Notes under the pieces: generated by a model | Told to the model about the DNA's origin: nothing | Seen by the model: the letters and a program-made list of their open reading frames with translations, nothing else | Database searches by the model: none | Program-made: the position numbers and the translations under genes | Source of the DNA: Candidatus Omnitrophota bacterium | GTDB taxonomy: Bacteria; Omnitrophota; Gorgyraeia; 1-14-0-20-64-10 | Reading direction: 5' to 3' | Length of the DNA: 39,181 nucleotides | Assembly (NCBI GenBank): GCA_016201735.1 | Contig: JACQCH010000061.1 | Location: 1-39,181 of the forward strand | Part shown: positions 1 through 39,181 of the stretch, piece after piece | Numbering within the stretch: position 1 is the stretch's first letter | Layout of the letters: each line of letters opens with the position of its first letter

Positions 1-1556
1 AGGTTTTCTACCAGCTTCTCCTTCGGAGGCACCGCAAGGGAACCTTCGAGATTGGAACAGAGGACCCCCACCTGAACCACCCCGATGTGCAGGACGTTCC
101 CCATCTCGTGGCCTATGGCGGAGAGCTGCTCATCGGCGGCCTCCAGTTTGCCCAGGTTCACACCTTTTCGATGGAAGCGGGCATTCTGAATGGCGATGGC
201 CACCTGATGGGCCAGAGAGCTAAAGGTAGAAAGGTCGTCTTGTGTGAACATCTGGCCGGAGATCTTCTGACCCAAGACCATGAATCCGATCAAACGGGTC
301 TTTAGAAAGGATGGAATCACCACCGCAGCTTTCATGTAACTCAAACGGTCACTCAGCTTGGCAAAGCGCCTGTCGTGGCCCTCCTGAATGGAGCGCCTCA
401 GCTCCTCTGCCACCACCGGTCCCTCGGCAGCCCAAAGGTAATGAATCAAAGCATTGTCCGAATCAAAAGAATCTACAAGTTCCACCTTCTGCCCCCGAGA
501 GACCTTAAGTTCATACGGCTCTCCATCCCGCTCTTGGAGGTAGAGTACGGCAAAGGTAAGTTTGACGTGCCTGACGACGATGCCAACAATCCTCCTGAGC
601 AATTTCTGGAGGTCAAGGATCTTCAGCATATCCTCAGCGGCTGCCACGAGGAGCTGCTGATAACGGCGCTGTTCAGCTAGGAGGCGATTTTCTGCTCTCT
701 GTTGGACGTACTTATAGGATGCCAAACCAACCACTGCAAATATGGCCTCCAGCCCCATGGGGACAACCCACCAATTTGCTCCAAGATGAGAGGCCAAGAT
801 TGACTGGAGGAGTTTCCCCGCAAAAACAGGAAGGACCAGCAAGGGAATATAGACGACGGCAAACAATGCCATTCGGGTCATCACCACATTGATGTCCAAG
901 AGACGATACCGAAGGATGGCGTATGCTACGATGAATAAGAATAGAATCTCGAGGGTGAAGCCGAAGGGATAAAATTCAACTCCGTACTTTGGGATATAGT
1001 CAATTGCGCCCATCAGGGCGATAACATAGGCGATGAAAACGTATTGTAGTTGTAATTTTCTTGTGCGAGTATGCCCTCCTTTTATGATTTCTTTGGACAG
1101 CAGATAGAAACCTCTGCCAAACATGCCGAAGAAAATCACCAGATATATTGGATGCAATAATCCTGCTTTTGAATAGTATCCCCAGTAGTAACGCCAGGTT
1201 CCTGACAAGAAGTAGGGTGACACTAATGAGAAAGAGGCGATGAGTCCCATGGTCAAGTAAGCAAGGAGCACAAACCTTCGCTCTTTCTTGAGATCCAAGA
1301 AGCTTACTGAAAAGTGATAGAACGCCGGTGCTGTAAAACATGCGCCTGCGCAAGCAACCCTACAAAAGAACAGGGCTAGAGTAGCGTCCTGCGTGGAATA
1401 AACGATCGTGTACCCAAAAAGCCAAACAAAAACAGAGAGGCAAAAGAAGAAGAAACTTAAGTTATTTTGGGAATGTCTGTTTTTTGATAGGACGAAAAAA
1501 CCAATCAGAATGGAGAATATTGCCCCTATGAGGGGCGGGATAGAGTAAGGGGACAT
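1..1556 (-). CDS. 7TM-GAF sensor histidine kinase, C-terminus cut by window edge
   Basis: No stop codon occurs in this frame before the left edge, so the gene continues outside; about 518 codons are visible. Residues 1 to about 225 are very hydrophobic with roughly seven membrane segments, ending in YAILRYRLLDI, a hallmark of the histidine-kinase N-terminal 7TM family. A GAF-like domain follows (about 290-470, with AVVIPSFLKTRLIGFMVLG and ALAHQVAIAIQNAR-type helices). Then comes GHEMGNVLHI, which fits the H-box of a dimerisation domain with a phospho-accepting His. The ATP-binding domain must lie beyond the edge. The ATG start overlaps the end of the acyl-ACP-reductase-like gene by 31 bases, so the two are probably translationally coupled. 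The ligand is unknown. The kinase call is an inference from architecture because the catalytic domain is not visible. Confidence 0.8.
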   Translation of the reverse strand, partial: MSPYSIPPLIGAIFSILIGFFVLSKNRHSQNNLSFFFFCLSVFVWLFGYTIVYSTQDATLALFFCRVACAGACFTAPAFYHFSVSFLDLKKERRFVLLAYLTMGLIASFSLVSPYFLSGTWRYYWGYYSKAGLLHPIYLVIFFGMFGRGFYLLSKEIIKGGHTRTRKLQLQYVFIAYVIALMGAIDYIPKYGVEFYPFGFTLEILFLFIVAYAILRYRLLDINVVMTRMALFAVVYIPLLVLPVFAGKLLQSILASHLGANWWVVPMGLEAIFAVVGLASYKYVQQRAENRLLAEQRRYQQLLVAAAEDMLKILDLQKLLRRIVGIVVRHVKLTFAVLYLQERDGEPYELKVSRGQKVELVDSFDSDNALIHYLWAAEGPVVAEELRRSIQEGHDRRFAKLSDRLSYMKAAVVIPSFLKTRLIGFMVLGQKISGQMFTQDDLSTFSSLAHQVAIAIQNARFHRKGVNLGKLEAADEQLSAIGHEMGNVLHIGVVQVGVLCSNLEGSLAVPPKEKLVEN

Positions 1557-2647
1557 GGCGAATGGGTTGGCTGAGCTAAACGCGCTTCCGCCACGGCTTT
1601 TATCCGTTCCTTAGGCACAGTCTTCCCGAAACTTGTGAATTCGGCTAATTTGAAGCCGTGTTTCTTTGCAAGCTGCGCCATTTTTGCTACTTTTAAGATC
1701 GAAATGTTTCCGCCTATGGAGTACGAAACATAGAGTTCTTCTAAAGCTAGCATCATCGTTTCAGCCATACATGCGTATGCTAAACCTTTCTCAAGGCCAA
1801 AACAAAAGTGGAAGTCGACATTTCCGGGTGGCTTTACAACTCCTCCATCAATTACGAGAATATCGGTTTTCTTCTCAGCCTCGTCTTTTAGAATGTTATG
1901 AGGCAACGAAATGTCGCATACTACAGAACCAGGTTTAATATCGTCGATACTAACCAAAGCAGTCGGAGCGCTGGTGGCGATGAGGATCAGGTCTGCTTTA
2001 CTAACGGCGTTATTTATGGAATTCGTGCACGTCACGTTCGTGGATCCCGCCTCTCGAAGAGACCCGGCCAGTTTGTGCAACTTTTCTTCATTGCGGGCCA
2101 CAAGGATCAATTGACCAACGTCCTTTGCTAGAATTCTGGTGCAAATTTCCCCGATGCTTCCTGTGGCACCAATTACGGAAACGGATGCTTCTGAAATGTT
2201 AATGCCGACGGCGTTCAGCGCGGACAGAGCAGCTTCTATAGCAACTAGGATGGTATAGTTCGTGCCCGTAGTTACAGGAACATTGACAGCTTCAGCCAGT
2301 AAGACACCCCTTTTCCCGATCCATGCCGCATAAGCGCCTAATCCGATAATGCGGGCCCCAAGTTGCTGGGCCAGTCTTCCTGCTTCGATGAGTTTGGAAA
2401 TGGTGAAGTCGCTACGCATGTTGATGATCTGCTCAGGAATCATGGGCCAAAGAATCATGTCGCCTTTAATCTCTTTTCCCGTGAGGGATTCTATTCCTGT
2501 TACGGTTTCTCTTTTGACTGGGGGAAGCCATCGTAACGCTCGTTCTACAAATCTTCTGCGTTTTTGTTTGAGGCGGGGCTCTTCCAAAACCCAGTCGCCG
2601 AGGCTTTCTATATCGTGTGGATGAAAGATAAAGGCAAAATCACTCAT
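1526..2647 (-). CDS. Long-chain acyl-ACP reductase (AAR)-like protein
   Basis: This 373-residue protein resembles cyanobacterial acyl-[acyl-carrier-protein] reductase, which makes fatty aldehydes from acyl-ACP with NADPH. The N-terminal part has ESLTGKEIKGD and a MIPEQI stretch matching the AAR signature around ESxTG and FLPEML. A Rossmann motif GATGSIG lies at about 160-166, followed by LILVARNEEKL. Near the C-terminus, AYACMAETMMLALE aligns with the FACFAESM segment of AAR; Cys at about 293 corresponds to its acylated catalytic cysteine. The tail after residue 350 looks unconserved. The start codon directly follows the stop of the SRPBCC gene. No aldehyde decarbonylase is nearby, so the product may serve lipid or wax chemistry rather than alkane synthesis. 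Many relatives are annotated loosely as shikimate-dehydrogenase-like. Substrate is inferred. Confidence 0.72.
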   Translation of the reverse strand: MSDFAFIFHPHDIESLGDWVLEEPRLKQKRRRFVERALRWLPPVKRETVTGIESLTGKEIKGDMILWPMIPEQIINMRSDFTISKLIEAGRLAQQLGARIIGLGAYAAWIGKRGVLLAEAVNVPVTTGTNYTILVAIEAALSALNAVGINISEASVSVIGATGSIGEICTRILAKDVGQLILVARNEEKLHKLAGSLREAGSTNVTCTNSINNAVSKADLILIATSAPTALVSIDDIKPGSVVCDISLPHNILKDEAEKKTDILVIDGGVVKPPGNVDFHFCFGLEKGLAYACMAETMMLALEELYVSYSIGGNISILKVAKMAQLAKKHGFKLAEFTSFGKTVPKERIKAVAEARLAQPTHSPCPLTLSRPS

Positions 2648-3082
2648 TTATTTTCTTTGGAGTTCTCTTCGTATAGCCCAAAGCATACCCTTGAGGCTTC
2701 TGACAGCTAGTTTTTCTAGTGTGGAACCTACAAAACGCTCTAACCCAGGCACGCCCCACTTAAACTCTGCGTGCAGTTCGACTCGTGTGGTGCCACTCTC
2801 ATTTTCTTCCAACGTCCAGATCCCCTCGTATCTTTCATAATCACCCTCGATCATGCGAAAATGGACTTTATCCCTATCGAGAATGTTTTCCTGCGTCCAT
2901 TCAATGGGGGTTCCATCAATATCTACCTTCCAGTTGCTGACGATTTTGTTTCCATCCGAGCTTCGTATTCTGACTTCTTTTACATCTTTCAGAAAAGAGG
3001 GGAACTTGTCTAACTGTTTTAAGGTTTGGTAAACGACACCTTTCTCTCTCCTGATGGTTGTCGCCACTCTTATGAAAGGCAT
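2648..3082 (-). CDS. SRPBCC (START-like, COQ10/cyclase-type) protein
   Basis: This 144-residue protein begins MPFIRVATTIRR and continues with a helix and DKFPSFLKDVKEVRI, the usual opening of the polyketide-cyclase/COQ10 group of SRPBCC folds. A run of beta strands (WKVDIDGTPIEWTQE, YEGIWTLEE, TRVELHAEF) and a long C-terminal helix follow. Such proteins bind hydrophobic ligands in a deep cavity; some are lipid or quinone chaperones. It sits immediately before the acyl-ACP-reductase-like gene (TAA then ATG with no gap), which suggests that it handles the substrate or product of that enzyme. A strong AAGGAGG lies 21 bases before the ATG, too far for normal use. The upstream HTH frame overlaps the start by 13 bases, so re-initiation is plausible. 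Confidence 0.78.
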   Translation of the reverse strand: MPFIRVATTIRREKGVVYQTLKQLDKFPSFLKDVKEVRIRSSDGNKIVSNWKVDIDGTPIEWTQENILDRDKVHFRMIEGDYERYEGIWTLEENESGTTRVELHAEFKWGVPGLERFVGSTLEKLAVRSLKGMLWAIRRELQRK

Positions 3083-3402
3083 TTTGCACCATCATGCTGT
3101 CGGCCTCCTTCCCGCCCGCTGAAAGCAAGAAGGCCGGCTTCTCGCCGACCTTTTGTCCTCTGCTTACCTTGTCTGACCGCAACCCCATGAAGGGGCTTTT
3201 TTATCTGGCGTATTGACGTATTCTCTGAGAGCTTGCTAAGGAAGTAGTCCACCTTTTGGATGGTGCTTCGATTCCTAGGTGGAATCCCCATCTTGATCCA
3301 GCGGTAGAGGGACATGAAGCTGACATCCACCAGCCGGGCCAGCCGCTCGTAGCTGAGGTGTTCCCGATCCTTAAACCGCCTGAGCCGTTCGATCCGATCC
3401 AC
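3070..3402 (-). CDS. Small helix-turn-helix protein, possibly leaderless
   Basis: The frame starts with GTG and has no in-frame stop for 110 codons. Residues 14-40 (HLSYERLARLVDVSFMSLYR) read as a helix-turn-helix of the XRE or MerR-like type, followed by a short helix to about residue 60. The second half (basic, rich in Gly and Arg) does not look like a folded domain and its DNA contains two hairpins, so the true protein may be only about 65-75 residues or depend on a frameshift. A good promoter lies directly upstream and would begin the transcript within a few bases of the start codon, with no ribosome-binding site visible. It is the first gene of the SRPBCC-AAR-kinase cluster and may regulate it. 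Confidence 0.55.
   Translation of the reverse strand: MDRIERLRRFKDREHLSYERLARLVDVSFMSLYRWIKMGIPPRNRSTIQKVDYFLSKLSENTSIRQIKKPLHGVAVRQGKQRTKGRREAGLLAFSGREGGRQHDGAKCLS
3130..3152 (-). terminator. Hairpin inside the HTH 3' region (possible attenuator)
   Basis: AAGGCCGGC and GCCGACCTT form a nine-pair stem with one mismatch and a five-base loop. In the transcribed direction it is followed by only a weak U-rich stretch. A second stem (CCCC/GGGG near 3184-3196) with six T on the plus strand lies close by. Their position in the low-complexity tail of the HTH frame suggests regulation between the regulator and the downstream genes, but no clean terminator is present. Confidence 0.3.
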
Positions 3403-3410
3403 ATTAGGGT

Positions 3411-3439
3411 AGTATAGGGTCTGTTTATAAAGATTGCAA
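3411..3439 (-). promoter_or_regulatory. Sigma70-type promoter for the HTH-SRPBCC-AAR-kinase cluster
   Basis: Reading the minus strand, TTGCAA (3439-3434) is followed after exactly 17 bases by TATACT (3416-3411). This matches the -35 and -10 consensus at four and five of six positions. Transcription would begin near 3404, almost at the GTG start of the HTH gene, implying a leaderless or nearly leaderless message. Confidence 0.6.
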
Positions 3440-3496
3440 GGGTAGAGATGACTGCGGGTGGATGGGACAAGCGCACGGGGGGTTAAGTCGGCTGTC

Positions 3497-3697
3497 TCAG
3501 AAGCGGGGCGAGCTGAGGATTCGAGCGAGCCACTTCAGCAGGACCAAGAGACCGACGGTGAGATAGGCCGTGAAGATGAAAGTAACCACCCCACTCAGGA
3601 ACCTTGCCTGGAAATTCGACACGGCGATAAAAGGTAAACTTTCAGTTTTGCTGTTTTTCATGTCTACTTCTGTCTTGATACCGTTGCTTCCGGCCAT
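3497..3697 (-). CDS. Small single-pass membrane protein, unknown
   Basis: The frame is open back to 3829, but its first part overlaps the end of lptD and reads as a shadow. A start at 3697 gives 66 residues; the next ATG, at 3661, gives 54. The C-terminal half contains one strongly hydrophobic stretch (FLSGVVTFIFTAYLTVGLLV) followed by basic residues, consistent with a small inner-membrane protein. No clear ribosome-binding site precedes either start. It lies 64 bases after lptD in the same direction and may belong to that operon. No family is recognised. Confidence 0.4.
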   Translation of the reverse strand: MAGSNGIKTEVDMKNSKTESLPFIAVSNFQARFLSGVVTFIFTAYLTVGLLVLLKWLARILSSPRF

Positions 3698-3761
3698 CGG
3701 ATCTTTCAAGATTCCCACCTTATAGCACAGGGTTGGCTGTTCTGCAACGTCTTTCAGGGGG

Positions 3762-6062
3762 TTAGTCCCGAATCTCACCCGGCTTCGCAAAGTTCTTCCC
3801 CGCTTTCGGCCGATGATAGCCCCGCTCAAAGTCGAGGGGTAAATCTGGAAATGCCTTTAACCGGAAGAGAAGGAGGATCGCCTCTCCTTGGCCCCGTTGA
3901 ACTTGATAAACCAGTTCGGCCGTCCACTCATGCAGATCCCGCCGGAGCCGAAACTCCTGGTCCGGAAAATCGTAGATCTTCTTGACCACCCGGTTTCCTC
4001 TGTCGGAGGTTTCCGTAACGAACCTCTTAACATCAATCCCCTGATACATACCGAGCCGCCACTTGGGTCCCAGATTCAATACGGTCTGCAGGGTGACCAC
4101 ACTGCTGACCTCCCGCTGGTACCGATATCCCATCCCGAAAGCCCACGGCAATTCTCTGGATTGTCCCGAGCTGTCGTCAAAAACTTCCCCAATTCGCGCC
4201 CCCGGCAGCCGCCCATTGGCCTGCGGGCTGGCGATAAAGTCGGCGTTCAAGGTCACCGGCTTCCCCCAAAATCGGTGAGGATCGATCTTGGCGTCAGACT
4301 CAAAATAGAGCCATCGATAGAGCTTCGACTCAAGATCCAACGCCACGTCCCCCCACCGGCCGCCCCGGCCGCTGCTTCCTTCCAGATCATAGCTGGAACT
4401 CGTGGTGAAACGAGCCAAATCCACCGTCTGCAAGGATCCTTGCTCCCCCCGTTTGGTCTGAAGCTTCTGCTCGATCGAGGGGGTCAGCTTATTGCTCTTG
4501 GCAAGGCCGTCCGACCGGAGGAATCGATCCGCTGACAGGGTCGGCGGGGCCTGATAGTCGTACGTTAAGGCAGGAGCGATGATGTGGCGAAGCTTGTGGA
4601 GGTCCAGCCCGAGAAAATTGCTCTCTGTCGCGAAGGTACGGAAGAATCGGGTGTTCAGATCAAAACCCGACTCCGCCGCTTGACGGAACAGGGGCTTTGT
4701 CTGGTTCGCCCCGCGCGAGAAGGCAGTCTCCCGAAATTTGAAAAAGGGGCGAACATTCAGCCATCTCAAAAGGCGCGTCGGATAAAATAATTCCTGAGTG
4801 GTATCCCCCTTCACGACAGATTCCTTGAGCCCATTCCCCAACGGCTGAGCCACATTCGTGTGGGAGTAGTCGAAGGAGGATTGATAATACCATTTGCCCC
4901 ACCGTTCCCACGCGGGCAGCCATGGGATAAACTGGGGCCGCAGATTGAATGAAAGGGATGGCCACTCCTGGGTCAAGGTTTCAAACTTGTTCACCCTTTT
5001 GTTCACAAGAAAGGTCAGGCCGTACCAGGGAGCTCCCCGAACGATCGAGAAATAGGTGGCGGGACTCGGATCATTCTGCGCTTCCAAAGGAAAGAAATCC
5101 TGGACCACGGTGGGGTCCTTCATCACGTTGTACTCGAGGGAGGCCCGGGTCTCCGGATCAATCTCCGTGCGATGCCGAAGCTGCACCCGGAATCTTTCAT
5201 GATCGACCTCCGGTGGGCTCGGCTTTTTCTCTTTGAACCAATTAACCCATATCTGCTTACGCTGAATGTCCCGTTGATTGGTGTAATAGGTTCGAAGGAG
5301 TCCTTCTCCCCCAACAGGAAACTCAGTTGGAAGCTCATATTTCAAATCCTCTCCGCTGGCAAAACCTTTCCGCTCCCGATAATCTAAATGAACTTGGCCC
5401 TGAAGGTTCTCCGTCAGGTACAACCGCCAGGTGGTCAGGAGGAACAGACCCCACGGTTTGCTCTTTCCAGGTATAATTGCGACTCGGGGACGCTTGTCAT
5501 CGAGGGGATATATATAGGAAGGCAGATAAAAGACCGGCAGGTTGCCGATGAACATCACCGCGTGTTTAAGCACGATCTTGTCATCCAGGAAGATCTGGAT
5601 CTCCTTGGCCTGGAGACGGGAATGGGGCTCTTCGAAATCGCAAGTGGTGACGGTCCCCGATTTCAACTGAACGGCAGTTCCTGAAACCTTCTGGGCTTCA
5701 TCCCCCACCGTGCGCCACGGTCCCGCCTCTACCTCCGCCTCAAGGACAACCCCCTTGCGGGTTCCGAAGTTATAGATTACCTCCTTTCCCTTCAATAACC
5801 CCTGCGGCTGAACGAGACGAACCCGACCCTTTAAGTAAGCATCCTTGGTGACCGTGTAGATGGTTGCCTGGTCGCAGGATAATTTTGTGTCCTTGTAGGA
5901 AGCGACAACATTTCCCGAAGCGACGATCTTGTGGAGGGCATCAAAATACTCAACCTGGTCCCCCCGGACCGAGACCGGTTCATTGGTCGCCGCAAGAACA
6001 TCGGAAGGATGGAGGAGGGGGACTAAAAGAGAGAATCCCATAACAAGTCCAACAAATGTCAT
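3762..6062 (-). CDS. lptD: LPS-assembly outer-membrane protein LptD
   Basis: LptD is the outer-membrane beta-barrel that inserts lipopolysaccharide into the outer leaflet. The frame opens at 6125 (787 residues), which is close to the family's usual size. I prefer the ATG at 6062: it starts a clean signal peptide (MTFVGLVMGFSLLVPLL, then SDVLA before ATNEPV), whereas the first 21 residues are the translation of a palindromic repeat. The longer start does have GGAGAAGG just before it, so it remains possible. An OstA/LptA-like N-terminal domain (VRGDQVEYFDALHKIVASGN onward) is followed by the conserved plug-to-barrel segment with LPVFYLPSYIYPLDDKR and a long run of amphipathic strands. It overlaps the upstream ROK gene. 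Its presence shows an LPS-bearing diderm. The final segment lacks an obvious terminal aromatic residue. Confidence 0.9.
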   Translation of the reverse strand: MTFVGLVMGFSLLVPLLHPSDVLAATNEPVSVRGDQVEYFDALHKIVASGNVVASYKDTKLSCDQATIYTVTKDAYLKGRVRLVQPQGLLKGKEVIYNFGTRKGVVLEAEVEAGPWRTVGDEAQKVSGTAVQLKSGTVTTCDFEEPHSRLQAKEIQIFLDDKIVLKHAVMFIGNLPVFYLPSYIYPLDDKRPRVAIIPGKSKPWGLFLLTTWRLYLTENLQGQVHLDYRERKGFASGEDLKYELPTEFPVGGEGLLRTYYTNQRDIQRKQIWVNWFKEKKPSPPEVDHERFRVQLRHRTEIDPETRASLEYNVMKDPTVVQDFFPLEAQNDPSPATYFSIVRGAPWYGLTFLVNKRVNKFETLTQEWPSLSFNLRPQFIPWLPAWERWGKWYYQSSFDYSHTNVAQPLGNGLKESVVKGDTTQELFYPTRLLRWLNVRPFFKFRETAFSRGANQTKPLFRQAAESGFDLNTRFFRTFATESNFLGLDLHKLRHIIAPALTYDYQAPPTLSADRFLRSDGLAKSNKLTPSIEQKLQTKRGEQGSLQTVDLARFTTSSSYDLEGSSGRGGRWGDVALDLESKLYRWLYFESDAKIDPHRFWGKPVTLNADFIASPQANGRLPGARIGEVFDDSSGQSRELPWAFGMGYRYQREVSSVVTLQTVLNLGPKWRLGMYQGIDVKRFVTETSDRGNRVVKKIYDFPDQEFRLRRDLHEWTAELVYQVQRGQGEAILLLFRLKAFPDLPLDFERGYHRPKAGKNFAKPGEIRD

Positions 6063-6118
6063 CTCGAACGAAGTGAGAGATCCCGTGGGATTTCTCCTCA
6101 CTTCGTTCGTCGAAATGA
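6062..6118. repeat. Palindromic repeat at the rok/lptD junction
   Basis: The arms CGAACGAAGTGAG (6065-6077) and CTCACTTCGTTCG (6097-6109) are a perfect 13-base inverted repeat, with a further ATCCC/GGGAT inside. Read on the minus strand it encodes VISTNEVRRNP and SLTSFEMT, the familiar translation of a dispersed intergenic repeat in several bacterial lineages. It supplies the last residues of the ROK kinase and, probably, the start codon of lptD. Confidence 0.8.
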
Positions 6119-7072
6119 CGTACATCCTTCTCCAAACCCCACCAGTGCCGCGCCGATCAAGCCGGCCGAGGAACCCAATTGGGCCGGCACGATCGACACC
6201 TTGCCGGGCCCCCGCATGGCCCGCTCCCGGACCGTCCGGCGCATCGGCTCAAACAGCCATCGGCCCGCTTTGGAAATCCCTCCTCCGATCACAATCCTTT
6301 CCGGATTCAAAAGATTGACGACCCCCGTCAGGACCAGCCCGATTTGCGTTCCGACCCGGCTCCAGGTTTCCCGTGCCAACCGGTCTCCCAGCCGGCAGGC
6401 CTCGTCGATCATCGGCGGGATGATCTTCGCCGGGTTACCGCCGGCCAACTCCAGAATCCGGCTCTTTTCCCCGGCCCTCAAACGGCGGCGCACCCAAGCG
6501 AGAATCTCCCGGTTGCCCACCGTCCGCTCAAGACACGCGATCCCACCGCAAGAACAGGGAGACCCTTTTTCACCCAAAGGCATGTGCCCCACCTCACCGG
6601 CCGAACCGTTCCATCCCCGGTAGAGGCGGCCGTTGATAATCAGCCCTCCCCCGACCCCGGTTCCCAGGGTCAGGCAAACCAGGTTCGACACTCCTTGGCC
6701 CGCCCCGAACTTCCATTCGGCAAGAGTCATCGCGTTGACGTCGTTCTCCACCTCCACCGGAAGCCGCAGACGTCTCTTCAGATTCCCTTTCAGGGGAACG
6801 TTCTTCCAATTCACAAGGTTCGCGCAGGAGAGAACGATCCCCTGGGGAACCTTCACCAATCCCGGAATCCCAACACCCACCCCGGCCACCGGCTCCTTCG
6901 ACCGCCGAATCAGGAGATGTACCGCGTTGACCATCGCTTGATCAAGGGCTTTCGGGGTAAGGGAGCCAGCGGTCGGGAAAGAGCTCTGGAACAGGACCCG
7001 CCTCCCCTGGACGAGACCGAACTTGACGTTGGTCCCACCCACATCGATCCCGATCCCCACCCTTTCTCTCAT
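6098..7072 (-). CDS. ROK-family sugar kinase (glucokinase-like)
   Basis: This 324-residue cytoplasmic kinase phosphorylates a hexose with ATP. It begins GIGIDVGGTNVKFGLV (phosphate-1 motif), has VENDVNAMTLAEW with the catalytic-base Asp, LTLGTGVGGGLI (phosphate-2 motif), EVGHMPLG, and the ROK zinc signature CSCGGIACLE with its Cys ligands, followed by IVIGGGIS near the end (adenosine motif). Glucokinase is the most common activity for this group, but N-acetyl sugars cannot be excluded. The start overlaps the stop of the upstream GGDEF gene by four bases. The last dozen residues (GCTSFRRTK) come from a palindromic repeat shared with the lptD start, so the native C-terminus has probably been replaced. 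Confidence 0.88.
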   Translation of the reverse strand: MRERVGIGIDVGGTNVKFGLVQGRRVLFQSSFPTAGSLTPKALDQAMVNAVHLLIRRSKEPVAGVGVGIPGLVKVPQGIVLSCANLVNWKNVPLKGNLKRRLRLPVEVENDVNAMTLAEWKFGAGQGVSNLVCLTLGTGVGGGLIINGRLYRGWNGSAGEVGHMPLGEKGSPCSCGGIACLERTVGNREILAWVRRRLRAGEKSRILELAGGNPAKIIPPMIDEACRLGDRLARETWSRVGTQIGLVLTGVVNLLNPERIVIGGGISKAGRWLFEPMRRTVRERAMRGPGKVSIVPAQLGSSAGLIGAALVGFGEGCTSFRRTK

Positions 7073-8289
7073 TCCGCCGTCTTCCCTCCCCCCTTGGGCA
7101 CTGTCCGGTTTCGGCCCCGGGCCTTGGCCTCATACATCGCTTCATCGGCCTGTTCAACCAGGAGATCCGCCGACGAGGCATCCCCCGGGTAGAGGGCGAC
7201 CCCAATGGAAACGGTGATCTCCACTCTCTCATCGTAGGCCGAAATCGGAGTGCGCCCGACCACTTCCCGGATCCGATCCGCGATTTGAATTCCCAAGACC
7301 CGCCCCGCTTCGGGAAGGACCACGCCAAACTCTTCACCCCCGTAGCGGCCCACCAAATCCACTTCACGCACGGAGGCCTGAACCCGCCGGGCCACCTCCC
7401 TGAGCACAAGATCCCCCACGAGATGCCCATACGTGTCGTTGACCTGTTTGAAGTGGTCCAGATCCACCATCAGGAAAGCCAGGTGGGTGCCGCGGCGGGA
7501 AGCCCGGGCGACCTCCTCCTCCAACCGCTCACGGAAATACCGGCGGACCAAGAGACCGGTCAATCCGTCGTGGATGGCCGATTCCTGGACCTGGCGGTAT
7601 AAGGAAACCCGCTTTAACCCTAAGGCCAGCTGACCAATCACAATCCCCCCTCTTTCCCAGGACTCCATCCCCCCATTTCCGGCAGGCAGAGAGGAAATGA
7701 GCGATTCGATCGAAACCTCCCCCTGTTCGACTTGAGACCGGATCTTTTGGAGAACATCCGAACGCACCTGCTCACTCACTCGGGGCAAGGCCTTGATCAA
7801 CGCCTCTTCGGTGATCCTCAGCGCCTGATCCTCCTCCAGGGTCGCCAGGAACTGTTTTGAAAGGCCGTAGAGATCGCTGATCCCGGAGATTGCTTCTTCC
7901 TGGGAACGAAGGGTGATTTGTCGATCCTTGAACTCCTTTTGAATATGCCGAAGCCGCTCCTCGAGAGATTGAAGACGTTCCTGAGAACCTCTGGCCGTCT
8001 CCTGCAGCTGCCCGGCCTTTCTCCAGAGAAGAAACGGCAGGAGGCAAAACAGGGTCAAAGGCCCCGCAATCCACCCCACGGCAATCTGACCCGCCGCCGC
8101 CAGACCGACGCAAACCAGCGCCGATAAAAACCCGATCCCGAAAGCCCCTCGGGGTCCCAAAAAGAAACCGGCGCCGACCAGAGGCAGGCTCATCCCGCTC
8201 ACCCAAGGCACCGCCTGCTGCGGCATCCACAGCGTCCCTAGAAGAAGCAGAATCCACCCGCCGACGATTGTAAATTTCAGGAAGAACAT
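7069..8289 (-). CDS. Membrane diguanylate cyclase (GGDEF)
   Basis: This 406-residue protein makes cyclic di-GMP from GTP. Residues 1 to about 95 hold three or four membrane segments, then a charged coiled coil (about 95-145) and a helical sensor-like stretch lead to a GGDEF domain over the last 170 residues. Motifs seen are DGLTGLLVRRYF, MVDLDHFKQVNDTYGH, RYGGEEFGVVLP and the end motif ADEAMYEAKARGRNR. The active site GGEEF is intact and REVD five residues before it gives a canonical RxxD inhibitory site, so product inhibition is expected. It overlaps the upstream GAF-GGDEF gene by 13 bases and the downstream ROK kinase by four, so the set is likely one operon. Confidence 0.9.
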   Translation of the reverse strand: MFFLKFTIVGGWILLLLGTLWMPQQAVPWVSGMSLPLVGAGFFLGPRGAFGIGFLSALVCVGLAAAGQIAVGWIAGPLTLFCLLPFLLWRKAGQLQETARGSQERLQSLEERLRHIQKEFKDRQITLRSQEEAISGISDLYGLSKQFLATLEEDQALRITEEALIKALPRVSEQVRSDVLQKIRSQVEQGEVSIESLISSLPAGNGGMESWERGGIVIGQLALGLKRVSLYRQVQESAIHDGLTGLLVRRYFRERLEEEVARASRRGTHLAFLMVDLDHFKQVNDTYGHLVGDLVLREVARRVQASVREVDLVGRYGGEEFGVVLPEAGRVLGIQIADRIREVVGRTPISAYDERVEITVSIGVALYPGDASSADLLVEQADEAMYEAKARGRNRTVPKGGGKTAE

Positions 8290-9689
8290 ACTTGATTGCG
8301 GCCCCTCATCTTCGCCCGGTACAGGCGGTCATCGGCGCTCTTGAGCAGGGCCTCCGGCGACTCCCCATCCTGCGGAAAAACCGCCACGCCGATGGAAACG
8401 GTGGTCTGCGTGAGGGAGCGCCGAAGCTCCACCTGCGTCCCCTCCACTCGGGAACGGATCTCTTCCGCCCGCCGGACGGCCTCTTGAAAACCGACCCCCG
8501 GCAGCAGGAATACAAACTCCTCTCCTCCGAACCGGCCGGCCAATTCTCCCAGCCGCTGCATCTGGCGAAGCAACCCTGCCATCTGTTTCAACAACTTATC
8601 CCCCGCCGAATGCCCGAAGGTGTCATTGTAACCCTTGAATCGATCGATGTCGATCAACAGAAGAGCGATCGGAACCTGGAGAACCTTGGAACGGGCGATC
8701 TCCTCCGCCGTTCTTTTCTCAAAGTGTCTTCGCACCGCCAGTCCCGTCAAATCATCGGTGATCGCCAACTCCACCATCCGCTGATAGAGCTGGCTGTTTT
8801 CAATCCCCAGGGAAGCCAAGTCCCCCACAATCCTCACCAGCCGCAGATCCTCCAGCCCCAGCCCATGAGCTTGGGAGGCCTCGACCCGGAGCACTCCCAG
8901 GAGCCGTTCCTCGCTGAACAAAGGAACCGCCAACAAGCTGCCCAAGGGACGCCCGATTTCCCTAGAGGTCTCCGGGGGGAAGCGAAAATCAGTGCGCGGA
9001 TCCTCCACCAACAGCGGCTGGGCCTGCCGCATCACCCACAGATCAAACGGATCCCCCATCTTTGCCTTGACGGTCACGGAACCTGACCGCCGCCAGACGG
9101 ATTTGAGTTCAAGTGTCAAGGTGTCTCGATTCACCAGATACAGAAGGACCAGATCCCCGCTTGCCGCCAATTGGCCCGTCGCCTCCACAATGTTCTGGAC
9201 CAGCTCCTCCAGGGAGAAACTGGCGCTGAAGGCATTGGCAATTTGGCGCAGCTGCTGGTACCGCTTTAACCGATCCTGAAGACCCGCCAGGGATTCCTTC
9301 AAGCGGGCCCACTGATCCTCAAGAGTATTCCATTCTTCCTCCGTCCTGTCCGCCTTAAGATCCGCTTCCCGGAGTTTTGCCATCCATTCCGACAGCCCCC
9401 GGCGGGTCAACAATCCCAGCAGGAGAAACTCCATCGGCAGCCAGAGCAGATGAAACTCCCGGTAGGCCAGGGCCGCCACGGCCACCAGCAGGCCCGACCC
9501 GCAGACAGCGGCAACCGCCCAGAACGGGCCCACCCAGAGGAAACCGACGAAGATCAGGATAAAAAACAGGTGAGCCGCCCAGGCAAGACGGACCGGCGAA
9601 ACAGAAGCCGCGGATGAAATCAGCGGAGAGGAGAGAAGCAGGAAGAGAGAAACCGACAGTAAACCGACAGCCCAGGCGGCCCGGATCAT
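8277..9689 (-). CDS. GAF-GGDEF membrane diguanylate cyclase with degenerate I-site
   Basis: The open frame reaches 9881, but that would overlap the end of ugpC by 170 bases with a nonsense peptide. The ATG at 9689, preceded by AAGGA and 22 bases after the ugpC stop, starts a sensible 470-residue protein beginning with membrane segments (to about residue 100). A coiled coil (about 105-150), a GAF domain (about 150-310, with GSLLAVPLFSEERLLGVLRV) and a GGDEF domain (about 310-470) follow. DDLTGLAVRRHF, LIDIDRFKGYNDTFGH and RFGGEEFVFLLP indicate an active cyclase. The RxxD position reads RLGE, so feedback inhibition is probably lost. The SD-to-ATG spacing is short. Signals sensed by the GAF domain are unknown. 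Confidence 0.88.
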   Translation of the reverse strand: MIRAAWAVGLLSVSLFLLLSSPLISSAASVSPVRLAWAAHLFFILIFVGFLWVGPFWAVAAVCGSGLLVAVAALAYREFHLLWLPMEFLLLGLLTRRGLSEWMAKLREADLKADRTEEEWNTLEDQWARLKESLAGLQDRLKRYQQLRQIANAFSASFSLEELVQNIVEATGQLAASGDLVLLYLVNRDTLTLELKSVWRRSGSVTVKAKMGDPFDLWVMRQAQPLLVEDPRTDFRFPPETSREIGRPLGSLLAVPLFSEERLLGVLRVEASQAHGLGLEDLRLVRIVGDLASLGIENSQLYQRMVELAITDDLTGLAVRRHFEKRTAEEIARSKVLQVPIALLLIDIDRFKGYNDTFGHSAGDKLLKQMAGLLRQMQRLGELAGRFGGEEFVFLLPGVGFQEAVRRAEEIRSRVEGTQVELRRSLTQTTVSIGVAVFPQDGESPEALLKSADDRLYRAKMRGRNQVCSS

Positions 9690-9711
9690 ATCCTTGGAGT
9701 GGGCCTTAGGA

Positions 9712-10818
9712 TTAAGCGACAGCCACCTCCGTGACGGGATCAAAGAAATGCACCTTGGACATATCGAAAACCAGATCGATGTCCTGGCGGACCTTCGGGC
9801 GATCATGCCCTCCGACCCGGGCGACCAGTGTGTGGGAACCCAACAAGAGATGCAGGTACACTTCCGATCCCATCGGCTCAACCACCTCGACCGTCGCCGT
9901 CACGGTATTCTCGGGCGGCGCGTACTGGACAAACAGCTTATCGTAAATGTGTTCCGGGCGGATGCCAAAGAGGATCTTCTTCCCCTCGTACGGGAGAACC
10001 CGAGGGAGCGTCTCGTCCGTCACCTTCACCCGGAAGGTCCCCTCGTCAAAATAGGCCCGGCCGTTGCGCCGGAGGATCCGGCCGGGGATAAAATTCATCG
10101 GGGGAGATCCGACGAAACCGGCGACGAAACGGTTCACCGGATGGTCGTAGACAGTCGCGGGGTCCGCCACCTGCTGAATGATCCCCTGGTGCATCACGGC
10201 GATCCGGTTGCCCAAGGTCATCGCCTCCATCTGATCGTGGGTGACGTAAATCATCGTCGATTGGAGCCGCAAGTGGAGTTTGTTCAGTTCCGTCCGCATC
10301 TGGACCCGCATCTTAGCGTCCAAGTTCGAAAGGGGCTCGTCAAAGAGGAAGACGATCGGCTTCCGGACGATCGCCCTTCCTAAGGCCACCCGCTGACGCT
10401 CTCCGCCGGAGAGCTCCTTGGGCTTGCGGTTCAGGAGCCGGGAGATCCCCAGAATCTCCGCCGCCTCTTTGACCCGGTTCGTGATCTCCCACTTCGGATA
10501 CCCCCGGAGGGAAAGCCCGAAGGCCATGTTTTCAAAGACCGTCATGTGTGGGTACAGGGCGTAGCTCTGAAAGACCATGGCGATGTCCCGATCCTTGGGC
10601 GGCACTTCATTGACCATTCGGTCGCCGATGAAGATCTTCCCGGAGGTCACCTCCTCCAAGCCGGCCACCATCCGAAGGGTGGTGGACTTGCCGCACCCGG
10701 AAGGGCCCACCAGGACGACGAACTCCTTGGATTCCACATCCAGGCTCACCCGGTCCACCGCCTTGACCTCTCCAGGCTGGTAGATCTTGGACACTTCTTG
10801 AAGAGAAACTTGGGCCAT
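9712..10818 (-). CDS. ugpC: Sugar/glycerol-phosphate ABC importer ATPase (UgpC/MalK/MsmX type)
   Basis: This 368-residue ATPase has Walker A GPSGCGKST (38-46), Q-loop VFQSYALYPHMT, signature LSGGERQRVALGRA, Walker B VFLFDEPLSNLDAKMR and switch His in THDQMEAM. After about residue 235 there is the TOBE/MalK regulatory domain (FGIRPEH, GSEVYLHL). This identifies the CUT1-type group that energises sugar or glycerol-3-phosphate importers at the inner membrane. No permease or binding protein is nearby, so it may be a shared ATPase serving several transporters. It follows a leader of about 300 bases after accD and is the first gene of a run with two GGDEF genes, a ROK kinase and lptD. The exact substrate cannot be read from the sequence. 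Confidence 0.88.
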   Translation of the reverse strand: MAQVSLQEVSKIYQPGEVKAVDRVSLDVESKEFVVLVGPSGCGKSTTLRMVAGLEEVTSGKIFIGDRMVNEVPPKDRDIAMVFQSYALYPHMTVFENMAFGLSLRGYPKWEITNRVKEAAEILGISRLLNRKPKELSGGERQRVALGRAIVRKPIVFLFDEPLSNLDAKMRVQMRTELNKLHLRLQSTMIYVTHDQMEAMTLGNRIAVMHQGIIQQVADPATVYDHPVNRFVAGFVGSPPMNFIPGRILRRNGRAYFDEGTFRVKVTDETLPRVLPYEGKKILFGIRPEHIYDKLFVQYAPPENTVTATVEVVEPMGSEVYLHLLLGSHTLVARVGGHDRPKVRQDIDLVFDMSKVHFFDPVTEVAVA

Positions 10819-11130
10819 TAATACAACCGCGCTAAATAATGTGACATCCTGGGCCGGCCACGGGGCCTGTCGTGGGGCAACCCCGCATCCGGCATCGGGC
10901 CTTGTCCGGATGAATTGTTCACAATGACCATGTCAGAGCATCGGGAGATGGCCGAATATAACAGGACTCTCCATGGAAAGTCGTTCATTTCAGCTTGGGT
11001 TTCCATTCCATAGGGCTTGAGCCTAAAACGTCGGCCCGGCTTTCGTCTGCGGGGCCGCCCCACGCCACCCGTGGCTTCACCGATCGTATCACATGAGTTA
11101 TCACGGTTGGCAACACCAGGTTATTATATC
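10819..11130 (-). promoter_or_regulatory. Promoter and long GC-rich leader between accD and ugpC
   Basis: A perfect -10 hexamer TATAAT (11128-11123 on the minus strand) begins just after the accD stop; no good -35 lies 17 bases before it. It would give a leader of about 300 nt before ugpC. The leader can form several GC-rich hairpins, for example GCCAC/GTGGC and GGGG/CCCC stems near 11040-11075 and GGGG-TTG-CCCC plus CCACG/CGTGG near 10848-10885. A second candidate, extended -10 TGTTATATT, lies at 10962-10954, and ATTGT/ACAAT near 10914-10925 could be an operator. I do not recognise a known riboswitch or RNA family and see no convincing ORF. Confidence 0.45.
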
Positions 11131-11973
11131 CTACAACTGGAAATAGTCGATCAATTGGGCCACCGTGTTTTTCAACTGCTTCCGGTGAACCACTTTGTCA
11201 ATCTGGCCGTGTTCCAGCAGAAACTCGGACCGCTGGAACCCTTCCGGCAGCCGCTGGCGAATGGTCTGCTCAATGACGCGGGGCCCCGTGAAACCGATCA
11301 ATGCCCTGGGCTCCGCGATCACCACGTCCCCCAAGCTTGCGTAACTGGCCATCACCCCCGCCATCGTCGGATCGGTGAGGATCGAGATAAAGGGGACCCC
11401 CGCGTCGTGCAGATCGGCCAGCAGGATGGAGGTCTTGGACATCTGCATCAGAGAAAACATCCCCTCGTACATCCGGGCCCCGCCCCCCGACCCGGAAACG
11501 ATCACCAGCGGGATCCGGCCTCGAAGCGACCGCTCCACCGCCCGGGCGATCTTTTCCCCCACCACCGATCCCATCGATCCCATGATGAACCGGGAATCGG
11601 TCACCCCGAAGATGATCCGGCGCCCTTCCAATTTCCCCTCGCCGGTCACGATCGCCTCGGGCAGCCCGGTCGCCGCCTGATCCAACCGAATCTTCTCGAC
11701 ATAGGTCTTGGGCCCCTTGAACTCCAGCGGGTCCAGGGAACGCAGATGACTGTCAAATTCCTGGAAGGTCCCGTTATCGATGAGAAGCTGGATCCTCTCT
11801 TGAGCCCCCAGGGTGAAATGATACTGGCACTTCGGGCAGACCTTGGAATTCTCTTCCAGGGCCTTGTTGTAGATGATCTCTCCGCATTCCTCGCATTTCG
11901 TCCAGAGCCCCTCGGGCATGTCCCGTTTCTTCACCCGGACGATCGTGTATTTCGGCTTTCCGAAGAGGGCCAT
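11131..11973 (-). CDS. accD: Acetyl-CoA carboxylase carboxyltransferase subunit beta
   Basis: AccD, with AccA, transfers the carboxyl group from carboxybiotin to acetyl-CoA, giving malonyl-CoA for fatty-acid synthesis in the cytoplasm. The 280-residue length is typical. The N-terminal zinc ribbon has Cys at 27, 30, 46 and 49. The crotonase-like core includes GSMGSVVGEKIARA, VSGSGGGARMYEG, SLMQMSKTS, LTDPTMAGVMASYASLGD and EPRALIGFTGPRVIEQTI, all characteristic of AccD. It is the last gene of the block that begins at hrcA, five bases or fewer after the DUF1015 gene, so it may be transcribed with the heat-shock genes as well as from other promoters. accA is not in the window. Confidence 0.96.
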   Translation of the reverse strand: MALFGKPKYTIVRVKKRDMPEGLWTKCEECGEIIYNKALEENSKVCPKCQYHFTLGAQERIQLLIDNGTFQEFDSHLRSLDPLEFKGPKTYVEKIRLDQAATGLPEAIVTGEGKLEGRRIIFGVTDSRFIMGSMGSVVGEKIARAVERSLRGRIPLVIVSGSGGGARMYEGMFSLMQMSKTSILLADLHDAGVPFISILTDPTMAGVMASYASLGDVVIAEPRALIGFTGPRVIEQTIRQRLPEGFQRSEFLLEHGQIDKVVHRKQLKNTVAQLIDYFQL

Positions 11974-11977
11974 GCAG

Positions 11978-13201
11978 TCAGAACTTATATTCCACTAAGC
12001 CGGCGAGGGGTTTCGGATGAAAATAGGTTGTTTTCCCGGGCATCCGGGATCCCAAGCGGGCCCGCCCAAAAACCTCTTTTAAAGGAGGGGGCTGAACCAG
12101 AAAAATCGCCTGGGCCTCTTTTCTCCGAAGCTGCTCCCGGGCAAAGAGAAGGTCCTGCGTGTAGCTGACTTCCGGGTCCGGACCGGCGCACCGGGGAAGG
12201 ATCTCCTGATGGAGCCACTCCACATCCAACCGATAGGCAGACCCCTCCGGCGCTTTGAGAAGGTACGCACCACGGTCCCCGTTGCCCGTGTAAAGCCCCA
12301 GTCCGATTTTTCCTTGAGTTGTCAGCCGGCGCAGGCGGTTCTCCAGCACTCTGAGATTGATAACCCCCTGCGAGACCCCTTCCAGTTTTCTTATCGCGCC
12401 GTGAGGAAACCGTTTCACCAGTCGGTGAGTCGGAAGAAGGCCCGGCTCCTTGGTTCCGGCGGCGGCCAGATAAAACATGGCGTAATTGTAAGGGGCATCG
12501 GGCGAGAAATGAGGATCCTTCTTTCGCCGGGCGTTCCGATAAGCCAGGGCCGACTCGAACCGGTGATGGCCGTCGGCGATCACGATCTCCTTTAAACGGA
12601 GCCGGTTCTTCAACTTCTTGTGCCAGACCCGATCCGAGTTTTTCCAAAGCGTGTGCTTGACCCCACCGATCCGAGCCACAGCCGCCGGCTTCCGGTTCCG
12701 ACAGGCCCCGATTAGAAACTTCTGATACCCTCCCTGTGAGTCCGGGATGAGGCCGAAGATCGGGCTTAAAGAGGCCTGGACCGTTTCCAGAAGCCGATAC
12801 CGATCCAGCTTCGGCCCTTCCCGGGTCTCTTCGTGCGGGTAGATCTTCGGAGAATCCAAACGAACCAGAGCGACAACACCCCAGCGCCGCCGCCGGCGGC
12901 CACCCATCGTGTACTCCTGAAGGTAAGGATAGACCGACGGCTCCGGATCGAATTTCAAGATCCCTTCCCGGATCCAATTCCCCAGCGTCTCCCGGGCTCT
13001 TGAATACCGATTCCGATTTTGGGTATCGGAGCGGTACCCTTTTCCGAAAACGACCCGGACGAAATTGTAGGGATGAAGGCGGTAATACAGGGCTTGGCCT
13101 TCGGGAGAAATGACATCGTAGGGAGGGGTCACCACCCGAGAAAGGGAGCCGACCCGTTTGGGATCGTACCGGAGACCTTTAAATGGCTCAATCAGTGGCA
13201 C
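11978..13201 (-). CDS. DUF1015 family protein
   Basis: This 407-residue protein begins PLIEPFKGLRYDP and contains VTPPYDVISPEG, a tyrosine-rich NFVRVVFGK segment and IADGHHRFESAL, all standard for the DUF1015 family (widespread, function uncertain). The IADGHHR motif resembles the nucleotide-binding motif of ParB/sulfiredoxin-like kinases such as archaeal serine kinase SerK, so a small-molecule kinase role is an attractive guess. The start is GTG, placed directly after the stop of the fmdB-like gene. It lies between that gene and accD in an unbroken run from the heat-shock operon. Confidence 0.85.
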   Translation of the reverse strand: MPLIEPFKGLRYDPKRVGSLSRVVTPPYDVISPEGQALYYRLHPYNFVRVVFGKGYRSDTQNRNRYSRARETLGNWIREGILKFDPEPSVYPYLQEYTMGGRRRRRWGVVALVRLDSPKIYPHEETREGPKLDRYRLLETVQASLSPIFGLIPDSQGGYQKFLIGACRNRKPAAVARIGGVKHTLWKNSDRVWHKKLKNRLRLKEIVIADGHHRFESALAYRNARRKKDPHFSPDAPYNYAMFYLAAAGTKEPGLLPTHRLVKRFPHGAIRKLEGVSQGVINLRVLENRLRRLTTQGKIGLGLYTGNGDRGAYLLKAPEGSAYRLDVEWLHQEILPRCAGPDPEVSYTQDLLFAREQLRRKEAQAIFLVQPPPLKEVFGRARLGSRMPGKTTYFHPKPLAGLVEYKF

Positions 13202-13474
13202 TTATTCCGATTTCTTCGCAGGTGCAGGCGCCGCCGGCTTCGGTTTCGGAGCGCCGGCGCTGGAATCGGCTTCCGCCTTCTTCTTGTAGCTGGCGGATCG
13301 ATGGTCGGTGATGTAAAAGCCGCTCCCCTTAAAAAGAAGGCCCCCGCCCGACGAAATCAACCGGCGGGATTTTCTTTTGCATCGGGGACAGGCGCAGGAG
13401 GGCTTGGCGGTGATCGATTGAAAGCGCTCGAACCGGTGATGACATGATCTGCACTCGTACTCGTACGTCGGCAT
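13202..13474 (-). CDS. FmdB-type zinc-ribbon protein
   Basis: The 90-residue protein opens with MPTYEYECRSCHHRFE and has a second CPRCKRK pair, giving the CxxC-CxxC zinc ribbon of the FmdB/CxxC-CxxC-SSSS family of putative regulators. LISSGGGLLFKGSGFYITD is the conserved segment after the ribbon. The tail is rich in Ala, Pro and Lys and is probably disordered. It lies three bases after dnaJ and just before the DUF1015 gene. Members are common next to chaperone operons; the molecular role is not established. Confidence 0.88.
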   Translation of the reverse strand: MPTYEYECRSCHHRFERFQSITAKPSCACPRCKRKSRRLISSGGGLLFKGSGFYITDHRSASYKKKAEADSSAGAPKPKPAAPAPAKKSE

Positions 13475-13477
13475 CGA

Positions 13478-14635
13478 TTATTGTTTGACCCACCTTTTCG
13501 CCTGATCCCAGAATTTCTGGATTCTTGGGAAAACTCCATTATCACTTAATTTTGAAAACTGTTCAAGTGCGTGCCGTTGAGCGGCGGCCAACGGGGCGGG
13601 GATCTCCACGGCAACCCGCACCAACTGATCCCCCTTGCCTCCCCCCCGAAGAGAAGATAGCCCCTTGCCCCGCAACCGGAAGATATCTCCAGGCTGGGTG
13701 CCGGCCGGAATTTTCATCGTCACGGTCCCGGTCAACGTCGGCACCTGGACCTCGGCTCCCAGCGCCGCCTGCACCATGCTGATGGGAAGATCGCAGGCAA
13801 GGTTCGCACCTTCCCGGACGAAGAAGGGGTGGGATTTCACTCGGATCAGAACGTACAGATCCCCTTTCTCTCCGCCTCGAACCCCCGCTTCCCCTTCGCC
13901 GTTCAATTTCAACCGCATTCCCGAGTCGATGCCGGGCGGGACCTTCACTGTTAAATGGCGCTCGCCCGAGCGCCTGCCTTCGCCCCGGCAGGCCGGGCAA
14001 GCCTCCTTGACGGCACTGCCTTCCCCTCCGCAACGGCGGCAGGTCGCCGCCATCATGAAGAACCCCTGCTGGATCCGAACCTGCCCCTGGCCCTTGCACT
14101 CCGGGCAGGAAACACGCCCGGTCCCTCCCTTGCCGCCGGACCCGCGGCAGGCGTCGCAGATCTCATGCCGCTGAAATGTCAGGGGAATTTCTTTTCCCGA
14201 GAGGACGTCGGCAAGCTCAATCTCCAGAAGATATTCCAGATCGGCGCCGGAGAGGCCGGACCGCTGACCGCGGCCCCGGCCGCCGAACATCTCTCCCAGA
14301 CCGAAAGAAGAGAGGAGATCTTCCAGCCCTCCAAACAGGTCGCTGATATCCTCGAAGTGGTGGAAATCCTCCCAGGAGAAGTTCCCATGCCGGAAGGCCC
14401 CTTCCACTCCGGAGTGGCCGTGCTGGTCATAGGCGGAGCGCTTCTGCGGATCCGATAAAACCTCATAGGCCTCGGAGATCTCCTTGAATCGCTCCTCGGC
14501 CTCCTTTTTATTATCCGGGTTCCGGTCGGGATGGTGCTTCATCGCCAGGCGCCGGAACGCCTGCTTGATCGCATCCGCCGAGGCGGAGCGGTCCACCCCT
14601 AAGACTTCGTAATAATCCCTCTTAGCAACTGGCAT
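13478..14635 (-). CDS. dnaJ: Chaperone co-factor DnaJ
   Basis: DnaJ delivers unfolded proteins to DnaK and stimulates its ATPase. The 385-residue protein has a J domain (1-70, with [11 protein letters not shown] carrying the HPD triad), a Gly/Phe-rich linker ([13 protein letters not shown]), four CxxCxGxG zinc motifs ([32 protein letters not shown]) and a C-terminal substrate-binding domain ([15 protein letters not shown] onward). It starts just after the dnaK stop codon, so the two are tightly coupled in the CIRCE-controlled operon. Nothing appears missing. Confidence 0.97.
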
Positions 14636-14637
14636 TA

Positions 14638-16536
14638 CTATTTCTTATCGTCGTTGGCCCGGAATTCGGCGTCGATCACGTCCTCTTTCTTCTTGCCGTT
14701 CTCGCCGGAGCCCGGCGGCTGGGCTCCACCCTCCTGGGAGGGACCTGAAGCAGGGCCCCCCTGAGCCGCCGCGGCCTTGTAGATCTGCTCCGCCAGCTTG
14801 TGGGAAACCTGGGTCAGCTCCTCCATCGCCCGCTTGATCGCGGCCGCGTCCGACCCTTTGAGCGTCTCCTTCAACGATTTCAGCTTCTCCTCCACCTTGG
14901 CCCGATCCTCCGCGGAGACTTTGTCGCCGTACTCCTTCAGACCCTTCTCCGTCGTGTAAGCGAGGGTATCGGCCTGATTCTTGATCTCCACCTCTTCCCG
15001 CTTCTTCTTATCCGCATCGGAGAACTTCTCCGCCTCGCTCACCATCCGGTCGATCTCCCCCTTGTCCAGCTTGTGAGGAGCGGTGATCCGGATCGACTGC
15101 TCCTTGCCGGTCCCCCGGTCCTTCGCGGAAACGTGGACGATCCCGTTGGCGTCGATGTCAAACGTCACCTCGATCTGCGGAACCCCTCGAGGAGCCGACG
15201 GGATTCCCACCAGATCGAACCGGCCCAGCTCCACGTTGTCATTGGCCATCTGCCTCTCTCCCTGGAGGACCCGGATCGTGACGGCCGGCTGGCTGTCTTC
15301 CGCCGTGGAAAAAACCTGGGATTTTCGACTCGGGATCGTGGTGTTCCTCTCGATCAGCTTGGTAAACACTCCTCCCAAGGTCTCGATCCCCAGGGACAAG
15401 GGGGTCACATCCAGAAGCTGGATGTCCTTGATCTCCCCCTTCAGGGCCGCCGCCTGAATCGCCGCCCCCATCGCCACGCATTCCATCGGGTCAATCCCCC
15501 GGACCACTTTCTTCGGTCCGGCGTATTCCTCCACGAACTTCTGCACGATCGGCATCCGGGTGGGCCCGCCGACTAAAATCACCTTGTCGATGTTCTCCGG
15601 TTTGAGCTTGGCATCGGAGAGGGCCTGCTCCATCGGGCGCCGGCACCGGTCAATGATCGGGGCGATCAGTTCCTCAAGCTTCGCCCGGGTGATCGCCATC
15701 GTTAGGTGCTTCGGGCCGCTCGCGTCGGCGGTGATGAACGGCAGGTTGATGTCGGTTGAGAGAACATTGGAAAGCTCGATCTTGGCCTTTTCCGCCGCTT
15801 CCCGAACTCGCTGATGAGCCATCTTGTCATTCCGGATATCAATCCCGTTTTCTTTCTTGAACTCACCGGCGATGTAGTCGATCATGGCGTTGTCCATATC
15901 GGTCCCGCCCAGCAGCGTATCCCCGCTGGTCGAGAGCACCCCGAAGCCGGAGGTCTTCTCCTCCTTAACGTAATACATCTCCATGATGGTGACATCCAGG
16001 GTCCCGCCGCCTAAGTCAAACACTAGCACCTTCTGCTCCTGGTCGGCCTTGTCGATCCCGTACGCCAGGCAGGCCGCGGTCGGCTCGTTGATGATCCGAA
16101 GGACCTTCAACCCGGCAATTTCACCGGCGTCCTTCGTCGCTTGGCGCTGGTTGTCGTTGAAATAGGCCGGCACCGTGATCACCGCCTCCACCACCTGATC
16201 GGACAGGTAGGCCTCGGCATCCTGCCGGATCTTCTGCAGGATGAAAGCGGAAATCTGCTGGGGGCTGTATTCCTTTCCATGAATCTTAAAAACATGATCC
16301 GTCCCCATCTTCCGCTTCGCGGCGAGAACCGTCCCCTCCGGATTAATGGCGGCCTGCCGGCGGGCCGGCTCTCCCACGAGCCGTTGGCCATCCTTGGTAA
16401 AAGCCACGTAGGACGGAAAGGCCTTGCCTCCGACCGTCGTTCCTTCCGCCGAAGGAATAATGGTCGGCCGTCCCCCCTCCACCACCGCCGCGGCGGAGTT
16501 GGAGGTTCCTAAATCAATACCGATTGCTCGTGCCAT
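14638..16536 (-). CDS. dnaK: Chaperone DnaK (Hsp70)
   Basis: DnaK is the ATP-driven Hsp70 chaperone. The 632 residues from ATG 16536 fit the family. I chose this start rather than the upstream in-frame codon at 16554 because AGAGGAGA lies about eight bases before it and the protein then begins [21 protein letters not shown]. Visible motifs include [55 protein letters not shown], the linker [16 protein letters not shown] and the C-terminal [17 protein letters not shown] instead of the commoner GTTNS places it in a sub-branch seen outside the Proteobacteria. It lies 14 bases after grpE. Confidence 0.97.
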
Positions 16537-16550
16537 TCGAAATTCTCCTC

Positions 16551-17126
16551 TCAATCATCTTTTTTTTCGGGTTTGACAGCGACCTTGACGACCGCGTGTC
16601 TTAAGACCCGCCCGTTCATCAGATATCCCCTGCGAAGCTCGGCCAAGACGGTCGATTCCGGCACCGCGTCGGTCGCCTCGTGGGCCACCGCCTCGTGCTT
16701 GGCCGGGTCGAACAGCTGACCCGCCGCCTCCATCGGAACGACCCCGTACGATTTCAAGAAATCTCCGAACCGTTTTCCGATCATCTCCACTCCTGTTCGG
16801 AAGTCGGAAAACGTTCGTCCTTCGACGAGCTCAGGATGAACGTCCATCTCTTCCTTTACGACGGGGGTGTGGCTCAGCCCCCTTTCGAAGTCATCGTAGA
16901 TCTCCAGAAGCTCTCTCAAAAGATCCCCGTTCGCCGACTCCTGAAACTCCGCCTGTTCCTTCAACATCCGCTTCTTCACATTCTCAAAATCGGCCTGCAG
17001 GCGCAGCGCCTGGGCCCGGAGCTCTTCTATTTCCTTGGTCCTGGCCTCCAGCTCCTTGCACTTGGCCTCCAACTCTTCCCCAAGAGCTTCCAACCGTTTG
17101 TCGGTGACCTTGACCGTTTCTTTCAC
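16551..17126 (-). CDS. grpE: Nucleotide-exchange factor GrpE, with an in-frame palindromic repeat
   Basis: GrpE releases ADP from DnaK. Although the frame is open to 17234, the best start is GTG at 17126: GGAGG lies at 17137-17133, six bases upstream, and the 191-residue product has normal length. A long coiled coil ([26 protein letters not shown]) leads into [48 protein letters not shown] and [20 protein letters not shown], all standard GrpE features. Between the two conserved halves, [16 protein letters not shown] is encoded by an inserted palindromic repeat. The start region can pair with a distant sequence just after hrcA (see regulatory entry). Codons before 17126 lie in that structured leader. 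Confidence 0.93.
16812..16842. repeat. Palindromic repeat inside grpE
   Basis: CGTTCGTCC at 16812-16820 and GGATGAACG at 16834-16842 form an inverted repeat with one mismatch around a TTCGACGAGCTCA centre. This matches the dispersed repeat whose translation reads HPELVEG or similar. It stays in frame within grpE and adds about ten residues between conserved parts of the protein. Confidence 0.8.
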
Positions 17127-17308
17127 CCCGCCCCTCCGGAGTTCCGGTTCCATCCCTTCAAGGATGGAACCGCTGTGCCGAAGGCACAGGTGCCCTCGGC
17201 GGTCTCCCGCTCGAATAACCCACTCTTTCTGCAAAGCACCTGTTGCGCCTCCGTGGATCTTAAAGAACCCACCCTCTCTGCCGAGGGCACACTCCGGAGG
17301 GGCGGGGT
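17125..17308 (-). promoter_or_regulatory. hrcA-grpE leader: SD-sequestering branched RNA structure
   Basis: ACTCCGGAGGGGCGGGGT (17142-17125, minus strand) contains the grpE ribosome-binding site and two bases of its GTG start. Its exact 18-base complement lies at 17308-17291, beginning with the last base of the hrcA stop codon. Pairing extends by eleven more bases (17290-17280 with 17200-17190) once a 47-base insert (17143-17189) is looped out. That insert itself folds into two perfect hairpins: a ten-base stem (17146-17155 with 17162-17171) and a seven-base stem (17073-type arms at 17173-17179 with 17183-17189). The apical loop is 79 bases (17201-17279). The layout predicts that grpE translation is off unless the stem is opened, for example by ribosomes finishing hrcA or by heat. 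Confidence 0.7.
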
Positions 17309-18342
17309 CACCCCTGGAAGGCCCGGGTCACCGCCTGGGCCATCCTTCCCACCAGGGCGGTGATTCTCGGATAATTCATTCGGGTCGGCCCGATCACCCC
17401 GATCGCTCCGGTCACCCCGCCCCGCAGACGGTACGGAGCCGCCGCCACCGTGCAGTCGGTGAAAGAGGTTCCCCGGTTCTCGGAGCCGATGTGAAGCTTG
17501 ACCACATCGGCCGACAGGTCCCGCCGAAGAATCTCCTCCAATTCACGCTTCTCCTCCAACGCCCTGATCAGCCGCCGGGTCCTCTGCATATCCTGAAACT
17601 CAGGGGCCTCCAGAATCCAGAGAGTTCCCTCCAGAATCACGGAAGATTCCTCTTCAAAGAACGGCCCCAGATGGAGAAGATCGAACGCCCTCTTGAACAG
17701 GTGGAAGAAAGCGCTGTTCGTCTCCAAAAGAGACCGCTCCAGATAGGGAGGAACTTGGGCCAAAGGCATCCCGGCCAACTCCTGATTGAGGAACCGCTCG
17801 AGCCGCTCCAGCTCCTCCGAATCCACCGATTCCTCCAGCTCCATCATCCCGTGCCTCACCATTCCTTCGCTGGCGATCAGGACCCCGACCACCTCCCGCG
17901 GGTCCATCGAAATGAATTTCAAGTGGCGGAACGATCCCTGGGCCAGTTTCGGAACCAGGACCACCCCCGCCTCCTTGGTCAGTTCCGACAACAGATGGGC
18001 CGCCTCCTCCAGAAACTGGGCGGGATCGTCGCATTCCAACCGGGCCACCGATCCAATGACCTCCTCCTCCTCCGGCCGAAGGCGCCTGGGCTCCATCAAC
18101 AGATCCGTGTAATACCGGTACCCCCGGTCCGTCGGGACCCGCCCCGCGGAGGTATGGGGATGAGTGATCAGGCCCTGGCTCTCCAACTCCGCCATCTCGT
18201 TCCGAATGGTCGCCGGGCTGACTCCAAAAGGATAATTTTGGAGCAAATATTCCGAGCCAACCGGCGTCGAGGAATCGGCGTAAGATAGGATAATTGCCTC
18301 TAGAATTCTGTGACCCCTTGATTTTAAATGAGTTATGTCCAA
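17308..18342 (-). CDS. hrcA: Heat-shock repressor HrcA
   Basis: HrcA binds the CIRCE operator and represses the groE/dnaK-type operons until chaperones are titrated. An ATG at 18369 exists but lies inside the CIRCE element. I prefer TTG at 18342, preceded at good spacing by GGGGGAG, giving 344 residues, the usual size. The N-terminal winged helix has RILEAIILSYADSSTPVGSEYL and VSPATIRNEMAELESQGLITHPHTSAGRVPTD (recognition region), and the C-terminal part keeps IGSENRGTSFTDCTVAAAPY and GVIGPTRMNYPRITALV. It is the first gene of the operon and its stop codon abuts the structure that covers the grpE start. Confidence 0.95.
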   Translation of the reverse strand: MDITHLKSRGHRILEAIILSYADSSTPVGSEYLLQNYPFGVSPATIRNEMAELESQGLITHPHTSAGRVPTDRGYRYYTDLLMEPRRLRPEEEEVIGSVARLECDDPAQFLEEAAHLLSELTKEAGVVLVPKLAQGSFRHLKFISMDPREVVGVLIASEGMVRHGMMELEESVDSEELERLERFLNQELAGMPLAQVPPYLERSLLETNSAFFHLFKRAFDLLHLGPFFEEESSVILEGTLWILEAPEFQDMQRTRRLIRALEEKRELEEILRRDLSADVVKLHIGSENRGTSFTDCTVAAAPYRLRGGVTGAIGVIGPTRMNYPRITALVGRMAQAVTRAFQG

Positions 18343-18358
18343 TTCGACTCCCCCCCTA

Positions 18359-18385
18359 CTAGCACTCATAACATACGAGTGCTAA
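18359..18385. promoter_or_regulatory. CIRCE operator (HrcA binding site)
   Basis: TAGCACTC (18360-18367) and GAGTGCTAA (18377-18385) form the classic CIRCE inverted repeat with a nine-base spacer; only the outermost pair is imperfect. It lies just downstream of the -10 box of the hrcA promoter, so HrcA bound here would block initiation. This predicts autoregulation of the whole operon down to accD. Confidence 0.95.
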
Positions 18386-18395
18386 CCAAAAAGTA

Positions 18396-18423
18396 AGTGT
18401 AGCACATCCTGGAGATATGTCAA
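18396..18423 (-). promoter_or_regulatory. Vegetative promoter of the hrcA operon
   Basis: On the minus strand a perfect TTGACA (18423-18418) is followed after 16 bases by TACACT (18401-18396). The -35 lies five bases past the hflX stop codon and the CIRCE element covers the expected start point, so this is a housekeeping-sigma promoter controlled by HrcA rather than by an alternative heat-shock sigma factor. Confidence 0.8.
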
Positions 18424-18427
18424 GAGA

Positions 18428-19687
18428 TTAGGACAGGTATAGAAGACCGGCCTTTGCCAGCTGGCCATAAAGCCGCTGAGGGATCCGGCACTCAAGCAGA
18501 AGATCGGAGTCCATGGGTCGGCTGCGAAGGACTTGGCCCTGGGCGTAAATGGCCCCAAGCCAATGCTGATCCCCCTGAGGAAGCCGGACCACCGCCGGCC
18601 GCAGAGAGGACATTAAGGAAGCGATGAGCCGATTCCGCAGATCCGGGATACCCTCCCCGGTCACCGCCGAGATGAAGAGGGCTTCCGGATGCCGCCGCCT
18701 GAGGGATCCCAGAGAGGGAGAGTCCAGCCGGTCAATTTTATTGAAGACCGACAAGAAAGATTTTTTCTCGGCATGAAGCCGCTGCAGGACCTCCCGGACA
18801 GCGGCGGCTTGCTCCTCCAACATTAAGGAAGAAGCATCCTGGACATGAAGAAGTAGATGGCTTTGGGTCACTTCCTCTAAAGTGGCTTGGAACGCGTCGA
18901 TCAAATGATGGGGGAGCCGGTGCAGGAAACCGACTGTGTCGGACAGAAGGACCTGCTGATGGTTCGCCAGCGTTAACCGGCGGGCCACCGGATCCAGAGT
19001 CGTAAAAAGCTGATCCCGGGCGACCGCCCCGGCTTGGGTCAGCCGGTTGAGCAGGGTGGTTTTCCCCACATTGGTGTAGCCGATCAGGGCCACGGTGGGA
19101 ATCTCCTCCTCTTCCCGTTTCCGGCGGGCCAGATCCCTCCGGCGATGGATCAGATCCAGCTCTTTCTTCAACCGGCCGATCCTCAGGCGAATCCGGCGGC
19201 GGTCCATTTCCAGTTTCTGTTCGCCGGGCCCCCGGGTCCCGATGCCTCCGCCCAGCCGGGACAGGAGGATCCCCTTTCCCGCCAGCCGGGGAAGCAGATA
19301 CTGCAGCTGGGCCAACTCCACCTGGACCTTCCCTTCCTCGGACCGGGCCCGACGAGCGAAGATGTCCAGGATCAGCTGGGTCCGATCAATCACCTTCAGA
19401 CCGATCAGATCCTCCAGATTCCTCTGCTGCGGGGAACTCAAATCCTCCCCGAACACCACCACCTCGGTCTTCAGCTCGTGGGACCGGTCGTGAATTTCCT
19501 GCGCCTTGCCTTTTCCAATGAACAGGTTAGGGGTCGGCCGGTCCTTCTGAAGGGTGACCTGCTCACGGACGTCGAGGCCGCTGGAGCGGGCCAGTTCTTC
19601 CAATTCCCGTGCCGATTCTTCAATCGGCCAGGAATCCCGATAGGTCCGGTCGGTTAAGCGGATGTTGATAAGGAGGGTTCGTTCCAA
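18428..19687 (-). CDS. hflX: Ribosome-associated GTPase HflX
   Basis: HflX is a GTPase that splits stalled or hibernating ribosomes, often under heat stress. The 419-residue protein has the glycine-rich N-terminal domain (LFIGKGKAQEI, VIDRTQLILDIFARRARSEEGKVQVELAQLQYLLPRL, then RLGGGIGTRGPGEQKLE), a coiled segment, and a G domain with GYTNVGKTTLLN (G1), TLDPVARRL (G2), LLSDTVGFLHRLPHHLIDAF (G3) and FNKIDRL (G4). The start overlaps miaA by 34 bases. Its neighbours miaA upstream and the heat-shock operon downstream fit the familiar miaA-hflX pairing and a stress role. Confidence 0.95.
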   Translation of the reverse strand: MERTLLINIRLTDRTYRDSWPIEESARELEELARSSGLDVREQVTLQKDRPTPNLFIGKGKAQEIHDRSHELKTEVVVFGEDLSSPQQRNLEDLIGLKVIDRTQLILDIFARRARSEEGKVQVELAQLQYLLPRLAGKGILLSRLGGGIGTRGPGEQKLEMDRRRIRLRIGRLKKELDLIHRRRDLARRKREEEEIPTVALIGYTNVGKTTLLNRLTQAGAVARDQLFTTLDPVARRLTLANHQQVLLSDTVGFLHRLPHHLIDAFQATLEEVTQSHLLLHVQDASSLMLEEQAAAVREVLQRLHAEKKSFLSVFNKIDRLDSPSLGSLRRRHPEALFISAVTGEGIPDLRNRLIASLMSSLRPAVVRLPQGDQHWLGAIYAQGQVLRSRPMDSDLLLECRIPQRLYGQLAKAGLLYLS

Positions 19688-20586
19688 CGGATCCGATCAA
19701 GGATGTGAGCGGTGAGGGCTTCTGGCCCTTTCCCATCGACGTCGAGCCACTGGATGCGGGGGTCGGCGCGGAACCAGGCGAGTTGCCGCTTCGCGTAGCG
19801 CCGGGTATTTCTTTTAATGAGGGAGACGGTCATCGGCCAATCCGCCTGGCCCTCCAGGAACGCAAAAAGCTCCCGGTAACCGAGCGCCTCCCGGGCGGTC
19901 CGGCTCAAGGCCCTGCGATTCAAACTGCCGGCCTCCTCCAACCAGCCCTCGTTAAGCCACCCATCGATCCTTTCTTCAATCTGTTGATACAGGAGGGCCC
20001 GATCCATAGAAAGACCGATCAGCCGCTTATCTCCATCCAGCGGATGGGTGGTCTGCCCCTGCCACTGACTCAAAGCCCTTCCGGTAGCCCGAAAAACTTC
20101 CAATGCCCTGACGATTCTCCTCAAGTCGTTGGGATGGATCCGGGCCGCCGCCTCCGGATCCACTTTCTCCAGCTCGGCATGGAGAACAGCCGCTCCCTGC
20201 TCGGTCCCCTGCTGGAGCAGATGTTCTCTCAAAAAAGGATCCCTCCCCGGCGCCTCGCAGAGCCCATCCAAGATCGCCCGGAAGTAAAGACCGGAGCCCC
20301 CCACCAGGATCGGAAGGCGTCCCTTGGCTTGAATCGCGCGGATCACCGGCGCGAGAAGATTTCGATAACGGGCCACATCGAACTCCTCCTCCGGCTCCAC
20401 CAGGTCGATCCCATGATGAGGGATCTCCTTTTGCTGGGCCGAATCCGGCTTGCCGGTTCCCCGGTCCATCCCCCGGTACACCTGCATCGAATCCACCACG
20501 ACAATCTCGGAGGGGACCGATCGGGCCAAGGCCATGGCGACCTCGGACTTCCCAATCCCCGTCGGGCCCACGATGGCAAGAATCAC
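19654..20586 (-). CDS. miaA: tRNA dimethylallyltransferase MiaA
   Basis: MiaA adds the isopentenyl group to adenosine-37 of tRNAs reading UNN codons, using dimethylallyl diphosphate. The 310-residue protein has a P-loop GPTGIGKSEVAMALA, the DSMQVYRGMDRGTGKPD substrate motif, HHGIDLVEPEEEFDVARY, LVGGSGLYFRAILDGL, and HPNDLRRIVRALEVF; ALGYRELFAFLEG and KRNTRRYAKRQLAWFR complete the family pattern. It overlaps the SPOR gene by four bases and hflX by 34. The partner enzyme MiaB, which completes ms2i6A37, is encoded two genes upstream, so the modification pathway is grouped here. Confidence 0.96.
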   Translation of the reverse strand: MILAIVGPTGIGKSEVAMALARSVPSEIVVVDSMQVYRGMDRGTGKPDSAQQKEIPHHGIDLVEPEEEFDVARYRNLLAPVIRAIQAKGRLPILVGGSGLYFRAILDGLCEAPGRDPFLREHLLQQGTEQGAAVLHAELEKVDPEAAARIHPNDLRRIVRALEVFRATGRALSQWQGQTTHPLDGDKRLIGLSMDRALLYQQIEERIDGWLNEGWLEEAGSLNRRALSRTAREALGYRELFAFLEGQADWPMTVSLIKRNTRRYAKRQLAWFRADPRIQWLDVDGKGPEALTAHILDRIRWNEPSLSTSA

Positions 20587-21158
20587 GGCACCACCTCACC
20601 CGGGAACCCATCCACCCTAAGGCGCTGAACCTGCGCTTGCGCCTCCACCCGGCTGGAGAACCGCCCCACCCTCACCCGGTAAAGTGTCCGGCCGTCCATG
20701 ACCGCATCCGTAACCTCGGCAGGATAGCCCCGGCGCTCCAATTCCACCTTCAATCGATCCGCGTTGGCCCTCGTCTCAAAAGCCCCCAACTGAACCGAGA
20801 AATAATTCTCTTCCGCCGCTCGGGAAATCCCTTTGAGCGCCGCGGAGGCCTGAGCGGCCCACCGGCTGTTCGGATAATCGCTTAAGAGCCGCCGCAAAGA
20901 AGTCTGAGCCAACTCCGTATCCCTCAGCTTGAGGGCCGCGGTCCCCTGAAGATAAAGAAGCTCCTCCTGCCGGCTCGATTCGGCGTGCCGGTCCGAATTT
21001 CCCCGAACGAGAAGTTCACGGCTCTGGGCAACCACTTCCTCATACTGCCCCTGGAGGAAGGCCGTCCGGATCGAAGTGAGATCCTCCACCGCCATCGCCG
21101 CCGCCGGGAACAGCACCGCTGTCATCGCAAGGATAAGAAACCCTCTCGTAAATGTCAT
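20583..21158 (-). CDS. Exported SPOR-domain protein with TPR-like helices
   Basis: The frame opens at 21236, but residues 1-26 are repeat-derived (RHSRENGNLI). From ATG 21158 the 191-residue protein starts with a clear signal peptide (MTFTRGFLILAMTAVLF then PAAAMA before VED). Residues about 25-100 are helical with a TPR-like pattern (EELLYLQGTAALKLRD, SLRRLLSDYPNSRWAAQA). The last 75 residues are a SPOR domain (YFSVQLGAFETRANADRLKVEL, YRVRVGRFSSRVEAQAQV), which binds denuded peptidoglycan glycan strands. A role in cell-envelope or division-site biology is likely. The gene sits between miaB and miaA and overlaps the latter. Its start codon lies in the end of a repeat. Confidence 0.82.
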   Translation of the reverse strand: MTFTRGFLILAMTAVLFPAAAMAVEDLTSIRTAFLQGQYEEVVAQSRELLVRGNSDRHAESSRQEELLYLQGTAALKLRDTELAQTSLRRLLSDYPNSRWAAQASAALKGISRAAEENYFSVQLGAFETRANADRLKVELERRGYPAEVTDAVMDGRTLYRVRVGRFSSRVEAQAQVQRLRVDGFPGEVVP

Positions 21159-21229
21159 CCCCGCCCTCGATGCTGCTCGAGGGTAAACTCCAGCGAGGAT
21201 CAGATTCCCGTTTTCACGGGAATGACGGG
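21154..21229. repeat. Dispersed palindromic repeat upstream of the SPOR gene
   Basis: The element is bounded by GTCATCCCCG at 21154 and, inverted, GTCATTCCCG at 21229. It contains two perfect hairpins: CCCTCGA/TCGAGGG and ATTCCCGT/ACGGGAAT. The pattern is that of the widespread repeat whose translation reads HSRENGN or IPAKAGIQ. The SPOR gene appears to start inside its left end, and the miaB stop codon lies just beyond its right end. Confidence 0.85.
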
Positions 21230-21232
21230 GCA

Positions 21233-22615
21233 TCATCTAAAAACCGTTCGCGCTGAGTCTGTCGGTTCCGTTCGCCCTGAGCCCGTCGAAGGGCGAATCT
21301 CCCCGACAAGACTATGTCCTCGCAAACGGGTGACCAGAACCTCTACCAGGTCTCCCGGTTTTACGCCCTGATCCCCGAAATAGGTTTTCCGATTCGTCCG
21401 GCTCCGTCCCATTCCCGGCTCTTCCACTAAGACTTCCACCGTCTGACCCACATACGGCTGATCTTTCTCGCAGGAGATCTGCTCCTGCAGTTTCAGCAGG
21501 GTCTGGAGCCGCCGGTCCTTAACTTCCCGGGGAACATCGTCCGGCCATCGGGAAGCGGCGGCAAAAGGACGCGGGGAATAATTAAAGATAAAGGCCGAAT
21601 CAAACCGGGCTTTCTCCATCAACCGGACCGTCGCCTCAAAATCGGCCTCCGTCTCTCCCGGGAAACCGATAATGATGTCCGTAGTCACTGCCGCGCCGGC
21701 TACGGTCCGACGCAGAAGCTCCAGCTTCCCTAGATACTCCTCCGCCGTGTAGCCCCGGCGCATCCTCTCAAGGAGAGTATCCGAGCCGGACTGGACCGGA
21801 AGGTGCAGATGCTCGCAGACATGCTCCAAATCCCGCATCGCGACAAATAACTCCTCCACCGCGTCCCACGGGTGCGACGTGATGAACCGGACCCTCTCGA
21901 TTCCAGGCACCCCGTTCACCCGCTTGAGCAATTCAGGAAAGGTGACCCTCTGCCGTTCGTGCTGAGCCTGTCGAAGCACGAACGGTTCCCCGCTCATCCG
22001 CCGGCCGTACGAGTTCACATTCTGCCCCAACAACATCACCTCCCGGTATCCCTGCGCGGCCAACCGCCGCACCTCCTCCACCACCTGCTCCGGCGGGCGG
22101 CTGACCTCCGGCCCCCGGGTGTACGGGATGATGCAGTAACTGCAGACCTTGTCGCACCCCTCCATGATCGTCACCAGCGCCGTCACCTTCCCCGAATGAT
22201 ACGAGATCGTTTGGAACTCCTGGCGCTGTTTCTCCTGGATTGCCATCATCGGCTTCCGCTCTTCCCAGATCGTTTCAATCAGTTCCGGCACCTGGTAAAG
22301 CTGTGCCGGCCCCGAAATAAAATCGACATGCGGCATCCGCTTAAAGATCTTCCCCCGCTGGGCCTTGGCCATACAGCCCATTACCCCAATGATCAGCTCC
22401 GGCCGGGCCGCCTTGAGTTCCTTGAGCGCCCCCACGTTCGACCAGACCTTATCCTCGGCGTGCTCCCGCACCGAGCAGGTGTTGAACAGGATCACATCCG
22501 CCTGTTCCTCGGACTCGGTCAGGGCATATCCCTTCTCCAGGAGCAGGCCCGTCACCTCCTCCGAATCCCTCACATTCATCTGGCAGCCGTAGGAGCAAAC
22601 CCATAACTTTCGCAT
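21233..22615 (-). CDS. miaB: tRNA-2-methylthio-N6-dimethylallyladenosine synthase MiaB
   Basis: MiaB is the radical-SAM methylthiotransferase acting after MiaA on A37. The 460-residue protein has the UPF0004 domain with its three cluster Cys (YGCQMNVRDSEE, NTCSVREHAEDK, GVMGCMAKAQ), the radical-SAM motif CDKVCSYCIIP, LLGQNVNSYG, HLPVQSGSD, DIIIGFPGETE and a TRAM domain at the end. Two repeat-derived stretches are present: EPFVLRQAQHERQ in a variable loop, and the last 20 residues (RPSTGSGRTE onward). The first 40 bases overlap the end of the serine recombinase gene, and AAGGA within that gene serves as ribosome-binding site, so the native upstream region has been replaced by the mobile element. 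Confidence 0.95.
   Translation of the reverse strand: MRKLWVCSYGCQMNVRDSEEVTGLLLEKGYALTESEEQADVILFNTCSVREHAEDKVWSNVGALKELKAARPELIIGVMGCMAKAQRGKIFKRMPHVDFISGPAQLYQVPELIETIWEERKPMMAIQEKQRQEFQTISYHSGKVTALVTIMEGCDKVCSYCIIPYTRGPEVSRPPEQVVEEVRRLAAQGYREVMLLGQNVNSYGRRMSGEPFVLRQAQHERQRVTFPELLKRVNGVPGIERVRFITSHPWDAVEELFVAMRDLEHVCEHLHLPVQSGSDTLLERMRRGYTAEEYLGKLELLRRTVAGAAVTTDIIIGFPGETEADFEATVRLMEKARFDSAFIFNYSPRPFAAASRWPDDVPREVKDRRLQTLLKLQEQISCEKDQPYVGQTVEVLVEEPGMGRSRTNRKTYFGDQGVKPGDLVEVLVTRLRGHSLVGEIRPSTGSGRTEPTDSARTVFR
21247..21299. repeat. Palindromic repeat encoding the MiaB C-terminus
   Basis: TTCGCCCT and AGGGCGAA (within 21271-21298) form a perfect eight-base stem around GAGCCCGTCGA. A truncated second copy (CGTTCGCGCTGAGTCTGTCG) lies just left at 21247-21266. 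Translated, they give STGSGRTE and TDSARTVF at the end of MiaB. Confidence 0.8.
21953..21985. repeat. Palindromic repeat inside miaB
   Basis: CCGTTCGTGCT and AGCACGAACGG are a perfect eleven-base inverted repeat around GAGCCTGTCGA. It shares this centre with the repeat at the miaB 3' end and resembles that in grpE. It encodes FVLRQAQHERQ in a loop of MiaB between GQNVNSYG and the next conserved helix, and keeps the frame. Confidence 0.9.
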
Positions 22616-24201
22616 AAGTTCTTGTCCTTTTTATCGTTTAGAACGAGAGAACCTGTTTCTGTTAGGATCAGAGAACCCTCCCACGACCTGCCCTCGTGCC
22701 AACTTTTGAACGGCTCCTTAAGGGAGAAGTCTTTCACCTTAAACTGCCGGCCCCTGGGCCTCCCTTCGATGGCAAGGAAGTTAAAGACACCCCGATAGAC
22801 GATCCGTTGCTGCACCGGCGTCATCTTTGCCCAGACAGCGTCAAACTCTTGAAGGAGATCGAAGACCCGATCCAGGCTGCCTCGGAAAGTCTCGGCTCCC
22901 TGCATCTTGGCCTCCACCTGGGCCAACTCTTGTTGGGCAAGTTCTATTTCCTTGAACAGCCGTTGGTTCTCGGCCTTTAACTGCTCTGTCGTAATCGCCC
23001 CTTCATAGTATGCCTCAAGGCATTTCTCCTGGGCTTGTTTCAAGAAACGGAGACTCGACCGAAGTTCACGAACCCGCCGTGACAGGTCAGGGTGGCCTCG
23101 CTCCAAGGCCGCCCTGATCTCTTGGCGGGTTAACTCCATCAACTGCGGGTTGCTCATCGCCTTCTTGAGAATCTCAAAAGCCAGGGGGTGTGCCCTATCG
23201 GCTTTTACAGATTGCCCTCGGCAGGCTTTTCGAGTCCGAGCCACTTTCTGCCCACAAACGTACCAAGGAGCCTTCTCCTTGGTACGTTTGTTCACGGTGG
23301 AACGATTCCCCACCATGTTCCCACCGCAATGTTGGCACTTGAGGACGCCTTGGAGCACGTAGGGTGAACTGACCCGTCCGGGTTGGATGCCGTTCGATTC
23401 TCGGGTCCGCTCCACATTGACGGCTTGCACCTTCTCCCATGTCTCAGGGGCAATTACCGGCTTCACCACGGGTTGTTCACTCCGAACACCACTCCATTCC
23501 AAGTGACCGTCCAAATAAAAATTACGGTGCAACATAACCTCAATCTGGTGGGTGGTAAAGTGGCGGCCCACCCGGTTACGAATGCCTTGATCCGCAAGGC
23601 GGAGTGCAACGGAATAGTGGGACAAACCGCTGGCTCTAAGCCTAAACGTCTCTCGGAGGATCTTGATTTCCTCAGGGATCTCTACCAACTTCGTGTTCGG
23701 TTTGTCGTATCGGTATCCGTAAAAACAGTACCTCGCTCCCTGCCAGTGGCCCTTCTGGACGCCTTTCCTCATCCCCGGCATGACCCGCTCAATGAGCCTA
23801 TCCCGCTCATACTCCGCTTCACTAAAGGCGTCACGAAGTCTCTTCTTCCCAAAGGCGGTCTTCGTATCGATGAGCTCAGTAGCAGAAAAGAGTCCGATTC
23901 CAAGATCCTGAACGAGATGTTTGAGAACCCGAAGGCCTTCCAGGGTGTTTCGAGTGAGACGATCCACCTTCCACACGATAAGCGCCTGAATGCGCCCCGT
24001 CTCAGCATCCTCGATCAATCGCTGATACTTCTCCCGATCCGTCTTGTACCCACTCTCGATATCTTGGTAGACTTGACCCTCCCGCAGTTCGGGATGCGAT
24101 CTGATAAACTTCCGGCAATCCTCAAGCTGCGTCTCCAGCGAATAACCTTCCCTTCCCTGATCCTCTGTGGAGACTCGAATATAAATGCCGGCAGTCTTCA
24201 T
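22576..24201 (-). CDS. Large serine recombinase (integrase of the mobile element)
   Basis: This is a phage-type large serine integrase of about 541 residues from ATG 24201 (an ATG six codons earlier is also possible). The N-terminal catalytic domain begins AGIYIRVSTEDQGREGYSLETQ with the nucleophilic Ser, and LIVWKVDRLTRN and RLRDAFSEAEYERDRL complete it. The recombinase domain follows (GYRYD, then VALRLADQGIRNR), then a zinc ribbon CQHCGGNMVGN with a second Cys pair, and a coiled coil (about 365-450). The last 13 residues are read from the first codons of miaB in another frame. The position identifies this as the left end of the element. A MerR/excisionase-like gene lies immediately upstream, a common arrangement. 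Confidence 0.93.
   Translation of the reverse strand: MKTAGIYIRVSTEDQGREGYSLETQLEDCRKFIRSHPELREGQVYQDIESGYKTDREKYQRLIEDAETGRIQALIVWKVDRLTRNTLEGLRVLKHLVQDLGIGLFSATELIDTKTAFGKKRLRDAFSEAEYERDRLIERVMPGMRKGVQKGHWQGARYCFYGYRYDKPNTKLVEIPEEIKILRETFRLRASGLSHYSVALRLADQGIRNRVGRHFTTHQIEVMLHRNFYLDGHLEWSGVRSEQPVVKPVIAPETWEKVQAVNVERTRESNGIQPGRVSSPYVLQGVLKCQHCGGNMVGNRSTVNKRTKEKAPWYVCGQKVARTRKACRGQSVKADRAHPLAFEILKKAMSNPQLMELTRQEIRAALERGHPDLSRRVRELRSSLRFLKQAQEKCLEAYYEGAITTEQLKAENQRLFKEIELAQQELAQVEAKMQGAETFRGSLDRVFDLLQEFDAVWAKMTPVQQRIVYRGVFNFLAIEGRPRGRQFKVKDFSLKEPFKSWHEGRSWEGSLILTETGSLVLNDKKDKNLCESYGFAPTAAR
23254..23291. repeat. Perfect 16-base hairpin inside the integrase gene
   Basis: ACAAACGTACCAAGGA (23254-23269) and its exact complement (23276-23291) flank a six-base loop. 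It lies in the zinc-ribbon coding segment (KRTKEKAPWYV) between the two Cys pairs. A stem this long and perfect is unusual within a coding region. Confidence 0.85.
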
Positions 24202-24211
24202 TACTACCTGG

Positions 24212-24445
24212 TCAAGCATGAGCCATCGGCCTCAAAGCATTCCTCCATTGGCGGATCTGCTGGATACCGTCTTCAGTGAATACCGGCTTACTCCGGTAAT
24301 CAAGCATGGGTGTAACCCAACCCTTCTTGATCCAGAATCGGAGCGTAACGTAGGGGACACCAAGGAGGGCAGCGGTTTGCTTAAGATTGTAGCGGGTGGC
24401 TGTCTCTGTGTGAGTCTGTCTGTTATTCTTGCGCCTTGAACGCAC
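24212..24445 (-). CDS. Small MerR/excisionase-like DNA-binding protein
   Basis: The 77-residue frame starts at GTG. Residues about 18-60 (YNLKQTAALLGVPYVTLRFWIKKGWV and FTEDGIQQIRQW) form the winged helix-turn-helix of the MerR/HTH_17 excisionase group. It ends 12 bases before the preferred start of the serine integrase and would overlap its longer start. Small proteins in this position often control excision direction or integrase expression, so a recombination directionality factor is a fair inference. No clear Shine-Dalgarno is seen. A possible promoter (TTTACA, 18 bases, TAGTGT) spans about 24447-24476 on the minus strand. Confidence 0.7.
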   Translation of the reverse strand: MRSRRKNNRQTHTETATRYNLKQTAALLGVPYVTLRFWIKKGWVTPMLDYRSKPVFTEDGIQQIRQWRNALRPMAHA

Positions 24446-24488
24446 ATAGCTACACTATCACCAAATATCATCCATTGTAAAGAACATT

Positions 24489-24764
24489 TTACTGCTCCTC
24501 TTTAGGAAGAATTCCCCTTTCCCGTGCCAATTGCAATACCCCCTGGGTCAAAGCGGACACGACGGCATGGATCGAGCCTATATCTACAACTGCCTCTCTA
24601 AGCCAAGGACCATTGAGTTGGTCGCTCCGCCTCTCTTCTTCCTCATCCAAAGGAAGTGGTTCCTCTTCAATATACCCGAGGAAAGCCCCGGAAGGACTTA
24701 GCACGACCGTCGGCCCTATCCCTAAAAGCTCGGCCAGGTAAGGATCAAGTCCCAGATCGCTCAT
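24489..24764 (-). CDS. Small acidic protein of unknown function
   Basis: From ATG 24764 the product has 91 residues (a GTG at 24818 would give 109, but with more overlap with the resolvase). It contains PYLAELLGIGPTVVLSPSGAFLGYIEEEP, an acidic stretch (LDEEEERRSD) and a C-terminal helix (VVSALTQGVLQLARERG). No family is recognised. It overlaps the resolvase stop by 20 bases in the same direction, so it is probably co-expressed as an accessory gene of the element. Confidence 0.5.
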   Translation of the reverse strand: MSDLGLDPYLAELLGIGPTVVLSPSGAFLGYIEEEPLPLDEEEERRSDQLNGPWLREAVVDIGSIHAVVSALTQGVLQLARERGILPKEEQ

Positions 24765-25389
24765 CAGAACCTGTACCAAAATCCTGTCCCGTGGTTTCTG
24801 GAGAGGGTAACTGGGCACGGTTGACCTTGAGGACTCGCCGGATGGTAGAACGGCTACAACGAGCCTTTTCGGCGATTTCTCTTAGAGAGAGCCCACGCTG
24901 ATTCATGGCTGTAATTTCTTTGGGGTCAACCAGAATCCTCGGGCGACCCAACCGGACTCCTTTGGCTTTGGCGTGTGCGATCCCGGCTCGCACCCTCTCT
25001 TGAATCAGGTTGCGCTCCAGCTGGGAGAATGCCCCAGACAGGTAAAAGAGGGCTTCCCCGAAGGGTGTGGTGGTATCGATCTGTTCCGTGATGGAGATGA
25101 ACTCGATCTTCCGACTCTTGAATTCCTCTAAAGCCTGGACCAGGTGTCTGACGGATCGAGCAAACCGGTCAAACCGCCAAACCAAGACCACCCGGAATCT
25201 TCGGAGCCGAGCATCCGCCATGAGCTGATCCAGCCCGGGGCGTCGTTCCTTACCCCCAGAGATCCCTCGGTCCACATACTCTCGGGTAACTTCCCACCCC
25301 TTGGCTTGGACGTATTCCCGCAGCGCCCGAAGTTGTACCTCCGGGTCCTGGTCTAGGGTTGAAACCCTAACATAGAGAACTACTTTCAC
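24745..25389 (-). CDS. Small serine resolvase/invertase
   Basis: A GTG at 25389 preceded by GGAG gives a 214-residue protein that begins VKVVLYVRVSTLDQDPEVQ, with the catalytic Ser in YVRVST. GISGGKERRPGLDQLM, VVLVWRFDRFARSVRHLV, ITEQIDTTTPFGEALFYLSGAFSQLERNLIQERVRAG and LGRPR are the classic resolvase/Pin-invertase catalytic motifs. The C-terminus carries a helix-turn-helix (SLREIAEKARCSRSTIRRVLK). It may resolve multimers of the element or invert a segment. It overlaps the methyltransferase gene by 23 bases. It is separate from the large integrase downstream and much smaller. Confidence 0.9.
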   Translation of the reverse strand: MKVVLYVRVSTLDQDPEVQLRALREYVQAKGWEVTREYVDRGISGGKERRPGLDQLMADARLRRFRVVLVWRFDRFARSVRHLVQALEEFKSRKIEFISITEQIDTTTPFGEALFYLSGAFSQLERNLIQERVRAGIAHAKAKGVRLGRPRILVDPKEITAMNQRGLSLREIAEKARCSRSTIRRVLKVNRAQLPSPETTGQDFGTGSDERSGT

Positions 25390-26800
25390 CCTTTTTCTCC
25401 ATATTAAATAGCGGATTGTCTTGGGCAATCCGCTTCCGAGCCATCTCTACATACTCGGCCTTTAACTCAATCCCGATGAATTTCCTGTTGTAGCGCAGAG
25501 CAATGACTCCAACGGTTCCTGAGCCACAAAAAGGATCGAGGACGGTGCAGGGAAACGGGTCAAGATCATGAACGCACGTAGGATGCCACCCCGTTGTTTT
25601 CACTTCGTAGTGGCCAATGACCCCGCCGTCACCCATCGTCATTGATTTCGATTCACCGTCTCGCATCTTCCTCGCTCCTCGATGTCGGGTTGGTCCATCT
25701 TGGACCAGCATTTTCTTTACCCCGCGCCTCCGTGGTGCCTCGCAAGTTGGACAGCATCCCCCTTCACTTGTCCCGGCCTTGATGCATCGCTCGACGAGCT
25801 TCTCGGGAAAAGTGGCGAAGTGGGCTTCCTTGAATGGCTGAGTGGTAATCTTCCAGACGGTTCGGATGTTTCTGCCTTCTTCTGGATTGACGAATGCTTT
25901 TCCTCGATACCAAGAAGGAAGATCCGGCCGGTTTTCAACCCCATACTTGGAGCCCTCCTTCTCTCCCTGCGTGTGCCTTCCCGTCCCATTGCGACGGTCT
26001 GCTAAGGTGCTGTCTGCCAACGGCTCTCGGACTGCATCCTGATCGAAGTAATACTTCTCCGACTTCGTCAGCAAGAACACATACTCATGGGCCTTCGTCG
26101 GCCGGTCAGCCACCGACTCCGGCATCGGATTCGGTTTATGCCAGACAATGTCTGACCTGAGCCACCAACCGTTTTCCTGAAGAGCGAAAGCCACACGCCA
26201 GGGGATCCCGCAGAGGTCCTTCCGCTTGAGGCCCTTGTAGTCTGCGGTGGGGGGCCTATCCTTGAAGTTCTCATATCCCCGACGGTTCCACACCTCGCTC
26301 ACCCGATTCCTCTGCTTGCACTCCCTGTCCCCGAATCCGCCCCAGGATCCTGCGTAGGAGTCCCCCAGGTTCAGCCACAGGGTGCCGTCCTTCCGCAGCA
26401 CCCGCCGGATCTCTCGGAACACTTCCACAAGGTGCTGGACGTATAGCTCCAGCGACGGCTCCAATCCCAGCTCGCCGCGCCAGGTGTGGCACTTGAGGCA
26501 AACGCCGGTCGGCACCCGGACGTTCTTCCCGATCAGTTTTTGGACTTCTTCCCTGCGTTGCTGGGTGGTTCCTGTAGTCAGTGTGGAGCTGGCGTTGGCC
26601 CCGTAGCTTTGCCCCTTGGCGATGCGGATACGGGTCTGCCACTCATGCGGGCAGTCCGGCCTTCCGCCCCACACCTGTGGCTCCGTGCCGTAGGAACGCA
26701 AGCCCCAGTAGGGTGGAGAGGTTATGACGCAGTGCACAGATTCCGCTCGTAGGGTCCTTAACATTGCCCTCACGTCGCCTTGGAGGAGAGAGTAGGTCAT
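25367..26800 (-). CDS. Beta-class site-specific DNA methyltransferase (N4-C or N6-A)
   Basis: The 477-residue protein has the catalytic motif ITSPPYWGL near residue 27-35 and the AdoMet-binding motif DPFCGSGT at 422-429, so motif IV precedes motif I, as in the beta class. SPPY is commoner in N4-cytosine enzymes but also occurs in N6-adenine enzymes. Between them are EVFREIRRVLRKDGTLWLNLGDSYAG, WRVAFALQENGWWLRSDIVWHKPNPMPES and THE-type EYVFLLTKSEKYYFD, typical of this group. Cys pairs (CPHEW with CLKCHTW; CCPTC) suggest a bound zinc. No matching restriction enzyme lies beside it, so it is probably a solitary methyltransferase that protects or marks the element. It overlaps the upstream HTH gene by four bases. 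Confidence 0.88.
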   Translation of the reverse strand: MTYSLLQGDVRAMLRTLRAESVHCVITSPPYWGLRSYGTEPQVWGGRPDCPHEWQTRIRIAKGQSYGANASSTLTTGTTQQRREEVQKLIGKNVRVPTGVCLKCHTWRGELGLEPSLELYVQHLVEVFREIRRVLRKDGTLWLNLGDSYAGSWGGFGDRECKQRNRVSEVWNRRGYENFKDRPPTADYKGLKRKDLCGIPWRVAFALQENGWWLRSDIVWHKPNPMPESVADRPTKAHEYVFLLTKSEKYYFDQDAVREPLADSTLADRRNGTGRHTQGEKEGSKYGVENRPDLPSWYRGKAFVNPEEGRNIRTVWKITTQPFKEAHFATFPEKLVERCIKAGTSEGGCCPTCEAPRRRGVKKMLVQDGPTRHRGARKMRDGESKSMTMGDGGVIGHYEVKTTGWHPTCVHDLDPFPCTVLDPFCGSGTVGVIALRYNRKFIGIELKAEYVEMARKRIAQDNPLFNMEKKGESSSLC

Positions 26801-27159
26801 TTCTTAGACTCTGCATATCGGAGTTTATAAAGTCTCCTGAATTCCTTCTTGCCCGTGGGGCCTACCACTCGGTGAGCATCGGTCAGGGACACACGCATCC
26901 GGCCTCCCTTCCCGTATCTCCGCCAGCTAAAACGGTGTCGTCGCTTATACATGGCTTTATAGGAGAACCCAAAGAGCTCCCCCAACTTGCCCAGGGTCAA
27001 GAGCGACTTTCTCCAGACCTCGGACCTCCGAACGTAGCGCCATCCCCGTTCGTCCCGACCTACGTTCAGCCTCCCCTTCTGGATGTGGCCGGTGAGGCAC
27101 CTCGGGGTCAGCCCTAAAAGCCGTGCTCCTTGGCCGATCGGTATCCAGTCATCCCCCAT
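26797..27159 (-). CDS. Putative helix-turn-helix DNA-binding protein
   Basis: This 120-residue basic protein begins MGDDWIPIGQGARLLGLTPRCLTGHIQKGRL, a helix-turn-helix pattern like that of excisionase or MerR-type domains. A second possible helix pair follows (LGKLGELFGFSYKAMYKRRH). The C-terminal half is rich in Arg and Lys. It overlaps the methyltransferase start by four bases and is the first gene after the 27160-27303 gap, so it may control the methyltransferase-resolvase group. I do not recognise a named family. Confidence 0.55.
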   Translation of the reverse strand: MGDDWIPIGQGARLLGLTPRCLTGHIQKGRLNVGRDERGWRYVRRSEVWRKSLLTLGKLGELFGFSYKAMYKRRHRFSWRRYGKGGRMRVSLTDAHRVVGPTGKKEFRRLYKLRYAESKK

Positions 27160-27175
27160 GAAAATTCCGCCCTGT

Positions 27176-27231
27176 GAAGTTTTCCAGGTACATGATTAAG
27201 CGCCGTTTCGGGAAGAGAAGTTTTCCGGGTA
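27176..27231. repeat. 15-base direct repeats in the gap before the HTH gene
   Basis: GAAGTTTTCCAGGTA (27176-27190) and GAAGTTTTCCGGGTA (27217-27231) are direct repeats with one mismatch, 41 bases apart. They occupy the only sizeable gap (27160-27303) among the minus-strand genes of the element, next to a near-palindrome around 27266-27286. They could be binding sites for a regulator or replication protein. No strong promoter is obvious. Confidence 0.45.
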
Positions 27232-27303
27232 ACTGGGTTGGAAGCTCGTCGAGAAGCGGTTTGTACACACTTGTGCTATACATTCCCATATCCCTTGCGT
27301 TTC

Positions 27304-27906
27304 TCATTGGGGTTTACCCTGGGTTTTAAGCGGTTCTTCAGGCAGCACCGTTCCATCAAAGTAGATCTTGACCAAGTGGACGCTTTTTAAGGTTTCGTAT
27401 GATGGGTGGGGCAGGTTAAGAAGTTCTGTCAGCTCCGCTTCGGTATAGATGGCGCCCCGAGGGATACCCTTCCTGACAAGCTGGGCCATCTCCTGATCAC
27501 AGCAGACAAACCATGCCTCTCCATCCAGGACCCAGCTCCAGCCGTGGTAGATCCAATGCCGACCAGGGAAACCTTCAGAGGGTTGCCGCTCTTGGATGTC
27601 GGAGATCCTGGCCCTGGCGTGAGTCAGGGCCGACTGGAACGTTGCCCAATCGCTATCTCGATACGCCTGGTCAATCTGCTTTTCAAACGACCGGAACCAG
27701 GAAAGAACCGCCTGGTGGGCATTCGGAGGGAGTTCCTCGAAAACCCGGGCCACCCAGCGGTTGAACCTCAAAAAATCCTCCCACATGGAAGACCGGACCG
27801 CTTCCAGGGATGTCTCTGTAGGCCCACCCAAGGGGCCGCAGGGGATTTGGTGAGCCGCTACCGGAGGCCTATAGAACCGATCAATTAGAGAAGCCATGGT
27901 TTTCAC
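27304..27906 (-). CDS. Hypothetical protein downstream of the primase
   Basis: The 200-residue product starts with GTG overlapping the primase stop codon by four bases (an ATG three codons later is an alternative), so it is translationally coupled to replication. It has a helical middle (FLRFNRWVARVFEELPPNAHQAVLSWFRSFEKQIDQAYRDSDW), then WIYHGWSWVLDGEAWFVCC and GAIYTEAELTELLNLP. The last part is the type of segment seen in small mobile-element proteins. No family is recognised and no catalytic motif is evident. Confidence 0.6.
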   Translation of the reverse strand: MKTMASLIDRFYRPPVAAHQIPCGPLGGPTETSLEAVRSSMWEDFLRFNRWVARVFEELPPNAHQAVLSWFRSFEKQIDQAYRDSDWATFQSALTHARARISDIQERQPSEGFPGRHWIYHGWSWVLDGEAWFVCCDQEMAQLVRKGIPRGAIYTEAELTELLNLPHPSYETLKSVHLVKIYFDGTVLPEEPLKTQGKPQ

Positions 27907-30374
27907 GAAGGTTTCCTATTTTTCCCTTCCTCCACTCCCTGCCCGCCGCTAGGTGGCTTGTCTAGGGGCTGTGGAGGCTGTGCAGGAAGCGGTAAATTGG
28001 GAAAGTTCTCCGAAGATGCAGGCACTCTCTTTGAGAAGACCCACCGGGAGGTATGACTGGTTGGGGTGACGCTGATCTTGATACCCGAGGTCAACTCCAA
28101 GACCCGCCTGGAGGAATGGAGATGCTTGCCAAAAGCCGCTGAGCTCTTGGGGAGGGAAAACCCCTTGCTCTTGGCGATCAGACCCAGTTCGTTGTACAAG
28201 TCCCCTGTCTCGATCTCCCGGCCCAGGTTTCCTCCTATCGATAACCAGTTCTCCAGGCATGCGGCCACGGGATCTTCCTCGGTGGCGTACCGGGCCTGTT
28301 CCCCTTCCAGCCGCTCTATGGACTGACAGAATCGGGCCGCAGCCTCAGACCCGCCCATGGCCTGGCTGACTCGCCATCCGAAGGAGGCGAAATCAGCCAT
28401 CCGAAAGTTTAAAGGTGGTGCCTCAGGGACCTCCCGGAGAGCCACGAGTACCTGATTAACCCGATCCAGGAGATCAGACCACACCGCATCTCGCTGCTCC
28501 AGCGTTTGGGCGAGGATAGATGATTCAGGAACGAACTTCTCGGGTCTTGCCAGCCGACAAAGCAACAGCCGCTCGGCCACATCGGGACGGCGGAAGTGGG
28601 GATCTCGGGAGGTAAGGACCAAGTGGGCCGTGGGGCTATGGACGGATAGCGTGTTGGTCGTGTAGAGTTTCCGCAATTCAAAATACTGGCCCGTTGCAAA
28701 GGTTGCCAGCCGATCCGGCAACCATCGGATGGGAGCATCGGCATTGTCAAAAGCGGCGAAAGGCTTACCACAGACAGCAGCAATGAAACCTTGTTCTCCC
28801 CGTTCCCCCGTCTCCAGGTGCCCAACGTTGAACCGTTCCCCCACCAACTGCATCCCCAAGCGGCGTGCCGTTGTCGTTTTCGTAGACCCCTGGGGTCCAA
28901 TGAATGTCGGGATCAGTTTGGTAGGATGGAGTTCGGGGAAAAACAAAGAGAGCATCCAGATAAACAGGAGATCCCGGGATTTCTCGGAGGAGAGTCCAGA
29001 ATCCAAATCAAAATGGATGGGTTCTAGAAAGGACTGTACAGTGGCTCCGCCAGGCCGCTGGTCGATGGGAAGGTAGGTAAATGGCTGAACTAGTGGAGAG
29101 GTGGCAAACAGAATCCCCTCCTCCCCGTTGGGTACAGGGGTCACCGATTGGCCGTCCAGCACCCACATGCCGGACCCGAAGTCGGTCACAAACACCCGAT
29201 GGGAAACCTGCTCGTAGTGGACCAAATGAAATACCTTCGTTCTCTGACCCCGCTGATGCGCCTCGGTCCGTAGATGTTCCATCAGGTATTTGAACTCGTT
29301 TTCAATCGGGTTTAGCCCTGTCAGATCCGCCAGGAACCTCAAAAACTCTTCTGTGTTGAGGCCCAAGAGGGTTTTGTTGACCCCGTTGAAGAAGTACGGG
29401 TGTTCTTCGGGCGTTAGGTACAACGTACCCGCCTTGCCCTGCCGGAGAAGATGGTCGGTGACCCTTCTGGCAATCCGTTGCCGTTTCTCGAAGGCCAGCG
29501 CTTCCTTCGGAGGCAGTCTGCGGATTTCGTGAATCTGCGTCTTCAAATCAGACGGAGAAAGTGATTCACCATCGGAAGAGGGGTACTGACCTACAGAACG
29601 AGCGATGGTGGTGACTTCTTCGGGATTCAAAGGAGGCTGGCACCGCTGTTTGTTGACTTCTTGGAGGATGGCCTCAATCGTGGTGGGATCTAGACCTGCC
29701 CGTCGCAGAGATCCCGCCGAGCTCGTAAGTACATTGTTTCGGCTGCCCTCGGGGATGGGTCCCTCTCCGAGAGCTTTGTAGGCGGGACGCTCAACGGTTT
29801 TCTCATCCACTTTCACACCCCAGACGGCCAGAGCGTCGAGTGCCCATCGACGTGCATCTGGAACAGAAAGGGGGATGCCATCCTGGATGAGCTCGTATCC
29901 CTGGGAGGGTGCCACTACTACAAGGCCTCCCTCTCCTTTTAGATCGGCCACACCCTTGACCAGAGGTCCAGAGGCGCTGGTGGTTTGGGTTTCGAGAAGG
30001 AAGATATGAGCACCGCCCCTGGGAGTCCGTTCTAAACGGGTGGATAGACCTTCTTCGATTACCCGCCCGGCGAGAGCCGGTTCGTCGATATCGAGGACCG
30101 CCAGCCCGCCACTAACCGATCCGCAAACGACGCCGATATTGGAGTTCGGCCATTGCTTCCGCCACTGGCGAACCTCCGCCTCAGTAGGGCGACGACGTTG
30201 GAATTCGGTCCACTCGATGCGAGGATGCTTACCCGGGCTGTCGCATCCGTCTCTTCCACAGGTGCATTGCCCAGTGGGGGTCTTTCCATGCATTGGGATA
30301 ACGGACCATCCCATTCGGAGATAGGTCAGCGCAGCTTCACCAAGATCGTTTGAATCGGAAACACTCTCCTGCAT
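27903..30374 (-). CDS. Primase-polymerase/helicase replication protein of the element
   Basis: The 823-residue protein begins with a bifunctional primase-polymerase (AEP) domain: GWSVIPMHGKTP, WPNSNIGVVCG, LAVLDIDEP with the metal-binding D95-x-D97, and TPRGGAHIF with H123. A PriCT-1-like helical segment lies at about 205-265 (GSRNNVLTSSAGSLRRAGLD). The C-terminal half is an ATPase/helicase with Walker A GPQGSTKTT (about 493-501), Walker B AFDNAD (541-546) and a likely Arg-finger stretch (TSRDPHFRRPDVAERLL). The residues from 790 on are Pro/Gln-rich and disordered. Such proteins start replication of plasmids, phages and satellites, so the element can probably replicate after excision. It lies 11 bases after the zinc-finger gene. 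Confidence 0.88.
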   Translation of the reverse strand: MQESVSDSNDLGEAALTYLRMGWSVIPMHGKTPTGQCTCGRDGCDSPGKHPRIEWTEFQRRRPTEAEVRQWRKQWPNSNIGVVCGSVSGGLAVLDIDEPALAGRVIEEGLSTRLERTPRGGAHIFLLETQTTSASGPLVKGVADLKGEGGLVVVAPSQGYELIQDGIPLSVPDARRWALDALAVWGVKVDEKTVERPAYKALGEGPIPEGSRNNVLTSSAGSLRRAGLDPTTIEAILQEVNKQRCQPPLNPEEVTTIARSVGQYPSSDGESLSPSDLKTQIHEIRRLPPKEALAFEKRQRIARRVTDHLLRQGKAGTLYLTPEEHPYFFNGVNKTLLGLNTEEFLRFLADLTGLNPIENEFKYLMEHLRTEAHQRGQRTKVFHLVHYEQVSHRVFVTDFGSGMWVLDGQSVTPVPNGEEGILFATSPLVQPFTYLPIDQRPGGATVQSFLEPIHFDLDSGLSSEKSRDLLFIWMLSLFFPELHPTKLIPTFIGPQGSTKTTTARRLGMQLVGERFNVGHLETGERGEQGFIAAVCGKPFAAFDNADAPIRWLPDRLATFATGQYFELRKLYTTNTLSVHSPTAHLVLTSRDPHFRRPDVAERLLLCRLARPEKFVPESSILAQTLEQRDAVWSDLLDRVNQVLVALREVPEAPPLNFRMADFASFGWRVSQAMGGSEAAARFCQSIERLEGEQARYATEEDPVAACLENWLSIGGNLGREIETGDLYNELGLIAKSKGFSLPKSSAAFGKHLHSSRRVLELTSGIKISVTPTSHTSRWVFSKRVPASSENFPNLPLPAQPPQPLDKPPSGGQGVEEGKNRKPS

Positions 30375-30385
30375 CGAGCCCCTCG

Positions 30386-30778
30386 CTACGTTGGGTAACG
30401 TAAGAGCGCCACGTCGATCTTTGTACGCTCTTGGTTGAGCATTTGAATCAAGGCTCTGCGGCCATCTTCCTCATCCGGGTAGTGTCCATTCCATGGACCG
30501 GCTTGTTCGAGAAGGCCGGCGCAGAAAGCAAGGAGATTGCGCCGGCCCATTAAAGAGGGGACAGGCTCCACCCGGCTCCAAGGGATTGGTTTGAGGTAGA
30601 GCCCGAGCCACTGTGCGATGGCTCGGTACCTGGCAATTCCAAAGGCATTCCAAATGCTGGTTGAAACCCCACACGACTGACAGGCCCAGTAAAGCCAGCC
30701 CCGTTGGTTCTGATAGACGAAAACCGCATCATGGCAGGCCGGGCAGAGTATCTGGCCCACAAGAAGCCTGGTCTTCAT
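30386..30778 (-). CDS. Small zinc-finger protein upstream of the primase
   Basis: The 130-residue protein has two CxxC pairs near its N-terminus (CPACHDAVF and CQSCGVS), indicating a zinc ribbon, followed by helical segments (WNAFGIARYRAIAQWLGLYL and LLAFCAGLLEQAG). It overlaps the XRE regulator gene by four bases and precedes the primase, so it probably assists replication or its control. No named family is recognised. Confidence 0.65.
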   Translation of the reverse strand: MKTRLLVGQILCPACHDAVFVYQNQRGWLYWACQSCGVSTSIWNAFGIARYRAIAQWLGLYLKPIPWSRVEPVPSLMGRRNLLAFCAGLLEQAGPWNGHYPDEEDGRRALIQMLNQERTKIDVALLRYPT

Positions 30779-30996
30779 CGTTGCCCTCTGTACTCCTGAA
30801 GAAAAAGTTCTTCAGGCGAAAGTCCCAAGAGGTGTCCGAGCCGGACGAGCCTTTTGTCCTTGGGTTGCACCTCCTGCGCTCCGTTGAGAACTTTTGAGAG
30901 CGTCGTCGGGTGCAATCCAGCCCTGAAAGCCAAGCGGTACATCTGTCCGTGCTTCATCCGAAGTGCCTCGACGAACTTTGGACTGAGTTTGGTCAT
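30775..30996 (-). CDS. XRE-family regulator (candidate element repressor)
   Basis: The frame is open to 31080, but ATG 30996 is preceded by AAGGAGGAGG at ideal spacing, giving a 73-residue protein. It carries one helix-turn-helix of the XRE/Cro-CI type: MYRLAFRAGLHPTTLSKVLNGAQEV followed by RLVRLGHLLGLSPEEL. It heads the replication operon (zinc finger, primase, unknown). Upstream lies a perfect eleven-base inverted repeat that could be its operator. The element also encodes an ImmA/IrrE-like peptidase; in elements such as ICEBs1 this kind of pair forms a damage-inducible switch. That parallel is inference. Confidence 0.82.
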   Translation of the reverse strand: MTKLSPKFVEALRMKHGQMYRLAFRAGLHPTTLSKVLNGAQEVQPKDKRLVRLGHLLGLSPEELFLQEYRGQR

Positions 30997-31018
30997 TTCC
31001 TCCTCCTTGAAATGAAAA

Positions 31019-31045
31019 GGGTCTCGAACCAAATGTTCGAGACCC
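31019..31045. promoter_or_regulatory. Perfect 11-base inverted repeat upstream of the XRE gene
   Basis: GGGTCTCGAAC and GTTCGAGACCC flank a five-base loop. On the minus strand the stem is followed by TTTT, so it can act as an intrinsic terminator for the DUF6499-like gene, or, being 10-40 bases before the XRE ribosome-binding site, as an operator. A second short GC hairpin (CCGGC/GCCGG near 31060-31073) lies between it and the upstream stop codon. Confidence 0.6.
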
Positions 31046-31084
31046 ATCATAAAGCTGCTCCGGCAGGAGCCGGAAGGCACGAAA

Positions 31085-31843
31085 TTACAGCGTTACCTTA
31101 TTTTTTCGTAAACCTCCTTCAATTAGCCGACAAGCCGCCTGATACTGCCCTTTCACTCGCATAGTGACAGGATTACGGGGATCTCCCCCAAAGTCCGGCT
31201 TCGAGCGCCATCCCTTATGTTTTCTATAACCCTTAGGATCGAGGGCTTCTGCAATTTCCGGCCACGTTCTGCCGGCCTGCCTCATGTCAAAAACCTGCAG
31301 ATATTGTTCGTACGCATCAAACCGGTGCTTCGTCGTCTTGGGAGTGGGAACCTGACGATTCACTCGCAGAGATGGCAACGCAGATTTTAGGGAGGCAAGG
31401 ATGGTGTCATCGGGGGCACGCAGGTCAATGAGAACTGGGGAGAGATGGGAATCTTTCATCGGATATGAGTTCGGTGGCGCTGTAACCGTCAAAGACATTT
31501 GGGTGTGGAAAGGGTTGTATATCAGTAGATCAGGGTCGGTCTCGAGGTTCAGCCGGGGGATATGAAATTCTGGGCGTGTTAGCCGATAAATTCCCCACTT
31601 CCAACATAGCTCTGCTTCATCTTGGACATTGTCAGCGAGATTTTTTACCGGCTTTTCTAAATCCCTCTTTCCTCTCTTGCGACTACGGAGTGCCGATTCT
31701 TCCTGCCGAGATGATGCTCCTCTGGGCTTTTGGAATTCTTCATGGTCTCGTTTGTATTGGGAGTTCCGACGAAGAAATTCCCACTTGTAGTAACAGGTTT
31801 TGATGTAGTCAGACAACTCTGCCGCTTTTGATCTTTTAGGCAC
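31085..31843 (-). CDS. DUF6499-like (transcriptional-regulator-like) protein
   Basis: A GTG at 31843, six bases after AGGAG, gives 252 residues; a TTG one codon earlier is possible. The N-terminus (YYKWEFLRRNSQYKRDHEEF) matches the WEFLRRN-xYxxD motif of the DUF6499 domain found on plasmids and integrative elements. A basic low-complexity stretch follows, then LRVNRQVPTPKTTKHRFDAYEQYLQVFDMRQAGRTWPEIAEAL, which looks like a C-terminal helix-turn-helix. It is the first minus-strand gene to the left of the divergent region, so it may regulate the element. Confidence 0.6.
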   Translation of the reverse strand: MPKRSKAAELSDYIKTCYYKWEFLRRNSQYKRDHEEFQKPRGASSRQEESALRSRKRGKRDLEKPVKNLADNVQDEAELCWKWGIYRLTRPEFHIPRLNLETDPDLLIYNPFHTQMSLTVTAPPNSYPMKDSHLSPVLIDLRAPDDTILASLKSALPSLRVNRQVPTPKTTKHRFDAYEQYLQVFDMRQAGRTWPEIAEALDPKGYRKHKGWRSKPDFGGDPRNPVTMRVKGQYQAACRLIEGGLRKNKVTL

Positions 31844-31991
31844 CAATAACTCCTGGAGGAATCTCCCCTGCCTATTTTACCGCTCTGTCGGCCTTGCAGA
31901 ATCTTTCTGATGTTCCTATACTGAGAGGTTAGGAACTCGCTCTTTGTAACGAGTTTTGGAAGCCTTACCTGTAGAAGAGCCGAGGGCTCTT

Positions 31992-32077
31992 AACTGTCAA
32001 GTACGGGAGGAGGCTGCTACTTGCTGCCCGAAAGGGTGGCGGGGGGAGGCAGCCACTCGGGGATTTACTTGACAGTT
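31992..32077. promoter_or_regulatory. Divergent control region with a long-spaced inverted repeat
   Basis: AACTGTCAAGTA (31992-32003) and TACTTGACAGTT (32066-32077) are a perfect twelve-base inverted repeat 62 bases apart, placed between the leftward DUF6499-like gene and the rightward nuclease gene. Each arm carries TTGACA pointing outward, although neither has a convincing -10 at normal spacing. Next to the left arm is an AAGAGCC/GGCTCTT hairpin. The symmetry suggests binding sites of one regulator for both directions, or a recombination or replication site. Confidence 0.5.
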
Positions 32078-32094
32078 GCCCTGGGCTGGTATGT

Positions 32095-32122
32095 GCCCCC
32101 TTTTCATTTGAGAAAAGGGGGC
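32095..32122 (+). promoter_or_regulatory. Strong hairpin in the nuclease gene leader
   Basis: GCCCCCTTTTC and GAAAAGGGGGC form a perfect eleven-base stem with a six-base loop, ending 20 bases before the ATG of the nuclease gene and just ahead of its AGGAGA ribosome-binding site. No T-run follows, so it looks more like an mRNA-stabilising or control stem than a terminator. Confidence 0.55.
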
Positions 32123-32142
32123 CAAACGAGCAGGAGAAGCCC

Positions 32143-33129
32143 ATGGCAATTCGTCAGCGTTACCCGTGTCCTGTCTGTGGAACATTCCTAAGCAAGGAGA
32201 AATTTCTAGCCGCATCAAGAGCAACGAAGAAAGTGGAAGCCCACATCGAACATCTGGAGCAGGAACTCAAACGAAGCCAACAGCAATCAAAAATCCGTGA
32301 GCGAGAGGCGGCCGAACATGCCCGCCAAGCCGCTCGAAAAAGAAATCAACAAGAGGTTCACAGGCTGAAGAAGACGAACGAAAAACTTTATGAAACCATT
32401 CGTCACCTAAGGGAGGGTAAGACCGCCCAGGAAATTGGTTTGGCAGATGAGCACCAGCTATTCAAGGCCCTCCAAAGGCACTTTCCGGGAGACCAAATTA
32501 TACACACTGGCAAGAATGGTGATGTATTGCATGAGGTAAGGTTCGAGAAGAGAATAGTGGGACGGATCGTGTATGAGTGTAAGCACTATTCCGACATCCC
32601 GCGTTCGCACATCCGACAAGCCTATCAGGCCATGGAAACTCATCGGGCGGATGAAGCTGTGTTGGTGACGACCGGAAAAAGGCGGTGGTATGACGGATTT
32701 GGCACTATTCAAGGCGTCAGGGTTGTCGGTCCATACGGCGTCATTCCGCTGGTTGAGGTCCTGCGCCACGGGCTTTTAGAACTCGCCAAGGAACGCCACT
32801 CCCGGAAACAACGAGCCATCCTTGCCCGGCGCCTCAACAACTACCTCAACAGCCAAGAGTTTAAAGGCCCGCTCCGGGATGTAATAGAGCGTACAAGAGA
32901 ACTGGGGCGTTTATGGGTGGAGGAACTGAAAGAGCATCGCTCCAAATGGCAGGAACGACTGAAACACTACCAGTGGGTCCATTGGGATGCCGGGACGATC
33001 CACTTTGCGGTAGACCGAGTTTTTCATGGGGCGGAACCAGCTTCGCTTCCACCACCTAGAAAAGTCAGCCTTCCGCTTCTTGAAGAGGGATGTCTGCCTC
33101 TTTCCTTAGGCATAAAAGCGACTGGGTAA
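32143..33129 (+). CDS. PD-(D/E)XK nuclease-like protein (DUF2130-like)
   Basis: The 328-residue product starts with a Cys pair (YPCPVCGTFL), then a long charged coiled coil (about 28-95), then a nuclease-type fold. GDVLHEV supplies the catalytic Asp (D127) and IVYECKHY the E-x-K (E145, K147), followed by HIRQAYQAMETHRADEAVLVTTG, the pattern of DUF2130 and related restriction-like domains. It is preceded by AGGAGA. It and the next gene are the only clear plus-strand genes of the element. A defence or DNA-processing role is inferred; no activity can be assigned. The end after residue 290 is not conserved-looking. Confidence 0.75.
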   Translation: MAIRQRYPCPVCGTFLSKEKFLAASRATKKVEAHIEHLEQELKRSQQQSKIREREAAEHARQAARKRNQQEVHRLKKTNEKLYETIRHLREGKTAQEIGLADEHQLFKALQRHFPGDQIIHTGKNGDVLHEVRFEKRIVGRIVYECKHYSDIPRSHIRQAYQAMETHRADEAVLVTTGKRRWYDGFGTIQGVRVVGPYGVIPLVEVLRHGLLELAKERHSRKQRAILARRLNNYLNSQEFKGPLRDVIERTRELGRLWVEELKEHRSKWQERLKHYQWVHWDAGTIHFAVDRVFHGAEPASLPPPRKVSLPLLEEGCLPLSLGIKATG

Positions 33130-33268
33130 ACCATTGAGAACACTATGGAGAGATGTGCTGGGATGCCTCGGCGGTCCGGCGCAACGTCGAGCGAATTCTC
33201 CTTGGGCAGGGGCCTCAAGTGATTGGGAAAACGAAACCCGAGCGGTTGCAACCTGAGAGGGATTGACG

Positions 33269-33790
33269 ATGCGAAACGGAGAAAAGGGAGAACTCGTTAA
33301 GTTGCTTTACGGGCAGGAGCTAAGGTTCTTCGCATTCGGAGAGGAAATGGAACCTCGTAAGGGGCACGACTTACGGCTTTTGGCTTATGAGGTTCTCACT
33401 GATTTGCCCAAGGAGGTTCGTGAATGGGTAGTCCAATCAATTTGCTTTATCGAACTGTGGGGCCATGGTGGCGAATTTCCCCCGAGTCTACTGCGGAGAA
33501 TGCGTTGGGAGAAAAATGGAAAGGGCAGCTCGAATTCTCGCTTCATTGCTTTGTCGAGTAGGCTGAGGCGGGAGCCGGAGGCAGTGGCAAAGTTCGTGAT
33601 TGCCCATGAGATTGCCCACGTGTGGTTGAAACACGATCCGGTAGTTAAAACCCCAGAGGATGAACGGCAGGCTGACGCACAAGCGGCAAAATGGGGATTC
33701 CCGCCCTCTAAGGAGCGCGTCCGCTATGTCGAAGAGGGGAGGCGCAGAACAGAACGGACTAGACGAGCGCCGAGACTCCCCCGGCGGTAG
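33269..33790 (+). CDS. ImmA/IrrE-like zinc metallopeptidase
   Basis: From ATG 33269 (GAGAGG upstream; an in-frame TTG two codons earlier) the protein has 173 residues. The zincin motif HEIAHVWLKH lies at about 113-122, and ERQADAQAAKWGF downstream supplies the third Glu ligand, the pattern of the ImmA/IrrE and related DUF955-like peptidases. There is no N-terminal signal. The C-terminus is very basic. Peptidases of this type cleave XRE repressors of integrative elements, and this element has such a regulator at 30775-30996, so it is a candidate inducer. Pairing with the nuclease gene, 139 bases upstream, could also indicate a toxin or defence role. Confidence 0.75.
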   Translation: MRNGEKGELVKLLYGQELRFFAFGEEMEPRKGHDLRLLAYEVLTDLPKEVREWVVQSICFIELWGHGGEFPPSLLRRMRWEKNGKGSSNSRFIALSSRLRREPEAVAKFVIAHEIAHVWLKHDPVVKTPEDERQADAQAAKWGFPPSKERVRYVEEGRRRTERTRRAPRLPRR

Positions 33791-33949
33791 GAGTTCAAAA
33801 ATCTACTCAAAAACCACTCACCTGAGTGACTGTATTTAAAAAGCTTATGGCATCAGCCCTGCCTGTTCCAAAAAGAAATGATTTTGAACTCTATTTATCT
33901 GGCATGGCTGCTTGGCTGATTATGGAGAAGGATATGAAGAGCAGAATGA
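33791..33949. other. Right border region of the element, no clear gene
   Basis: This AT-rich stretch holds a short inverted repeat CACTCA/TGAGTG near 33816-33829 followed by an AT-rich run, which could end the plus-strand peptidase transcript. A 36-codon open frame starts at ATG 33847 but has no ribosome-binding site. ATTTATCTGGCA at 33893-33904 nearly repeats ATTCATCTGGCA at 22574-22585, at the integrase stop codon, and is a weak candidate for the right attachment site. Confidence 0.35.
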
Positions 33950-34045
33950 AGTGATTCTCCACGGTCTGAAGCCCGTGGCTTCTGATTCCGGAATTGCGAC
34001 TACGCTCCATCCCCGCACTAAAGTGCGGCGTTTTGCGTGCGAATA
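33950..34045 (-). mobile_element. Orphan IS200/IS605-like end (omega-RNA-like hairpins)
   Basis: Read on the minus strand, a hairpin CCGCACT/AGTGCGG (34028-34013) followed by GGGATG, then an AATTCCGGAATC stretch, and a second hairpin CCACGG/CCGTGG (33978-33959) followed by AGAATCAC. This succession of stems resembles the right end of IS200/IS605-family elements, where the tnpB 3' end, its guide-RNA scaffold and the terminal hairpin coincide. No tnpA or tnpB frame is present, so this would be a remnant or a non-autonomous end. Identification is by resemblance only. Confidence 0.4.
34013..34028 (+). terminator. Hairpin between the giant gene and the element
   Basis: CCGCACT, two A, AGTGCGG, then CGTTTT on the plus strand. 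It could terminate rightward transcription out of the element. In the leftward direction no T-run follows, but the stem lies 33 bases after the giant gene's stop codon and may still protect its 3' end. Confidence 0.45.
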
Positions 34046-34060
34046 AACAGGTACAGATCC

Positions 34061-37000
34061 TTACAGATACCCAGCCAAAGTGTCCCAGCTGTCTTTGGCA
34101 CTCTGAAATAATCCTGATTCGAATAGGGCCACCAAGTCCTGCCCAGCCCGGAGGGCTTCCAATATCATCCGCAAAGTCGCTGGAGCAACATACTCGATCT
34201 TCCCTTGAAAGCTGCTCAATGTCTGGCTGATTTGTGACGGTTGCCGACCAGAGAGAACCTGGATTCCAACACCGGGAACAATTCCAGAGATCACACGCCT
34301 TATGGCCGTTTCAAACCGCTCTGCTTCTGTCCTTCCGGGCATCTCATCCAAAGAAATCACTCTGGCGCCACTGACCCTACCTGCTAATGACTCCGCTGCA
34401 AGCAGGTCTGAATAGGATCGGACAATTGCTACGGTTCCCCTGGGCAGATAGGGCGAGAGAGCTGCCCTTTCAGGACTTGGATTTCCCCGTTCATCTGTCG
34501 TCGTATCCACAATCGTTAAAACAGACCGATCCTGGTCTGCCCCCACGGGGAAAGTGGTGTTTCTAAAAGGACTCAACACACGCATTAGACTTGTTACCAG
34601 CCCCACCACCTTGCCAGTTACTACCTGCTCTTCCAATTCAATAAACCGCATCGGCAACACTCCTTGCTGAGCAGATAGCACCTGAACCGATGGCAAGGAT
34701 ACAAGCTGTTCCTCCAAGCCGGATTTCTTCTGTATTTGGGAGATAGCCTCTTGGATGGTTTCACGAATGGTAAAATCCTTTTCGCGCTCTAGAGCCCGAT
34801 TCAAATGAGGCAGTGCCTCTTTTGCCTCTGGTCCAATCCTCCCTAAAGCCATTGCGCTCGTTTCTCGTACAACCGGCACATCGTCTTGCAAAACCTTGAT
34901 CAAAGCTGGGACCGCTTCCTTCGCCTGCGGCCCAATCCGACTCAGAGATTCCCCTGCAGTCCTGCGGACATGGGGGTTAGCACTCACCAGAGCAGCCGTG
35001 TATTCCCTCACCAATTGGGGTGTTGGTTTGCGTGGCCGAGACCAGAATCCTTCCGGCCAAGGCTGAAGGATGCCATGGCCTACTAACTTCCAGACAACCG
35101 CACGAAAATAATCCGTGTCGGTACTAAACCCAGGGGCATTCTCCCTTGCCCACTCCTTCACCCATTTTGTAAAGCCGTCAGGATCAAGCCGCTTCTGTCT
35201 GACCTCCTTCTCGGATCGCTCGATCTGCTTCAGCAGATTCTCGTAAATCTGGTATTCCTTCCACCCGGCCTCCGACGTCCAAAAGGAATGCTTCAAACGA
35301 CTACGGTACGGGACCCGGTAAGACATTTCGTATTTACGAAACGTGGGACCCGAAAAGCTAGGTGAAGTCTCAAAGAAATGCTTCAAGTTGGACAGAAGAT
35401 TATCGTAAATCGGCCGCTCACGATCTTCTGGAAGTACCCCATAAAACACTCCAAAGAAGTGCTCGATTACACCCTGATCGTTTCTCTGGAGTGGATCTTC
35501 CGGTACCACATAATCGTAATAAGGCCTCACCATGTTGTAGGGTAACGCCAGCATAGGAGACACAACCAGTATGTGTGAAATCCGAAAGATAAGCTGTGCG
35601 TCTTCCCGTACAGGCAATTGAGAGAACGCAAAACGGTACATAGCTCTAGATCCTGCTGGGCCGATTTGATCGCCAGTATTCCACAAAGAGAGTACCGATA
35701 CCTTTTCTCTATCATGTCGCCTCAACCAATCTCCCACCTTCTTCATGCCTTCTATGTCTGTTAGGCTCATGGTGATTCCGGCGATCAACCTTCCTTCCGT
35801 CCTTCTAAAGTGGGCTCTTAAACGCTTGTAGTGCCCCTCATCCGATAACCAGCTGCCGAGCGGGTAATGAAACCAGGAAGCCCGAGCATGATTTTCCAGA
35901 AAATTGATAAACCCCTGACGTGGCAAGTCGTCTTCAGTAAGACCTGGATTCAAGAGCCTATCCGGACGCAAGAAACGATCGATCTCTTCCCTTGCTTTAC
36001 CTTTTATCTCATCGAACTGTTGCTCGTTCTTAAACCGTCCCAAGCGTTGCAACCGAGCAAAGACCTCACCCTCTAAAACCTTAAGGACCTGCTCCTGGTA
36101 CCAGGCTGTCCGTTTTTCTAGCGGAACACGTTCTGTTATTTCTCGGAGAGTAGCTTTCAGGTAAGCTTCAAGCTCCATACCCTTAACTGCTTTTGGCTCA
36201 AGCAGCCGGTTGACGTCTCCATCGCTCAGCTCAACACCAAGAAGCACTGAAAGAAACTCACGCCGTGTTTCTGCGCGCCCAACGAGATTTGCAAAGAGTG
36301 GGAGTGCGACTTCCGTCACAAGAGGGTTTTCATGAACAACGACAACCGTCGAAGAATTAGCCACGGCCGCTAATCCGAGGTCTTGCTGGAAGCTATTCCC
36401 CAATAATGTCCCACCACGATTTTTAATGAGCGGATAGACACCTTCAATACCAGAGTCTCCCTGGAATAAAGGAAGCTCGTCAAATTTCTCCCACGACCCA
36501 GTCGATAATTCATGAAGATCCCGAAAGTAAGAGTCCAGCAAATGCGGTGGCGCAGGTTTCATGGGGACGGGCTCGCGACCAACTGGAATTTCAGGAGCTA
36601 TTTGTTGAGCGGGTGGAACCGCCGGAGGAGCCTTATCCTGTCTGGTAAGCTGATAGGCACCATAAATGCCACCACCAACGACGACTGCTCCAACTGCCCA
36701 TTTGACGAGACGGCTTGTAGTACCTTTGCCCGATTCCTCGAACCTGCCGGCCGCTCCGGGAGCGCCGCTCACGTCTCGGCTCTTGCGCCACTCTTCTACA
36801 TATCCAACTGTTTCCCTAAGATGATGCCGGGTACCTATTAAAATTGTAGAGGCTGGTTGATCCAAGAGTGTCTTGAATATCTCTTGAGGAGGACGCTGGT
36901 CTCCTCTTCGGATGGGTGAGTTGAGGACTACCGCTAACCCTTGCTTACGCAGTTCATCAGCCAACTCTGGTCGCTTTAGGAAAAGGGGCGCAGGCATTTG

Positions 37001-39181
37001 GACGACATCGAGATCTTGAAGCAGCCGATCCTGAATCGCCGTACTTAGAACGTTCTCATCCGAGATAGAAGCACCAATAGCATGGATACCACCATATCTC
37101 TCCAGTTTCATCAGACGCATCTCCTCCATGACTTCACGATCCTTGAGAACCCCTACCGTCGTGCCATGGATGTACAAGAGATCAACCTTTCCAAGTCGAG
37201 AAAGACTCCGAGCCACAGATGCTCGGAGATTCTGAAGGGAATGATCGAGCCGCGAAGTCCCGCTGGCCACGTCAAACTCCTCCCCCCATTTCGTCGCAAC
37301 GAAAGCGTAAGGAACCCGAGCAGGATGTTCCCGGAGATACTGGCCGATCCGTTCCTCACTGAATCCATAGGCAGCCGCTATGTCAATCATGACCACTCCT
37401 TCCTGATTCCCCATTCGAGCGAATGCCTCATCAAGATAAGCCCGGATCTCCTCCGTTGTTGGCTCTACATATGAAGCGTTACCAGGTGGCCATTGTCTCC
37501 CGAACCAAATGGTCCCAACGCCCAACACAAAGAATTTCAGGCCGGTCTTCCCAAAATCCCGAACGACCCCACGCTCCTCCTCTGCCCCGGCACGGATCAT
37601 CGGCTCCATAAGCTTAAAGAGGGTGTCTCGCATCTGCACAATGGCGGGGTGCTCGGAAAGGATCCCCCCGTCTTCACTGAGATGAGGGAATATACCTCCC
37701 TCTGTGGGAAGGTTTAAATTGGTCGACATTCGATCCCTCACTTTCCTGCGGATCTCGGCCACCGGCATCGTCTTGACCTTCACAAAGAGGTCTACCTCTG
37801 CCTCCCCCACGGTGGAATCCACGGTCAGGGCCTTCATGACCTGTTGCCGCACAAAGCGACCCGCCCAGTGATGAAGCCTGTCCGAGGGATTTGCGGCTGC
37901 TTCCAGAACAGCGGTGGTAGCCTCGAGCATTCCTCGTGGTGAATCTGCAAAGATGAGGTGACGAAAATAAGCCGCTACCTCAGGAATGTCGTTTTCTATG
38001 TTATCTGGAGGATCTTGGCGGATAAAACTCTCTAGGTCTGAGTTCGGAATGACAGCCTGTCGAACCGCCTCTTCACCTTCTCCAAACTCCTCAAAGACAA
38101 CAGCATCTGCTGCATGACCCAACTCTTCATGAAGGAGCTCTCGGAGATACCTTTGATAGAAAGCGCTCACCGACCCAATAGGGTGCCCTGCTTTTTTCCA
38201 CCACCTGATCCCATTTTGGACCGTCCGATGTATCTCTCCAACATCGAGAATCAGCACCCCCTTCACATGACTATAGGCCGTGGTAAGCCCTTCCGGCCAG
38301 ACGACCAGAAGGATCTCCTTTCCTCCCGCTTGGATGCGCCACCAAGCCGCTGGAGGACCAAAAATGAGCTCGTGACGGCCCCCTTCGATCCTGAGAAAAA
38401 CCCACACACCGCCGTAAGGAAGGAAAAGTTGGGGATTAAGGAACTCATCCAGGTTGATGATCCTGCCTTCCCATTGCTGCCGGTCTTGCGTGTACGCAAC
38501 GGTCTCTTTCACTTGCCGCAGGCGGCTGAGAATATCAGAGGTCAGTCCCTTGTCGGAAGCTGGCTCAATGGTGGGCAGGACCTCCTCAGCGGAGTGGATC
38601 CATTTATCCAAACGATCCAAAGCCAGAGATTTCGCCGCTGTTTCATCCTTCTCTGTAAGGATCTTGGCTAACAGGTCCTGATACTGAGCCGCCAGCTCCA
38701 CGACGGCTTCCACCGTCTGCTGCGTTCCAGGTAGAGGTTGACTTGGTTGTGTCTCACCTTCGAGTCGTTGCTCTTTCGTTCGTTTTTTCAGCGGAATGTT
38801 CCGCTTAGCTTCTTCTTGCTGTCGCCAATGCGTCTTAGCTCGTTGCACGGCACCCAGAATAACGCCCGCCGTGCTGTCGAGCTTCCTCTTCTCCACCTGT
38901 CCCCGGATTGCCCTTTTCGCGTCGCCTAAGGTCTCCGTCCTCTCGAGAACCTCCCAGTGTCTCTCGGTCAGCTTCTCCGCCAACTGAGGACGAACCTGCG
39001 TAAGCTCTTCCTGAATCATCTCTCTCAATGACTTTTCCTCCATTCCCGCAGAGATTGTGGCAAGCGTGTGGCTGACTGTCGTCGACGAAGAAGGGGCGGA
39101 ATTCGTCAGGGCGTCGACCAGTTGTCCCTTGATCTGATCGGATTCCTCAAGACCCGTCTGACGCAGGGCAAAGGCAGGGTA
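34061..39181 (-). CDS. Giant mosaic protein with aldo/keto-reductase domain, N-terminus outside window
   Basis: No stop codon interrupts this frame between 34061 and the right edge, so the start lies outside; at least 1,706 residues are encoded. Counting from the first in-window ATG (39043), residues 500-750 are an aldo/keto reductase with IDIAAAYGFSEERIGQYL, VATKWG and DLLYIHG, keeping the complete tetrad D554, Y559, K585 and H626. A membrane segment lies at about 779-799, then a Pro-rich linker, a long helical region without recognised family, HEAT-like repeats at about 1343-1440 (VRRTAGESLSRIGPQAKEAVPALI) and a C-terminal domain with alternating strands and helices. Such multi-domain giants are known from Omnitrophota. 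The reductase may be an enzyme fused for localisation. Substrate and role are unknown. Confidence 0.85.
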   Translation of the reverse strand, partial: YPAFALRQTGLEESDQIKGQLVDALTNSAPSSSTTVSHTLATISAGMEEKSLREMIQEELTQVRPQLAEKLTERHWEVLERTETLGDAKRAIRGQVEKRKLDSTAGVILGAVQRAKTHWRQQEEAKRNIPLKKRTKEQRLEGETQPSQPLPGTQQTVEAVVELAAQYQDLLAKILTEKDETAAKSLALDRLDKWIHSAEEVLPTIEPASDKGLTSDILSRLRQVKETVAYTQDRQQWEGRIINLDEFLNPQLFLPYGGVWVFLRIEGGRHELIFGPPAAWWRIQAGGKEILLVVWPEGLTTAYSHVKGVLILDVGEIHRTVQNGIRWWKKAGHPIGSVSAFYQRYLRELLHEELGHAADAVVFEEFGEGEEAVRQAVIPNSDLESFIRQDPPDNIENDIPEVAAYFRHLIFADSPRGMLEATTAVLEAAANPSDRLHHWAGRFVRQQVMKALTVDSTVGEAEVDLFVKVKTMPVAEIRRKVRDRMSTNLNLPTEGGIFPHLSEDGGILSEHPAIVQMRDTLFKLMEPMIRAGAEEERGVVRDFGKTGLKFFVLGVGTIWFGRQWPPGNASYVEPTTEEIRAYLDEAFARMGNQEGVVMIDIAAAYGFSEERIGQYLREHPARVPYAFVATKWGEEFDVASGTSRLDHSLQNLRASVARSLSRLGKVDLLYIHGTTVGVLKDREVMEEMRLMKLERYGGIHAIGASISDENVLSTAIQDRLLQDLDVVQMPAPLFLKRPELADELRKQGLAVVLNSPIRRGDQRPPQEIFKTLLDQPASTILIGTRHHLRETVGYVEEWRKSRDVSGAPGAAGRFEESGKGTTSRLVKWAVGAVVVGGGIYGAYQLTRQDKAPPAVPPAQQIAPEIPVGREPVPMKPAPPHLLDSYFRDLHELSTGSWEKFDELPLFQGDSGIEGVYPLIKNRGGTLLGNSFQQDLGLAAVANSSTVVVVHENPLVTEVALPLFANLVGRAETRREFLSVLLGVELSDGDVNRLLEPKAVKGMELEAYLKATLREITERVPLEKRTAWYQEQVLKVLEGEVFARLQRLGRFKNEQQFDEIKGKAREEIDRFLRPDRLLNPGLTEDDLPRQGFINFLENHARASWFHYPLGSWLSDEGHYKRLRAHFRRTEGRLIAGITMSLTDIEGMKKVGDWLRRHDREKVSVLSLWNTGDQIGPAGSRAMYRFAFSQLPVREDAQLIFRISHILVVSPMLALPYNMVRPYYDYVVPEDPLQRNDQGVIEHFFGVFYGVLPEDRERPIYDNLLSNLKHFFETSPSFSGPTFRKYEMSYRVPYRSRLKHSFWTSEAGWKEYQIYENLLKQIERSEKEVRQKRLDPDGFTKWVKEWARENAPGFSTDTDYFRAVVWKLVGHGILQPWPEGFWSRPRKPTPQLVREYTAALVSANPHVRRTAGESLSRIGPQAKEAVPALIKVLQDDVPVVRETSAMALGRIGPEAKEALPHLNRALEREKDFTIRETIQEAISQIQKKSGLEEQLVSLPSVQVLSAQQGVLPMRFIELEEQVVTGKVVGLVTSLMRVLSPFRNTTFPVGADQDRSVLTIVDTTTDERGNPSPERAALSPYLPRGTVAIVRSYSDLLAAESLAGRVSGARVISLDEMPGRTEAERFETAIRRVISGIVPGVGIQVLSGRQPSQISQTLSSFQGKIEYVAPATLRMILEALRAGQDLVALFESGLFQSAKDSWDTLAGYL

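Follow-up and report, generated by a model that had tools for sequence, protein, structure and literature searches.

In the present study, an enzyme related to the acyl-ACP reductase (AAR) of cyanobacteria was found beside an SRPBCC protein and a 7TM-GAF histidine kinase in an Omnitrophota genome, and the same kind of kinase was found after several other enzymes that act on acyl thioesters or aldehydes. These enzyme-plus-kinase cassettes have the appearance of lipid-signalling circuits that form an as yet undescribed family. By analogy with the CqsA/CqsS system, the enzyme may turn fatty-acyl chains into a carbonyl compound or alcohol to which the 7TM sensor responds, a reading to which we give a probability of about 0.45.

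The three genes lie on the minus strand of the window, which is the whole analysed stretch of 39,181 nucleotides. The SRPBCC/START-like ligand-binding protein (positions 2648-3082, 144 aa) is recognized by PF03364 (3e-16; 60.3 bits against a gathering score of 23.4) and matches TTHA0849 (PDB 2d4r, 4.6e-11). It is followed with zero gap by the AAR-like homologue of acyl-ACP and thioester reductases (1526-2647, 373 aa), whose start codon abuts the SRPBCC stop codon, and the kinase (3-1556) is readable for 518 aa before it is cut off at the contig end. The kinase shows HisKA_7TM (PF16927, 6.8e-17) and GAF_3 (2.4e-12), both above cut-off, and its full-length relatives carry the kinase core as HATPase_c, often with HisKA. 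The open reading frames and the Pfam, NCBIfam and PDB matches thus bear out the gene order given in the preliminary description. The words "fused by overlap" used there hold for the 31 nt shared by the kinase and AAR reading frames, and true fusion is found in relatives and not in the window.

The identity of the reductase was examined by profile, structure and phylogeny. In the NCBIfam search the best match was PigE (NF053554, 2.6e-59), followed by the long-chain acyl-ACP reductase model AcACP_reductase (TIGR04058, 3.3e-34), both below their equivalog cut-offs (201.4 against 850 and 118.7 against 449.7 bits, respectively). The PigE match is confined to positions 34-355 of the 837 in the profile, and the window enzyme lacks the fusion of reductase to class III transaminase by which PigE is defined. 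Among PDB entries, PigE (4ppm, 3.8e-29) also preceded cyanobacterial AAR (6jzq, 1.1e-23). The Rossmann motif is present, and in the 6jzq alignment Cys293 of the window falls on the AAR catalytic cysteine, which is reported as Cys294 (PMC8341465; title of 6jzz). Of 113 distinct AAR domains, 108 have this cysteine and all 113 have Glu296, which the window enzyme also has. The model of a fused SRPBCC-AAR homologue superposed on AAR 6jzu with Z 37.3 (rmsd 2.5, 323 aligned, 24% identity). Other dehydrogenase families, namely shikimate dehydrogenase, short-chain dehydrogenases and glutamyl-tRNA reductase, matched the Rossmann part only, and their matches were much weaker than those to PigE and AAR. 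The proposed AAR homology with a catalytic cysteine is upheld, with the amendment that the window protein falls in an SRPBCC-associated clade apart from cyanobacterial AAR and that the PigE reductase scores best. The N-terminal domain of PigE, homologous to the window enzyme, has been described as a thioester reductase (PMC8341465), and AAR domains outside cyanobacteria are already known from PigE and transaminase fusions (PMC8341465, PMC10829540). The predicted activity of the window enzyme is the reductive release of an acyl thioester to give an aldehyde, and the chemistry, judged from homology and catalytic residues, is probably the conversion of fatty-acid building blocks to fatty aldehyde.

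Cyanobacterial-type alkane synthesis was ruled out, because the aldehyde-deformylating oxygenase (ADO, PF11266) was detected in none of 145 Omnitrophota genomes, the own genome counted in, under a search that did detect Synechococcus elongatus as positive control; the lack of a decarbonylase partner had been correctly noticed from the sequence. A viral origin was also rejected, as no relative was encoded on any of the 14 candidate stretches from viral contigs.

The SRPBCC-AAR pair recurs, SRPBCC being the N-terminal domain of the AAR polypeptide in 26 and an adjacent gene in 14 of the 113 distinct rows. A same-strand 7TM kinase follows within 6 genes in 36 of these 40 rows, as the immediate next gene in 25, and three of the four rows without a kinase have less than 700 bases of contig remaining. 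In AAR homologues without SRPBCC from the collection of named genomes, the kinase was found downstream in 1 of 60 (Fisher 1.6e-21). Duplicate loci (L080, L082, L083, L085, L088 and L090) were left out of the AAR tree and of the kinase-link and cysteine counts. The fused L140 was discarded, as its N-terminus is frame noise; it is still contained in the SRPBCC seeds and in the AAR tree, and the tree group counts include it. The observation that the cluster is AT-richer than its surroundings was confirmed for all three genes (GC 0.478 for AAR, 0.444 for SRPBCC and 0.494 for the kinase, against 0.561 for the whole window). Together with a 58% identical relative of identical gene order in a metagenome-assembled genome (MAG) labelled Clostridia (L079), this base composition suggests horizontal transfer as had been hinted, with misbinning of L079 as a possible source of the second sign.

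The preliminary description had proposed a regulated fatty-aldehyde route, of which the kinase link stands; it overlooked that the kinase family also pairs with non-homologous enzymes. For the kinase family, present in 238 of 285 genomes, ten AAR-linked kinases served as the basis of a profile, and 87 related kinases that do not lie near known AAR genes were picked. Thioester-release or aldehyde enzymes of several unrelated folds stood before 35 of them and before 0 of 22 other kinases (Fisher 7e-5); this control set is small, 12 of the 22 sit right after a receiver, and the 8 others on their own give Fisher 0.018. Using profiles built in this analysis, the 35 enzymes were tagged as NAD_binding_4 (19), ALDH (5), alpha-oxoamine synthase (4), HMG-CoA reductase (3), AAR (2) and AAR with NAD_binding_4 (2). 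Pfam concurred with the NAD_binding_4, ALDH, alpha-oxoamine synthase and HMG-CoA reductase tags in 19, 6, 4 and 3 proteins of a scanned batch of 44. The aldehyde dehydrogenases may be consumers rather than makers of aldehyde. Other lipid genes preceded 15 more of the 87 kinases, two doubtful "FabG" tags (68 and 80 aa) being kept among them, and none of the 22 controls. Upstream of the remaining kinases, 18 had a methyltransferase only, 7 had something else and 12 had nothing readable.

The two parts of the kinase show different histories. In the own genome, a second operon on contig C47 consists of ACP, aldehyde dehydrogenase and 7TM-GAF kinase; its sensor is 38% identical to that of the window kinase, while the readable end of the core (window positions 1-200, no strand assigned) agrees at 99% of 200 bases of DNA and at 100% in protein. 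Over 67 kinases, a set that leaves out nine long-branch kinases and those without measurable GAF or core, enzyme type changed 16 times on the sensor tree and 28 times on the core tree (shuffled mean about 34.5), and host family changed 45 and 34 times, respectively. In 1000 bootstrap trees each, the ranges were 15-17 against 26-30 for enzyme type and 44-46 against 33-35 for host family, and with long branches retained (76 rows) there were 19 sensor against 32 core changes. Once the methyltransferase rows were left out (49 remained), the contrast narrowed to 14 changes on the sensor tree and 18 on the core tree (shuffled 19.9 and 20.0). Hence, the sensor goes with enzyme type and the core with host lineage, and much of the contrast comes from the methyltransferase class. 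Since varied enzymes stand before one kind of kinase, sensor and enzyme appear to have been exchanged together, the core staying with the host genome. Fine-scale co-evolution of AAR and sensor was not found among 27 AAR-linked rows, in which AAR distance followed the core (r 0.86) far more than the sensor (r 0.49; fast-evolving and possibly saturated), the opposite of what such co-evolution predicts.

In the circuit that we favour, the window would be one member of an Omnitrophota family of enzyme-plus-receptor cassettes. The SRPBCC-AAR protein pair would take an acyl chain from acyl carrier protein or CoA, bind it on Cys293 and, with NAD(P)H as reductant, convert it into a fatty aldehyde or close derivative, as homology and the conserved catalytic residues suggest. 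The likely role of the SRPBCC part is to hold the chain or to keep the aldehyde shielded. The lipophilic product would then be sensed by the neighbouring kinase through its 7TM domain. From the kinase, phosphate would go on to a single-domain receiver and at many loci also to c-di-GMP enzymes; of 108 kinases, 60 have a receiver as the first downstream gene and 28 have an HD-GYP gene within 4 genes. In related cassettes a thioester reductase, alpha-oxoamine synthase, HMG-CoA reductase, aldehyde dehydrogenase or possibly methyltransferase takes the place before a like kinase, and the whole would serve as a quorum-sensing or self-sensing lipid circuit. More tentatively, and with rather less confidence, the Omnitrophota may possess a modular chemical language, in which at least five kinds of acyl off-loading or reducing enzymes (AAR, thioester reductase, alpha-oxoamine synthase, HMG-CoA reductase, aldehyde dehydrogenase) and their cognate 7TM sensors recombine onto a genome-shared core, so that new lipid signals arise by swapping enzyme and sensor with the output kept. 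Compared with GPCR bundles, the sensor gave a best Foldseek E of 9.2e-4 (TM 0.46) and VIA Z 17.0 (rmsd 3.5, 219 aligned), where helical bundles can score about 13-14 by arrangement alone.

Known systems offer partial parallels. In the alpha-hydroxyketone quorum-sensing systems CqsA/CqsS and LqsA/LqsS, the gene of a synthase using acyl thioesters adjoins that of a membrane histidine kinase (PMC3285556). The window shares this arrangement, and in L051, L170, L225, L226 and L233 alpha-oxoamine synthases themselves are upstream of the 7TM-GAF kinase; however, the window enzyme is AAR-like and its sensor 7TM-GAF. On the alpha-oxoamine synthases of the cassettes, the autoinducer-synthase model NF005526 stayed below cut-off and was outscored by serine palmitoyltransferase models. 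The methyltransferase-kinase class resembles in gene arrangement PhcB/PhcS/PhcR of 3-OH MAME signalling, where a methyltransferase gene occurs with kinase and receiver (PMC6637872). A relationship to PhcB was not shown, as the plasmid search returned distant methyltransferases only (51 records, all below 60% identity), and the NCBIfam matches of the cassette methyltransferases were weak (BioC and others). With cyanobacterial AAR the window enzyme shares fold, Rossmann motif and catalytic cysteine, but it has an SRPBCC partner and a kinase in genomes without ADO. It is closest in family to the reductase-transaminase fusions PigE, TamH and KecF, but its cassette has SRPBCC and kinase in place of an aminotransferase.

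The main rival to the signalling circuit is that the kinase regulates a lipid-making operon, whose product would be a membrane or envelope precursor (a fatty aldehyde or alcohol destined for ether lipids, or acyl chains that are modified or ladderane-like), the 7TM domain reading membrane state rather than the product as a signal; we regard this as possible, although doubtful. Some cassettes, with ketosynthase, FabG, ACP and flavoprotein, look like biosynthetic clusters; these parts and the radical SAM enzymes of some cassettes exceed the needs of a simple signal synthase, which counts against the signal reading. In some sister cassettes, the ketosynthase, ACP and flavoprotein are presumably of the "ladderane" type. 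Ladderane-type clusters have been described in MAGs of Omnitrophota (PMC9902471), another study reports homologues of the ether-lipid gene elbD in 93 of its 267 Omnitrophota MAGs (PMC11868695), and the close tracking of the core by AAR distance fits this explanation too. The kinase pairing and release enzymes, however, are unmentioned in the consulted part of PMC9902471, with "histidine kinase" absent from its main text. A lipid operon would also not easily explain why one kinase family serves unrelated release enzymes and why the sensor, not the core, tracks enzyme type, nor the cassettes in which nothing but one enzyme separates a small HTH gene from the kinase (L161, L169).

Reductive chain release might instead yield secondary metabolites such as pigments, alkaloids or antimicrobials under control of the kinase. 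PigE makes a prodigiosin precursor, class III aminotransferases follow AAR in L041, L059, L071 and L077, and AAR-type release domains serve other clusters (the fused homologue matched the carmabin TAD 9e4s with Z 35.0). We consider this improbable, because many cassettes consist of SRPBCC-AAR and kinase with nothing more and no exporter recurs nearby, with the exception of FadL beside some of them and of RND genes at four loci. That the pattern merely reflects the abundance of Omnitrophota kinases and vertical inheritance of one ancestral operon is very unlikely: the wide occurrence of the kinase family and the match of AAR to core distances agree with it, but the enzymes are non-homologous and missing upstream of the other kinases, and sensor and core histories diverge.

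The literature search found no paper combining "acyl-ACP reductase" with "SRPBCC" or with "Omnitrophota", and titles and opening lines of abstracts in the wider literature described no enzyme-kinase lipid circuits of this kind. The main text of an Omnitrophota survey (PMC10066038) does not contain "acyl", "quorum", "two-component" or "c-di-GMP". If the signalling circuit is true, a large phylum, uncultured and made up mostly of ultra-small cells, would have self-made lipid signals and receptors readable from gene order, its repertoire would diversify by exchange of enzyme and sensor on a constant kinase, and AAR-type reductases would gain a natural role beyond hydrocarbon and alkaloid synthesis. 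Each cassette would then offer a ready enzyme-receptor pair testable in E. coli.

The cassette of the window is preceded by a small open reading frame (3070-3402, minus strand, 110 aa), a candidate local regulator with weak HTH matches below the Pfam cut-offs (HTH_23, 0.0073). HTH17-tagged small reading frames recur upstream of related cassettes, with PF12728 in one recurrent example.

In the window, which is the beginning of contig C7 of a 1.81 Mb genome, the gene of a START-like ligand-binding (SRPBCC) protein (3082-2648, - strand) is followed with zero gap by that of the acyl-ACP reductase (AAR)-like enzyme (2647-1526, -), and the latter overlaps by 31 nt a 7TM-GAF kinase gene (1556-3, -) that reaches the contig end. 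The GC content of these three genes is lower than that of the window. The ends of three contigs of this genome, C7 (window 1-200), C47 and C67, converge on a common kinase core; this sharing is probably the reason for the window contig beginning at that point.

The top NCBIfam matches of the window enzyme were the PigE reductase part (2.6e-59) and AAR (3.3e-34), neither of which reached its cut-off, and in the PDB it matched PigE (4ppm) and AAR (6jzq), its Cys293 aligning with the catalytic Cys of AAR. Since thioester reduction has been reported for the N-terminal domain of PigE (PMC8341465), aldehyde formation by the window enzyme may reasonably be predicted from homology. Among 113 distinct AAR domains sampled, 108 retain Cys293. 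It is absent from one fused L057 protein and from four extra AAR copies beside another AAR gene (L039:8059-9036, L051:7579-8580, L057:5325-6353 and L069:6735-7853), which are perhaps non-catalytic partners. In four other loci (L041, L059, L071, L077), a class III aminotransferase lies directly 3' of the AAR gene, with a GNAT-like protein next in three; these are possible fatty-amine variants.

The same 113 domains comprised 26 fused behind SRPBCC in one protein, 14 preceded by a separate SRPBCC gene and 73 with neither; one spurious fusion (L140) was entered among the last and left out of the kinase-pairing count. For the fused homologue in L083, the structure model (mean pLDDT 90.6) matched AAR 6jzu in its C-terminal part (Z 37.3), and START-like TTHA0849 (Z 22.2) and the aromatase/cyclase ZhuI (Z 20.9) in its N-terminal part. 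In the AAR tree, the 20-row clade of the window (SH-aLRT 99) mixes 13 adjacent, 5 fused and 2 SRPBCC-free forms, a separate group holds 21 Omnitrophota rows, every one fused, and another group of 60 rows, mostly from Firmicutes, Chloroflexi and Armatimonadota, is without SRPBCC except for the spurious L140.

Where SRPBCC was fused or adjacent (40 rows), the six genes downstream included a same-strand 7TM kinase in 36 rows, and in 25 the kinase was the very next gene. Three of the misses (L048, L049, L064) have 650, 397 and 106 bases of contig remaining, and L058 is the sole real one. These 40 rows come from Omnitrophota, apart from L079 (labelled Bacillota) and L086 (labelled Elusimicrobiota). 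Among AAR rows without SRPBCC, the kinase was present downstream in 11/12 from Omnitrophota loci and in 1/60 (L081) from the named collection (80 loci, the best 80 of 566 relatives). In the latter loci, dusB and greA-lysS flank many stand-alone AAR genes. Such a housekeeping cluster holds a Cys-bearing stand-alone AAR homologue in many Clostridia and relatives (many of L091-L157, e.g. L106:10001-11095).

With a profile built from ten AAR-linked kinases, relatives were detected in 238 of 285 Omnitrophota genomes. We sampled 80 loci around kinases among the matches listed (most, not all, of these), nearly all without a previously known AAR neighbour, and classed up to six upstream genes on the same strand with gaps of at most 350 bases. 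For the 87 kinases examined, the upstream genes included an acyl-release or aldehyde enzyme in 35 cases and other lipid genes in 15 more; 18 kinases had only a methyltransferase there, 7 had other genes and 12 had nothing readable. None of 22 control kinases (20 loci, picked via HATPase_c) had an upstream release enzyme, lipid gene or methyltransferase; they stood directly after a receiver (12/22), after other genes (8/22) or after nothing readable (2/22). Among 44 proteins checked with Pfam, 19 were NAD_binding_4 proteins, 6 were aldehyde dehydrogenases, 4 were of the alpha-oxoamine type and 3 were HMG-CoA reductases. The NAD_binding_4 kind is a thioester reductase by NCBIfam (TIGR01746, 3.2e-55; one example scanned), and the PLP kind falls into the serine palmitoyltransferase/BioF family, the alpha-hydroxyketone autoinducer synthase model scoring weaker. 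In L170, a methyltransferase-alpha-oxoamine synthase fusion (8819-10843) occupies the slot directly 5' of the kinase.

We tentatively propose, with a probability of roughly 0.45, that the cassette enzyme makes a product which the 7TM sensor of the neighbouring kinase would read. This fits because non-homologous enzymes of like chemistry precede one kinase family, and because sensor and enzyme class move together. The arrangement would be analogous to CqsA/CqsS, where a sensor kinase reads the enzyme product; the cqsA and cqsS genes are usually adjacent too (PMC3285556). It is also possible that the kinase instead governs lipid or metabolite synthesis, under which gene linkage is likewise expected.

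In careful trees of 67 kinases of known partner class, enzyme class changed 16 times on the sensor tree versus 28 on the core tree (shuffled mean about 34.5), and host family 45 versus 34 times; a quick GAF tree gave 26 and 33, respectively. The second such kinase of the window's genome, on C47 behind ACP and aldehyde dehydrogenase genes, shares 38% sensor identity with that of the window, whereas the readable core end is identical in protein and 99% in DNA (200 bases). The core runs on in C67 (141 bases common with C47), where an ACP gene and a receiver gene follow; these may be part of the window operon, of that on C47 or of both. Some other within-genome pairs follow the same trend, with sensor, GAF and core identities of 26, 67 and 68% in one pair of genome G244 and 20, 97 and 41% in one of G279; the medians of 22 complete pairs were only 29, 28 and 34%. 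The contrast is weakened by removal of the methyltransferase rows (14 sensor and 18 core changes; shuffled 19.9 and 20.0) and by AAR distances, which correlate more with the core (r 0.86) than with the sensor (r 0.49).

The window sensor (residues 1-222; 1556-891, -) was predicted as a helical bundle (mean pLDDT 84.0) with a beta hairpin between the fourth and fifth long helices, and the top PDB matches of this model were GPCRs, weakly (TM 0.46; Z 17.0).

A receiver was the first gene 3' of the kinase in 60/108 cases, and an HD-GYP protein lay within four genes in 28/108. A likely output is c-di-GMP, because the L040 cassette has receiver, receiver-GAF-GGDEF and GAF-HD-GYP proteins in a row. 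Two overlapping GGDEF (diguanylate cyclase) genes (7069-8289 and 8277-9881, -) lie about 4 kb from the window cassette. Operons of receiver, methyltransferase (~342 residues) and 7TM-GAF kinase (L061, L065, L070, L160, L199, L200, L210, L220 and others) resemble PhcB/PhcS/PhcR in layout. Two proteins from loci of this kind (L164, L177) carry PilZ domains.

Follow-up and report, generated by a model that had tools for sequence, protein, structure and literature searches.

We present here a short, tetrad-complete aldo/keto reductase (AKR) which, judging from sequence, is one interchangeable block of a predicted exported chain in a Candidatus Omnitrophota bacterium, together with a five-residue motif, AG[LM]EE, whose enrichment is confined to one Omnitrophota order among the Omnitrophota genomes searched. 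The gene lies at the end of the window, i.e. the whole stretch of 39,181 nucleotides that was analysed (contig JACQCH010000061.1), as an uninterrupted minus-strand ORF at 34061-39043 that stays open to 39181 (1,660 and 1,706 aa, respectively). The missing upstream sequence was recovered on contig C60, the end of which overlaps the window end over 119 exact bases, followed by one mismatch just beyond; this overlap is unique in the genome and is the sole support for joining C60 to C7. The multi-module ORF thus completed occupies 34061-39181 of the window, with codons 1-22, the start of the signal peptide, on C60:52106-52171. It begins at C60:52106 and encodes 1,728 aa in a gene of ~5.2 kb, in line with the chain of more than 1,700 residues anticipated from the window. 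The label 'giant', however, does not hold by Omnitrophota standards, as the gene falls short of the >20 kb used to define giant ORFs in this phylum and one relative has a 45,379-aa open frame with HEAT-like repeats (G033:C1, near 1240454). A search of the genome contigs collection with the whole ORF as protein returned no relatives. The full-length N-terminus (MRRTTVTRFLALSLALSLILSPYPAFALRQTGLEE / MRRTTVTRFLALSLALSLILSPYPAFALRQ) was judged by eye to be a classical Sec-type signal peptide, from which we infer that the chain is exported.

The AKR module spans 36755-37576 (minus strand). It matched the Pfam family Aldo_ket_red (PF00248) at ORF residues 507-714 with an E value of 1.9e-16 and 60.4 bits against a cut-off of 24. 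The catalytic tetrad D554/Y559/K585/H626 (D622/Y627/K653/H694 in full-length numbering; codons at 37382-37384, 37367-37369, 37289-37291 and 37166-37168, minus strand) is invariant, at positions 70, 75, 101 and 142, in an alignment, A1, with four other AKRs, namely a paralogue, two standalone AKRs and one ordinary AKR from the same genome. When the A1 profile was compared to solved AKRs, 4exa, 6kik and 5dan were matched across nearly the whole barrel (E 1e-24 to 1e-26). The original prediction of an intact D-Y-K-H tetrad mid-chain, and of a catalytic AKR inside a large Omnitrophota protein, is therefore borne out by the Pfam match and the invariant tetrad, and the signal peptide points to an envelope-directed product. 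It may be, as was suggested for it, part of a surface or intercellular machine. An AlphaFold2 model of the AKR, computed from the single sequence, was poor (pLDDT 45); its strands and helices alternate as expected for a (beta/alpha)8 barrel, and Foldseek found no AKR match with it; structure prediction of the C-terminal module without homologues was likewise too poor for use. Going by its residues alone, the AKR can probably bind a nicotinamide cofactor and carry out carbonyl reduction; its activity and substrate, and the final location of the chain, are predictions. The module resembles the AKR superfamily (PF00248; nearest solved structures 1ynp, 4exa, 6kik and 5dan) in its barrel-long profile and its tetrad, but it is only ~270 aa and is embedded in a predicted exported multi-module chain instead of forming a soluble cytoplasmic enzyme.

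A second copy of this AKR was found in the host genome inside a different protein, which has 1,513 aa and a signal peptide, the two modules sharing 50% identity from joint to joint. Two Omnitrophota genomes from other families of the class have the AKR as a standalone protein (270 and 264 aa), the ends of which fall near AGAEE/AGLEE upstream and AAGRFEE/AGLEE downstream of the module. In both genomes the standalone gene and a convergent radical-SAM/SPASM-like neighbour overlap at the end of the latter. The subfamily is rare, being present in 3 of the 237 phylum genomes and fused in the host genome only, so the same domain order was found in no other genome, as had been looked for. No match was obtained in viral contigs searched with the AKR alignment. 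Integrase/invertase-like, DNA methyltransferase and primase genes at 22579-30374 of the window, not far from the AKR gene, hint at a mobile element integrated there.

The remainder of the protein, all on the minus strand, is likewise divided by joints. A TGLEE joint (39143-39157) follows directly on the signal peptide (..PAFALRQ-TGLEE), and an AGMEE joint (GCGGGAATGGAGGAA; 39035-39049) precedes an N-terminal module without family match (37592-39034). This module contains HEELGH (38114-38131), which has a likeness to a spaced metallopeptidase motif; a true HEIAH is found in a plus-strand ORF at 33263-33790. The AKR module is preceded by an AGAEE joint (37577-37591), which aligns with the AGLEE of the paralogue, and followed by a degenerate joint, AAGRFEE (36734-36754). 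Eight residues past the latter is a glycine-rich, weakly hydrophobic segment (LVKWAVGAVVVGGGIYGAYQL; 36647-36709) that had been taken to tether the reductase to the membrane; since it is glycine-rich and falls below the 19-residue hydropathy threshold, it would be at best a weak membrane segment, which lends the tethering claim no support. Long segments had also been said to match no known family, which stands for the N-terminal module but not for ORF residues 1060-1154 (35582-35866), which match DUF7790 (PF25046, E 2.8e-7). The HEAT-like repeats described near the C-terminus were recovered as HEAT_2 (PF13646, E 7e-15) at residues 1350-1434 (34742-34996). An SGLEE joint (34709-34723) precedes the last, C-terminal module (34064-34708), which has a relative of 44% identity at the C-terminus of a G005 protein. 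We define an AG[LM]EE-punctuated protein as one with a signal peptide ending in ALR and at least two AGxEE joints that lie at module boundaries. The AKR protein has an ALR-ending signal peptide and carries TGLEE, AGMEE, AGAEE, AAGRFEE and SGLEE, and its AKR homology stops at joints.

To place this protein in context, we determined how the motif is distributed, with counts derived from pattern searches and chosen stretches. In the host genome a wobble-free AG[LM]EE pattern gave 141 matches compared to 41 for the reversed control, with tandem clusters within single ORFs, and the DNA pattern of its commonest codons gave 99 against 3. All 11 genomes of the host order, which represent two families, had 12-136 matches against 1-5 in the control, and the remaining genomes sampled from the class and the phylum had 0-9, at or near control. 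Among named records, a longer version of the motif was found in several Candidatus Omnitrophota bins and elsewhere as scattered, mostly single matches. No description of the motif was found in the literature searched, including PMC10066038, and an N-terminal FALRP tag, considered as a class-wide feature, showed no enrichment. Multi-enzyme ORFs that lack the motif occur in further families of the class as well (G017 and G016). One G017 contig (L147, G017:C27:1-6698) is in its entirety a single open frame, 2,232 aa or longer, that lacks AGLEE and combines glutamate dehydrogenase, acetate-kinase-like, phosphotransacylase, 4Fe-4S ferredoxin and TPP enzyme domains, apparently a fused fermentation pathway. 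The G016 ORF (L146, G016:C1, 3863-11371) encodes 2,502 aa with a signal-peptide-like N-terminus, an FBP aldolase/phosphatase and, by eye, a transaldolase-like stretch; its family is not enriched in AGLEE.

Around 45 motif-bearing ORFs were collected from four genera, the longest being 5,615 aa in the host genome and a 6,168-aa open frame in G001. Of those with a complete 5' end, nearly all start with what looks like a signal peptide, which typically closes in ALR, with Q, N, P or similar next. The modules of these ORFs include galactokinase/GHMP, phosphomannomutase, NAD epimerase, sugar nucleotidyltransferase, AKR, glutamate dehydrogenase together with a PLP enzyme, FBP aldolase/phosphatase, HAD phosphatase, and response regulator, WD40 and hexapeptide domains, some of these matches being weak; many modules are unmatched. 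The phosphomannomutase and sugar-nucleotidyltransferase modules of one locus (L047) seem to have altered catalytic motifs and look partly degenerate. One glutamate dehydrogenase sits in an AGLEE protein (L145:2849-7963, G000:C15), separated by 20 nt from a glutamate-synthase-like ORF that precedes it. Terminal modules generally measure 155-220 aa and for the most part are similar to other terminal modules, and several unrelated-looking terminal families are represented.

The joints coincide with module boundaries. In full-length comparisons, 12 of 32 homologous internal segments have their start no more than 8 aa from a motif in each of the two proteins, against 0.43 expected when the same segments were slid (mean of 2,000 trials, maximum 4), with the caveat that the five shared residues may attract BLAST ends. 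In G001, an ORF with a signal peptide (3,198 aa when initially extracted) has its counterpart within the 5,615-aa host chain, at 58% identity over 2,759 columns, and this homology begins exactly at a joint. When one joint was followed across five genera, motif identity was 42/50 (84%) compared to 52-58% in the flanks, with indels in the linker; one of the five orthologues has AGLES, in which the first Glu is kept and the second lost. A neutral fusion scar was rejected because the motif is kept while its flanks diverge, and on this conservation the joints are selected, not passive scars.

We therefore set out an explanation in which formerly separate genes would have fused in frame to give exported multi-module proteins, a system restricted to one Omnitrophota order. 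Each protein would have a Sec-type signal peptide, usually ending in ALR, then modules parted by AG[LM]EE within linkers rich in Pro and Ala, and most would close with a terminal module of ~155-220 aa. The joint would most likely be an exposed site at which adjoining modules are held apart or cut apart, so that they could act independently and be exchanged. Architecture, order restriction, module exchange at joints and motif conservation were computed here, and in the architecture we have high confidence. The overall explanation, exported multi-module fusion proteins with an accessible and perhaps cleaved linker, we hold to be somewhat favoured, and actual cleavage at the joints would be rather less than an even prospect. 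Twin-arginine-like segments with a hydrophobic stretch occur directly after a joint in four cases (two in one protein and one in another genus), one of them scoring over the cut-off of NCBIfam TIGR01409. Such signals suggest that the modules either still form separate exported chains or derive from them, in which case their position would make sense. Cutting would cover the accessibility of the site, its fixed sequence and these downstream signals; what stands against it is that a protease site does not account for constraint at the nucleotide level, and the orthologue with AGLES also counts against the explanation. Enzymes that depend on NADPH or ATP are unusual outside the cytoplasm, so the modules would either not remain outside it or have changed their role.

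Alternatively, AG[LM]EE may be a structural linker or hinge that leaves the modules joined in one long exported chain with a scaffold or coat function, the role proposed for the giant protein of Velamenicoccus, a reading that we think possible but doubtful. The Pro/Ala-rich flank upstream of the joints is typical of flexible linkers, HEAT and WD40 modules suit protein-protein contacts, and giant ORFs are widespread in the phylum, with a role as surface coats or adhesins put forward for them (PMC10066038). However, a passive hinge needs no fixed five-residue sequence with constrained synonymous bases, and internal twin-arginine-like signals past the joints are hard to fit into an uncut exported chain. 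In another reading, which we consider unlikely, the chains would come apart while still in the cytoplasm, through a protease or in the course of translation; enzymes of the AKR type would work there, and the first module alone would be exported. This would account both for the cofactor-dependent enzymes and for the twin-arginine-like signals after joints, and the only glutamate dehydrogenase and FBP aldolase/phosphatase detected in the host genome do sit inside AG[LM]EE chains. However, the relatives in the order are without these two enzymes altogether, hence these are not essential to the lineage, and no processing protease or ribosome-skipping motif was recognised.

The joints are also constrained at the nucleotide level. 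In the host genome, synonymous codon use at the motif departs strongly from that in the remainder of these proteins for Ala (p 7e-9), Gly (5e-8), Leu (3e-12) and the first Glu (1e-9), with no bias at the second Glu. Across four genera the deviation spans codons -2 to +3 and stops sharply, with none at +4 or outside; here the Leu codon bias is partly by choice, as the G001, G007 and G008 loci were selected with a pattern in which the Leu wobble base is fixed, whereas host-genome loci were taken with the wobble-free pattern, among the matches listed, with clusters favoured. GCC-GGG encodes Ala-Gly in 32 of 73 cases in the motif but in 29 of 253 outside it. Such figures, and the resemblance of GGAGGA to a Shine-Dalgarno core, could mean that the joint is mainly a nucleotide element (a translation pausing, recombination or copying site) with the AG[LM]EE translation incidental, which we find still less probable than separation in the cytoplasm. 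All examined matches in the fetched loci are in frame, so the peptide matters. Internal translation starts at GGAGGA were considered and rejected, as start codons downstream were just slightly over control and ATG was under it, and RNA structure at the joint showed nothing clear above control. There is no avoidance of GGAGG in the remainder of these genes (290 against 271 expected), and other LEE tripeptides show part of the Leu and Glu bias (18/26 each); local context accounts for part of that bias, but not for GCC-GGG. Finally, ordinary chance fusion or an assembly artefact is highly improbable: the gene spans a contig end and the genomes are metagenome bins, but frames of thousands of codons run uninterrupted and recur across genera with conserved joints, and the overlap of the contig ends is exact over its 119 nt and unique.

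Among known systems, the giant ORFs of Omnitrophota are reported to show few annotated domains and poor conservation (PMC10066038). Our proteins are alike in being long, poorly annotated, envelope-directed and from the same phylum, but they have exchangeable, recognisable modules that include metabolic enzymes, a fixed motif, and lengths of ~600-6,000 aa, not tens of thousands. They also resemble polyproteins with repeated processing sites in combining several functional units with a recurrent short separator, but here the motif is bacterial, genome-wide and order-restricted, and the cutting is hypothetical. With substrates of secretion systems (type IX, for example) that carry an N-terminal signal and a C-terminal sorting domain, they share a signal peptide and a recurring C-terminal module that is mostly similar to other last modules, whereas no known sorting family was matched and the terminal families are several and look unrelated. 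That this order has dozens of true polyproteins, multi-enzyme chains split at AG[LM]EE under both peptide and nucleotide constraint, some modules with their own export signals, and fusion at these sites serving as a module-exchange system, we offer as a speculative and rather unlikely extension.

To conclude, the motif points to an undescribed way of building long multi-enzyme proteins in these bacteria. It raises the puzzle of why enzymes of central metabolism (AKR, glutamate dehydrogenase, FBP aldolase/phosphatase and sugar kinases) are found in signal-peptide chains, and whether genome-wide polyproteins exist in bacteria. If our explanation is right, cutting these chains in silico at AG[LM]EE would yield modules for separate search, folding and expression, and the long proteins of this lineage would become readable.
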